Below are positions 1 through 64,000 of a stretch of DNA of 64,000 nucleotides, piece by piece. This DNA is from Lobosporangium transversale. Its lineage: Eukaryota > Mortierellomycota > Mortierellomycetes > Mortierellales > Mortierellaceae. Both the position numbers and the translations under genes were made by a program. The DNA lies in assembly GCF_002105155.1 (NCBI RefSeq), contig NW_019028994.1, positions 124,001 through 188,000 of the forward strand, written 5' to 3'. Each line of letters begins with the position of its first letter. Position 1 is the first letter of the stretch. Under the pieces are notes generated by a model, which saw nothing but the letters and a program-made list of their open reading frames with translations, was not told where the DNA came from and ran no database searches.

Positions 1-608
1 TTCTTTATCAGATTTGGATCCAGTAGTAGTAGTAGTAGTGGTGGTGGTGGTGGTAGTAGCAGTAGCTACTGTTGTAGGTGTAGTGGTGGTGGTAGTAGCG
101 AGAGTAGTAGCAGGAGTAGTAGCAGGAGTAAGAGTAGTGGAAGTGGTAGCGGGAGTAGCTGCAGTAGTGGTAGTAGGTGTTGTAGTAGTAGATGTAACGA
201 TAGCAGTATTGCTCGCCAAAACATCTCGAGATATGACCTCTTCCTGCGCTGGATCTGGTTGACCACTCATCATACCCTTTAGTTCATCAAGAGAAGGCAA
301 GGAAGCATCAGCGTGGACAACGACAACTCGATAATCTGGAATACCTGGTTGTCGCTTCTTAAAAGTACCCGCAGGTTTGTAAACATCAAAATCAATTCTA
401 TGATTTCCATTGATATCTATGGTGTCTTGGTTACCACTGACTGTGGAATGAGTCCGTTTTTCTGAATGAGTAGGAGCAGAAGCTGGAGCACGAGCAGGAT
501 CAAGAGCAGGATCAGAAGTAGGTGTCTGTTGGACAAGGCGCATCGTGGGTATAATCTGTAGTTTCTGTAAAATCTGATCTAGGAGTTATTTAATGAGGAA
601 AAAACGTT

Positions 609-648
<40 letters not shown>

Positions 649-1693
649 AAAGATAAAATAAATTAAAATAAATAAAATAAGAGGAATAATGCTTTACTGT
701 AAGACAGCTGATCGTTGTGAGCAACAAGAGGTCGGCTAGAGGGACTATTCCAGATAGTTGGGATGGATCCCAATCTCAGCCCTAGCCCGACAATGCTTGT
801 TATTGCTCCTCTCCATGATGCAGTAAAATAGTTCCAGAATAATGACCACCATTTCAAAACGCTTGTCCAGGGCCTTATGAGCGCTTGGCTTTGTGATTTT
901 AGCTTATCCTGAGCTCCAGATCCACGTACATGGCTATCATAGGTCCCAGGTCTAATGACAATAAAGCCCAGTCGCTTAAGATATGCATATGTGATGTATC
1001 TATCCATTGCTATTGAGGCATTGTTCTTGCGCTCTTTCCCTGAAACAGTCTGTTGAGCTTGAGCTTGAGCTTGAGCCTGTGAGAGATAGACATTCCACAT
1101 CTGCTGCACAGTCATATTATTGCCATGATAGTCAACCAAGAATGATCCACGATCGACAAGATAAAGTGCCTCTTCTGGATAGAGATAGATTTGCCCATGT
1201 AGAGTATGTCCCATGCTCACAAAATGCGTCCCTCTATTTACTGTCAACCTGAACAAACCAAGCCCCGGGTCGTAGACAGCACAGGAAAATGTCCGTCTAT
1301 TTTAAAGAGAAGAGTGTTACTAAAAAAAAAAAAAAAAATAAAGATCTCAGAACGTTATTATATGGTAATATTTCGTTCCGAATCTACTTACTCAGCAGCA
1401 TGACGCTCTTCAGAAAGAACTTGAAAGTAGGCGTCAAGTTTCTCTTCAAGTAAAGCTGGGTTCTGGGACTCTTTGCCTTGCTTACTTGGTAGAGCTTGTG
1501 AAGATGAAGCATCCTTGCCTCTGTTAGAAAAGAACTGTTAGACATAAACGGCTCAGAAAAAGAAAAGAAATAAAAAAATAATAAATAAATAAAATCATTT
1601 GAGTGATATGGAGATGATGTACCCTTTGGAGCCGCTCAGAAGGGTACGAAAGTCTGGATGTTGGTCATTGTCGTCCTGATCCGCTGCATCCAT
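1..1693 (-). CDS. SEN54: tRNA-splicing endonuclease subunit Sen54 (3' end outside window)
   Basis: Four exons on the minus strand: 1693-1623, 1520-1392, 1296-698 and 578 to the window edge. All joins keep frame (phases 2, 2, 1). Sen54 is the structural partner of the Sen2 nuclease in the tRNA-splicing endonuclease that removes pre-tRNA introns. The N-terminal SEN54 domain shows YLYPEEALYLVDRG and YITYAYLKRLGFIVIRPG; the C-terminal part shows FDVYKPAGTFKKRQPG followed by PDYRVVVVHAD, the conserved Sen54 nuclease-like fold. After this the protein enters a long Thr/Ala/Pro tract (bases 1-200), which on the opposite strand gives a spurious Val-rich ORF. The ATG at 1693 is the first in frame, and the short acidic N-terminus is usual. 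The gene is divergent from the carrier gene to its right. The family call is firm; the end of the gene is not in the window. Confidence 0.9.
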
Positions 1694-2315
1694 GCTAATG
1701 AATTATAGAATGAGCTGCGCCTTGCGGTGAGCACAGGGTTGATCAATTAATATCACGTGCAAAATTTTACCCACAGACGTTTTTTCATCATTGCATGTCT
1801 GTGCCTGAACTTTTATTTTTTAATTTGGTGGCGCACATACCGTTGGACAGGGATCTGACATTGATCATTTGGGCCAAGCAAGAGCTTTTTTTTGGAGTAA
1901 CATTGGGGGAATTGTTATACTAAAGAACCTAATCTAAAGCCAAGTAGTATTTCCAACCTGTGGGATGCATGGAGATCTCCCGATCTTTCTAAGGAAAGGA
2001 CTAGCAGCAGGTTCCTGGTGTAAAGTTTGCTGAACATAGCTGACTGACACTACACTATGATCGGCCTAGGAGATACGAATGAAAAGTGACTCAAAGTCTG
2101 GCAGCAATGGTCGAGGGTACGATCTTAGTTCGCTTCAAAGTGATGACAGTGACACATGTAGTCGGAATCATGATCCCTATCATACGACCCTTATGAGAAA
2201 TAAAGTTACTCTCCGGTCTTAATCTCCACAAGCAAAGGCTGAATGATTTGCCCGTCATCTCTATAAAGTGCTCTTTCAGAGTATCGTATGTCATCGATCT
2301 TTTTCTCTCTCTCTC

Positions 2316-2346
<31 letters not shown>

Positions 2347-2531
2347 CATTCTCATTTCATTTTGCTCATTCAACGTTCTTTTTATTTCATCTCATTGTCT
2401 TTCGAGAGTTGTGTATAACGTCTTCACTCCGCTCTTCCTTTCCACTCTTTCACTCCTACCTTATATATATTCTCATTAAATACCTCTTATTCACTTTATC
2501 AATTGCTCGTCACCAGACAGGAATAGAGATC
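1694..2531. other. Intergenic region between divergent SEN54 and carrier gene
   Basis: No gene is seen. The stretch serves as the shared upstream region of two divergent genes. It holds a (CT)n tract at about 2304-2320 running into a 25-base T run to 2345, on the sense strand of the carrier, which is a typical pyrimidine-rich fungal promoter or leader feature. Confidence 0.5.
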
Positions 2532-4672
2532 ATGGGTAACCTTCGATCGCAGATGGTTCATGTCCGCTACATTCTCGCTTCTACTTTTTTTTTTTATGGC
2601 TTTCTAACAACCCTCTAATGTCTATTCTGATCTATTGGAACCATTAGCAAGCAGCGTTAACGATTTCATTGCAGGCAAGTGGATTGACATTCTCCTTATT
2701 CTTTTCAAAGGATTGTTGTTTTTTTTTCTATGCATGCTATGATATGCATGCTTGGATCGCTTGAAAAAAAAAAAAAAATTTTTTTTTGTCCCCCATTTTT
2801 GTCCTTTCCGGTCTAATCCGTTTCAATTGCACATGTTTTTTCTCTTTGACATGTCGCACGGAATTTGCCATGTGGAGTTTTGATCTTGATTATCATCGTT
2901 GCAAGGGATTGTCTGTTTCTCTTTACTAAATTAGCCAAGATATTATATCTCTTCTGTTTTGTTTTTCATTTTGTTACAAATAGGTTATATCAGTGGAGTA
3001 GCAGGTTTGATTGTCGGAAGTCCTCTGGATGTTCTCAAGGTAAGTAAATCGATCAAAAACTGAGCGAGTTTAGTACGGGGAGATTTGTCTTGGTTTAATC
3101 AGGAAACATATTCAATACAATTGCGATCCGACAGTGTCTTTTTTTTTGTTTTTCTTCTCAAAACCTATATGCTTTTTCTTTTTTTTTTTTTTTTCTTTTC
3201 TTTTTTGATCAACGTAGGTTCGGTTACAAGCTCAAGCCGGTTCGGACATAGCCAGAAATGCTTCTACAAACAAGAACAATTTGGTTAGCATGGTTCAAAA
3301 TGAAGGAGTAAGTCTTGATAAGAAAAAAAAAAAAAAAAAAAAAAAAGAAAGTCTGGAGCTTGGCAGTAAAAGCTGATAGAAAGCATGAACAACAGTAACA
3401 ACAGCAACAGTGACATGCATGATTCTGCAAAGAGGGGAAAAAAAAAAAAAAAGAAGAAAACGCTTACTCAAAGTATCATCTTTGTCTTGTGCAACGTTTC
3501 TGAAATTAAACCTGGAAAACAAAACAGTTCGGATCATTGTTCAAGGGTATCACCTCACCCATCATTGGCTTGGCGGGACTCAATTCGATCCTCTTTGCAT
3601 CATACTCGGCATCCATGCGATTGTTCGAGACACTTTCACCCTCTCCTGTGTCACCGTTCTATGCCAGTAATGGTGCAGAATCATACCAGTCTTTGTCACA
3701 TGTTTTTGCAGCAGGATTTGTAGCGGGCGTTGCTTGTTTCCTAGTCAGTACACCCACAGAGCTGGTCAAATGTAGAGCGCAGGTGATCGCCTCACGTCTG
3801 GATCCTACTTCCTCAGCTGCAGCACAACGTGCCATCATGAGTGAATCGAGCTCGTGGCAAGTAACGAAGGATGTTCTTCGGCGGTTTGGACTCCGAGGAT
3901 TCTATCAAGGAGGTCTCGTCACCATCCTTAGAGACGCTCCTGGATACGGAGTATACTTTTGGTAATCGTTATTAATGACTCTTTATTTTAATATGTCTTG
4001 TATTTTATCAAAGCAACAACAAAAGAGTGACAATCTAACTGTCTTATTATTATTATTATTATTATTTATATATTGTTGCTGTTGCCTTAAATAGGTCTTA
4101 TGAAGGGCTGAAGAGGGCATTAGAAATCCCACCAGGAGAGACAGGTGGAATCAACACATGGAAGCTGCTTCTTGCTGGAGGTGTTGCAGGAATTTGTTCT
4201 TGGGTTTCTGTATACCCATTAGGTAAAGACAACAAGGCAAAAAAAAAAAAGATCAGTTTCTTGTAACTTTGGCTAACTTTTATTTTATTTTTTTTTTTTT
4301 GTAGATGTAATCAAGACGAGACTTCAGACACAACCACACCTTGTAACTACAGACCCATACAGCAATATCCGGACACTTCCTATCACAGCGGCTGCCCGCA
4401 TCCCCACTCCAACCACTAGCCTCCTCTCAAAGACCCATACAGATCAGCGTGGAGGATTGTTGCACCAGACAAGCCGTCAAGGACATTCACAAGTATCATC
4501 CTCAGTACCATACAAGGGCATGGTCGACTGCGCATTACGATCTTACAGAAGTGAGGGCTTGGGTGTATTCGTGCGTGGGATGACACCGGCAGTCCTACGT
4601 GCTTTCCCAGTCAATGCAGTGACCTTTTTCGTCTACGAGCTGGTGATGGCAGAGCTGCAAAGAAATGACTAG
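2532..4672 (+). CDS. Mitochondrial carrier family (SLC25) protein
   Basis: Seven exons: 2532-2535, 2648-2674, 2984-3039, 3218-3307, 3528-3961, 4095-4222, 4305-4672, giving 368 aa. The protein has the three carrier signatures, one per repeat: PLDVLKVRLQ, PTELVKCRAQ and PLDVIKTRLQ, each ending the odd helix of a two-helix repeat, so six membrane helices in the inner mitochondrial membrane. The family exchanges metabolites across that membrane. The substrate cannot be read here, though the GYISGVAGLIVGSPLDVLK start resembles carnitine/amino-acid type carriers (SLC25A20/45/47/48). The inferred first coding exon is only four bases (ATGG), chosen because it restores phase to M-A-S-S-V-N-D-F. Intron 2 has a GC donor (2675). 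The last repeat carries an unusually long matrix loop of about 60 residues after the third signature. Confidence 0.88.
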
Positions 4673-4748
4673 ATTGCTTAGACATTTAAAGTGAAATATT
4701 AAAAAAACAGTGATTAGATTTGACCACTACACAGGTTTTTAGTTCATT

Positions 4749-4791
<43 letters not shown>

Positions 4792-5510
4792 AGGATGTGT
4801 GTCAAGCCGGGATGCCTGCCACTCCTTTAAAAATGAGCCAATATGCTCCTACGCGCAGTATATAGTGAAATGGACCCTGAGGGTTACAGATTGATTGTAC
4901 ATTAGGATTGTAAAGAGATACTCTGTCAAACTTATCAGGAAACAGATTCTAGATCGATTTTATAGAGAATTTGCGCAGGACTTAAAAAAGCAGATTTAAT
5001 TTAATATCAATGCATATCCCTCTTTTCTGCCCCTCACTTTCTGGTTCCACTCCTCTCGATCCACCCTTCCTCATCCACTCCTGATCCCACCCTTCTTATC
5101 CTCAGCCGAAATATGGCAAGTCATCCATTTTCACTTTTCAAGTCTGATTTTGACTGAGGACGAGCTCGAGAAGGGTGGAAGCAGAAAAATAGATCAAGAA
5201 GGATGGGTCAAGAAGGGAGGAATGAGAGGGGGTAGATCGAGAAGAGTAGAACCAGAAAAGTGGGAGCCAGAAAGGGGCATAGAAATAAACTTGGCTTATA
5301 TCACGTGAAAATGTTTATTTATTTATTTATTTTTTTCGCGTCTTTTTTTTTTAATAGCGTATGTGTGCAAGTCCTACAAGTGTGTTTTCCCCTGTGTGCT
5401 CAGCTTTCTTACTCCAGCCTCGACTCGCCCTCACATTCATCCTTTCTTCAGAGAATTCTCTCTAGAAAAAAAAAAAAATAAAACAAGAACAATAATAATA
5501 ATAGACCAAG
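4673..5510. other. Intergenic region with T/A inverted homopolymer
   Basis: No gene is seen. A run of 9 T (4747-4755) is followed directly by 34 A (4756-4789), able to fold back in part. Downstream, 5160-5275 is purine-rich. The last 100 bases are the presumed leader of MCM7. Confidence 0.5.
4747..4789. repeat. T9A34 inverted homopolymer
   Basis: A T run is joined directly to an A run. The same arrangement occurs at 8300-8339, 15546-15588 and 49179-49216, three of them inside introns of MCM7, RPN7 and MSP1. Confidence 0.9.
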
Positions 5511-8886
<3,376 letters not shown>

Positions 8887-9536
8887 AAACGAAGACAAGA
8901 ACAGAAATGAAAACAAAAAAGAAAGTGAGGATGAATGAAAGCAGACCTTTTTTTTTTTTTTTTCGCATGTAGACCAAGTCCATGGACTTACGAATGAAGA
9001 TGCCAAAGAGTAGCTGTTGACACAGATACCAAGTAACCGAGGACTTATAACATTTTGAAAAATAAATAAATAAATAAATAAATAATATTACATTACAATT
9101 TTTTTTTTCCTAGGCTTTAAATGTCATCGCGCGTGCTTCCTTATCTTCTCAATCTGCTCTTTTATTGAATAAATATTTAGTTAGTAAACTTTAGTAGACT
9201 GGCCACATTTGCTATCTTCGTCTATTATAAATCTCGAATGACAACCATTTCAAGATCAATATGGAGATTCGGCAACATTCCTCTAATGAAAAAAGGGTCC
9301 GGAAGAAGGCAGAAATTAATAGGGGGAGCACTTGGTGCTTTGTTTTTCTTTAGGCTATGGAGAAGAAGGAATGAAAATGGTAAGAGTAGAGGAAAGTGAA
9401 TGGCAGTGCTTCGTGATGATACAGCTTGATATGGACCATGTTATATTCAGGATCACAGATACCGATCATTGAAGTTAGGATGATACACATTTACGTATGT
9501 TATACATACTTAACAAAGGAGTTTCTGTCTTTGTAC
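8887..9536. other. Intergenic region downstream of MCM7
   Basis: The 3' flank of MCM7. It contains a (TAAA)n-like stretch near 9060-9083 and no coding region I can support. It ends at the inverted-repeat element. Confidence 0.4.
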
Positions 9537-9647
9537 TTAAACCCAGAGCTCCTATCCGATAATCGAATAGAATTCGTAAAAAAATTTCACCCCCTTTTTA
9601 TATGCACTCGAATTTCATTTGATTATCGAATAGGAGCCCTGGTTTAA
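9537..9647. mobile_element. 111-bp MITE-like hairpin element
   Basis: The two ends are near-perfect inverted repeats of about 27 bases. The left arm (9537-9564) reads TTAAACCCAGAGCTCC onward to GATAATC. The reverse complement of the right arm (9621-9647) reads TTAAACCAGGGCTCC onward to GATAATC. The 56 internal bases are AT-rich and non-coding. The same arm sequence recurs as a compact palindrome at 10736-10772, so this is a repeated family and not a chance hairpin. No transposase is present, as expected for a non-autonomous element. Confidence 0.65.
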
Positions 9648-11043
9648 TGTATGTTCGCATTCATTTTTCTTTTTTGGTAGGGGTTGTAGATTATCTTGCT
9701 GGATGATGATGGCGATGAAGATGATGATGACGGCCCAAAGGATGGTATTGGCTTCCTAGACAATGATGATGACGGCTCTAGGGATGATGGTGCTTTCACC
9801 GATGATGATGGCTCCACTGGTGCTTGGGGCATTCGTGATTGGAGCTGTGACCTTGCCAACAATGGTGTTGATAGTTGCTCCTGTAAATGGTCAATCCAAA
9901 CCACTTCCTCTATTATTGATTCAAATCCAGGTTAGTTATTTTTTATTTTATTTTTTATTTTTGATTTTATGTTTCACTTTGGAATACTTTCCATACTTTT
10001 GACGACTGCGTTAAGTTTCTCGATCTCTTCTTGCAAGGCGACCGCATTGTTTGTGGCATTTGCATTCATCTTCTCTATCTCCTCTTCCAAGGCGGTTGCT
10101 CTGTTCGATATGGTTCAGACTATCCCCTCCATCTGGATCACTCTTTGCTCAGCACATAATTCTCTTTCCTCTGAACGCTTTTCCCTTTCCTCTAAACCTT
10201 CTTTCAAACGCGCATCCCTTTCCTCTGAACGTCTTTCCAGACGTGTGTCCCTTTCCACAAAGAACTGTTGTAATTGCGTTAATATGGCCTCCTCTTTCAT
10301 CATCCTGTCATTCTCTAAATTTTGTAGGCGCTGTCGCTGCTGTGGGTGAGCTGCCTTGTTGTAGTGGACATTTATCTCCTCCTGGCTCCCTGGCTCTCGT
10401 CATCTTCATTCTCATTAGATTATTAGACTCTAGACTGTTACAACTCTCATACTCCTCTTCAACTACCTCTTTTCCCTTCCTCGGGACACATTCTCTTTTT
10501 GATGGATAAGTGTATTGTACGAGTTTGTTATACTGTTGTTGTATCAAACTTGGCTTATGGCAAAGGTGGCTATTGTTGTCTTCATTAAAGTCCTTTTCAT
10601 CCTTATTTCTTTTTCGGCTCGTTTTACTGGACTGTGGCAAAAGGCTAGATTGCTCTTGAAATTGACTTTGTGATTCTTGGGCACGTGTATTTTTAGGTGG
10701 GCATCTACTATTGCCACCTTTGTCTTGGTGACAGGCCAGTGCTCCTATTCGATAATCGAATAGGAGTCCTGGTGACGGCATTAACCAACGCTTTAATAAC
10801 CATACATTTTCTGGCATGGTGGCGCAGGGTATCTCCTCGTTTACAAGTCCACTTTGGTTGGCACTCGCACATAAAGTGTCTGTCGTTGGTCCGAATATAT
10901 ATACTCAACGCGGGCTTTGTCAACATAACATGTGTAAGACTTTCTATAATATGGAACTGGATATGCCTATCATCTGATGCGATGGTTGGGTATCCAAGCT
11001 CACACCACGAAAGAGTACATTTTGCTGGGGGCGCTTTAGGCAC
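9644..11043 (-). pseudogene. Decayed C2HC zinc-finger / coiled-coil gene
   Basis: Open frames run on the minus strand but do not join into one ORF. Bases 11043-10708 encode two zinc-finger-like units, the second being FMCECQPKWTCKRGDTLRHH followed by ARKC. A shifted frame (about 10730-10308) is Ser/Gln/Lys-rich. A third frame (about 10405-9980) is coiled coil rich in Glu/Arg, with RLERRSEERDARLKEGLEER, and is interrupted by an in-frame TGA near 10113 before continuing with ATALEEEIEKMNANATNNAV. Bases 9904-9644 encode a Ser/Pro-rich tail that runs into the 9537-9647 hairpin. A palindromic insertion at 10736-10772 sits at the first frame change. Undetected introns could rescue parts of this, so the pseudogene status is inference. 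It resembles fungal DNA-binding proteins but has no assignable function. Confidence 0.45.
10736..10772. mobile_element. 37-bp palindromic mini-element inside the zinc-finger gene
   Basis: It begins CCAGTGCTCCTATTCGAT and ends ATCGAATAGGAGTCCTGG, with a 25-base perfect odd palindrome at its core. It shares its arms with the 111-bp element at 9537. It is flanked by TGACAG on the left and TGACGG on the right, a possible imperfect target duplication. Removing the element with one flank deletes 44 bases, which is not a multiple of three. Confidence 0.55.
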
Positions 11044-11171
11044 TTTGCTGAGATTAAGGCGGAAGAAGAAGTGTATTTTTTTTTGGATGAAGTTGATAGA
11101 AGTGTCTCTTCATGCAACCAGTTTTGTCTTTTATACGGTATAAAAACTCGGCCGATGACTTTTTTCCACAG

Positions 11172-11637
11172 GCGAGGTCAGATCTTGGCAGGAAACAATC
11201 ATTGGGTCATGCGGTTTGATCCTTTTCTATTTTGAATCAGCACATCTCGGAAGTTGTATCACTGATCTGTCCAACGGATCAACAGTTGTCCACGATCCTT
11301 ACCGGAAAAAGTAAAGAGTGCACAACTAACATAGTCTGTCATGAACTGGATACATTTTTTCATTATTTTAAGTGAGTTACCTCGTTTTTCATAATTCAGT
11401 TCATACTGAGTCTTTTAGAACACGAGCACTCTAATTCTCATTTTCTACCAAAAATAAAAGATAGGCAATGGTTTATGCAGTTTGATGCAAATCCAACAAT
11501 AGTCAATGAACTCAACAAGAGGCTCAAGGTCAATCCTCGTGTTCTTCGACATGCTGTCATTCGCTTGGGATCCAAGTTGGAGGATATTGTTGCGTCTGCT
11601 GAAAAGACCGCCACGAAACTTACCATTCCTTTCTAAT
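11172..11637 (+). CDS. MRP17: Mitochondrial ribosomal protein bS6m, 3' part only
   Basis: Bases 11464-11637, after a TAG acceptor, encode QWFMQFDANPTIVNELNKRL and then KVNPRVLRHAVIRLG, matching the second half of fungal bS6m (small mitoribosomal subunit). The stop is TAA at 11637. About 250 bases upstream, after a CAG acceptor near 11171, a second stretch reads RGQILAGNNHWVMRFD. This is the same segment of the family in another version, so the two cannot both belong to one ordinary protein. No N-terminal half was found upstream, where the decayed zinc-finger gene and its insertions lie. It is either a truncated copy or a gene whose 5' exons I failed to recognise. It is convergent with RPN6, 133 bases apart. 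Confidence 0.5.
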
Positions 11638-11770
11638 TTAACAATTTTCTTTTATTAGAAGAAGAAGAAAGAAAAAAAAAAAAAAAAAAAAAAAAGGAAA
11701 AGGATGAAGAACTTCTGATGGTATTAACATAAAAAAAGGAAAAAGAAAGGAATAACCGTCTAAAATTGGA

Positions 11771-13714
11771 TCAAGTCAATTTGGATGCCTTCTCATAGAG
11801 GGATTCCACAACATTGGCCATATTCTTCATCGTATCCAATGCACTATCATATGTCTTGTCCACAGGTGTGTCCTCAAAAACAACAAGACATCCAGCTCCT
11901 TGATCTAATACTCCCAACAATGTCTTGTCCAAAATCATCTGCGAAAGTTTCACTTCCACATGCTGTGCAGGAAGTTTGATGATCTCTGCAATATGAGAGA
12001 TCTCGACCCTTGAGAATGGCTCAATCACACGAATCAAGTTTTGCTCCAACAACTTGTCATACAGTGATGCAAGATGGGATTTAATGATAGGGTCGTTATC
12101 CAGCTCTGTGAAAATAAGAATAAAAACAAAAATAAAAATAAAAAGACCACTTAATCAGTTGGAGAGCTCCGAATCAGTCAATACAAACGAAAACTAATCA
12201 TATACGCAACAAGAAATACTCTCACCTTCACGGTAAGTGGTCAATGCCTGTTCAAATTCCTGTAGGGAGCGATTCTGATGAGCTGCTGCAATGGCCTTCA
12301 TGGCTTCGACCTCTATTCCACGGTATTTGAGTGCAACTTTGCTGTTCAAGATTGCTTGAATATCTTCAGACTGATTTTAATTGACAAAAAAAAAAAAAAA
12401 AAAAAAACATTAGGACGATAAAAACTCAACAATGGAAAAGATTCACTTAATCGTGTGACAAGTTAATAGTACTAACCAAATTGAGCATGACTTTGCAAAG
12501 AAGCATGTACTTCAACGCAGAGATGGCTCTTGGATCTTCAAGTGAAGAATATCCCTCCAATGTTTCATAAAAGTACGAGAATGCAGTCTTGTAATCCTTT
12601 TCTTCAGCATGGAGGATTCCAGATTGCATATCTAGAGCAGCCTGCAACAAGGGTGGACAATAAATAGAATTGGCAGAAGTACGTGCTGATGTGAGAGCAG
12701 CCTAATAATGATTTAAAAAAAAAAAAAAAAATCGTTACGAAATTGATCATCTTCCGCTTTTTGCAACAAGAGATGAATATTTCGTGTCATAACAGCTAGA
12801 TCTTTTATTACCCTAGCCTTGGGCAAATTGCGCAAAGCATGGCAGACGCGACTCTCAAGCAATTGCACTTCAACAAGGACCATCTTGTCATCTAATTTCT
12901 TGAGCTCCTTGAGCAATGTTGCTACCAATGCCAAAGAATCACTGTACATCTTATTGTCGAGATACAATGCAATCAACCGTGTCTCCAATGCTTGTTTCAA
13001 AAAGATGCGTTTTTCCTGGATCGTCCATTCGATGGTCTGCTTACACACCTCAATTTGAAGAGGGAGGGTGTTTGGGATCTCTGAGAAATAATCGATCAAT
13101 GTTCGAACTGTTTTGTAAAATAAAAGGAAAAGAAAATGGGAGAGAAAGAGAGAGAGAAAGAAATGAAAGCCCAGAAGAGCCAGCATTTGATATTAGATGA
13201 GGATTCAATTCTTGATTGCAATAAAGCCCGTCTTCATCTGATCGCCTATTTTTTTTCGATTTTTTTTTTTTCTTTTTCCATAGCGTGTCATAACGTACTG
13301 ATCTTTGCAGTCTTGGCCTTGGGGATAGATGTGATCAGTGTTCGAGAGTCATGGATAAGGGCAGCGAGCTCATTTGGACGACTATATGAGGTGAGTTGAA
13401 GAAGTGTTAGTCATTGGATCTTACAGATATTTATTCTTGTACATAAAAAAAAATAACTTACTGAAGATCGCGATAGCATTGTGCAAGCTTTAACAATGCT
13501 GCCTCTTGCTCATTTCTGGCATTTGCGTCTATTATTCAGAGGAATAGGTAGGTGTTAACGATCTTTGCTCAATTCAACGCGTATTGTAAAAAAAACCCCC
13601 GTTTCACATGCCTGTTCCTGCAGCAGCCAGTATTCCCTGGTAAAGGGGAATGGCCTGTTCTGGTGAGGTCTTTTGGATTTCCTCAGCTTGAGCAATTGAG
13701 GCGATGGAAGGCAT
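11771..13714 (-). CDS. RPN6: 26S proteasome regulatory subunit Rpn6 (PSMD11)
   Basis: Seven minus-strand exons: 13714-13612, 13528-13462, 13381-13299, 13107-12812, 12701-12477, 12370-12226, 12105-11771, giving 417 aa, matching the family length. Rpn6 is a lid subunit that clamps the regulatory particle to the 20S core. The N-terminal TPR-like helices include [19 protein letters not shown] and [17 protein letters not shown]. The PCI domain ends with [20 protein letters not shown] and the KLSQMILDK stretch. The start ATG at 13714 gives [12 protein letters not shown], a normal N-terminus. Intron 1 has a GC donor (GCATGT at 13611). It is transcribed away from RPN7, another lid subunit, from a 370-bp shared region, which suggests coregulation. 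Confidence 0.95.
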
Positions 13715-14084
13715 GGTTATGTCGTATATGGATGTGTGCTTGAAAGCGCGTTTTTTTAAAAAGAATGTAAGAATGTAAAAAAAAAAAAACGGACAAAAGG
13801 CAGGCGAAGCTTTACTCTCAAAACGTAAGCCTACCCTTTTTTCCTACGAGGATGACGTCACACAAATCACAGTTGGAGAAGGACGCGCGAGCAAAATGCA
13901 TGCGCGTTCCCTCTCTCTCTAAAATTATTGACACGCATTTCATCCTTCTATTCTTTCATTCTTATCGACTTGCAACACTATCTCGTAGCTATTACGACAG
14001 TATCCAGCAAGGCATCTTCCTTCAAGCACTCTCTTTTATAGACCTGTCTTTTTTACCAAATAAGCGCCAAACAGCATTCATACC
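13715..14084. promoter_or_regulatory. Shared RPN6/RPN7 divergent promoter with CRE-type palindrome
   Basis: A 370-bp region lies between the two start codons. It contains the perfect bZIP palindrome TGACGTCA at 13853-13860 (context GATGACGTCACAC), and no yeast-type PACE box GGTGGCAAA was seen. A pyrimidine-rich stretch precedes the RPN7 ATG. The role is inferred from position and the palindrome. Confidence 0.5.
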
Positions 14085-15545
14085 ATGTCGTCTGAAGAAG
14101 TTCCAAAGATCCCTAGCATTGAGCTGTCTCAAAATCGCTTTTTGCTGACCAGTGGTCCAAAGGAAACCCACGCCCAAGCTCAGGAAGAAGTCATGAAGAA
14201 GATCAAAGAAGACAGTACGGCCTTTGTTTCTCTTTTTCTTTAATACTTTCAGCATTGAAAAATATTTGTTTTTTATGTCCAAGTCTGATCAATTGGATAC
14301 TATGCTTTTTACATTTGAAATATAGATATGGCTCCATTCTATGAGCTGATTTGTGAAGAGCAGGGATGGGTTGTGGACCAGGCATTACTGAACCAGATGA
14401 AGAAAGCAAACGAGGAAGAACTCAAGAAGCTGGATGAGAAACTCAAGGATGCAGAGGAGAACTTGGGAGAGACTGAAATCTCAGATGCCCTTCTCGCCAG
14501 GGCAGAGCATTTTGCAAAGATTGGTGATAAGGTAAAGAACCATTCACATATATATATTAGTCAAATACGATCCTTGGCTTTATATCGTCAATGGCAAATT
14601 TCGGACCATCCGCCGCATTTATTCTAATAAAGTAATCCCTCTCGTCATTGGACTTTATAGGAGAAGAGCTTGACAGCTTACCGTGTTGCATTCGAAAAGA
14701 CAGTGGCATTGGGAAGCCGTCTTGATATTCTCTTCGCTAATATTCGTTCAGGATTTTTCTATCGGGATAACGATATTGTTAGCAGAAATATCGAGAAGGC
14801 TAGAACGTAAGGACCCAGATGAGAAAAAAAAAAATACTTTTTTATTGGTGTATTTATCAAAACACAGCATAGATTATGAGATTTTTAACCTTCCAACTTT
14901 TGCTACTGGAAAACCGCTCAAAAACTAGCATGATTGAGGAAGGAGGTGATTGGGACCGTAGAAATCGTCTCAAGGTCTATGAGGGCGCTTACTTGCTGAC
15001 AATCCGTAACTTTAAAGGTGCAGCAGATCTGTTCATTGCCACATTGTCAACGTTCACCTCAACAGAGCTTATGGAGTACAAGGAATTTGTTACCTACGCT
15101 GTTCTCTCTAGTGTATTGGCCTTGAAGCGTGTGGATATCAAGAACAAGGTATAGTCACCTTTCTTCCTCTTTGATATCAATGGTTATTTGTTTACCAAAA
15201 CAAGGGTTTCCAACATCCTCAGACTTTTTTTTCTTTCCCTTCTCTAGGTGATTGATTCACCTGAAGTCCTGGAAGTCCTGCATGAGATTCCCCATCTTGA
15301 GGATTACTTGCGCTCACTTTATGCAGGAGACTATGCCAAATTCTTTGTTTCATTGGCGGCCTTGGAGACATCATGCATGAAGCGATCCTGGGTCCTTTTC
15401 CCTCATTACCGTTACTATATCCGTGAGATGCGCATCCGAGGATATGCTCAGCTCTTGGAGTCTTACCGATCTGTTACTATTCAGAGCATGGCACATTCCT
15501 TTGGAGTGAGCGAGGAGTTCATTGACAAGTATGTAACATCTGCCA

Positions 15546-15588
<43 letters not shown>

Positions 15589-15851
15589 CTCTTGATAGTT
15601 CTTGTCCTATTCTTTTTGCATTCCACTAATAAGCCCTTTTTCTATTTTTCTTCACCTGATAACTATTATTATATAGGGATCTATCCAAGTTTATTTCAGC
15701 AGGTCGCCTCAACTGTGTGATCGACAAGGTGAACGGGATTGTTGAAACGAACAGACCTGATGCGAAGAACGCGCAATATCAACAGGCGATTAAGCAAGGA
15801 GACATTCTTTTGAATCGTGTGCAAAAGTTGAGCCGTGTAATTAATGTGTAG
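14085..15851 (+). CDS. RPN7: 26S proteasome regulatory subunit Rpn7 (PSMD6)
   Basis: Six exons: 14085-14214, 14326-14531, 14661-14806, 14929-15148, 15248-15528, 15677-15851, giving 385 aa (human PSMD6 is 389). Rpn7 is a PCI-domain lid subunit. Recognisable segments are [14 protein letters not shown], the [12 protein letters not shown] block and the [20 protein letters not shown] block, and the PCI-domain part with [18 protein letters not shown] and [19 protein letters not shown]. All phases close and it ends in NV-stop. Intron 5 contains a T19/A24 inverted homopolymer. It is divergent from RPN6. Confidence 0.95.
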
Positions 15852-17396
15852 AAAATGAAGAGGTTGAAGCTAGAAAGAATATCCTGGATGTGCAACAGTA
15901 TTTCGGAACTGAATAAAAAAAAAAAAAAAAAACTAAACACTACAAAGAAGTGCGTCCCGTGACTATTTTGGACATAATGTATAAATTAACCCACAAAGAT
16001 AGGAAAAAGAATATGCCCGCTTTTATCGCAAGAAAGGTCTCATCTGTCCTTCATTACGTGCTAAAAAGGACGCTCATTTCACTTTGCACTAGACGGGCAA
16101 CTCGTGAGGCTCGTTTACGCTGGAGATATCAACACCAAAGAATCAGTCCCAAATAAAAAACTAAGATCTCTCAAATATCGGTATTGTCCACCTTATCCAC
16201 CTTGTCCACCTTGGTCTCCGCGTCACTGGCACGTGTGTCTGTGTCTGTCTAGTTATCTTCCATGTTTATTCACGTCTTATTTTCGTTTTCTTTAATTTTT
16301 TGTTCCTTCTGTTGTATATTCAACGGTTCGAGTAACTGTCGATACCACTATTGATTGAGGACAGTGTCTTACCTGGAAATTGTCACTGGTCAGGGCAAAC
16401 ATCTGGGGAATTGGACGAGGTACAGATTGCCTGCCTGGAAGCAGTAAAACATGTATTCATGGGATCACTGTGGACTGAGTAGCCATGAAGAATGCTAATA
16501 TACTTTTCATACGAACAGGAGTATTTTTTAGGTTTGTTTTTACCTAAGAGAAAAGTAAATATCAGTAAAATATAGACCGATATTTTACTTTGGTAAATTT
16601 ACCTCATGTTCGTTTGAAAAGTATATTGGTATGCTTCACTGCTGAGTAGACATGGCACAGATGAAATCCTTTATAATTATTTTGGGCCTGATTTCAAAAC
16701 AGCCATTGGCGGAGGATACATTCAATCATCACGATTCAACTCAAGGCCTTGCAGGACAAGGCTCCGAATCTGCTGCTTGGGATAGCTTCCATATCGTACA
16801 CTGAGCATTGGTGCTTGGTGGTTTACCAGCATAAATATTCAAGCACAAAAGAGGTGGGTTGGAAAGAACAGCGAAGGCGAAGAGTAAAAGATTCTCAGTG
16901 ATAGCTGAAGGGAAACCAATCAGCTTGGACTTCTTTGTCTTTTATGACTGGAAATGAAGCACGAGTAGAAGGAGGGGCAGGAAGCGAGGAGAGGAGGACC
17001 TTCTCCTTCTGAGTTTGACTTTTTTTTTTTTTTTTTTTTTTTTTTGTCAAGCGGATTTTTGAAGATTGGTCCTCCAAGGCAGACTTGATGACATGACGGT
17101 TTAGGTGAAAGGAAGACAAAGACTTTATTTTATTTGGAACGCACAGCCATTTGCTTTTCAATCCATAATGTCAATTGAAGTCCATTCATAATGGAGGGGT
17201 ATTAAACGCATTAACGAAAAAAAAAAAAAAACCCCCCGCTGCAGAAAATATTTACACGCATTATATATACTACATTCATGGATTATAGCATTGGTTTTTC
17301 ATTATGATAAGTATGATATGTTCAAATACAACGGGAATGAATTGGGAGTTGGTTAAATACTTTTCTTCTTTTTATCATTTTTGGTCAAGTCATCCT
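15852..17396. other. 1.5-kb intergenic region
   Basis: It lies between RPN7 and the Hsk3-like gene. I see no coding region. It contains a short CCACCTT-type repeat near 16192-16214, the hairpin element at 16469-16652, and a T run at 17020-17045. Confidence 0.5.
16469..16652. mobile_element. 184-bp MITE-like inverted-repeat element
   Basis: The ends are imperfect inverted repeats of about 55 bases. The left arm contains AATATACTTTTCATACGAAC. The reverse complement of the right arm contains AATATACTTTTCAAACGAAC. The interior carries a second nested inverted pair (GTAAAATAT / ATATTTTAC near 16566-16588), so the whole unit can fold into a long hairpin. No ORF of note lies inside. Non-autonomous DNA-transposon origin is inference. 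Confidence 0.6.
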
Positions 17397-17759
17397 TCAT
17401 GACGTCTCTTGGTTTTCACGTCCTTGACCCTGTATATCAGTCTCTTCTTTTAGAGTCCTTGAAGATGCCATAAGACTAAACAAGAAAGCAAGGAACCCGC
17501 ATTATGAATGTCAGTAACCTTAATCAAATTAAAGGATACCAAAAGGGGAGGGGGGTTTTTTTTTTTTTTTCGGTCTGTATTACAGTGAAGAGTGGATGGT
17601 CATTAGTCTCTTCATCCATTCTGCTTGCACGACTGTGTCCTCGACAGTGTCCTTCAACACCTCTAGATTCCGCTGTAGTTTCTCCAGTGACTCATTGAGA
17701 ACCGTGTATTGTGTAGCACGTGAGGTTGTCGCTGCTATGGAGGAAATTCCAGAAGACAT
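17397..17759 (-). CDS. HSK3: DASH/Dam1 kinetochore complex subunit Hsk3-like
   Basis: Two exons, 17759-17584 and 17475-17397, give 84 aa. Hsk3 is one of the smallest subunits of the DASH ring, which couples kinetochores to microtubule ends. The protein is a single helical coil, LNESLEKLQRNLEVLKDTVE followed by QAEWMKRLMTIHSSL. Splicing over the TAA seen in the unspliced frame continues it as LMASSRTLKEETD, and this SSLLMASSR segment matches the family's conserved SLFMASARV-type motif. The continuation across the intron, in phase 2, is the strongest support. The start is the first ATG (MSSGISS); an upstream TTTCTCAG could alternatively be an acceptor. Confidence 0.72.
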
Positions 17760-18247
17760 CGTTGTTGATCCCACTGAGAAAGATTAGTTGAAAGAATGCA
17801 AGCCAATGTTCAATTTCACAAAAAAAAAAAAGGCATCCTTAAGGGTGATTGCGATGTCAACTTTAAACACCCTACAACACGTATGAACCAAAACGTAGTT
17901 TGAGGAAACAGCTTAGGTGTCATCATCTTTTTGTTGCCATGTCCATGAAAACTTTTTTTTTTTCGAGTCTTTGTTTATAAAAATAAGAATAAAAACATGT
18001 CCGTGAGAATTTGCAAGAGTGATGTTCAGCAGATTCGTGTTGTGGGTTCGTGCATTCTTTTCTTTCATCAGACTGAAATTGATTTCAAAAGAACTTTTTT
18101 TAATTGCTAAAGTCAAACCTTGATTCATCTTATTCAATATATTGTTTTTTACCTACGACTTCATTTGTTGCTTCATAAAGGATACGGTGGCAGCAATGAA
18201 GTAAAGAATATGCATACTTATTGTCTGAGGATTTCCATGTTTTAACC
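17760..18247. other. Intergenic region upstream of Hsk3-like gene
   Basis: 488 bases between the Hsk3-like start and the stop of the SR-protein gene. AT-rich, with no feature that I can support. Confidence 0.5.
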
Positions 18248-18614
18248 TCAATCCCGGCTCATGGAGCGAGAACGTCCACGACGAGTAGGGCTTTTGCTTC
18301 GGTCGCGTTCAGAGCGTCCACCACGGTCACGACCACGATCTGAGCGGTTTCCACGCTCCTTGCTGCGAGAGCGGCGACGATCACGGCTGCGAGAACGTCT
18401 GCGATCACCGCTGCGGGAATGAGAGCGCTCGCGTTCTCTGCGGTCACGACCTCTGTCTCTATCGCGACGGTTATCAAAGTCACGGTCCCTACGCTCGCGT
18501 CCATCATAACGGTCACGATCACGTCCACCGCCTCCACGACCCATTTCACGAGGGACATTGTCGCGTGTAGGGTCAAACTAGAAATGATATGTAGGAGAAA
18601 AAAAAAAAAGAAAA

Positions 18615-18645
<31 letters not shown>

Positions 18646-18805
18646 CGCATCTTTTTGTCTGTCAAGTTCCTTGAAGGATAGTTCGAATGAGGACTTACCA
18701 AGCGGAGAGAGATGGGTTTGCCTTTCAGATTCTCTCCATCCAACGTTTTGAGGGCATTCTGTACATCTCGCTCGGATGAAAACTCTACAACACTACAAGA
18801 GAACC

Positions 18806-18836
<31 letters not shown>

Positions 18837-20478
18837 ATAAATCAGCAAACACAGCCTGCGTTAAAATGATTACAAACCATTTCTTCCACTAAAAAACTTA
18901 CCCTTCATCATCGCGCCCCTTGCTGAGATCCGCAAAAGTGACTTCGCCTGCTCTGCGCATCAAGTCCTTGATGTCCTGTTATTGGTTCGTGAGGAGAGTT
19001 CCATAAGTCACATAGATGGATGAGAGGGCAAAACGTGTTTAGGGACCAAGTACAAGAACGCGGACTGGACATGAGAGGAAAAATGCGATGCAGGTCATCC
19101 TCAGCCCCTCCTCAGGCTGTTTCAAGGAAGGGAAAGGAAGAGCCAACCCATCCGCTATCATCTTTAAACGAGGACACGGTCATCAATGGCAAGAGAGGAG
19201 CTATATCATCGATCCTTTGGCCAGAGTTTTTGACTGCTAGCTTTTGATGACATGTTCCTTAAGGGCCTGGGTTCTCCTAGAGAGCCAGCTTGTAGCCTCG
19301 GAATATAGTCAAGTGCTGCCATGCGCTGGAGTGTCGAGCCTCTTGGTACAAGTTGATTCGAATTACCAAGGCTAATTGATTGGTCTGTGGCCCTGCACTC
19401 CATTGTCACATTGGTCACAGTTTTGAAGATAGATATCCCTCCATCTTATATGCTTATGTTGTTTCAATCTCCAGCAATCTCAGCAATCTACAGGCATCTG
19501 ATCTATCCCGGACCACTGATGTGTTGCATTGTCGAACACGAACACTTCATTTGTTCTGTGATGCCCCTGGATAACCGAAACACTGCTCTTTTTTTTTTTT
19601 TTTTTTTTTTTTTTCCTCTCTCAAGTATTATCCAAATAACTCTCAGGAGCCAGATAGTCCAAAGATGATAGGGAAGAGGGGGTATGAAAAGGAGAAGGGA
19701 AAAGGGTCGAGCTGGCTCATTTGAGTCCTTCAGTTTTTCGTACCTGCCAACTGACACCATGTGCCAGATTCTCGACAATAAGACGGAACTCGGTTCGCTC
19801 AGGTGGTCCATATCTAATTAATGAGCAGTGCAAAAAATTGGTAAGAGGTGAGTCGAATGCCATTTGCTCATGTTTTTTATGTGTTCATTAATATGTAGGC
19901 GCATCAATTCTGTATTAATTATGTTTAATTTGTATGGTTTGCAGATGGCATGAATTGCGCAATCAAAAACAGAGCATTTTTGCCACGCGGTTTAGCCTTA
20001 AAAAAAATTCATTCAAATAAAGGAAATATCATTGTATAATGAGTACTCTACCTTCGTTCATCACGGTCTTCTCTTCGGCCATCGCGTCTGCGTTCCCCAC
20101 GCGCAAGCTCAACCACGAGTCTAATTTTGACATAAAAAAAAAGTTCAGAAACCAGACGTTTAGTGTTCAGGAAACAGAGAGTTTGTAATGTATTTGTATT
20201 AAAAGTCAGCATGCACAGAGCAAGTATAAATGTATAAATGTAACAAAAAAAAAGAAAAAAGAAAAAACAATGTTCCTGTCTTACCTGTCACCCATGAATT
20301 CCTTGCCATTGAGATCGTACACTGCATCCTCTGCATCTTTTGTCTCTGAAAATTCTACAAAGCCAAAACCATTCTTCAAAGTCACCTCACGGATTCTACC
20401 GTAGCTCTTGAAGAGATTTTCAATGTCTCGGTCCGAAGCATCACGAGAGAGATGACCCAAGTATACACGAGATGTCAT
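18248..20478 (-). CDS. SR-family splicing factor with two RRMs
   Basis: Six exons: 20478-20285, 20120-20052, 19813-19744, 18975-18902, 18792-18699, 18577-18248, giving 276 aa. RRM1 starts at residue 3 (VYLGHLSRDAS, RNP2) with RNP1 GFGFVEF. A linker with RGERRRDGRREDRDERR leads to RRM2 (FRLIVENLAHGVSWQDIKDL, then GEVTFADL), including SWQDIKDL, close to the SWQDLKD signature of SR proteins such as human SRSF1/4/5/6 and S. pombe Srp2. The C-terminal 100 residues are an RS/RD/RG-rich domain ending in MSRD. It would bind exonic enhancers and recruit the spliceosome in the nucleus. Intron 3 (18976-19743) is 768 bases, far longer than its neighbours. Confidence 0.92.
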
Positions 20479-21028
20479 CCTTGGAAATATGAATTCAGAA
20501 AAAAAAATAAAAATAAAAGAAAGTGGACAATAGATGGAGGGAAGGATAAGGAGAGAGAATGGGTTGGAAAAGGGAAAGCCAAGAAGTTTTTTTTTTTTTT
20601 TTTTTTTTTTTTTTGGCTTGCCATTTTCGGCATCAGGTGACATTTGTGCTAAAACTTCCAATGGAGCACAGCCCAAGAAGATGGCGATCGCCTTTGAACA
20701 CGTTCTAAACTTGACTACTCGACATGTTTGAAGGTTGTGTGTTTCAATGTCACTAATGTAAAATACCCGATTAAATGCTTATGTAACTCTGATATTGCAT
20801 CATGCAGAACTATTTTTTTTAACGTGTCAGTAGTATATTTCTCATCTCTATCCCCCTGTGCATCTATGGCAGTTTCTTCAATTCTTTTTCTTTTTTTTTT
20901 TTTTATTCATTTCCAGTTGTGGTAGAGCCTATGAATGCTATGCAGGAGCCTACTGCTTCTCCATATTTTGCAGCTTCGTTGAAAAGTAACAGCCTCTCGT
21001 TTCATTATCTGCTTTGTTGTTTTCGTGT
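20479..21028. other. Intergenic region upstream of the SR gene
   Basis: 550 bases with a 28-base T run near 20587-20614. It holds the promoter side of the SR gene and the 3' flank of the repeat-protein gene. No gene was identified. Confidence 0.5.
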
Positions 21029-22210
21029 TTAAGCACAACCAGCAGTGCTGCCAGTCATGGCGCCAGCTTGACCACCAGTAGTCATCGCGCCAGACGATTC
21101 AAACTGACCGGGGGTAACACCCATGGGCATCCTGTTACGATGCAATGATGAGGAAGAGAAGGTAGAGCCAAAATTTTGACCAGCAAAAGCACCTCCGCGA
21201 GCATCCTGGGCTCCACTCATAGAAAAAGATCCTTCCGAGGCAGCGGATCCGAAGGGTGGCATAGGAGAGAAGCCTGATTGATCAATGCAGGGAGCCGCAT
21301 GGATGATGAAAGGCAGAGATTCGATCGTGGGCTGGAAGGTCGTCAAAGGTTTAACATGGACGTTGGGTGAGATATGAACCTGTGAGCCCAAGAGGACGCT
21401 CGATTGAGGCAAAGACTGATCCTGTTGAGGAGCTGCATCAATCTGCGTGGTGAGCTGGTTAACCTCGGGCTGATATGATGTCTTGGGCAACACTTGGGTC
21501 GTAGGCTGAATAAAGACATTGGAGCCCAGGTCCACGTTTTGTTGAGGCAGGGAGCTGGATTGAGCAGGAGCAGCAGCAATGTTGGAATCCAGTGACTGGA
21601 CGTGGCTTTGGTATGTGGTCGAAGGGAGGACCTTGTTCGTTGGTTGAATCAACACTTGCGAACCCATGTCGACATTCTGAGCAGGGATGCTGGCCTGGCA
21701 ATCTGCAGGTGCTTGGAACTGCTTAAAGAGCAAGCTGCCAGACGAGGGACAAGTAGCGGCTTCTGATTCAGGAGCAGTTCCAGACTCAGGAACGTTTCCA
21801 GTAGGGGCTCCAGCAGTGGCTCCGATAGTAGTCTGGTTAGGATCCTGGCGTTTTACAAAGCGACGAGCATTCAAGGGATCAAGAGGAGAGTAAGTGCGTC
21901 CATAGTAACCGCGACCACAGTAACCGCGACCATAGCGACTATATGGGTAGTTGTCATAGTCATAGCCACCATATAAGCCTTTGTCATAGTAATCGCATTC
22001 CGAATCAACCAGAGGGGCAAAAGCCTTGACAATAGGCTGGTAGCGGGTGATAGGCGTGACATCTGTGATGGGCTTGATATTGGTGCTAGAGCTGACATCA
22101 ACATTGCCAGAGTCGGCAACTTGGTAGCAGGCATCGCGGATAGGAACGGCCTGGACCGAGGCAGCGGCCAAGACGAGGGCAACAGTGAGCTTGAGAGAGA
22201 TGGAGGCCAT
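21029..22210 (-). CDS. Secreted repeat protein, family unknown (paralogue A)
   Basis: An intronless ORF of 393 aa. The signal peptide ends near residue 21 (LVLAAASVQA). A Tyr/Gly-rich segment (residues 73-108) is followed by a Kex2-like KR site at 120-121. Three tandem repeats of about 45 aa cover residues 179-308 with the pattern VDxGSxVxIxP...VxPxTxYQPxV...L...I.AAP....SLPQ, and a divergent fourth unit lies at 36-72 (NIKPITDVTPITRYQPIV). The tail is Ser/Gly-rich. I do not recognise a named domain. A full-length paralogue with the same order lies at 61866-63101. It is probably a cell-surface or secreted protein; the function is unknown. The start was chosen at the ATG giving the signal peptide, although the frame stays open upstream. 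Confidence 0.85.
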   Translation of the reverse strand: MASISLKLTVALVLAAASVQAVPIRDACYQVADSGNVDVSSSTNIKPITDVTPITRYQPIVKAFAPLVDSECDYYDKGLYGGYDYDNYPYSRYGRGYCGRGYYGRTYSPLDPLNARRFVKRQDPNQTTIGATAGAPTGNVPESGTAPESEAATCPSSGSLLFKQFQAPADCQASIPAQNVDMGSQVLIQPTNKVLPSTTYQSHVQSLDSNIAAAPAQSSSLPQQNVDLGSNVFIQPTTQVLPKTSYQPEVNQLTTQIDAAPQQDQSLPQSSVLLGSQVHISPNVHVKPLTTFQPTIESLPFIIHAAPCIDQSGFSPMPPFGSAASEGSFSMSGAQDARGGAFAGQNFGSTFSSSSLHRNRMPMGVTPGQFESSGAMTTGGQAGAMTGSTAGCA

Positions 22211-22417
22211 GGTTAATATTCTTTTAAGGAATGAGTCTTTGTTGTTTTTTATTGTGTTTTGGATATTGCTCTGAAGCTGTGAGGCTGTATGGTTCGGAGT
22301 TCTTGAAAGCTGGTAAGGCTGAAGTAGGATTTTGGAAGGTTGGGCAAGATCGGTCGCGCTTTTATACACAAGCAAAGGATGTAAGAAGAAGAGAAGTCTT
22401 TGGAACCCTCTGTAATA

Positions 22418-22651
22418 TCATAGATAATTATCCGAGGTTGGAGCAGATACATATTCCTGATCATGATTAATGTCATTGTCTTTGATGATTCTGCAGCATC
22501 TTTTGCTGTCCAAGGCATAAGAAGGCCAACCAAAAAACTGTTTGATAGTAAGACACACATGGAACAAAAAGTTGATGGTGACTTTTGCTGAATTGTAGTC
22601 GCCGCAAATGTAGATGGTGTCTCGGCGCGTTCGGATGAAGTACTTAGACAT
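22418..22651 (-). CDS. Small hypothetical ORF, possibly ubiquitin-fold (elongin B-like)
   Basis: A 77-codon ORF starting MSKYFIRTRRDTIYI. The basic RTRRDTI start followed by an IIKDNDI stretch is loosely like elongin-B/ubiquitin-like folds (RRxKTTIF start, LxDDxxL later). It lies on the same strand as paralogue A, 207 bases upstream of that start. A competing frame over the same bases is also open (KACDQC), so coding status is uncertain and an intron may be hidden. Confidence 0.3.
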   Translation of the reverse strand: MSKYFIRTRRDTIYICGDYNSAKVTINFLFHVCLTIKQFFGWPSYALDSKRCCRIIKDNDINHDQEYVSAPTSDNYL

Positions 22652-24760
22652 TGATCGCAGGCCTTTTGTGTTCTAGAAAATGAATTAGACCGATGGTATG
22701 GAGTGATGGTAGGCAATATTAACTTCCTAACCTGTGAATGCATCGGACAGATCCCCAATGAACGAAATGTTTGCGGATATCCGGTCAATCACGATTACAT
22801 GTAGTTTTCTTCTAAGGACTACAGTTGACCCCAAAATGCTTTCCACTTTGGCATATGAATCAGTAGAGCAAAAGAAGCAAGAAGCGGGAAGGCGTAAAGG
22901 ATAGTCATGTCAATAATACTTTTCAACCATTGCTGTGGTGTGTTTAGGCTGTGTGCCAGAGAGTTCAGATTTTTATTATTGTTTCCCGCGCAATATGGAC
23001 GTTCATTTTATTTTTATTATTTTATTGCATTGCCTGTTTGGACTTTGCCAAATCGACTGGCTTACACAACGATCTTGATAACCTTGTGGTGCTCTGCTGT
23101 CTCTTTGATTTTATTTCGGTTTTGCATTTGCTTGATCTCTCCTGTTGATCGCATGCAAATATAAGGTCATTCATTCTCTCTTCTAGGTGAATTGACTTTT
23201 TTGTAGGTAAAGAATAGCAATGCTCATTGTTGTCGTCTTTATATTTTATTTTTATTTTTATTCATCTTTTTTTTTTTTTTTACTCCAAACTGATCAACCA
23301 AGTAAGAGAAAAAATATTTATTTACAAGAAAAACGTATCTTCCATGACAGTGGGCAATGGAAGGATCAACAATAAAGATCATGTCCTTGAAACGAAAAGG
23401 AGCAATACTAAAAAGTATCTTTCTCTACTCTCCACTCCTTCCTCATCTTTTGCTCACCATATGATCCATATGATCCATATGATCAGAGGCAACCGAACAT
23501 TGTCATCCCCATCAACAACAAGTCCTTTATTCCTCTAGGGTATTTATCTAACATCAGTGTTCCTTCTTTGACCGCATCCTTTTATATATATATATCTATC
23601 CATTGCTTTCTTTGAATGGTCTTCAATGATGGGTCTTTGGCCTATTCAGAAAGAAAAACAAAAAAAAAAAAAAAACGTTGGGGACGATATTGGATTGACG
23701 AGTGCCAGACTCAATACGGGTATGGGTTCGTCATGAAAGGAGCCTGGAAATGACTACAGATGATCAAAAGGATTTGTGTAGCCAAAGTAGAACTGTCTTT
23801 CTTCAACCGATAATAGAAAGTGGGGGAGTGAAGAGTGAGAATGAATGCATGGCGTGAATACGTTGTCGCTGGTGATCGACCAATGATTCCTTTCATCATG
23901 TCCACCCTTATCCCTGACCATCTTTGATGGAAATGCATTAATACATTGATGGCTAGATGAGCTATCTCTGAGGAGTCCCTCTGTATCATCTACGAAGCAA
24001 AGCAGTGTCAAGGATGATGATGATGGTGATGGGTATAGCATCAGCAAAAACGCTCAAGGAACACAGCAACAACATCATAAAGTGTTTTCCTTGTCTTGCT
24101 TCTTTGAAAAGCGACGCAAATTCGCACTGGCTCGTACACACTTTTTCCGAAGAAGGAAGTCAATCAGCTCCACCATCGTCCTTTTCCTTTTTTTTTTTTT
24201 TTTTTTTTTTTTTTCTGTTTTCTAATTCCTATTCTAATTGCCATTGCTCCCTCAATTACTACAGCTCCATCTCCCCTTTTACTTCTTTGGATCTTCCTTT
24301 TAGCGATTGTCTGCCACAACGAACGTGTTATTTTTACTTTATATTTCTGTGTATTCGACTATAAGATCTTTTGCCATAGCCGCGCACATACCCTTTTACA
24401 CCAGCGTATCCGTAGGCCATCTTCCTAAGCGCCCCATCTTTATCTTTTTTATAATATTTATTTCTTTCCTTCTTCTTGTTCAACTTCTTCATTCTCCTCT
24501 ACTCTTCACCGCTAATACAGTGTCTTGTTATTTCTTGTTTGTTGCTCTTTTCACTTTTCGCTGCTCAGTACAAGTGTGCTCTCTCCTTATCATCTCTCGC
24601 AGCATTTCCAGGCTGCAACGCTGAGCCGTACTCCGACAAAGTCCTCTCGCAATACCTGGCAACATCAATACTAATATCGCCGCCAAGGCGATTACTGCAA
24701 ACCCATCCACACCAAAAAAAGGTATCTCTTGTGACAACCAACTACACTTCAACCTGACAG
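22652..24760. other. 2.1-kb region upstream of the bromodomain-kinase gene
   Basis: It contains no ORF I can defend. A T run lies at 24190-24214, and a pyrimidine-rich leader-like stretch at 24220-24600 precedes the first recognised exon. The true 5' exon of the bromodomain-kinase gene probably lies here: no ATG is seen from 24301 to 24760, so the start codon must be upstream in another exon or lie within the first recognised exon. Confidence 0.4.
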
Positions 24761-25441
24761 ATATTCACGACGAGGCAGCATTGCCTCCACAAGCCCTTCG
24801 GGGAAGCCAACAAGCCATTATCGAGGCCATCAACAACAGACGTCGCGCTGAACGATCTCATGAGATGATTGCGCTTGCTAGAGGGTCACTTGCCACAGGC
24901 AGTGGTAACCATCATAACCCTTCTTCTTCAACTAAGCATTCTTCTGCATGGATGAGTCCATCTCGCCTATCTTCACAGCAAAACAATCGCTCTCTTGGTG
25001 CAGGTAAAAAAAAAAAAAAAAAAAAATATATAGAAAAAGGCTTCAAATTTAGCCAAGCAATATAGCAAAGTGAATCACATCTGCCCCAAGACATCCTAGA
25101 CATCGCTGATCACTTTTTGTCTTCCTGTTATCTGCAATGAATAGTGCGCCAAGATGGTCAGCCTATAGCCATACCGTTAAGCATAGATTCAGTATCATCT
25201 GGTCTCAAGATTCGTATCCCTAGAGATTTGCCTAACTTGCCAGAAGCCTTCCGCAAGAGGGGAGCTGTTCGTTCCCAGTCATCCACAACAGCATCAACAA
25301 GCACCGGATCAGGAACACAACCTGGAATCAAGCGCAGCCATAGTACTATGGTACAAGAAGACCACCCGGAATCTAATGATTACGTTTCCTATGGTAATCC
25401 AAAATTTGACAATGTACATGTAAATAAAACGGCGGATGATG

Positions 25442-25472
<31 letters not shown>

Positions 25473-28400
25473 AATACTCAATAACAATTATCATTATCAT
25501 TATTATTTTTAACTGTCATAATCTTAGCTGTACAAGGTGAAGGTCCCAGGATCAAGATTGTTAGAAGACATCCACCAGCACCAGGATCCATCTATGTGTC
25601 ACCACATCTTGCTGGTGCAAAGAATTTGGCCATCCGCACCGTCCGAAACCCTACTTCAACATCTGCCTCAACCATTAATAATGCCTCCACATCATTGCTA
25701 TCAGCACCTTCATCGGCTTCAGCTCCCATTCTACCTCCTTCAGTTCAAAAGCATCGCAATCACTCTAAATCAAAGTCAAACTCACCGAGCTCCACACCAG
25801 CTCGCATCCCCTCACCGGCTGCTGGCGTTTCAGAGACGACTATTGTATTACCAATATCATCACCTGCGGCTGAATCTTCAAGGAGCGCACAAACAACTGC
25901 TGGCTCACGATCAGTAGATGGGGTTCTGCAAATGGCCACTGCGGGCAGTGGCACACCAAACAATTCGGCATCAGCAGCAGCCAAGGATGAACAGAATTTG
26001 TCCTCATCAATATCCTCAACGATTCTGGACTCTGAATTTGATGCTCTAAAACCTATTGAGCTTGTGCGCGTGGGCATGGCCATCTTGGGCCTGTTGACCA
26101 GCAACACATTCTGTAAGAGCTTTATCAATAAGGTGCCGACCACACTAACTAACTACCATTTGACGATCAAGAAGCCTATGGATTTGACAACAATCGAGCA
26201 CAAGCTGTACAAAACCCTGGCCCTTGCTGGAGCGGAGTCGGGTACATTTTCCAATACGCTAATTAAATCGGCTGAATGGCTTAGCTCGGGGGTCACAGAA
26301 GGATATGCGACCCTACAGGACTTTGAACGCGATCTGAGGAGGATCTCTCAGAATGCCACATATTACAATTCACCAACTCATATCATCTACAAAGATGCAC
26401 AGGAGTTTCAAAACTTATTCACCAACCTATTAACTAGTTATCGTCAAGGGTAAGATCCAATATTTTAGAAACATAAGGTTCTTGTTAAAGTTTATTTGTC
26501 CTTAAGAATGCACTATCGCTATAACTGTAGTTGCTAAAAGCGAGCTTGCTTGATGGGAATAGGAAACTTATTTTGAATATTGCACTACCACAAGAAGCAT
26601 ATAGACCGGAAATTATATCAATATCGGAACCAGGGTTCGTAAAGAGTCGACACTTATGCTGGACGCGATGAGTATAAGACTTGTTTCTTGGGTATCAATG
26701 ACTTATTTTTTTTATTTTTTATTTTTTTACTTTGAATTCAATAGTCCGCTTTATCTCTTCCGAGCTCATACCTTGCGAGAGATGGAGCGTAAAATGACTG
26801 ATATTTCGACCGATCTCTACGCGAGCTTTCATCAGCCTATTTTCGACATTTGTGCAGAGCAAATTGGCCAGCTCTCTCCTGAAAAACCTCGCTTTGTTAG
26901 GATGTACATCAATAAGAATAGGAGTATTTTAGCGAAAAGTCGAGACGAGCGATTTGCCAGGATAGCCATCATCAGTGACCTTCAAGTGGGAAAACCTTAC
27001 ACTGTCTCCAACCCTACACCAGATAGTCCTAGCAACGCCAACTCATCTATTAGCGCCAAACCAGGTACTGGATCAAACGGTGCTGGTAATGCAGGAACGA
27101 GCATGGTGCATATGACGGCCAAAATCCTGATTGGCAAACCAATTGGTGATCGACATGACATGGTCACCGTTGGCGATTTGGACTGTCCTAACGCATGGAT
27201 TACAGTTGCCTGTGTCAGAGCGTTGGAAATCGATATTGAAGTCCCCGCCAAGTTTGACAAAATCCTCGCAAAGATGCGGCATGAGGTTGTTGCGTACTCT
27301 TCGGACGCAAAGATAGGACTAGAACACCAACGGTCTTTTGCTGACGCCTTAGGGTTGCTTTTACCTTCATCTGCTAAAGGTAGTTCGATCGGACAACGGT
27401 CTTCCATTCCTGGCACGAGCCCTGCTCTTAGCAGCACAGCTACTGCACCCCAAACTATACCTCTGCCCTCATCCAATGGACTTGGACTCGGGATTAGTGT
27501 CGCTGCTCCACATCCTACGCCCACACCTGCCCCAACTATAACAACACGCGCCTCGGCATTAGGGGGCACGCTTGCCCAGAAAAACACTGCAAACGATCAA
27601 AAGACCGAGAGATTCGTTAAACACAAGTGGGTGGATCTTCATGACCAGGGACCTGACGGCCAATATCTAGTCAAACTACGGATACCCAGCCTGCAGAAGG
27701 CATCCCATCGTCCAACACCAGTCTCAGCGGTGACCTCTGTCACAGCAGCTCCACCATTGCATCCCATTGCAGACTCGACACCTTCCACGTCGCTCTTGCC
27801 CACCCGCGTCAATGTTCTGTCAAGTCAGGTGCCCGCCACTCCTTTTTCTGGAGCTTCCGAAAGAGAATCCTTATCTGCTCCTGATCGTATTATGCTAAAG
27901 GAGCAGATCACAAAGCGAGGATACAAGATGCTTCAAGACCTGAAGGCTACTGCCAATGAAAAGAATGTTCCTTATGTCCGTTGGAGCGCCATTGAGCCGA
28001 CACTGACCATTGACTCTGCGCATGGACTGTTCAAACGGATCTATCACGTTCGTGGTGAAGAAGGTCTTGTGGTTCAAAATTTTAAAGAGATGGATGCAGA
28101 GTCGTTTGAGCAGAGGGTACGAGAAGTCGCATGTCTGCTCAAGCTACGAGATTTGGAGGGCGTTGGACAAATTCAGTCAATCATTGATGATGAGGATGAT
28201 CGGCTCGTTGGACTTTCAATGACAAAGTATGAGTACACTCTCAAGCAATACGCAACCAATGCACGTCGTCACCCCACCCCATACCAAAAACTGTGTCTTA
28301 TTCAGGAGATGGTCTCAGCCATGTGCGCTATCCATCAGGCTGGTTTAGCGCATCGGGATCTGAGCGAAGTCAATATCATGGTGAATGAAGACCCTAATAA

Positions 28401-28968
28401 CTTGCTAGAGGACGGTTCCCCTCGACCTCATGTAAAAGTGATTGACTTTGGAAAATCTGTCTTTGTGGATCGGGATGAAGTCCAGCGTTGGAGTATGCAA
28501 GAACATATCCCAGAAGATGAATTGGCACTGCTTCCCTTTGTGGTCCTTCCTCCAGACCATGGCTATAAACTGTATAGATCTATCTTGACGCTTCCCCGAA
28601 CTAAGAATGATCACACGCCGTTACCTCCTGTAGACCCTAGGTCCGAGGACGTGTACTCACTAGGCGTATTGATATGGAGGACATTCAGTGGCAAGTCACC
28701 GTGGAATGGTGCGATTGAAGATGATCTAAAGACGATTCGTTATTTGGTGTCGACTGACTCTCAAATCAAGTTTCAGCTGGAGCGAGAGATTACAGGGCCC
28801 GTCTCCCGTGAATTGTTGCTACGCTGTCTGACAGCCCAAGCCGATACTCGATACACGACGCAACAGCTCAAAGAATGGCTGGATCAGCCCAGTGTTGCTG
28901 CAGAATTACTAAAGGAATTTGAGGCGCTGGGAGGTGGCCGCAAGAAGCTAAAGAAGAATTTGGATTAA
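24761..28968 (+). CDS. Bromodomain-protein kinase fusion (N-terminus unresolved)
   Basis: Exons 24761-25003, 25145-25393, 25528-26449, 26563-26634 and 26745-28968 give about 1236 residues, all joins in phase. Residues are counted from 24761. The N-terminal part is Ser/Thr/Pro-rich and probably disordered. A bromodomain lies at about 342-470: FINKVPTTLTNYHLTIKK, PMDLTTIEHKL, DFERDLRRISQNATYYNSP, with the acetyl-lysine-binding Asn context YYN. A middle region of unknown type contains RFARIAIISDLQVGKPY. The C-terminal kinase-like domain (about 923-1215) has HRDLSEVNIMV (HRD near 1031), VIDFGKS and DVYSLGVLIWRTFSGKSPW; a glycine loop is weak and the usual APE region is replaced. HRDLS-type loops are seen in fungal FunK1-like kinases. 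It would read acetylated chromatin and phosphorylate or scaffold nearby proteins (inference). The donor at 26635 (GTTCGT) is atypical. Confidence 0.82.
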
Positions 28969-29188
28969 CAGAGAGAATCGTTCGCCCGCATCAGATTTTG
29001 GGGAGGCTCATATTTCATGGACCATGCCTCTCCCAAGTACCCACCTATTGTTTTACCCTTAACTCTATACTTTCCGTTATTGTATTCTTTTTATTTCCTG
29101 TCTGTTATATTTATTTTTTAACCTTGTTTACTTCTGGCATTTTAATCGATCATACATGTACTCTCCAAACATTATTCCACTTATCATC

Positions 29189-29221
<33 letters not shown>

Positions 29222-29367
29222 AAGGAAAAGAATCATAACATCATTATTGATATCAACATTACTATTAATAAAAAGCCTTCGTGTTTATTGTATATTAGAG
29301 GACACTGAAATATAAAAGTAAAAAAAAAAAAAATAGCAAGTAGTAATAGGTTTAATTTCGTTTCGCA
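28969..29367. other. Convergent intergenic region
   Basis: 399 bases between the bromodomain-kinase stop and the stop of the minus-strand GPI-type gene. It contains a T run at 29190-29216 and otherwise AT-rich trailer sequence. Confidence 0.5.
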
Positions 29368-29994
29368 TTAACATAAAATGGATGTAAAGACACTGATGAC
29401 GATCAGGATGGTCGCTAATGAAGTGGAGACCTTTTGGATAGGGGCAGCGGACGACCCTGATCCCGATCCCCCCCTGGCTCCGGTGTGGACGCCTGCAACT
29501 ACCCCGGTTTTAGGCTTACTGCTGTCTGAACTGCCGCCACGTCCACCACCACTACGTCCACCACCACCACGGCCACCACTGCTACCCTTTCTTTTGATGA
29601 GCGGATGTGTCTGGACGACTACTGACGGGAGGATATTAGGGGTCTTGGATAGTACGTCCTTGCTGTTGCTACCGTCCTTTTTGTCGTTGTCCTTGAGGTC
29701 TAAAAAATCAGATAATATCGTGTCAATGTCCTCGTGCTGGTGAAGCTCCTTGTTCTGGCTGTGGATCGCTTGTTGAGGTGCAGAAGCTAGGACGGAATTT
29801 GGATCCGAGATCTTGAAGGCAGGGATATCAACTGAGTTCTTGGGGCTGCTTAAATTTTTGTGAGCGTCTAAAAGGTGTTTTCTATTGTCCACAGGAGATG
29901 CATTGGCAAAAGTAGAGGCGAAAGTGACGGAGAGGAGAGCGATACAGGCAAGTGTGATTGTAGACCTGATTGATATTGTTTTTTTAGTTGTCAT
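29368..29994 (-). CDS. Secreted Gly/Ser-rich protein with GPI-anchor-like tail
   Basis: An intronless ORF of 208 aa, no recognised family. From the ATG at 29994 it has a signal peptide (TITLACIALLSVTFASTFA, cleavage before SPVDN), a charged middle with DIDTILSDFLDLKDNDKKDG, a dibasic site (LIKRKGSSG) and a Gly/Ser/Arg-rich segment (GGRGGGGRSGGGRGGSS). The C-terminal hydrophobic stretch STSLATILIVISVFTSILC follows a small-residue run (GSGSGSSAAP), as in GPI-anchored fungal wall proteins. Upstream in-frame ATGs (30093 and before) would add a Ser/Thr stretch without improving the signal peptide. Cell-surface location is inference. Confidence 0.65.
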   Translation of the reverse strand: MTTKKTISIRSTITLACIALLSVTFASTFANASPVDNRKHLLDAHKNLSSPKNSVDIPAFKISDPNSVLASAPQQAIHSQNKELHQHEDIDTILSDFLDLKDNDKKDGSNSKDVLSKTPNILPSVVVQTHPLIKRKGSSGGRGGGGRSGGGRGGSSDSSKPKTGVVAGVHTGARGGSGSGSSAAPIQKVSTSLATILIVISVFTSILC

Positions 29995-32763
29995 GATGCT
30001 GATGCTGGTGGTGCTGATAGTAGAAAAAGAAGGTGAAGAAAGTAAAGAAGAAGAAGAAGAAGTAGTAGTGATGATGGGAGGACGAGAAGGCATGGTATGA
30101 GGAAGTGACGAGACTGTGGACCAAGTTGAAGGATAAGGGACGACGGCCGTGTTTTTGAGCGTAGCTTTTTTTTTTTTTTTTTTTTTTTTGATGAGTGACT
30201 TTGCAAAATGGACCCCTTGTAAGGAATTTGTGGTAAAAGACTTTTTGTTTGCTTGCTCGTTTGTTGTTTGTTTGTGGATAAGCAACAAGTGATGGGGTGC
30301 GTAAGGAGAAGAGAGGGACCACGTGTACGTGAACGCGTTTTGTGACTAGAGCCCTCTTTGAATAAGAGACGAACGACGGGAAGGAAAAAAAAAAATAAGA
30401 GTCGAAAAATAAAGACGTGATTTTTTACTAGTGTTATAGTTGTTAGTTGAAGAAAGTAGAAAAGTAGGGGAGAAGAAAATAGAGAAAAAAAAAAGGGTGG
30501 GGAGCCTGAAGGTATTTATTCAATTCTTTATGGCAATAAGGTTCATCCACATGTCAAAAGATGCTTCTACTTCTCTTGACGTGCTGACTATGTCAGTCCT
30601 TCTTTACAGAGCACATGTACATGTACAGAGGGTAAATGACCGTCGTAACAACGAACAGTAGTTGTGGTGTTGAGCATGCCGCCGTCCAGAATTTCTTTTT
30701 TTTCTTTTTTCTTTTTTTTTGTACACCATTTGCCCATTTGCCCAACTGAGAGCAATGTACTGTACCAATGACACCGCCACTGGTACACAAGCACCTCTGA
30801 AATAAATTTTTTACCAGTCCTTCCTTGATGCGCCGTGAAAAAAAAAAAAAAAAAAAAAAATCCTAGCGAAGGAAAAATATAGAAAATGGGAAGATTATAT
30901 GGGCAGACCGAAAGTGAGGAAAGAGAATGAAAAAGGGGGGAAAGGGGGAAAGGAGGAAAGGAATGGATATAGCCCTAAATTCTAATGCATTCTTATCGAA
31001 TGACTATCACCATAATTGACAACCACACATCTACGCGAGATGATGTGGTGGCAAAGATCTCCCATTTTACGTCATCTCTTCTTTTCGCTCTCTTTCTTAC
31101 AAAAACCACTATGATACCCAGGATATGTTTATGAACCTAGCCTAGAACCCTAGAGATTGATTAATATGATTTATACGTGACGCGTCTTTTATGCAACCAC
31201 GGGCTAGATAACACTTTATCTTTAAAAAAAAAAAAAAAAAAAAAACTCTGTGTTCGACAGCGTACCATACGAGGCATATCAGTGCATGAGGGCCACTATA
31301 TCCTCATAGTCGAGATAAAAATGGCCCTCCGTATCCTCAAACTCTTACATTCTTGAGGAAAGATGGAAACGGAAAAAAAAACACTGATTGTTGCATGTAT
31401 TCCATCATATCAAGTAAACAAACAAAACGCCGTAGTAATTAATGTAACCATAAATATCGACCGCATACTGAGACATCAAATTTCTTTGTTACAGCATTTG
31501 AAAAGCATCGAGGAAGGCAGGTTTTTTCCTTGGAATAAGCAGACAAGCCCAGCTAGTAAGGAGTTGACCCAGAGAGTCTCAATATAAGATGAGCGAAAAA
31601 CAAAATGAGATTGAAGCAGTTTGGTACTGGTTTACCAGCACTAGTACTATTAAAAAGATTGTAAATCGTTCATTTTGGAGCTCCTTCGCGCAGCAGGCGC
31701 AGTGTTGTTGACACAGACATCATAGAGCATTTTTTGTGATTTGTAATTCGTGTAACAGTGGCTGCGATGATCGGTGTGCACATTGTAAACTTTATTCCTC
31801 GACTTTTGCGCAGTATAGACCCTATTGTTTATCTTCAAGTGAGGAATAGAACCAAAAACGAATAATATGCTTGGTGCTAGGGCCTGATGTCAACTGATAG
31901 ATGTTCCCCTTTTGACCCCTGTTCCTACTCTCTATTGTCCTCTCTGCCACAAGGGAAATGATACTCCCGTCATCCTAGCCTTGTTATCATGTGTAATTGT
32001 ACATGTGGCAAATGTCGATTTTATTTTATCTTTTTTTTTCATATCTTCCTGAACTTCCTCTATTGATCTAACTTTGGTTACTAATACCCTAATACCGATA
32101 TCTATTATGCCCTACTAAGCGCTTTAGGTCTTTGCAGTCTTTCATTTGTGTGTACGACTTACGCAGCAATAGTGATGCAAAGGCGTGATGAACCGGGGTC
32201 ACCATAAAGAATCCATGCCATGAATTGTTGTCGCACGTCTCTTTGGATTTGGCTATACAACCCTCCGTTCATGGCATGTGCCCTTATATGGCAGGTATAC
32301 GGCCGTATCGGGCCTTAACGCTTAAGATTGAGGACTGTTAACGATTATGTCTGCAGCGGATGCAGCCAGACATCTTTGTGGTTGATTCTTGTGATTATAG
32401 TGGCGTTTATAGCTATTATTTTTGTAGGGTGTTTGACCCTTTTCAAGACAAGATCTATTGCGTTTATAATTGCTCTATGGTTTCAACTTTAGGTACATCC
32501 TTTGATCTTGATGAAATATACCGGGTAATCTGATAGGCAAGATTTTTTGGAGGGAAGGGGAAGTCTGGAGGCCATACTGGCATGAATTGACGTATTGGCG
32601 CCATGTATTAAGGAGCTGGGTTAACTTTTATTTCTTTTAATAGCATATAGCCGTATAATCATTATACCAGTTGAGAAGATGCCAGTTAGGAAAGAAAATA
32701 CTATACCAGAAAAGAACTCTTGTCAGACGTGAGTGCTACAGAGGTTCTAGGTTGAATGTAGTC

Positions 32764-32794
<31 letters not shown>

Positions 32795-33624
32795 AGGAGA
32801 AGAGGAGACAATCCAATCTGCTACAAAATGGTAAAAAGGGTTGTTTGGCATGGTCCATGATCAGAGCGTGATGCAAGTAAAATAACAAAGTTTTTTTGCA
32901 CATGAGCAATTAATTTTTTGTAAAATAGCAATGTCTGATGAAGAGAAAGAGGAGAAGGAGACTCAATTGGGACAAAGGTCCAGGTCTATTCGTCTCCATT
33001 GGCAATCAAAGAGTTGACATGTTTGAGCGACAGGGGGTGCTGGATAATTGAATATCCTTGATGGGATGAGAGCAAAAATATATTAATAATAAATAACACG
33101 ACTGCTTCTTTTTTCATTGAAACCAACGGCAATGGGTTTTCTTCAGACCCGCAACAACGTACATAAACATGGATATGAACATGAACATGCACAGACAAGT
33201 GCACAGTGTGGTGAAGCAGAGACAGGCACGGTTAGCGAAGCAGCATAAAACGATAATAGTAGTTTGATACAATTAGCAACAGGGGCAAGTGGGGGGAGTG
33301 ATGGTGGATGTGAAATGCGTATGTACGAAGTATTTGTTTGCATGTGTGTAGGATGGACATGTGTGTATCACTTGTCTTTCCTTTTTCGTTTTCCGTGGTA
33401 ACAAAAAAATAATTTTTAAATTATCCTGTAATTGTAATGACATTGAACACCCGCGACCTCTGATCACCTCACTCTGATCACCCTCTCTCTCTTTAAATCA
33501 CTTTCTTCTCTCTATCTCTTTCTCTCTTCCTCTCTTCCCTTCTTCTCTTCCTCACCTTCTTTATCTTCTTTCAACTCTTTTATCACCATCTCTCATTTAC
33601 AAAATCAAAGAACAAAAAAACAAC
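29995..33624. other. 3.6-kb gene-poor region
   Basis: No coding or RNA gene that I can support. Contents: A/T runs at 30163-30189, 30839-30860, 31223-31244 and 32765-32790; a short inverted repeat CATGCCATGAA / TTCATGGCATG at 32214-32278; and a strongly pyrimidine-rich 120 bases (33480-33600) just before the Sec14 gene, the presumed leader. Confidence 0.5.
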
Positions 33625-36371
33625 ATGCAGACCGCCGACTCGTCTACAATTGCCTCTTCAGCATCTGTACACTCAAAACATCCCTTCAAGGAACCCAAGC
33701 AGATCGAGGCCCTCAAAAACTTCCGAGCTTTGCTCGGCCCTGACAATGTCAACTTTGATGACGCTGTGAGTTTCATTTCATTTCACCTTTTTTTTTTTTC
33801 ATTCTCATTCTTTTTCATTTCATTCATACAAAATTTGGAAAAAAAAAAAAAAACGCGCATGGCCGACGTGTTCAGTTTCTACAACCCATTAGATTCTGAT
33901 CTATCGTTCTCTTTACTACTATTATTATTTAATTAGGAATTGATGCGATTCCTTGTGGCAAGGGGTTTTGATATTGTAAGTATTCTTCCAAGATAATTGA
34001 TAGTATCATTGACGCAATGACGAGAAAAGTGAAGGAGACACTCGAACTTTATGCATCTAAAAAAGAGCGCGGATAATGAAAAAAAAATAAATTGCAAAAA
34101 ATAAAACGATGACATCGATGGACATCGTTTTATTATTATCCGGCTCTTTTTTTATTTGTTTTTTTATTTGTTCGACTCGACCCAGATAAAACTGTAATCA
34201 AGAACGTTTATCACCAAGCAGTGTCAGTATTCGCCCAAGTAATAGTATATAACACATACAACAACACAAAGAATGAGGGGAACTGGGGAAGGGGAAGGAA
34301 GACAGGGATCAATGGACAAAAAAATATAAAAATGGCGGAATGTAACCGAAATTAGGATGCAATACAGAAAGGGATAGACCGAAAATAACCACAGATCTAT
34401 CTGTCTGTGATATTTAACTCATTGCATCCCTGGTTTGTCGTTTTTTTTGTCCTTTACTCTTTCCGCAAACCTCCTCACCTCTTTTTTTTTTTTTTTTTTT
34501 TCTTTTGCAACATAGAACGGTGCAAAAGCTCAGTTGTTTGCTTCCTTGGAATGGCGAAAGACAAATAAGGTGGATGAGCTCCCCATCCCAGGACCTAACA
34601 ATCATAACGGAGTCATGTACGCTGTTCGTGGTTGGCATTCAGTTCCCGATGCCAACGTTGAAGCTGGTCAACCTAATGTTCCAGAGCACGCTGTCCGTCT
34701 TCAAAGATATATGGGAGGCAGTTGTCTTCATAAATGGGACAAGACTGGACGACCCATCTATATTGAGCGCATGGTAAGAAAGATAACAGAGATTAACAAT
34801 CGAAACTAGATTCTCTAAACATGGCTGGGTTTGACTGCGCATTGCTCTGAACTGAACGACAAATAATCGATTTAATTCATTCGAAAGCACAGCGAGCATA
34901 TTGAACTGAATGCTCTTTTTTTCTTCTTCTTCTCTTCTCCTCTCCTTGATTAGGGTCAACACAATGTCAAAGGTTTGGCCAAGAATGTTACAACTGCCGA
35001 ATTAACAGACTATCACATTCGTTGCTGTGAATTCGTCCACAATACTATTATGCCAGAGTGTGAAGAGCGCTTTGGGACAGATGACAAAGCCATTGACAAG
35101 GAAACCGTTATTTTCGACTGTACTGGCATGGGATTCCACCGTAAGTGAAAAAAGCATGGTTACTTTATGGTTTTTTTTTTTTTTTTTTTTTTTTTCTTTT
35201 GTATCGACATAATTTCATTGATTACTGACCATTTTAATTTGTTCAAAAACGTTTAGAATTGCATATGGAGGGCTTAAACATGCTGAGATCATTGACCGAC
35301 ATGGATCAGAAAGCATACCCCGAACGTCTTGGGAAGCTTTTCATTGTTAACAGTCCCATGGTCTTTGTCAAAGTATACTCTATGATCAAGAAGTGGCTTG
35401 ATCCTGGTGGTAAGTCCACATGTTGAAGGTCTTAAAAAATGATCGCATGTGATAGATGTGCATTATTTTTTAGTATTGACCTAATTGCTCCATTTCTTTC
35501 TTTCTTTCTTTCTTTTTTTTTTTTTTTTTTTTTTTGTTTAATAGTCATCCAAAAGATTCATATTCTGGGCAAGGACTACAAAAAAGTATTGTTGGAACAT
35601 ATTGATGAAGAAAATTTGCCTGATTTCCTTGGTGGAACTTGCACCTGCAGCCATATGCCTGGCGGATGTGTACCCTCCGAGATCTTGAAAAACATCAAGC
35701 CTGTTGAAAAGTCATCCCCTACAAATAACAATGACCTCCTTGCCGTACCTTCCTATGTACGCCCTCGATCCTCGTCCATATCATCTGCAAATTCAATCAT
35801 GGACATTGTGATGCCTGGTAAACCCAAGGATGGCTTTTATCAGATGGTGTCGACTATTCCTTCTGGAAATACATGTGAATATGAGATCGTAGTTGCTGAT
35901 GAGGAAGTAGAACAGCAACCAGAGGTGATTATCAAATTCCGTAGTAAAGGAGTACGTGCTGCCTGCGATGGATTTCACTTCACAGTAGTGCGGTTCATGT
36001 TTGGTGAACAGGCAGATAGTGGTACTATGTAAGTTTCTTTGGCTTGATTGTTCTTTTATATATATACATGTATTTAACTATTAATATTGTCCTGTCAAAT
36101 AATCGATATTTTTAATATTCATCTATATTCTAACTCTCCGTTCCGTCGCCACATTTCCCTTCTGAAATACAATAGTGTTGTCCCTACAAAGTTCTACCCG
36201 CTTACAGAGTGCCCTGATAGTGGAGAGGGGATCGAAGTCAAGTTCAGAGCAAAGGATGCAGGATTGTATGTCATGTCATGGAAGCCTGAGAGTTCTCGAG
36301 GTCTAGTTCAAATGGAGTATGGCGTCACAATCGATGGTATCCTTGGAGAGCAAGGATCTGATTCGCCTTGA
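33625..36371 (+). CDS. Sec14-like phosphatidylinositol/lipid-transfer protein with GOLD domain
   Basis: Seven exons: 33625-33765, 33937-33975, 34516-34773, 34954-35140, 35257-35409, 35545-36028, 36176-36371, giving 485 aa. Order: N-terminal CRAL-TRIO helix region (RFLVARGFDINGAKAQLFAS), the Sec14 lipid-binding domain (ETVIFDCTGMGF, GKLFIVNSPMVF, HIDEENLPDFLGGTC), then a C-terminal GOLD-like beta-sandwich (YEIVVADEEVEQQPEVIIKF, DAGLYVMSWKP). The architecture matches Sec14-GOLD proteins (SEC14L/patellin type) that exchange lipids between membranes. The second exon is only 39 bases and sits before a 540-bp intron. The first ATG after a pyrimidine-rich leader is used. Confidence 0.93.
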
Positions 36372-39218
<2,847 letters not shown>

Positions 39219-39954
39219 GCATTCGTTTTGAATAGTTTTCATTTTCCATGTAGATAGACAATAACCAATTTATCATCAATTAAAAAAGTTAAAAAAAAAG
39301 AAAAAAAAAAAAAAGACGCGTGTAGAATATACATGTAGAAGGATTGACCTTTGACTTGGCTTGGATCCGAAATTTATTTAAAGAGCTAACTGAACTAATC
39401 TTAATCGTGTGGGATGGATGCTACTGCACGTGCGCACGGTGTAACCTTGCACCATTCGTGCGCCACAAACACTGAGCATGGGATACGACAACAAATAAAC
39501 AACTCCACAACTTTAGGTGGATTCAAAGAAAGACGAGAAGGAAGGAGAAAGAGGGAAGGAGAAGTGGGTGCGATGCCACTGCAAAAAAAAAAAAAAAAAA
39601 ATTGTTGAAGAGTCTATGAGCCCAATTGGTCGCATAAGCAGCTTTTTCTTTTTCTTTTTCTTTTTCTTTTTCACAAGTGCTCAATGCGCGCGCGTAAAAA
39701 AGCTTCTTTTTCTCCTTCTTTCTCCTCCTTCCCCCTTCTCCTTTCCTCCTTTTTCTCTCCTTTTCTCTTTTTCATAAATTGAATTTGTTTTATTTCTCTA
39801 AACCTCCCTTACGACCTCCATCTTGTCATTTCTCATTCACTTCCTTCTCTGCTTAAACACACATTTGCATTCAACATTCAAACAAAGCTCAAAAGAGAAA
39901 CCTTCAAAAAAAAAAAAAAAAAAAAAAAAATTTAAAATAAAAAAAAAAAAAAAA
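39219..39954. other. Intergenic region TRR1 to MVP1
   Basis: 736 bases. It contains a (CTTTTT)n-like repeat at about 39643-39672, CT-rich sequence to 39800, and long A runs (39906-39930 and 39941-39955) immediately before the MVP1 ATG. No gene is seen. Confidence 0.5.
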
Positions 39955-40555
39955 ATGAATAGCGTCCAGCAGCCAAGTGATATCATGGCGGCCTCTTTTA
40001 CGTCGCCTGTATTCGAAGTCAACGACCCCTGGGGCTCGACAGCGCCTAGAGGATTCGAGCCATTGGACGTCAGCACTGTTCTCTGTAAAAATAAATTTGT
40101 TTATTCTTTTACTTGCTTTAGTTGCCATGCTTTTAATCTTCAAGCTCTTTATTTAAACTCTGTCTGCCTTTTCCACCTTTTTTTTTTTATTTTTTTTATC
40201 ATTGCGGTCGATGCTGTCCTGTCTGTGCCCTGTCTGCGTCCTGTCTGTCTAATTCATGTTTGTAATTGCATTACCGCACATCAAATATTTATCATTTCAT
40301 AAAATACTTGCGAATGGTTTTTATAACATTCTTCCCCCCCCCAAAAAAATTGTGATACAATGGGATGATGGTCCTTTCAAATGGGGATTAAAAAAATGTG
40401 ATGACTGCATTAGCGGGACTTCCTCTTCCAGGAATCTACACCACAGCGTTTGATCTGGCCCAGCCCGAGGGCGGGAAGATTACAATGTCGGCGTTGAATA
40501 AGATTCTAAGCGTCAGTGGTCTTCCTCATGCCACTATTGACAAGGTAATTAACAC

Positions 40556-40589
<34 letters not shown>

Positions 40590-40769
40590 GAGTGAGAGGA
40601 AGCAAAATAATAGGTCGAGGACTTTTAAAAAAATGCAAACAGGAACAAATCGGCATGATTTTCATGCGAAAGAGATGAAAGAGGACAAGTGACGACAGCT
40701 TATAAAAGTAAGAGAATGGGAGAAAAAATAAAGGAAAGAAATATTCCCGTGGATATTCCGTAGATGAGG

Positions 40770-40802
<33 letters not shown>

Positions 40803-41036
40803 TACAATACATTGCTATGCGTGGAAATATTTCCATTATTTAACCTCATTCCTTGGATATGCTGTTGCTCGGTCTTGCTGAACTTAGATCATGAATATTG
40901 TGGTCGCACCCACGCGATCAAGAATCACAAAAGGAGAATGCAGTGTTACACTGGCCTTAGTAGCCATGGCTCAGAAAAACATGGACCTTACCATCGAGAA
41001 CTTGGCGATGCACCGGGAAGGTAAACAGGACCACTC

Positions 41037-41068
<32 letters not shown>

Positions 41069-43268
41069 ACAGGCATGCAAGAAAGCAAAAGGAAAAATGG
41101 AGATTCATGTGCAAGCCAAGTGATGTCCTTGCCTTGTCAAGTTTTTTCTTTCTATGTTTTCCATCTGACTTTTGCCCATCTTTCTTGTTCAACTATTTTT
41201 CACCTTAACGCCCCAAGACTTGCCGATCCCTCATTTGCCAGGACTGGAACTCATTGATTTTGGGCACAATAATGATACAGATATCTATGCAACATCATCA
41301 TCATTACCCCGACACCATCGTCCAATTCATGTCGGAACTAATGTGGCAGATCCTTGGAGAAATATGTCTTTTGTCTCCATATCTCCAAAGGGTAATGGAG
41401 GATACCCGCCAGCACCATCTTATCTAGCCTCACCTCCACTTCATTCGCTTGAACCTGAACCTCAAACCACATTAGATCCAGAAGTGACAAGGAAGGAAAT
41501 GTACCAATGGTTCTTGAATGTTGATACTATTAGGATTAGCTTTGCACCAGAAAAAGAAGGCATATTTCTATTCAGGCACACCAATTATATTGTCGAATCG
41601 AAGGTTAGCTTGCATGGATAAATGGAGATATTGGTTTGGAGTGTGTGCCCATGAATTCCCCCGTTGACCTCATTATTACTGCTTGGCTTCAATGTAGAAC
41701 CGCCAAACGACGGTCGTAAGACGGTACAGCGATTTTTGGTGGATGCTAGAAGTCCTGTCCAAGAGATTCCCATTCAGGATTTTGCCCAATCTCCCACCTA
41801 AGAGATTAGGAGGTAAATCGATAAACTTCAGCCCTCGATAGCATATGTCACTGGTTATACAAGCAGAATTACAGATACTAAACATCGGTCGGGAAACTTC
41901 AATGCATCTATAAATTGTGGACAGTAGCTGATGAGGCCTTCTTGGAGCGGAGACTACGTGGGCTCACGAGATTTATGAACGCACTAGTCAGACATCCAGT
42001 CCTGAGGAATGACCCACTTGTTGTGTCCTTCTTGACAGAGCCGGTGGTATGTAATGATAGGGAATAGACTGAACACACTCATACTGTGATGAAACATTAC
42101 GTCGAATTGAATCTTTGACTTTTATTCTAAACGCCTCTTTTAAACAAATAGGAATTGGCATTATGGAGGAAGGAAGTGGTGATTTCAACAGAGGACGAGT
42201 TTACGACACGACTCCCTATCTCTCCAGCACTCGCAGAGCAAATCCCTCTGGCATTGGATCTGGAACTAGAAACCATCAAGAAGCGGCTACCTGCTTCAAT
42301 AGAATACTACCGCAGCATGGTACATGTGTTTGACCGTATTCAAAAGAGAACGGAGGCCAATGCGGCCGACTATACCCGGCTCAGTCTTGCTCTGAAGTAA
42401 GCCCATTGGCCTGTAATGTTTTTGACTTTGTCAATAAGCGATATACCAATATAATCAAATATTGACATTGGCTCTTTTTACTAATTGCAGTGCGTTAGCG
42501 GATTGTGAGAGGAAATGTCATATTGATGATTGTTATAATTGTGGGCAATTAAGTCAAGGCTACAACAAGATTGGTTCTCATTTTAGTCAAACATCTGGGC
42601 TGTTGGAGGAACAGGCACATGCTACACAGCGTGGAATGGTAGAAAATCTGAAGAGACATCGTGACTTGCTGGTCTCTGTCCAAGAATTGCTACAGCGGCG
42701 GGACTATTCAAAAGAGGGTAGTCTTTCAGAGGTTTTGAGGAAGAGGATTGCCTCAAACGAAAACAAGCTCAAGTCATTAAAGAACTCGGCTGAAACTGCC
42801 GCAGCAGCTACTCCTAACTCGGGCTCTGGAAGCCCATCAGCTGTAGGTGATTCTGTGGGACTGTACGACGCACAAATCGAAAGGGTTACCAACAACATCA
42901 ACTCTGTAAGTTGATTTAATACTTTTTTTTTTTTTTTTGCCTGGCCATCACTATTATTGCTGTAGTGCTTTTCCATTTTTATTAAGCATACTTTTATTAT
43001 GATAATTACTATTATCATCGTTATCATTATTACTGTATCATTTTAGGATCGCGCTGAGCTTGAGATCCAAAACCAAAGAGCAATTTTGTTACAGCACACA
43101 CTTTGGATGGAGATCACGTATTATCATAAGTGCCACGCACAGATCGCAACAATGTATCAGGCATTTGTTCATGGTCAAATGAAGACCTGCCAAAGTCTGT
43201 ACGATAATTGGAAGGCGCTCTCACCAACTGTGCATGATCTACCTATGGAAGTCAATGGGTTCAACTAG
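39955..43268 (+). CDS. MVP1: Sorting nexin Mvp1 (PX-BAR, SNX8-like)
   Basis: Nine exons: 39955-40084, 40414-40544, 40888-41020, 41218-41603, 41698-41812, 41928-42046, 42152-42396, 42491-42905, 43047-43268, giving 631 aa. Mvp1 is an endosomal PX-BAR protein for retrograde sorting. The N-terminal EH-like region has LPLPGIYTTAFDLAQPEGGK. The PX domain has VDTIRISFAPEKEGIFLF and the PI3P-binding RRYSDFWWMLEVLSKRFPFR, then LPPKRLGG. The BAR region is helical (ERKCHIDDCYNCGQLSQGYN to NWKALSPTVHD). An insertion in the BAR domain is Ala/Ser/Gly-rich (TAAAATPNSGSGSPS). The start ATG directly follows a 15-base A run. It is convergent with MutY. Confidence 0.93.
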
Positions 43269-43523
43269 CCCCACACTCCATGAGATGAACCAAGCGATAA
43301 TTCTCTAAGATGAAAACACTCTTTCTCAATTATCTCAACCTTATCCCATTCCACCATTTGATCTGAAATAACCATTCATTCATCCTTGCACAGACCATTC
43401 ACATATTTTTCACCAAAATACCATTTGTAAACGGAATACTTTGTGTATAACATTAAAAAAAGGCTCAAAATAGCATCATTTTCGAAAACTTGAAACACTA
43501 TTGTTATTAATGATGGGTTATCG

Positions 43524-46197
43524 TCATGATTTGGGAGCCGCCTTGAAAAACCTTGAAATGCTGGTTAGACTGACTTCCTCTTTCTTGACCTTTTTGTTCT
43601 TGTCGAGCCCTGCTGTTGGCTTCCTACGCTTGGACCCATGGCTAGTGACAGAATTATCCTCAACTTGGTCACTGATATTTGTAGAGACCTTATATTTTTG
43701 AAGGAGCTGGAAAGTTTTATTAATTCCTGTGGGGATTGCTGCTGTGGCCAACTCCTCTGCTGTCAACCATGCTGTCTCAAGATTGGTGGTGACGTTGATG
43801 GGACTACTGTCATTATTACTTTTCTTGCCACCACTGTTGCCTCTGCCTTTGCTACTCGACTCTATGTTTTTGGTCCCTTTGCTTTTTTCTGCATCAGAGC
43901 TCTGGACCAGGACATGAGTTTGCATGTGAATCAAGATCCATTCTACGTGATATACTTTTCTAATATGAGAAAACAGATGTTGAACGCTCCCAAGATCACG
44001 CCTTTGAATCTCTTTGTCTGTATGATCCTCGATCCATCGTTGTTGAAGTGTCTCGATCAAATACTTGTGACTAGATTCGGAGCGTTGTTTGTAAGTGGAA
44101 AGTATTGATGTATCCGAGGGATCCTTGCTTTTACTACTGTTGTTGGCCCCATGATCCAGTTGTAATTGATCTTGCTCTACGGTTGGGAACTCCCACATCC
44201 CAGCCAGAAGGCCCTTATCAGGCCGTTTGACCAACAAAAATTCTGATATAGACTCTCCCGACTCAAGGCTGCGCACACGTTCCAAAATAGACACTGCACA
44301 CTCTACAAGATTGAAAAAAAGCACTTTCATTTAATAAAGGAGACAATATGGGGGGTTTTTTTTTCTTCATCCTCAATCATCTGTGTTACCTTCATCTCTC
44401 GGGGCTTTCTTGATGGCTTTTCGTGGATATTGTGTCACTATTCCTTGATCTTTGCTCTCTACATCAGCCGCAGGCAAACATAATGTACATTCATCGCTAT
44501 CGTCTTTTCCGACGATGGCTCCATCTTCTTCCTCTATCTGACGTTTCTGAGACGCGCCGATAGTTTCCTGACGATTCTTCTTCAAGTCCAGCATCTAAAA
44601 CAGTAAGATATAAAGATATAGTTTCCTTTTTCTTTTTCTTTTTCCTTTTATTATCTCTGCAGTTCTTAGGCGCCCTTGCTTTATCAAAAATGAATTACCT
44701 CCGCATAAGCCCTACAACTTGTCCGCACAGGACATTTACCGCATTGAGGGTTCTGTGGCGTACAGATTACAGCACCAAGCTCCATTAGTCCTTGATTAAA
44801 ACATCCCGGACGATCTTGATGCACTAATTCCTTGGCGATTTGCCTTGATATTAAAAATTAAAAAAATAAAAAAATAAAAAAAAAAAATCTCGATTTCTTT
44901 TTTTCCTTCTTCTTCCTCTTTTATCGATCTAAATATGAGGAGAAAGTATATAAACAGTCTACTTACCAGTGAAGATCAATAACCTTAGGGCTCTTTACAT
45001 CTCCTCCAATGGCACGTAGCCGTGATAGCACACGTATCACATTACCATCCACGAGCTCTGCTGGTACATTGTATGCATGCGATGCGATTGCGCCTGCAGT
45101 ATACCTCCCGATCCCTGGGATTTCCTTCTCTAGTACCACAGGGTCCCTATATGTGTTTTATATATATTGTGTGTCAACATCATAACAGTCAAACCATAAC
45201 CCTTTAATCATAAAAGCAATCAACCTCTTTCCTTTCTTTCTTTCTTTCTTTCATTCTGTCTCTTTTTGATATAAAATCAATACCTTGGTAGTACACCGTT
45301 GAACTCTTTGACGACCTTCTGTGCTCCAGAATGCAGGCGTGAAGCACGAGAGTAATACCCCAGCCCTGTCCAAACCTTATTAACATCCTCAAGGTCTGCA
45401 GCAGCCAAATCATGTATAGTAGGCCATTTCTCCATCCATGTATTATAATATGGAATCACAGTGGCGACTTGAGTCTGCTGGCACATGATCTCCGACACCC
45501 AAACCTCATATGCGCGTTGACCAGGATGTTGCTTTTCATATTCTTGCATAGATAAAGCTTCCATTTCTGCCGCTACTGCCGCTGCTGCTGCCGGTAGTGT
45601 TGGTGTTGATGCTGCGGTAGTTGTGGTGGCTGTGGTGGTGACTGTTTTGTTTTCTGATGCTTCTGTTGGCTCTAATGTTTTAGGGGTCCAGAAATCACGC
45701 CGCCAAGGTAATTTCCGATGATAAATGTCATACCAGGCTAAGATATCATCATGAACTCGTTTCCGAGATTCATTTCCCAAAAAGCGATGATACTTGAAAG
45801 AATGTTTCCCATTAGAAAGACGGACCCGAGCAGCATCCGTTACTAGATCTTCCATGTCGGAGATATGGTCCGAGATCACTGCAGAAGAAGAAGAAGAAAC
45901 TGCCGGTGATGTAAAAGTAGAGGTGGTTTTCTTCCGCGTTTTTGGCGTTGGCGTTGCTGTTGTTGATGCTGCTGTTGATGCTATTGTTGGTGCTGGCATT
46001 GTCCGTGATCGGCTAGACATTATCTCTGCAAATGCATTATGACCCTTGCTCTTCTTGTTACTATCGTTGTTGCTAATATCTTCAACCTGATTGCTGTCCT
46101 CCGCCTCAGTCTTGATAGCGAGCGCTGCTTTAGTAGCTGCTTTTCTTGCGGGCCTCATTTCGGCTTTAAATGATGTCTGATTCTTAAATTCCAACAT
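43524..46197 (-). CDS. A/G-specific adenine DNA glycosylase MutY
   Basis: Five exons: 46197-45284, 45146-44967, 44843-44699, 44594-44390, 44302-43524, giving 740 aa. It removes adenine mispaired with 8-oxoguanine in base-excision repair. It shows RKLPWRRDFW (residues 161-170), YEVWVSEIMCQQTQVATVIP with the catalytic Glu, helix-hairpin-helix VLEKEIPGIGRYTAGAI, ELVDGNVIRVLSR with the catalytic Asp, and the iron-sulphur cluster Cys392-x6-Cys399-x2-Cys402-x5-Cys408. The C-terminal NUDIX-like domain includes LLVKRPDKGLLAGMWEFP and HVEWILIHMQTHVL. Its length exceeds bacterial MutY (about 350) through a disordered N-terminal arm of about 150 residues and a Thr/Ala-rich insertion (171-228) inside the catalytic domain. 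It lies 111 bases downstream of the biotin ligase. Confidence 0.94.
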
Positions 46198-46308
46198 TGT
46201 CTTTTAGCAAGATTTCTCAGGAGAGGGTTTTTATTGCGCCACTAATTTCTTTGTTTCCAAATTTGGTAAAGCAACGTCTGAAACATTTTTTTTTATCTAA
46301 TGCCTTCT

Positions 46309-48508
46309 CTATGCTTTGGTGGAGATAAGCCCTTTCAGCATATCAAACGAATTGCCATCAGGCTGAAGTCTATGTTCTTCGTTTGGAATATCTCTACCCT
46401 GATCATCTACAGCAATTGTCCTCAACAACCCATAATCCAATGAGATACCTTGGATTCGCACTCGTTGATGAGGTGTCATTGTTGTCAGGGTCACAAACGC
46501 ATTCGAGTGTAACCACCGCTTGTAATACAGCTCTTCTAGCTGTGCGAAACCCGTCCCATTGCCATGCAGGAACAAATTATACATCTCCTCCAACTTCACA
46601 AGGATATTGGCCAACAGCGATTCTTGTGTGAATAGTGCTAAATTCTTGCCTGTCACCCTATTATGATATCGAATCAGATGATTTATTGAAGTCGTTGGGT
46701 TCGGATTGGTTGTATTGACCCCACATCCTAGAATAATGCGAAAAGGATGATTAGTGGTTTGAAGTAACGTCCATTGAGCTTGGTCATGTATCTGCTAATC
46801 GACTTTATCCCTTCTTACCAATGACTAGTAAAAATTCAGATCCACTAAAGTTTGAGTTAACAAGAACTCCTCCAATCTTGACCATCTTGGGGAGGACACC
46901 CTGTTGCTGTTGCTGCTGCTCTTGTTCGTTCTCTTCTAAGGGCGCCTCTGCATAAATATCATTAGGCCACTTGAGCTTCAATGGAACACCCTCATATCCG
47001 GGCAATGAGCATACACTTTCCACAACGGCTAAAGCGACCAGATATTGCACAAAGACCGCAGAGGCATGACGTGCCTGTACAGGATGTCTTAACACCATCG
47101 AAAACTGCAGACATCCTGGTGGCGAAATCCAAGAATTACGGCCGCGTCCTCGCCCTGCTATCTGCGTCGTGGCATTACACACAAATCCATCGGGCAAGCG
47201 TTGGCAGAGCGCGAAATTCTTGTCCAGCATGGTCTGTGTAGACGTGACAACTTGGCCATACAGGAGCGAGTTGCCAAATTTGAAATTATTGAAACTACTC
47301 ATTTTATTTTGCCCACGAACTGAATGCAGATGCTTAAAATAGTTGTCCATGTTGAAATAGGGCGTCAAGGAAGGCGCAGGTGGCTGCTCTGGGCAGAGAA
47401 CAAGGTTCTTAATGATCTTCTCTTCACTCTCGCCTTCTGTTGCCTCTGAGAGGGTTGGTGTATGAACAGGAACTGTATGCTGTGGAGAAGCAATCAATTG
47501 AAAGGTGTCATTGGGCTCTTTAATCAATCCTTCAGGTGTAGCTAACCCTTTCAATATTTTAGTCAAATCTGCTGTATAATTTGAGTTGATTGAGGCCAGA
47601 TACAACGATGACAGATCTGGGATCCCCTGGATGGCACCAGGAGGCAATACACCATTAGCGCTCGTATCGACTTGTTCGGCCATTGACGATGATGTATCCG
47701 CGGCATCTGGATGCGTTAACTTCAGCCCAAGCTTGGTAAGTAGACTCCTCAGCAGCGAGGTACGTTCTCTCTCGCTTTCAAGTAAACAGGTTACTACATT
47801 AGGCAATGGTCCATACTCGGGATTACCTGAATCCAGGTGAGCGGGATCATACTCTAGGTGAACACCAGTCAGCAGCGCCAGGCCATTCCCAACTTGACAG
47901 ATAATTATTGCAGGTGCATTCACTCCATGGCTTTCCTCTCCGTTTCTCCCACTGTATCTTGCTAATACTTGTGTTCCGGGATACTTTTCGGCGTCCAAAA
48001 AACAACCTCCTCCATTAAAATATACTCGCGTACTGCTAAATCCCAACTTGTGAGTTGCAAGCAATTCTCTGTCCAATTGAATTTCTACCGCTTTGGCTCC
48101 TTGTTCCGAGTCGTAGACGAACCCAGGAACCACCACTCCGCGACACTCGCCCGCAAAGAACTTGAGCTCCCGTTCCCCTTGGACCTCAATAGGAGTACCG
48201 ACCTGAAAAACGATATGATCAGATGCAAAGTATGCTCCCGCACAGATTCCACAGAATCGTCCACCACCCTGTACATATGCCTGGATCTTTTGGTTGATAG
48301 CACCATTGAGATCCTTGGTATAGGGGATATCGCGTCCTCCCGGGATAACTAGCAGTGCTGTGGACTCTTCCCAAGGCTCGGTCAGCAAACCTTTGGCATC
48401 GATCTTCATAACGTCGTAATGCTGCCCAACAAGACTGCGCAGTGAGCGAACTGTATGAGCAAGTGATATACGCGAGGTACCCTCGCCAGAGTAGACCAGG
48501 ACATTCAT
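46309..48508 (-). CDS. BPL1: Biotin-[acetyl-CoA-carboxylase] ligase
   Basis: Two exons, 48508-46819 and 46727-46309, give 702 aa (yeast Bpl1 is 690). It attaches biotin to acetyl-CoA and pyruvate carboxylases. The N-terminal glutamine-amidotransferase-like domain has LLVIPGGRDIPY and GGGRFCGICAGAYFASD. The catalytic domain has GRGRGRNSWISPPGCLQFSM, LKLKWPNDIYAE and KIGGVLVNSNFSGSEFLLVI followed across the intron by GCGVNTTNPNPTTSIN. The C-terminal domain has LHSNAFVTL. A glutamine run (EQEQQQQQQ) lies between LKWPNDIY and KIGGVL. The ATG at 48508 (MNVLVYSGEG) is the family's usual start. Confidence 0.95.
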
Positions 48509-48760
48509 GTTGAATTCTGATTGCAACAGATGTTTTTGTAAGATTAAACTGGGCGACCAAGAATGAGTGGAAAAAAAAAAAAAAAAAAAAAAAAGGAATT
48601 CAATGGGGATGTTGCTAGTGACTGCCTGTAAAAAACTACCACATTGCTCGTTTATGGATCAAATATCGTACAGAAAATTATATGCTCGACACTTTATCTT
48701 TTGTTCAACTTCTATAAATCTTTAAATTTTTTTTTTTTCATCTGTTGCTTGTCCTTTGGT

Positions 48761-49178
48761 TTAGTCAACAGACTCCTGTTCCAAAATGACATGCGATGAT
48801 GATTCCTCGGTGGCATCATGCTGGAAGAAGTCTGACAGACGCAATGGGCGCACTTCATCCCGATCCAAGACTACTCCCTCAAGAGCCCCTTTCGTATCTG
48901 ACCCCTTTGAACGCAGATACTCGCGCAGGGGCAGCATGGATGCATTCCTGCAAGCTTCCTTCAAATCGCTTCCTGAAAACCCAGCTGTCTTCTGTACCAG
49001 CTTTTTGAAGTCAAAGCTTGGATCGAGTTTAGTCGAAGAAAGCATCTAAAAAGCAATAATAAACATTACAAAGTATAAAAAGATCAGTAAGCCTAACTTG
49101 GACAACTCTTAATGAACCTGATCCGATAACCAATAATACGAATCATTTTACTTTTTTCCTTTCTTTTCTCTCTCTCTC

Positions 49179-49218
<40 letters not shown>

Positions 49219-50707
49219 GAGACGCATCAAGAAATGCTTACCAACTTTAAAATGTTCATGCGCTGCTCGTCTGAAGGCAATTTAATCGCAAACCGTTTTG
49301 GCATTCTCCTGAGAATAGCAGAGTCAATATCGTTTGGACGGTTGGTAGCTCCCAGAACAATGATCCTAGTGTCCTCGCCAGTTGTAAGACCATCCCACAT
49401 GCTCATAAACTCGGCTTTCATCATGCTCGTGATTTCATGATCGTTACTCCTGCGTTCTCTCAAGAAAGAGTCGATTTCATCTATAAAGATAATGGCTGGT
49501 TGCATCTTGTGTGCAAGAGAGAACAAGGCTGCAACAAGTTTGTTGGATTCTCCAAACCACTTGTCAGTCAAAGTTGAAACGTGCATATTAATAAATGTTG
49601 CACCTGATTCCTTGGCGAGAGCCTTGGCCAGCATGGTCTTGCCACATCCCGGAGGTCCATACAACAATACTCCTTTAGGTGCGCCCAACAATCCAGAAGC
49701 GCTTGTGAACAACGCAGGGTGATTCAGGGGCAAAATAACACTCTCGCGTAGAGAACGGATAATCGGATCCAATCCACCAATCTCTATAAAAGTAAAGATC
49801 AAGTAAAAGCAGTAAAGCAGGAACAAATATTAATAAGGGAGAGGCGAGGTTACACTAAAGGTTACCCTAAACTGTGTTGATGCAACTCCCCACAGACGTA
49901 AGTCATTCCCTTTCATCCCTACATTAAAACCACAGTGCACTACTTACGATCAAAATCGACCTTGATGTCCTCTGGATGGATCACTTCTGAAGCAATCACT
50001 TGTTCATACTCATTAAGTTTAATATCGCGGTGCTTGTTGGTTTACGGCGAAATGGTGGAAATAAGAATACATGAAAATGAAAGATAGTAAGTACCAAAAG
50101 ATTTTCTTTTTGATTTTTTGCTCAGACCATAATAGTATTCGTAAACTGAACTGTAGAAAAAGGATCTTCATACCCCGAGCCGATCCAGGACCTTGGCACT
50201 CTTTTCATGCGCATCCTTCTTCTTTGTCTTCAGTGGATCCATGGATGATATAATGTACTTGAACGCATAGTAAAACGCAGCCTGCGACAAGGCAAACAGT
50301 GCCACTAAATAGGTTCAAGAAGGAGACATAATTAGATTTGTGGGGGGGGGGGGGGGATTTTCTTCTCAAAGTGGCATAACGATAGACTTAGGATCCTAGA
50401 GTTTTATTGATATTTTAGGGTTTTGCCAATAGTTGAATTCAACTATGGGCGCTTTTTTACCCAAACTCAGAGGAATCCAGAATGGTAAAAAAAAAAAAAA
50501 AAGTGATGCATTTAACAAACTAGAGTTAAAACACTTCGACTGCAAGCGCTTGCGCATAAACAAGTTTGATTCCTGCGGATGCGTTGTCCGTTCCAAATGC
50601 TGATCGGACATGTTTATGTTTATAACTAAATGGGGTCGCTGTCCTGAATAGCAAACATTTATGAATCACTTACGGTCTGCAAGGTATTTTTTAGTTTGAG
50701 GCTGCAT
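48761..50707 (-). CDS. MSP1: Msp1/ATAD1-type AAA ATPase of the outer mitochondrial membrane
   Basis: Five exons: 50707-50674, 50304-50174, 50032-49948, 49783-49242, 49045-48761, giving 358 aa (yeast Msp1 is 362). It extracts mislocalised tail-anchored proteins. An N-terminal hydrophobic segment ([20 protein letters not shown]) serves as the membrane anchor. The AAA core has [19 protein letters not shown], Walker [21 protein letters not shown] (about residue 123), pore loop [10 protein letters not shown], Walker [16 protein letters not shown] and arginine fingers RRMPKRF. The C-terminal lid has [20 protein letters not shown]. Intron 1 contains a G run of about 15 on the plus strand (50342-50356), and intron 4 a T11/A27 inverted homopolymer (49179-49216). 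Confidence 0.95.
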
Positions 50708-50953
50708 CACAATTTTTAGAAGGAAGTAAGGAACGATGCAAAGAATGTGAACAGAATGAGCAGAATGAGCAGAATGAGACAAAGACCCTTCTTATTTTTT
50801 AGCCAATTTGGGTCATTTACACGTGACAGCAACAGCAATGATGAAGGAAGGAATAAAAAGATGAACAAGTGCCTTTTTTATTGACAAATAATAAAAACAA
50901 GTGTATGTACAATCGATCGCTGCACAACACAACCAAGGGAACAAAAACCGTGT

Positions 50954-53095
50954 TTAAACGCTGAAGCGGTTCTTGCTCTGAACACCAGCGCGGTCAAAGG
51001 CGTTGAGATTCTTGTGGGCAACGATCTGGAAGGCGGTGGAGGATCCCTGGCGAGCGATGATGGTGGACCAAGCAAGGAAGATCTCCCAGGTGCGGAACCA
51101 CCTCTTGCCATAAGTGGCAGTGATAGACTCCTGGTTAGACATCCAGTTGAGGTACCAGCGGTAGATAGTAGCAGAGTAATGGACTCCGATAGTGTCAATG
51201 TTGTTGATCTCGAAACCAGAGCACTCAAGTTGTTTGATAACCCAGTACAAGGGCATGGATGCATCGGCACCAGGGAAAACATACTTGGCCATAAAAAGAC
51301 CCCAGATAAAGTCCTCGTATTGCCAGGTAGCACGAAGACCGGCGATCTGAACGAAGAAGAGACCATCATCGTGGAGCATTTCTCTGACCTGAAGCAAAAA
51401 CTCGTTGAATCTGCGAATACCGACGTGCTCAGCCATTTCAAGACAGGTAATCTTGTCCCATTTTTCGTTGGGGATATCACGGTAGTCCACGCACTTGATG
51501 CGGGCTTGAGTTTCAGGGACACCAAACTCCTTGATGCGATTATTTCCGAATTCAGCCTGTTTGCGTGCGAGGGTGATTCCAGTCGAGTCAGTTCCATAGT
51601 TCTTGGCAGCATAAGCAGTGAGAGTACCCCAGCCGCATCCGATATCGAGATGGCGTTCACCCTTCTTGAGCTGCATCTTCTCGCAAACGAGCTTCATCTT
51701 GTTGTCCTGCAGTTCTTCGAGAGTTTCCTTCTTGTTAACATCAGACATGATGCCGGAGGTGTAGACCATGCGAGGACCAAGGAAAGCAGCATAGAAATCG
51801 TCACCTCTATCGTAGTGATCACGGACCTGATCCTCATCTTGCTTCTTTGAGTGCCAGATGACCTCAGGGATCCATTGGGTGACAAAGAATTTGGCCTGGC
51901 CAGCAGTCATTTTGAACACAGCCCAATCGTGGCGGTTCTCGAACAATTCGAGACAGTCCATGTTAATGTCGATCTATTGAAAAAAAGTCATTAAGGGATG
52001 TTAGAAATAACAACAAAAAAGTCCTACAGCTATGTGTACATGTAACAGGGAATACGTGCATGGGTCTGAAGAGCACAAGGTTTTCCTCAGCTGCCTCATT
52101 AGACTAGTCTAAACCGGTATTTTCAGTTTGTCGATGATCCGGTTCAGACTTTTTTGTCATGGGCGTGTGAACGAAAAGAAAAAGAGAAGGGAAGGGGAAG
52201 GGAAGGGGAAGCGAAGCGAAAAGAACACAGTCCTACACGAACTTCTTTCTCACACAGCATAAAACACCGACCGAAACAAAAACAGAGCTAAGAAAACTCT
52301 GTCTGATTCCTGCAATATTTGAATAAGCGATTGACAGTAAACACTAAAACTAAGATCGCTACAATTGCATTTCCTGCTCAGTAAGACTTGAAGTCTTCTC
52401 CCTCACTCTACTTATGATGATTGCAGTGAGCAAAGCTATGGCCAGAGCAGTAGTGACAGTATGAAAGCCCTCTATCTCAATAAGAATAAATAACAACAAA
52501 GGCCATCGCTTGGAAGCACGACAAGAAATTTCAGGAACACAAAAATAAAATAAGAGCAAGCCCGCGCGCTTTTTTACCAATGGCACGTTCCCCTCAGCGC
52601 ATCGCCACGTTGTGAAATCTCAAGAAAAAGAAAATCATAACGAATAGAGAATGTAAGAGGAAAGGATGAAAATACTTTTTTTTTTTTTTTTTTTTCTTTT
52701 ACCTTGCCGTCAAAGTAAGCCTCGAAGAAGGTCTCCATGGGAATTCTGTTCCTGCCCTTGTACTTCTGGAAAGCGGGGTCGATAATGGTCAAGTAGTCCT
52801 CAACCTTCTTGCCAGGGGTTTGTACGCGGTTGTTGAAGGGAAGAGCATACTTGGATCCATACACAAAGTAGGTGGCAAAGATGGGCAACGCAAGGAGAAT
52901 GGTCAAAATAGGATAAGTCCAGAAAGGCAACTTTAGGATCGTGACGAGGACGAAGGGAACTCCGAAAATTGTTCCAGCAAGATAAAGGTTGTTGAATGAC
53001 TCATTGCCAGCGACCTCGACAGGGTAATCTGCGTTCTTGATATTGGGGTAGTTGGTCTTTTTCCAGCTTGCGCCAGGCTTGACGGGGAGCGACAT
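50954..53095 (-). CDS. Sphingolipid C9-methyltransferase
   Basis: Two exons, 53095-52703 and 51973-50954, give 470 aa. The enzyme methylates C9 of the long-chain base of fungal glucosylceramide in the ER/Golgi, using S-adenosylmethionine. The N-terminal region has two hydrophobic segments (LAGTIFGVPFVLVTILKLPF and TYPILTILLALPIFATYFVY). The SAM-binding motif I is GERHLDIGCGWGTLTAYAAK, preceded by the fatty-acid-synthase-like DHYDRGDDFYAAFLGPRMVY segment of the cyclopropane-synthase superfamily, and followed by CLEMAEHVGIRRF. The intron of 729 bases is the largest in this gene series. A 278-codon ORF on the opposite strand is only its shadow. It is the first of four head-to-tail minus-strand genes. 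Confidence 0.94.
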
Positions 53096-53151
53096 CTTTT
53101 TTTTTTTTTTTCAGATGAGAAATGAGATGAAGATTGTCACAAAAAAAAAAA

Positions 53152-53193
<42 letters not shown>

Positions 53194-54598
53194 GTGGTGA
53201 GGACAGGAAAAAAGACAAACTCCTTTTCATGTCTTCCGAACCAATTGATTTATACAGAATGCATTTGTTGAATAGATCCATCTCATCTCTTATGCCTCTT
53301 AATAACCCTCCTTTGAATGAAACCCACATCTGCAGCAAGGAATGCAACTATACGCCATTTATCACATGTTGAAACGCGCAACCTTTGGATCCATTCAAAC
53401 TGGAACACCCTATAACGCGTCCTTGATGATAAAGTGCTTCCTTATGCTGATGATCACTTTCTTTTTTTTTTTTTTTTTTTTTTTTTTTTGATGTGTAACC
53501 AGCTCAAGATTAACACAGGTCTCTGTTTTCCTTCACGCTGACAGATCGATCGTTGGGTGGGACTCAAAAAAAGGAGGAATGAACAAGACAACAGAAGGTA
53601 ATAAATCCTTTTTTTCGTGATAATCGACTGTTGACATGCAGCACACGTGCTAGAGTACATACCTTGTAAGAACTGAAGATGGGTTGTGACAAAGATGAAG
53701 TATAAAAAAAAAAAGAAAAGAAAAGAAAAAGAGAAAAGAAAAGAAGAAAAGGAGAGAAGAAAAGTTAGAAGAATGCAAAAAAGGAGACAGAAAAGAAAGA
53801 CAGAAAAGAGAGACAAGAGTCTAGTTCCGGTCAACAGTCTCTGGACTAAACTCTGATTGATTTGTACTCAATGAAATACATCTCATCAACCAATTCTGGG
53901 CTGCCATTGCACCTGGTTAACCTTCTATTTTCCGCCTCCTTCATAGGAACAAGCGGTAAACCAAAAACCCAACTTGGACAAGTCGTCTTTTAACTGGTCA
54001 ATGCCTGGACACCTTCATTTTCTTTTAATCTTTTCAAGTAGAATGCAGGTGAATCGAGACAAAACCAAAAGACTAGACAAACAAGGACGGCATATTCAAA
54101 AACCAGGTTCAATTCCTCTATCAAGTGGACACGATTGATTCGATCCACCTTATTCCTCTTCCTCTTCTTTTGTACCCCTTCATCTTTTTTTGTGTGCAAG
54201 TCGTAGTAGGACGAGAAATTAGAATAGAATCTCTATACAATCACTCTACTCTAATGCGTTCACATATTGAAAATGGGTGATTGAGACAAGGGCAAAGAGT
54301 TTTTAACCATAACGCGATCTTTTTTTTTTTTTTTTTTTTTTTTCTTTCCTCGAAAGCAAAAGTAAAAAAAAAAGAGCCCATGTTAATCAGAAATAAGCTA
54401 TTCTTTGGAAAGACACAATATTTCTTGGATGATCGACCTCTTCTCCCTCTATAGCCTCCTTTTTTTTGTTTTTTTTTTTTTGCTTACCATAATTGATTAA
54501 GAGAGAAAGTCAGGGACATAAATATTCGTCACGTTTTTGAATTGAATAAAATACTTTCATTTTTAAACACAAAAAACAACACGTACAAACTCAAAATT
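53096..54598. other. 1.5-kb region upstream of the C9-methyltransferase gene
   Basis: No gene is supported. It holds many homopolymers: T/A runs at 53098-53112, 53142-53168, 53463-53489 and 54319-54343, and a purine-rich (GAAAA)n-like stretch at 53708-53815. Confidence 0.45.
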
Positions 54599-54907
54599 TT
54601 AATTTTTTCGGAAGCGTTTTCTGTTATCAACAAGACGCTCCTCCTCAGACTCGCATTCCTCTTCAAAATTGAAGACGCTACCAATACCTTGACAAAGGTC
54701 CACTACCTCAGGCTCCAGGATAACAGCCTCGATGTGCTCTTGGTTAATTACTCTATCAAGTTCTGTATCCCACTCACTGCTGTCGACTATAATCATGTCG
54801 CCAAAATCCTCAGTAATCTCCTCTTCATCAAAGACCTCTTGGTAAACCTCCCCGCTCATATTCTCTTGTACGCGACCCCTGTCATTATATATATAATAGT
54901 ATCTCAT
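54599..54907 (-). CDS. Small acidic hypothetical protein
   Basis: A 102-codon ORF (MRYYYIYNDRGRVQENMSG) that is strongly acidic in the middle (EVFDEEEITEDFGDM, FNFEEECESEEERL) and ends in basic NRKRFRKN. No family recognised. The composition and codon use look more like a real protein than the antisense frame, but no homologue or splice signal supports it. Confidence 0.4.
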   Translation of the reverse strand: MRYYYIYNDRGRVQENMSGEVYQEVFDEEEITEDFGDMIIVDSSEWDTELDRVINQEHIEAVILEPEVVDLCQGIGSVFNFEEECESEEERLVDNRKRFRKN

Positions 54908-55186
54908 ACCATTGTCATAGGTACCATGTCCGTATGTGTGTCACCTTTCTTCATTGAAAATCCGACGAGAAATAAAGAAATAAACTAAATAAAAGATCCC
55001 TCTGCCCTGCAACTCTGATCTACATCTACTTCTCGAGCCAAAAGGGTGGTGTGGGTGGGACATTCGTCCATGGTACTTATGACAATGTGAATAGGTCGTC
55101 CTTCGTAGACCAATTCAGTAGACCAATTTTTACAGACTAAGGGTAATCAAGACTTCAAAAAAGGAAATACAATGGACACAACATTC

Positions 55187-55192
55187 AAAAAA
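55187..55192 (-). terminator. Pol III T6 terminator of tRNA-Leu
   Basis: Six consecutive T on the minus strand begin 9 bases past the tRNA 3' end, the usual RNA polymerase III stop signal. Confidence 0.7.
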
Positions 55193-55200
55193 TGAATTTA

Positions 55201-55283
55201 TGGTGGAAGTGGGATTTGAACCCACGCCTCTCTCGAGACCGCAACTTGAGTGCGGCGCCTTAGACCAACTCGGCCATCCCACC
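55201..55283 (-). tRNA. tRNA-Leu (anticodon CAA)
   Basis: An 83-nt cloverleaf on the minus strand, without intron. The acceptor stem GGTGGGA pairs with TTCCACC, with discriminator A at 55201. The D arm is GCCGAGTTGGTCTAAGGC. The anticodon arm is CCGCA, loop CTCAAGT, TGCGG, placing CAA at 34-36. The long variable arm TCTCGAGAGAGGC is of class II type, as expected for leucine. The T arm is GTGGG TTCAAAT CCCAC. The internal A and B box sequences are normal. CCA is not encoded. Confidence 0.95.
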
Positions 55284-56650
55284 GTTATACAAAATTCTCT
55301 TGAATAGATAAATTATATAAACGTATAACCATCTATGAGCTCTGTCACGTGTATACATTTAGGATTAGGTTGTAAATTGGTCAACCTGATAATAATAAGG
55401 GTGGATTAGTAACTGGACGTGATTGAGCGGCTAGGTGGAATGAAGTTTTTGATGACTATGGATAGCGAGCGGATAATTTGTCGCGCTGCGCAACAGGCCA
55501 CGGCGGAAAGGTGGACTTTGAGTACCAACCACGGTGGTCAGGGTTTATGAAATCATGGATGCAGCGGCTTTCGCCGTTTGTGCAGTAATAGCTGTTTATT
55601 GACTATAGTTTCTGGAGCATTTTGTTCATAGAATGTAGAAAATAAATCCCATGACCCTGAGGGTCCTTGTTATCAAAAAAAAAAAAAAAAAAAAAAAAAG
55701 CCTAGAGGTGATCAACATCTCTCTGAGTGTCGCTCAGAACGGGCCCTGAAACAACGGCCGAACGCTAGAAGAAACTGTCATTAATCTCCACCACCTCCGT
55801 TCTCTATCGGCGATTGAGAAAGACCCTTAATGGTTAAATTTGTCAAAGACATTTCTAGTAATAATTAAGAAAAAAAGGGAGGTTTAAAAAAAAAAAAAAA
55901 AAAAAAAAAAACCAGAAGTGGTTTGTGAATAAGGATGTCGTTCAGTGACAGCACGTTGATGCGATTATTGGCACCCGCTTTTGTTACGCCCCTTGTAAAA
56001 GAGCAACTCATTTATAAAGTCCAAGTCTACGGAAAAAAAAAAAAAAAAAAAAAAAAAAAAAGCAAACCCAATCCTAGTGATTAAACCCGTCGATGGATTC
56101 TCTCCTATGATTGGCTCTTTGAGTTTTAATTTAATCCAATGTGAAGGCTTTGTTGCCTTGCGCGGATATGTAGAGCTTCAGGGTCTAGCCAATCATGCGG
56201 ATCTGTTCTAACACGCTTTCGCTACCCGAGTCATCTTATTTCTGGGATGAAACGCTTTTTAAAGACTAGCATTTGTGATGGATCGATGGACAGTGGAGTC
56301 ATTGCTTGATGCGCCCTCAGAGTTCGGCCAGGTTGGAGTCAGCTAAGGCATACTATTGATGCATCACCTTCAAGTCATAATCTCAAGACAAATTAGGGGA
56401 ATTCTGGTACCTAGGTCGGTCAACTCAATCCTTACGATCGTAGATGGCATCATTATAAAAAAAAATAAAATAAAAAAAAAAAAGAAAGAAAGCTTGTGGC
56501 TCTGTGTAGCAGCATACAAAATGTCAGAACATGAACCTTGTACACAAAAAGTCAAATAAGAAACTTCCTATAGATCAAGGGATATGGGTCGTATGGTGAC
56601 GGAACGGCGGATGCAAACAAATCCTAATGATCTCATGGGCACTCGCTACT

Positions 56651-56683
<33 letters not shown>

Positions 56684-57066
56684 ATTCCGACACGCTTCTA
56701 CATGTTTACTTTCTCTAATATATATACACACCATTCCCCGTCTTTCTTTCTTTTTCTTCTTCCTGCTCCTGCTCCTGCATCTCACTCCTACTATTCCTTT
56801 TCCCTCTTCTTTTTCTTTCAAAGAGGCACGCAAAGTAAATTAGCATGTAAGTATACATTAAACAGCTTTTCGTTGCTATCCACCCATACCTTGTCAAATC
56901 TTCACATATGCGAATCTCCACGCATTCACTGGCTCAAGCTTCACTCATAATCTGTTCCTAATCCTAATCCTACATCCAATACATTATATCTCTAAACAGC
57001 AGCCCAAGCTAAAAAAAAAGAAAAAAAGAAAAAGAAACATAATTTACGCGAGCATCTTAATTCAAA
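55284..57066. other. 1.8-kb intergenic region
   Basis: No gene found. It holds four A runs of more than 20 bases (55675-55699, 55886-55910, 56034-56061 and 56653-56680) and a CT-rich leader before the phosphatase gene. Confidence 0.5.
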
Positions 57067-58813
57067 ATGTTGCGATTGAATTCCCTCATTACCCTGGCGC
57101 TTGTGTGCCTTCAAGCCGCCAACTTGCACCAGATTATTGCCAGGCCTGTCACTAGTGCTGTCAGCAACCGCATTGTGGCTATTGGTGATCTCCATAGTGA
57201 TTATCCTCAGACATTGAATGCTCTTCGTCTAGCTAACCTCATTGACAGCAGCAACAACTGGTCTGGAGGATCAGACACCTTGGTCCAAATAGTAAGTGAT
57301 CTTGGCTTTTGTCAATAGATTGGTCCAAGACTGTAATACTGAGGTGCAACTTCTATAATGTTTTTCTAATCCTCAATATGCCATTATTGATATCACTACT
57401 CATTTCCTCAGGGCGACTTAGTTGATCGGGGCTCAGGCACAATCCCAATCTACCAACTGTTTCAGAAGCTCCGCCAGCAAGCCAAGGATGCCGGCGGTGA
57501 GGTAACCCAGTTTAATCTAATTGCAATTATCCTTTGTTTACTCTCGTACGCGCGCTTTGTTCGCGATGGCTCTAATACACTAGGCTTGTACCTGAAGACA
57601 TCCAAACAATATTTGTTTACTAACCATTTGTTCCATCATGGTAAAATACGCGATCTGATAGGTTGTCAATCTCTACGGAAAGTATGTGCAGGTGCTCTGA
57701 CGCGCGACTTGATTTGCTGCTCTTATATTGACTCGAGTTCACACGAAGAGCAATTTGCTCTTAGTGGCTCCTTACTAAATTTTGTGTCCCAATCTTTTCC
57801 TTGTTTTCTTCCCTTGACTAACATGCATGACAAATCGACGTCCAATCCAATGATGTTGCTTTAGCCACGAGCTCATGAACATTGCTGGGGACTGGCGCTA
57901 CGTTACCCAAGAGGACATTGATTCGTTCGGAGGATCGGCCAAAAGAAAGGCAGCTTGGGACATCCGTACAGGCTGGCTTGGCCAGTTCGTCTTTAACAGC
58001 TTCAATATCTCCCACATCCAGCACGGGCACACTCTTTTCAGCCATGCTGACATGCATCCTGACTGGGCCCGTCTTGGTGTCGACACCCTGAATCAACAGG
58101 CCCATGACGCTTTGTCGAAGGGTAAATATGACGCACCCATCTTCAAGACAAACGGTAAGCTGAACTTTCATATTTGTAGATACAATTCAAGTTTGGTTTA
58201 TTCACTTTCGCATAGTGCAACCAAATATGCCTCTCTATTCAAGTATCTATAACAACCGTCCATTCACGTTTGCCGCTTGTTTCCTTGTTTCATGACATGT
58301 AGGTCCTATTTGGAACCGTGAACTCGCTAAGCAAGAGGATGGCGCAGCTGCTACTTGCGAAACCATTGAGAGTATCAAGAAGACCCTAGGTGTAAGTGAC
58401 CTCAAACCTACTTCTTACACCAATTGTATCACTTCTTCGAAGTGATACTAGCGATTGATCATACTAAGTTGACGGATGGATGTGCCATTAATGCATGGGT
58501 AAAATTGTATATTTTTAGGTTAACCGTCTCGTCTCTGGACACACTGTCCAAAAGACTGGCAAGATTCTCTCCCTTTGCAAGGGCTCTTACTTTGTGATTG
58601 ATGTCGGCATCTCCAACTACTATGGTAAAGCTACATTTGAATAATTATCCATTAAATCGCCTATAAATGCTGTGCCATGGCCTGACTAGATCCTTTGTCC
58701 ATCTTATACTATTAGACGGAAACCTGGCTGCATTGGAGATCCTTGAGCATAGCGATGGTACCCAGACTGTGAATGCTCTCTACCCTGATGGCAAGCGCCA
58801 GCTCTCTAGCTAG
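57067..58813 (+). CDS. Secreted Shewanella-like protein phosphatase (calcineurin-like metallophosphatase)
   Basis: Seven exons: 57067-57291, 57412-57501, 57662-57681, 57865-58154, 58303-58391, 58519-58624, 58716-58813, giving 305 aa. The signal peptide is LNSLITLALVCLQAANLHQ. Metallophosphatase motifs are in order: VAIGDLHSDYPQT (GDxH), GDLVDRG (GDxxDRG), VVNLYGNHELMN (GNHE), HTLFSHADMHP and VSGHT. The His/Asp/Asn residues that hold the two metal ions are all present. The GDLHSDY and LYGNHELMN variants are characteristic of Shewanella-like (SLP/Shelph) phosphatases. Exon 3 is a 20-nt microexon that splits the Asn codon of GNHE; skipping it would remove the motif and shift frame. Likely secreted or vacuolar; the substrate is unknown. 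Confidence 0.9.
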
Positions 58814-59405
58814 AGCTTTTAGTAACTAAAGCATTGCTTATCTGTTACTTTACAAGGACGAGATATTGTAATTAGGATACGAGCGTCCCATGCTTGTTAA
58901 ATGGTTGTTAAATAGATTGAATATATATATGTAACAAACAAGAGTTGAAAAAATAAAAAATGCTTTCCGAGGATGGCCATGCCAAGAAAGAGTTACCTGG
59001 GGAAATAAATAAATAAATAAAAAAAAAAATCAAGCTTTTTTACTGTCTATTATATACCTTGTTCATGAGGACTTTATGAAATAATATTGCAAAATTACAT
59101 CCGCTGAACACGTTGTATTTGAATTGGTAATCTTTGATCAATCTACTTGGTACTGTTGTTGTTGTCAACAGTATCCTTCTCTCTAAATCATTGCCTCTAA
59201 AGTCGTTTCTACTTTCTCTTGATGATAAATGTCTCGAGAGAGTCTTGAGTGGGGTCGCTTAGATGGCCCATGTATGATCAAAGGAAGGATTACTCGTCTA
59301 TAGTACCTCATTGCTCCAACAACTTCCTGTTGGCTTCGCTCAATCCCGTTATGCCTTGAATACACATGTTGCGAGCATTAAGAGCCGTTTGTCTGGCGCT
59401 CCACT
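58814..59405. other. Intergenic region downstream of the phosphatase
   Basis: 592 bases. Minus-strand open frames between 59183 and 59405 look like a continuation of the degenerate fragment next door, but with several frame changes. No intact gene. Confidence 0.4.
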
Positions 59406-59771
59406 TCAGGCGGTACTCATCAAGATCGTCATCGCATTGGCTGCTCTATCCGCCACTTGCTGCTGTCCTTCGAGAGTTCTACAAATGTATGTATGCAGCT
59501 GCTGTTTGAATATCGGCCCAAGGTGAACACGATCCTCTAGGAACTGAATGATTGATGGTTCATCTACAAAGTTTCTCCATACTAGAGATACTAGAGGTGA
59601 TGCCTCATCAACCTTGATTGGGTCGACCTCCCTCCCGCTTTCCTTAATATCTATGGCTCCGAAGCTATACACTGAACTTGCGCAATTTCGACAAGAAGTT
59701 AAGGTTGTCGTCTTTGCCACTTCATCCGTTGCTGAGTTGAAGCAAGTTTCCTTGTCCCTTATTTTCATCAT
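59406..59771 (-). pseudogene. Degenerate fragment resembling NACHT/pentapeptide-repeat-type protein
   Basis: A 121-codon open stretch without introns. Segments SLVWRNFVDEPSIIQFLED, RVHLGPIFKQQL and ADRAANAMTILMSTA resemble, from memory, the linker that precedes pentapeptide or WD repeats in expanded NACHT-type families of Mortierella-like fungi (QFLxDRVxxxxxFKxQL ... AANAITILV). The usual continuation into a repeat array is missing: the frame stops and the next bases read on only in another frame. No NTPase domain lies nearby. A relic is the simplest reading, but this depends on family recall. Confidence 0.4.
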
Positions 59772-59902
59772 AAAGAATGATACAAGCTGAAATTAACAAA
59801 TTCATAAAGGTTTGCTGCAGAGGCAAAGCATATCATCAAGAAAATGATTGAATTCTCACGCTATGCGGTATACAGATGAACGTTTATTTAATATTTATCA
59901 TT

Positions 59903-60998
59903 TCAAAGTTTGGATGGTGGAAATTCACAAACATCTGAATTGCATTCAGTCTGTCCTTTGGCAGCAGCAGCATCAGCACGCTCTTGCACCTGTGCCTCCT
60001 GAGCCTTTGCTCTTTGTACAGAAGCCTCAGTGAGATCCACTCCAGAAATATCGCTACAGACCTTCAAGATATCACCAATTGGTGCGATATTGCCAAGGAC
60101 GGTTTCTTCAAACTTGTAGGCAATACCTTCATCGCCTTTACGAACAATATAGAGTCCTCCAAAGATACGCCCTTCACCCACTAGCAGGTTTCCGCGCACG
60201 CCTGAACGCAAGTTACGAATAGCGTTGAACCATAGACTTGGACGGATCAATTGATCTAATGATGCCCATCGAAGCTGCCCGCCACTAGTTCAAAGGAAAA
60301 GAAAAAAAAAAAAAAAAAAAAGAAAAGGTTTGTATACAGAATACATGTAAGAGATTCCATTCAAACATTCGCCCAAAAGTTGTTCATTATGTTTTTGTTT
60401 TCTTTACCCAAGTGCTTTGTAAAATCCTTTAGATTCATCCCAATAGGTCTCGCCACCATTCCAATAATCCCTTTTGAAAGTTGTTGCTCCAAGCTTCTCA
60501 TGCAAAACCACGGCCATTCGGAAACCCTATTTTTTTTTTTGCAGTCATGATGAAGTTAAGAATGACGACATCGAGTTGATAGAACGAAAAAAAAAAAAAA
60601 AAGGAAACAGAATGCTTTTTTTTTTTTTTTTTTTTTTTTTTTTTCAACTCGTACCATTTGCTTCTCGATAATATTGCGATGCTCATCCAGGATGCGGACT
60701 TCTTCACGGCAGAAAGGGCAACCAGGACGACGGATAACTACGTGTAAATTATAAGTTTTTTATTTTTATTTTTTGTGTTAATGATTTTTTAGTAACTGGT
60801 TTAGTTTATTGTGGGAGTTGAGTGTGAGAGAAGATGAATGATAGCTGCCTTCTATTCCATACCAATGACTATAGCCGGCTTTTCTTTCCAAAGTTCATGC
60901 GCTTTGAATGTTGTTTCTCCGTTTTTGTCGATAAAGTCGGTCAGAACAACATCCTTGATGGCCTTGTATTGCTCGGGACTCACGTCTGTTGAAGCCAT
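59903..60998 (-). CDS. Peroxiredoxin-like 2 (PRXL2/FAM213-type) redox protein
   Basis: Four exons: 60998-60863, 60737-60655, 60526-60408, 60284-59903, giving 239 aa. It has a thioredoxin-like fold of the AhpC/TSA-like PRXL2 group. It shows DKNGETTFKAHELWKEKPAI, then the redox motif VIRRPGCPFCREE (CxxC), LHEKLGATTFKRDYWNGG, then GGGQLRWASLDQLIRPSLWF and the RSGVRGNLLVGEGRIFGGLY block that marks the family. The C-terminal helix is Ala/Gln-rich. The ATG at 60998 (MASTDVSPEQY) is the first. Likely a cytosolic antioxidant or redox regulator; the reaction is not proven for this family. Confidence 0.85.
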
Positions 60999-61078
60999 GA
61001 TATATTATATATTAGTAAAAAAAAAAAAAAAAAAAAAAAGGATAAACCGAGGTTGTTGTGGGGTTGAAAGCGATATGT

Positions 61079-61109
<31 letters not shown>

Positions 61110-61865
61110 AGAGAGAGAATGAGAAAGAGAGAGAATGAGTTATGAGAGAGTAAAGAGAAAGAAAGAGAAAAGAAGAGAGAGGAAAGAGGAAAAAGATTGG
61201 TCAAAATAGGAAAATGATGATCATGACATGATGAAAGAAAAGATCAAAATGAGACCTTATTACAACCAGACAACAAAACTTTCGAGCGTTCATTAATCCC
61301 CATTAATCTTGGTTGTATCAGCGCAAAGGGGAAAAGTATTAACGCATGGACCGGAACAGCAATGCTCAACCGAAAAAACAATAAAAAAATAAAGTATAAC
61401 ATGATTGTCTTGTTGTGTCTTTTAATCTTTTACTTTCACGCGCCAATGATGCATGCATTAAGGCTTGATTGATCTTGTCCATTGAACAATCTGGACAACA
61501 GCAACAGCAACAACCACAATGACATGAGGTCTTTTTTTTTTTTTTTTTTTTTTTTTTTTCTGGCTTGAGCGTATTTTACGTAAGACATTTTAATGTGATG
61601 ATTTCCGGTCTGCATTCTCATAGGGGGCGCATGCTGTATTTGATTATGCGATCGAGATCTGCTTTTCTTTTGATCGAACTCTAATAACAGCATTTTTCAC
61701 TTCAGAACTACGAACGGACATGATTATTATTATAAAAGCGTCCTGAGCGATAACCAAGTGCAGTTTTATTTATATTTTGACGTTTTTTTTTTTTTTTTAT
61801 TGTTTAATTTTGCTTTGCTTGAATAAAAAAAAAAAAAAAAAAAAAAAAACAGAGTTGCTACACTG
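60999..61865. other. Intergenic region with GA microsatellite
   Basis: No gene. A (GA)n tract at 61079-61104 degrades into GA-rich sequence to about 61200, and T/A runs occur at 61531-61559, 61782-61799 and 61826-61849. Confidence 0.6.
61079..61200. repeat. GA-rich microsatellite
   Basis: A pure (GA)n core at 61079-61104 is followed by interrupted GAGA/GAAA motifs. It lies about 80 bases upstream of the PRXL2-like start codon, on the promoter side. Confidence 0.9.
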
Positions 61866-63101
61866 TTAATAATCCATGCCAGTTGCAAAGGAAGAGCCCA
61901 ACATGCCTTCTCTGTAAAGACCATATTCTTGGTTTTGAGCAGCTTGGTCTCCAAATGTCATGAGGCCCTGATTAAAAGCATCATCACCATACAAGCCCTG
62001 GAACTGATCTGGGCGGTAATAATAACAATCTTGACCATATTGATCAATGTCATTGGCAACACCCATATACATATCCATATCCATATTCATATCATAGACT
62101 GGTCTCTGACCATAATATGCAGCAGAGTCACTGCCATAGTCAAAGGGCTTATAAATCTCAGTCTCATCTACACATGGCTCGACTTCAATAATGAACGGCA
62201 ACGATTTGACGGTTGGTTGAAAGATCGTCAAGGGTTTCACCGCCACTGTGGGTCGGATATGAACAGAACTGCCCAAGTCAACACTGGACTGGGGTAAAGA
62301 CTGATCTTCTTGTGGCGTGGCTTCGATCGTCGTAGTCAATTGTTGCACTTTTGGTTGATAAGTCGTTTGGGGCAGAACTTGTGTCAGAGGTTGAATAAAA
62401 ACATTTGAGCCTAAATCCACATTCTGTTGAGGCAACATGCTTGATTCAGCGGGTGCAGCCTCAATGGCTGATTCTAACGCCTGGACATGGGGTTGATAAA
62501 CCGTTGAAGGGTTCACGTCCGTGGAGGGGACTGCAGAGACAAAGGAACCCATATCAACAGTGGATGGAGGCACAGTGGTACTGCAGCTTTCCACATCCAC
62601 ATCTCTGTTGATAGGAGGGAATTGACGACGCTTCAAGACATTGCCACGAGGAAGAGGGTCTGACTGAGAGGGGTTGTCAATGGTGCTAGCGCAGCCATAG
62701 AGGCTACCATTAAAAACGTCATCGTAGTCATCGTAGTCATCGTAGTCATCGTAGTCATCGTAGTCATCGTAGTCATCGTAGTCATCGTAGTCATCATAAA
62801 CATCGGCACCATGGTTGTCAAGCCCACACGTTGACTGCACAATGGGCGCAAAGGCCTGAACAATGGGTTGGTATCGATTAACAGGTGTCACATTGGTGAT
62901 AGGGACTGTGTTGACGGTCGACGCGAGCGAGACAGAACCCGAGTCAATATCTTGATTGCAAGTGGGCGCTAAATCAGGATCAGGGGCGTTTAAATCCATA
63001 CTACCCAGAGCAGATGGATCTTGAGGCACTGGCACTGTTTGTGCAGCAAGGACGAAAAGAGACAGAGCGAGAGTGATGCGAATAACACTTGCGAACGTCA
63101 T
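61866..63101 (-). CDS. Secreted repeat protein, family unknown (paralogue B)
   Basis: An intronless ORF of 411 aa, paralogous to the gene at 21029-22210. It has a signal peptide (ITLALSLFVLAAQT), a divergent first unit (VNTVPITNVTPVNRYQPIV), a (DDY)n tract of about nine units, a KR processing-like site (NVLKRRQFPP), then three repeats: VDMGSFVSAVPSTDV, VDLGSNVFIQPLTQV and VDLGSSVHIRPTVAV, each followed by a YQP/FQP turn and a LPQ or PC end. The tail is rich in Tyr, Asp, Met and Gly, unlike the Ser/Gly tail of paralogue A. Function unknown; a secreted or wall protein is inferred. The start is the ATG at 63101. Confidence 0.85.
   Translation of the reverse strand: MTFASVIRITLALSLFVLAAQTVPVPQDPSALGSMDLNAPDPDLAPTCNQDIDSGSVSLASTVNTVPITNVTPVNRYQPIVQAFAPIVQSTCGLDNHGADVYDDYDDYDDYDDYDDYDDYDDYDDYDDVFNGSLYGCASTIDNPSQSDPLPRGNVLKRRQFPPINRDVDVESCSTTVPPSTVDMGSFVSAVPSTDVNPSTVYQPHVQALESAIEAAPAESSMLPQQNVDLGSNVFIQPLTQVLPQTTYQPKVQQLTTTIEATPQEDQSLPQSSVDLGSSVHIRPTVAVKPLTIFQPTVKSLPFIIEVEPCVDETEIYKPFDYGSDSAAYYGQRPVYDMNMDMDMYMGVANDIDQYGQDCYYYRPDQFQGLYGDDAFNQGLMTFGDQAAQNQEYGLYREGMLGSSFATGMDY
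62718..62799. repeat. 9-bp tandem repeat coding for (DDY)n
   Basis: About nine copies of GTCATCGTA on the plus strand, in frame with paralogue B on the minus strand, where it encodes a run of Asp-Asp-Tyr triplets. Units are nearly identical, suggesting recent slippage and likely length variation between strains. Confidence 0.9.
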
Positions 63102-63668
63102 GATCAGGGGAAGTTGCACGTGTATCGGTATTGAGTTATCGATTGGAAAGTAGCGATGTCAAGCTTTAGAAAAAAAAAAAAAACTCTCTCTTTCCCATGG
63201 CATTTCTTTTATACAATCTCAGAATCCATGGTTGCAACCCTTTGAGACCGAGATCAATATACCCAAAGTCAATGTCAAGGAGGAGTGAAGTCAATTTCCG
63301 ACATCCAGGTCGATTTTTCATGATAAATTGGTTTGGGAGTCTATAGATCAACAATAAAAAAAAAAAAAAAAAACGCGTGGGATCTTTTGCGATACCAGAT
63401 TTGTATTGGACTGCATTACTTATGAAAAGAAACCAGGTCTTCGCCGATGATAAAAGATGGACTGATATTCACTGAGGGGGTTGGTTGTTTAGTTCTTTGA
63501 ACTGCCATGGGTTGTTGAAACCTGAGGGTTTAAGAAGCATATTTATCAGCATGACAAGGGCCAAAAATATAAGATATTTCACACGATTTAGGGGGGTGCA
63601 AGATCCGCTCCACCCCGATTGTTCTTTTTTTTTTTTTTTATTGAGATTATATTGCTGTTAAAAAGAGT
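63102..63668. other. Intergenic region upstream of paralogue B
   Basis: 567 bases of promoter for paralogue B plus the 3' flank of the nucleoside diphosphate kinase gene. No other gene is seen. Confidence 0.5.
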
Positions 63669-64000
63669 TTACTCGTAGATCAACTTCTCCATAACACGGG
63701 TGTGAGAGATGACACCGTTGGGGAACCACAAGGCGATCTCCTTCTCAGCGTTCTCAACAGAGTCAGAGCCGTGGCACAAGTTGCGGCCGACATCAATGCA
63801 GAAGTCTATATGAGCGTAAAAATAAAATAAAATAAAAAATTAGCATATAAAAATTCTTTTAAATGCGCCAGATGATTTCTCTGAGACACTGGAAAGAGAC
63901 AAGTATATATAATATATATATACGTACCACCGCGGATAGTTCCGGGCAAAGAGGCCAAGGGGTTGGTCTCACCGAGGAGAACACGGCCAGACTTGACGAC
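63669..64000 (-). CDS. YNK1: Nucleoside diphosphate kinase (5' part outside window)
   Basis: Two exons are visible: from the window edge to 63928, and 63805-63669, joined in phase 1. NDK transfers phosphate between nucleoside tri- and diphosphates through a phospho-histidine. The visible part shows [20 protein letters not shown] then, across the intron, [20 protein letters not shown] with the catalytic His of NxCHGSDS, then [15 protein letters not shown]. It ends EKLIYE-stop. The N-terminal half lies beyond the right edge. Confidence 0.95.

What the first reader, a model, noticed from the sequence alone, without database searches (positions are those of the whole stretch)
24761..28968. Bromodomain fused to a protein-kinase-like domain
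One spliced gene encodes a clear bromodomain (PMDLTTIEHKL, YYNSP) and, about 450 residues later, a kinase-like domain with HRDLSEVNIMV and VIDFGKS. The large final exon carries the kinase and the previous exons carry the bromodomain, with all phases closing. Animal TAF1 and BRD4 are reported to have kinase activity, but with other architectures. A bromodomain plus an HRDLS-type fungal kinase domain is not one I know as described. It suggests direct coupling of histone acetylation reading to phosphorylation.
Basis: partly seen in the sequence, partly recalled or inferred. Interest (0 to 1): 0.8.

Follow-up and report, generated by a model that had tools for sequence, protein, structure and literature searches.

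The report
Fungal bromodomain kinase with relocated lysine
A gene of an early-diverging fungus joins an acetyl-lysine reader to a protein kinase; the same joined protein recurs in related fungi, and its kinase seems to have moved a key ATP-contacting lysine to a new place, as animal WNK kinases did.

Summary
In detail: one gene encodes a bromodomain and a protein kinase domain, both above Pfam cut-offs. The pairing is not a chance join: 86 of 109 homologues found carry both domains; those with names are Mortierellomycota, Glomeromycotina or Mucoromycotina. A second copy lies about 300 kb away. The FunK1 ('HRDLS-type fungal kinase') label is not supported for the window copy (16 bits against 24.1).

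That position is Gln in 106 of 106 rows, while the third glycine of the glycine loop is Lys in 105 of 105. HRD, DFG and the alphaC Glu are intact in every row that covers them. This matches the lysine relocation of WNK kinases, so I favour an active, unconventional kinase over a pseudokinase.

Between the two domains lies a domain whose predicted structure resembles EVE/YTH folds, by structure only.

Best reading: a Mucoromycota-type chromatin-reader kinase. Activity and ligands are untested.

The parts
24742..25003 (+). first recognised coding exon; 5' end open (start codon not located; conserved NLTDIH...GSQQAIIEAINNRRRAERSHEM)
   Evidence: tblastn of P0011 30-198 starts at 24742; N-terminal homologues
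25145..25393 (+). coding exon 2 (GLKIRIPRDLPNLPEAFRKRG conserved motif)
   Evidence: in-frame junctions; homology
25528..26449 (+). coding exon 3, low-complexity linker then bromodomain
26094..26405 (+). bromodomain PF00439, with an insertion between two helices relative to Mucoromycotina members
   Evidence: hmmscan 46.2 bits, residues 353-456; genome-frame hits at G000:C36:150091-150207 and 150304-150405; alignment
26367..26369 (+). codon of the presumed acetyl-lysine-contacting Asn (YYN)
   Evidence: N in 68 and H in 24 of 92 rows with that column
   Evidence: P0001 472-495 matches at 79% identity, P0011 at 57%
26745..28968 (+). last coding exon: middle domain, disordered linker, kinase, stop
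26746..27360 (+). middle domain, predicted fold resembling EVE/YTH (PUA-like) domains
27913..28935 (+). protein kinase domain
28033..28035 (+). Lys at the third glycine of the glycine loop (PKA position 55; GLFKRIY)
   Evidence: K in 105 of 105 rows with that column
28075..28077 (+). Gln at the VAIK-lysine position (PKA 72; VVQ)
   Evidence: Q in 106 of 106 rows; aligned to position 34 of PF07714, which calibration shows is the catalytic Lys
28123..28125 (+). alphaC Glu (PKA 91)
   Evidence: E in 107 of 107 rows
28351..28359 (+). HRD catalytic triplet (HRDLSEVN)
   Evidence: D in 105 of 105, N171 in 105 of 105 rows
28444..28452 (+). DFG triplet
   Evidence: D in 104 of 104 rows

Best explanation
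The gene encodes a nuclear chromatin-reader kinase of a family found only in Mucoromycota sensu lato in these searches. Order of parts: N-terminal conserved motifs and low-complexity linker, bromodomain, EVE/YTH-like (PUA-like) domain, long disordered linker, C-terminal protein kinase domain. Shown here: the gene structure, the conserved domain order, and the conserved residue pattern. Inferred: nuclear location; the bromodomain docks the protein on acetylated histone tails (its Asn is kept in Mortierellomycota); the middle domain adds a second contact; and the kinase phosphorylates chromatin-bound substrates. I infer that the kinase is active but unconventional: the ATP-phosphate lysine has moved from beta3 (now Gln) to the third glycine of the glycine loop, as in WNK kinases, while the alphaC Glu, HRD Asp, catalytic-loop Asn and DFG Asp stay in place.
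Against: No activity, binding or localisation data exist. A lost VAIK lysine is a hallmark of pseudokinases. HRDLSEVN also has Ser where Ser/Thr kinases usually have Lys (recalled), and there is no clear APE motif. hhalign against WNK1 puts Lys55 on WNK1 Lys233 but leaves the beta2-beta3 hairpin ungapped, so that the Lys three residues after Gln72, not Gln72, falls on WNK1 Cys250. That Lys is Arg in 24 and Gln in 2 of 106 rows, so I reject it as the catalytic Lys. Gln72 to the alphaC Glu is 16 residues in Mortierellomycota and Glomeromycotina but only 13 in Mucoromycotina, short beside the 15-19 I recall. The bromodomain Asn is His in 24 of 24 Glomeromycotina and Mucoromycotina rows that cover it, and AT-hook cores are at chance level in Mortierellomycota, the window's own group (3 of 71, shuffled mean 2.28). 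In 18 of the 109 homologues no bromodomain is annotated (5, 13), so the fusion is not universal or the annotations are cut. I saw no transcript for the window gene.
Confidence: 0.6

Rival explanations
1. Same fused chromatin protein, but the kinase domain is a pseudokinase: it binds ATP or a partner and works as a switch or scaffold on chromatin, without phosphoryl transfer.
For: VAIK Lys absent in 106 of 106 rows; catalytic-loop position 168 is Ser in 105 of 105 (usually Lys in Ser/Thr kinases, recalled); no clear APE motif in the invariant list.
Against: HRD Asp, Asn171, DFG Asp, alphaC Glu and Gly52 are invariant across three deep clades wherever the column is covered; pseudokinases often lose some of these. 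An invariant Lys appears exactly where WNK keeps its active Lys. RIO kinases share DLSE..N catalytic loops (recalled) and Pfam RIO1 matches weakly, below its cut-off, in 11 of 15 members.
Confidence: 0.3
2. An ordinary active kinase whose catalytic Lys is the Lys three residues after Gln72 (QNFK); no relocation took place.
For: hhalign to WNK1 leaves the hairpin ungapped and pairs this Lys with WNK1 Cys250.
Against: It is Arg or Gln in 26 of 106 rows. It would lie 13 residues (10 in Mucoromycotina) from the alphaC Glu (three less than the Gln spacings), shorter than kinases I recall (15-19). PF07714 aligns Gln72 to its Lys position. The predicted strand ends at exon residue 446, just before it.
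Confidence: 0.07
3. Two neighbouring genes, a bromodomain protein and a kinase, wrongly joined in the frame model.
For: Some annotated homologues carry only one part: 5 of 86 kinase only and 5 of 86 bromodomain only, 13 of 23 kinase only. The NCBI model of the local second copy (P0063) starts after the bromodomain exon.
Against: 76 of 86 and 10 of 23 homologues are annotated as one protein, in three deep clades; the junction is bridged by a conserved exon.
Confidence: 0.03

Closest known systems
WNK kinases (with no lysine)
   Same: VAIK Lys missing; Lys at the third glycine of the glycine loop (GSFKTVY against GLFKRIY); other catalytic residues intact
   Different: Gln, not Cys, at VAIK; HRDLSEVN catalytic loop; no close sequence kinship seen (WNK is not among the 60 of 768 rows shown or the 56); fused to a bromodomain
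POMK (SGK196)
   Same: migrated beta2 lysine, essential for activity (PMC10211241, passages read)
   Different: POMK also moved its HRD and DFG roles and phosphorylates a sugar; here HRD and DFG are canonical
TAF1 and BRD4 (bromodomain proteins reported to have kinase activity; recalled)
   Same: acetyl-lysine reader and claimed kinase activity in one protein
Fungal FunK1 kinases (PF17667)
   Same: HRD[LI]S-type catalytic loop (recalled); the second local copy's exon reaches 24.8 bits
   Different: window copy 16.0 bits against a cut-off of 24.1; 8 of 15 members match, best E 0.00039; the profile also rings in 4 of 14 control genomes, so it is not very specific
EVE / YTH domains (PUA-like fold)
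   Different: no sequence match: none of 15 members hits EVE or YTH in Pfam; hhalign to EVE is within shuffled decoys
Bacterial MADS6 / BREX PglW defence kinases (NCBIfam)
   Same: MADS6 is the best curated NCBIfam model for this kinase, E 2.7e-12
   Different: 46 bits against a cut-off of 460; similarity limited to the kinase core

Membership tests
Bromodomain (PF00439) | profile match over the curated cut-off | tested here: met
   46.2 bits against 21.7; 15 of 15 A2 members match at E up to 10, best 5.3e-18
Bromodomain (PF00439) | Asn that contacts acetyl-lysine | tested here: met
   present in the window; N in 68 of 92 rows, H in 24 of 92, the latter all Glomeromycotina or Mucoromycotina
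Bromodomain (PF00439) | binds acetylated histone peptides | not testable with these tools
   needs a binding assay
Eukaryotic-type protein kinase (PF00069) | profile match and fold | tested here: met
Eukaryotic-type protein kinase (PF00069) | HRD Asp, catalytic-loop Asn, DFG Asp, alphaC Glu | tested here: met
   105/105, 105/105, 104/104, 107/107 of rows covering the column, 110 rows in all
Eukaryotic-type protein kinase (PF00069) | beta3 VAIK lysine | tested here: not met
   Gln in 106 of 106; register checked
WNK-type lysine relocation (mechanism) | no Lys at VAIK and Lys at glycine-loop position 55 | tested here: met
WNK-type lysine relocation (mechanism) | the relocated Lys is required for activity | not testable with these tools
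   needs a kinase assay of a point mutant
WNK family (kinship) | closest sequence kinship to WNK kinases | tested here: inconclusive
   WNK is not in the rows shown; hhalign aligns WNK1 over 236 columns at 22% identity, ordinary kinase-level similarity
FunK1 (PF17667) | profile match over the curated cut-off | tested here: not met
   window copy 16.0 bits against 24.1, 18.5 for the kinase alone; against this, an exon of the second local copy scores 24.8 bits
EVE / YTH (PF01878 / PF04146) | profile match | tested here: not met
   no such match among 15 members at E up to 10; hhalign to EVE score 14.5, decoy maximum 24.6 of 60 shuffles; YTH was not tested by hhalign
EVE / YTH (PF01878 / PF04146) | PUA-like fold | tested here: inconclusive
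EVE / YTH (PF01878 / PF04146) | aromatic modified-base pocket | not tested
BET proteins (BRD4 type) | two bromodomains plus ET domain (PF17035) | tested here: not met
   one bromodomain stretch and no ET match in the window protein; no ET match in the families listed for 15 members

The most novel reading that the evidence does not exclude
A three-part chromatin sensor: one protein reads acetylated histone (bromodomain) and a modified DNA or RNA base (EVE/YTH-like domain; a candidate is 6mA, reported abundant in early-diverging fungi) and answers with a kinase whose relocated lysine, as in WNK1, could also make it sensitive to anions. It would be a further independent instance of lysine relocation, after WNK and POMK, and the first I found fused to a chromatin reader.
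Probability: 0.1. Interest if true: 0.92.

Novelty: new variant of a known kind. Interest (0 to 1): 0.7.

Why it matters
A 2007 survey called WNKs the only functional eukaryotic protein kinase family without the VAIK lysine (PMC1821047, passage read), and a 2023 review adds POMK (PMC10211241, passages read). A large, deeply conserved fungal family with the same glycine-loop exchange would be a further, apparently independent case. Because the lysine is invariant in every row that covers it, the idea can be tested with a single point mutant. A standard protein kinase fold fused to a bromodomain would also give a simple genetic system for asking whether reading acetylation directly steers phosphorylation. 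Homologues occur in the arbuscular mycorrhizal and mucoralean lineages.

Tried and rejected
Rejected: FunK1 membership of the window copy (the second copy's exon does pass the cut-off by 0.7 bits). Two-gene artefact. The Lys after Gln72 as catalytic Lys.

Tried without result: EVE profile against the middle domain (within decoys). Foldseek on the middle domain (no E of 0.001 or better). Pfam at E up to 10 on 15 members gave no EVE or YTH. A scan of bacterial and archaeal genomes with two peptide patterns found no relative (76 pattern matches, 0 confirmed). N-terminal exon search found homology only to 24742 and no start codon. The profile search reached, beyond the family, proteins that match by their bromodomain, on a capped candidate list. 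Paper searches for a described bromodomain-kinase of these fungi or for other relocated-lysine kinases showed none among the rows listed; two searches listed 20 of 106 and 20 of 67 papers, one search listed 12 of 13. Only open-licence PMC papers are held.

Limits: one search scored only the 7992 candidates sharing most words and one search likewise 7974; one search was not capped (4715) but covers proteins of about 385-1225 aa. Absence from other phyla is absence at this sensitivity. Homologue counts are clusters, not genomes. Clade labels were set by me from the organism names.

Not checked: whether the Logan-derived proteins (P0018, P0131 and others) come from RNA, which would be transcript evidence.

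Full report
WHERE. The window is G000:C36:124001-188000 of a 42.7-Mb genome. The length of C36, 818200, equals that of the contig of an NCBI protein from Lobosporangium transversale (P0063), and that protein's start is encoded in locus L012 of the same contig. I infer the host is L. transversale (Mortierellomycota).

GENE MODEL. It reads KLILNIALPQEAYRPEIISISEPG, is flanked by AG and GT (donor GTTCGT), and fits the phase. Being 72 nt long it is invisible to a phase check. Homology also extends upstream of 24761 to 24742 (P0011), and six homologues share the SQQAI(I/V)EAI segment upstream of the first ATG. The start codon was not found.

FAMILY. One search found 86 proteins and one search added 23, 109 in all. 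76 of 86 and 10 of 23 carry both Pfam domains in the precomputed columns; 5 of 86 and 13 of 23 show only the kinase, 5 of 86 only the bromodomain. By the organism names in those tables, the named ones are Mortierellomycota (71), Mucoromycotina (23) and Glomeromycotina (8); 7 are unnamed. No Dikarya, chytrid, animal or plant member was found in these searches. A careful tree of 104 kinase domains puts each named group in its own clade (100/100, 100/97, 100/100); it is unrooted, and the tool warns that deep joins between long branches may be false. The window's genome has a second copy at about G000:C36:447-452 kb with bromodomain, middle and kinase exons; its NCBI model P0063 lacks the bromodomain, and one of its exons scores 24.8 bits for FunK1, just over the cut-off. 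Depositors' names such as 'Receptor-interacting serine/threonine-protein kinase 1' or 'Histone acetyltransferase kat2b' are not borne out by the Pfam domains listed.

THE KINASE ACTIVE SITE. On an alignment of 109 homologues plus the window, rows with a letter in the column give: Gly52 105/105; position 55 Lys 105/105 (third glycine of GxGxxG in ordinary kinases); position 72 Gln 106/106 (the VAIK lysine); Glu91 107/107; Asp166 105/105; position 168 Ser 105/105; Asn171 105/105; Asp184 104/104. Five rows lack one or both of the two key columns (P0070, P0084, P0132, P0133, P0140). Both key columns are among 53 invariant of 336 kinase columns filled in at least 100 rows.

REGISTER CHECK. Curated profile PF07714 aligns Src and BRAF fragments so that their catalytic Lys is profile position 34. 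The same profile puts the Gln of the window and of P0037 at 34 directly; the starts of the aligned stretches of P0073 and P0131 imply the same, and P0001 agrees by extrapolation. The other four of eight family proteins have best stretches that start later and say nothing. Against this, hhalign with WNK1 alone pairs Lys55 with WNK1 Lys233 but, without a gap in the hairpin, sets the Lys three residues after Gln on WNK1 Cys250. That Lys is Arg in 24 and Gln in 2 of 106 rows. Spacing from Gln to the alphaC Glu is 16 residues in Mortierellomycota and Glomeromycotina and 13 in Mucoromycotina; the latter is short, and the alternative Lys would be shorter still. I take Gln as the VAIK position.

MEANING. 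[quoted passage not shown] Reviews describe WNK1 Lys233 from beta2 (PMC4718504, passages read) and POMK with a migrated beta2 lysine, essential for activity (PMC10211241, passages read). The fungal family shows the same exchange with HRD and DFG intact. I think it more likely active than not. Other features (Ser at 168, no clear APE) keep a pseudokinase possible.

BROMODOMAIN. The acetyl-lysine Asn is present in the window and in 67 other rows (65 Mortierellomycota, 2 unnamed); it is His in 17 of 17 Mucoromycotina and 7 of 7 Glomeromycotina rows that cover the column. Acetyl-lysine reading is therefore plausible for the window's lineage and doubtful elsewhere. AT-hook-like cores ([RK]GRP) occur in 14 of 23 Mucoromycotina members (mean 0.38 in shuffles) but at chance level in Mortierellomycota (3 of 71, shuffled mean 2.28).

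LITERATURE. Searches were full-text searches. The rows listed show no paper on a bromodomain-kinase of these fungi; some searches listed only part of what they found. PMC8778642 and PMC11258239 were searched for the relevant words; neither contains 'bromodomain'. Subscription journals are mostly not held.

VERDICT.

Noticed in passing
L012 (G000:C36:445001-454000), 2224-6736: Second copy of the same gene in this genome; its NCBI protein model (P0063) starts after the bromodomain exon, so the fusion is hidden in the public annotation.
   Followed up: partly
window 29368-30345 (-) and L012 7238-8560 (-): Both copies are followed by a convergent minus-strand open frame for a secreted-looking protein; the two share a faint SDPN-region similarity (E 0.034 in a two-sequence blastp), perhaps a trace of segmental duplication.
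   Followed up: partly
P0137, P0138, P0139, P0140: A divergent branch of this kinase (three named Mucoromycotina and one unnamed protein) begins at or near the kinase and shows no bromodomain in its models; loss or truncation not resolved.
   Followed up: no
P0067, P0069, P0071: These three homologue models stop at VGLSMTK, close to where the second local copy has an intron; probably cut gene models.
   Followed up: no
window kinase, 27913-28935: Among NCBIfam models the kinase scores best against the bacterial defence kinase MADS6 (E 2.7e-12), with PglW at 1.2e-5, both far below cut-offs; whether those also lack the VAIK lysine was not checked.
   Followed up: no
window 24190-24214, 25006-25026, 25442-25470, 29191-29216: Long A or T homopolymer tracts lie in introns and flanks of the gene, some near splice sites, a possible reason for poor automatic gene models.
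   Followed up: no
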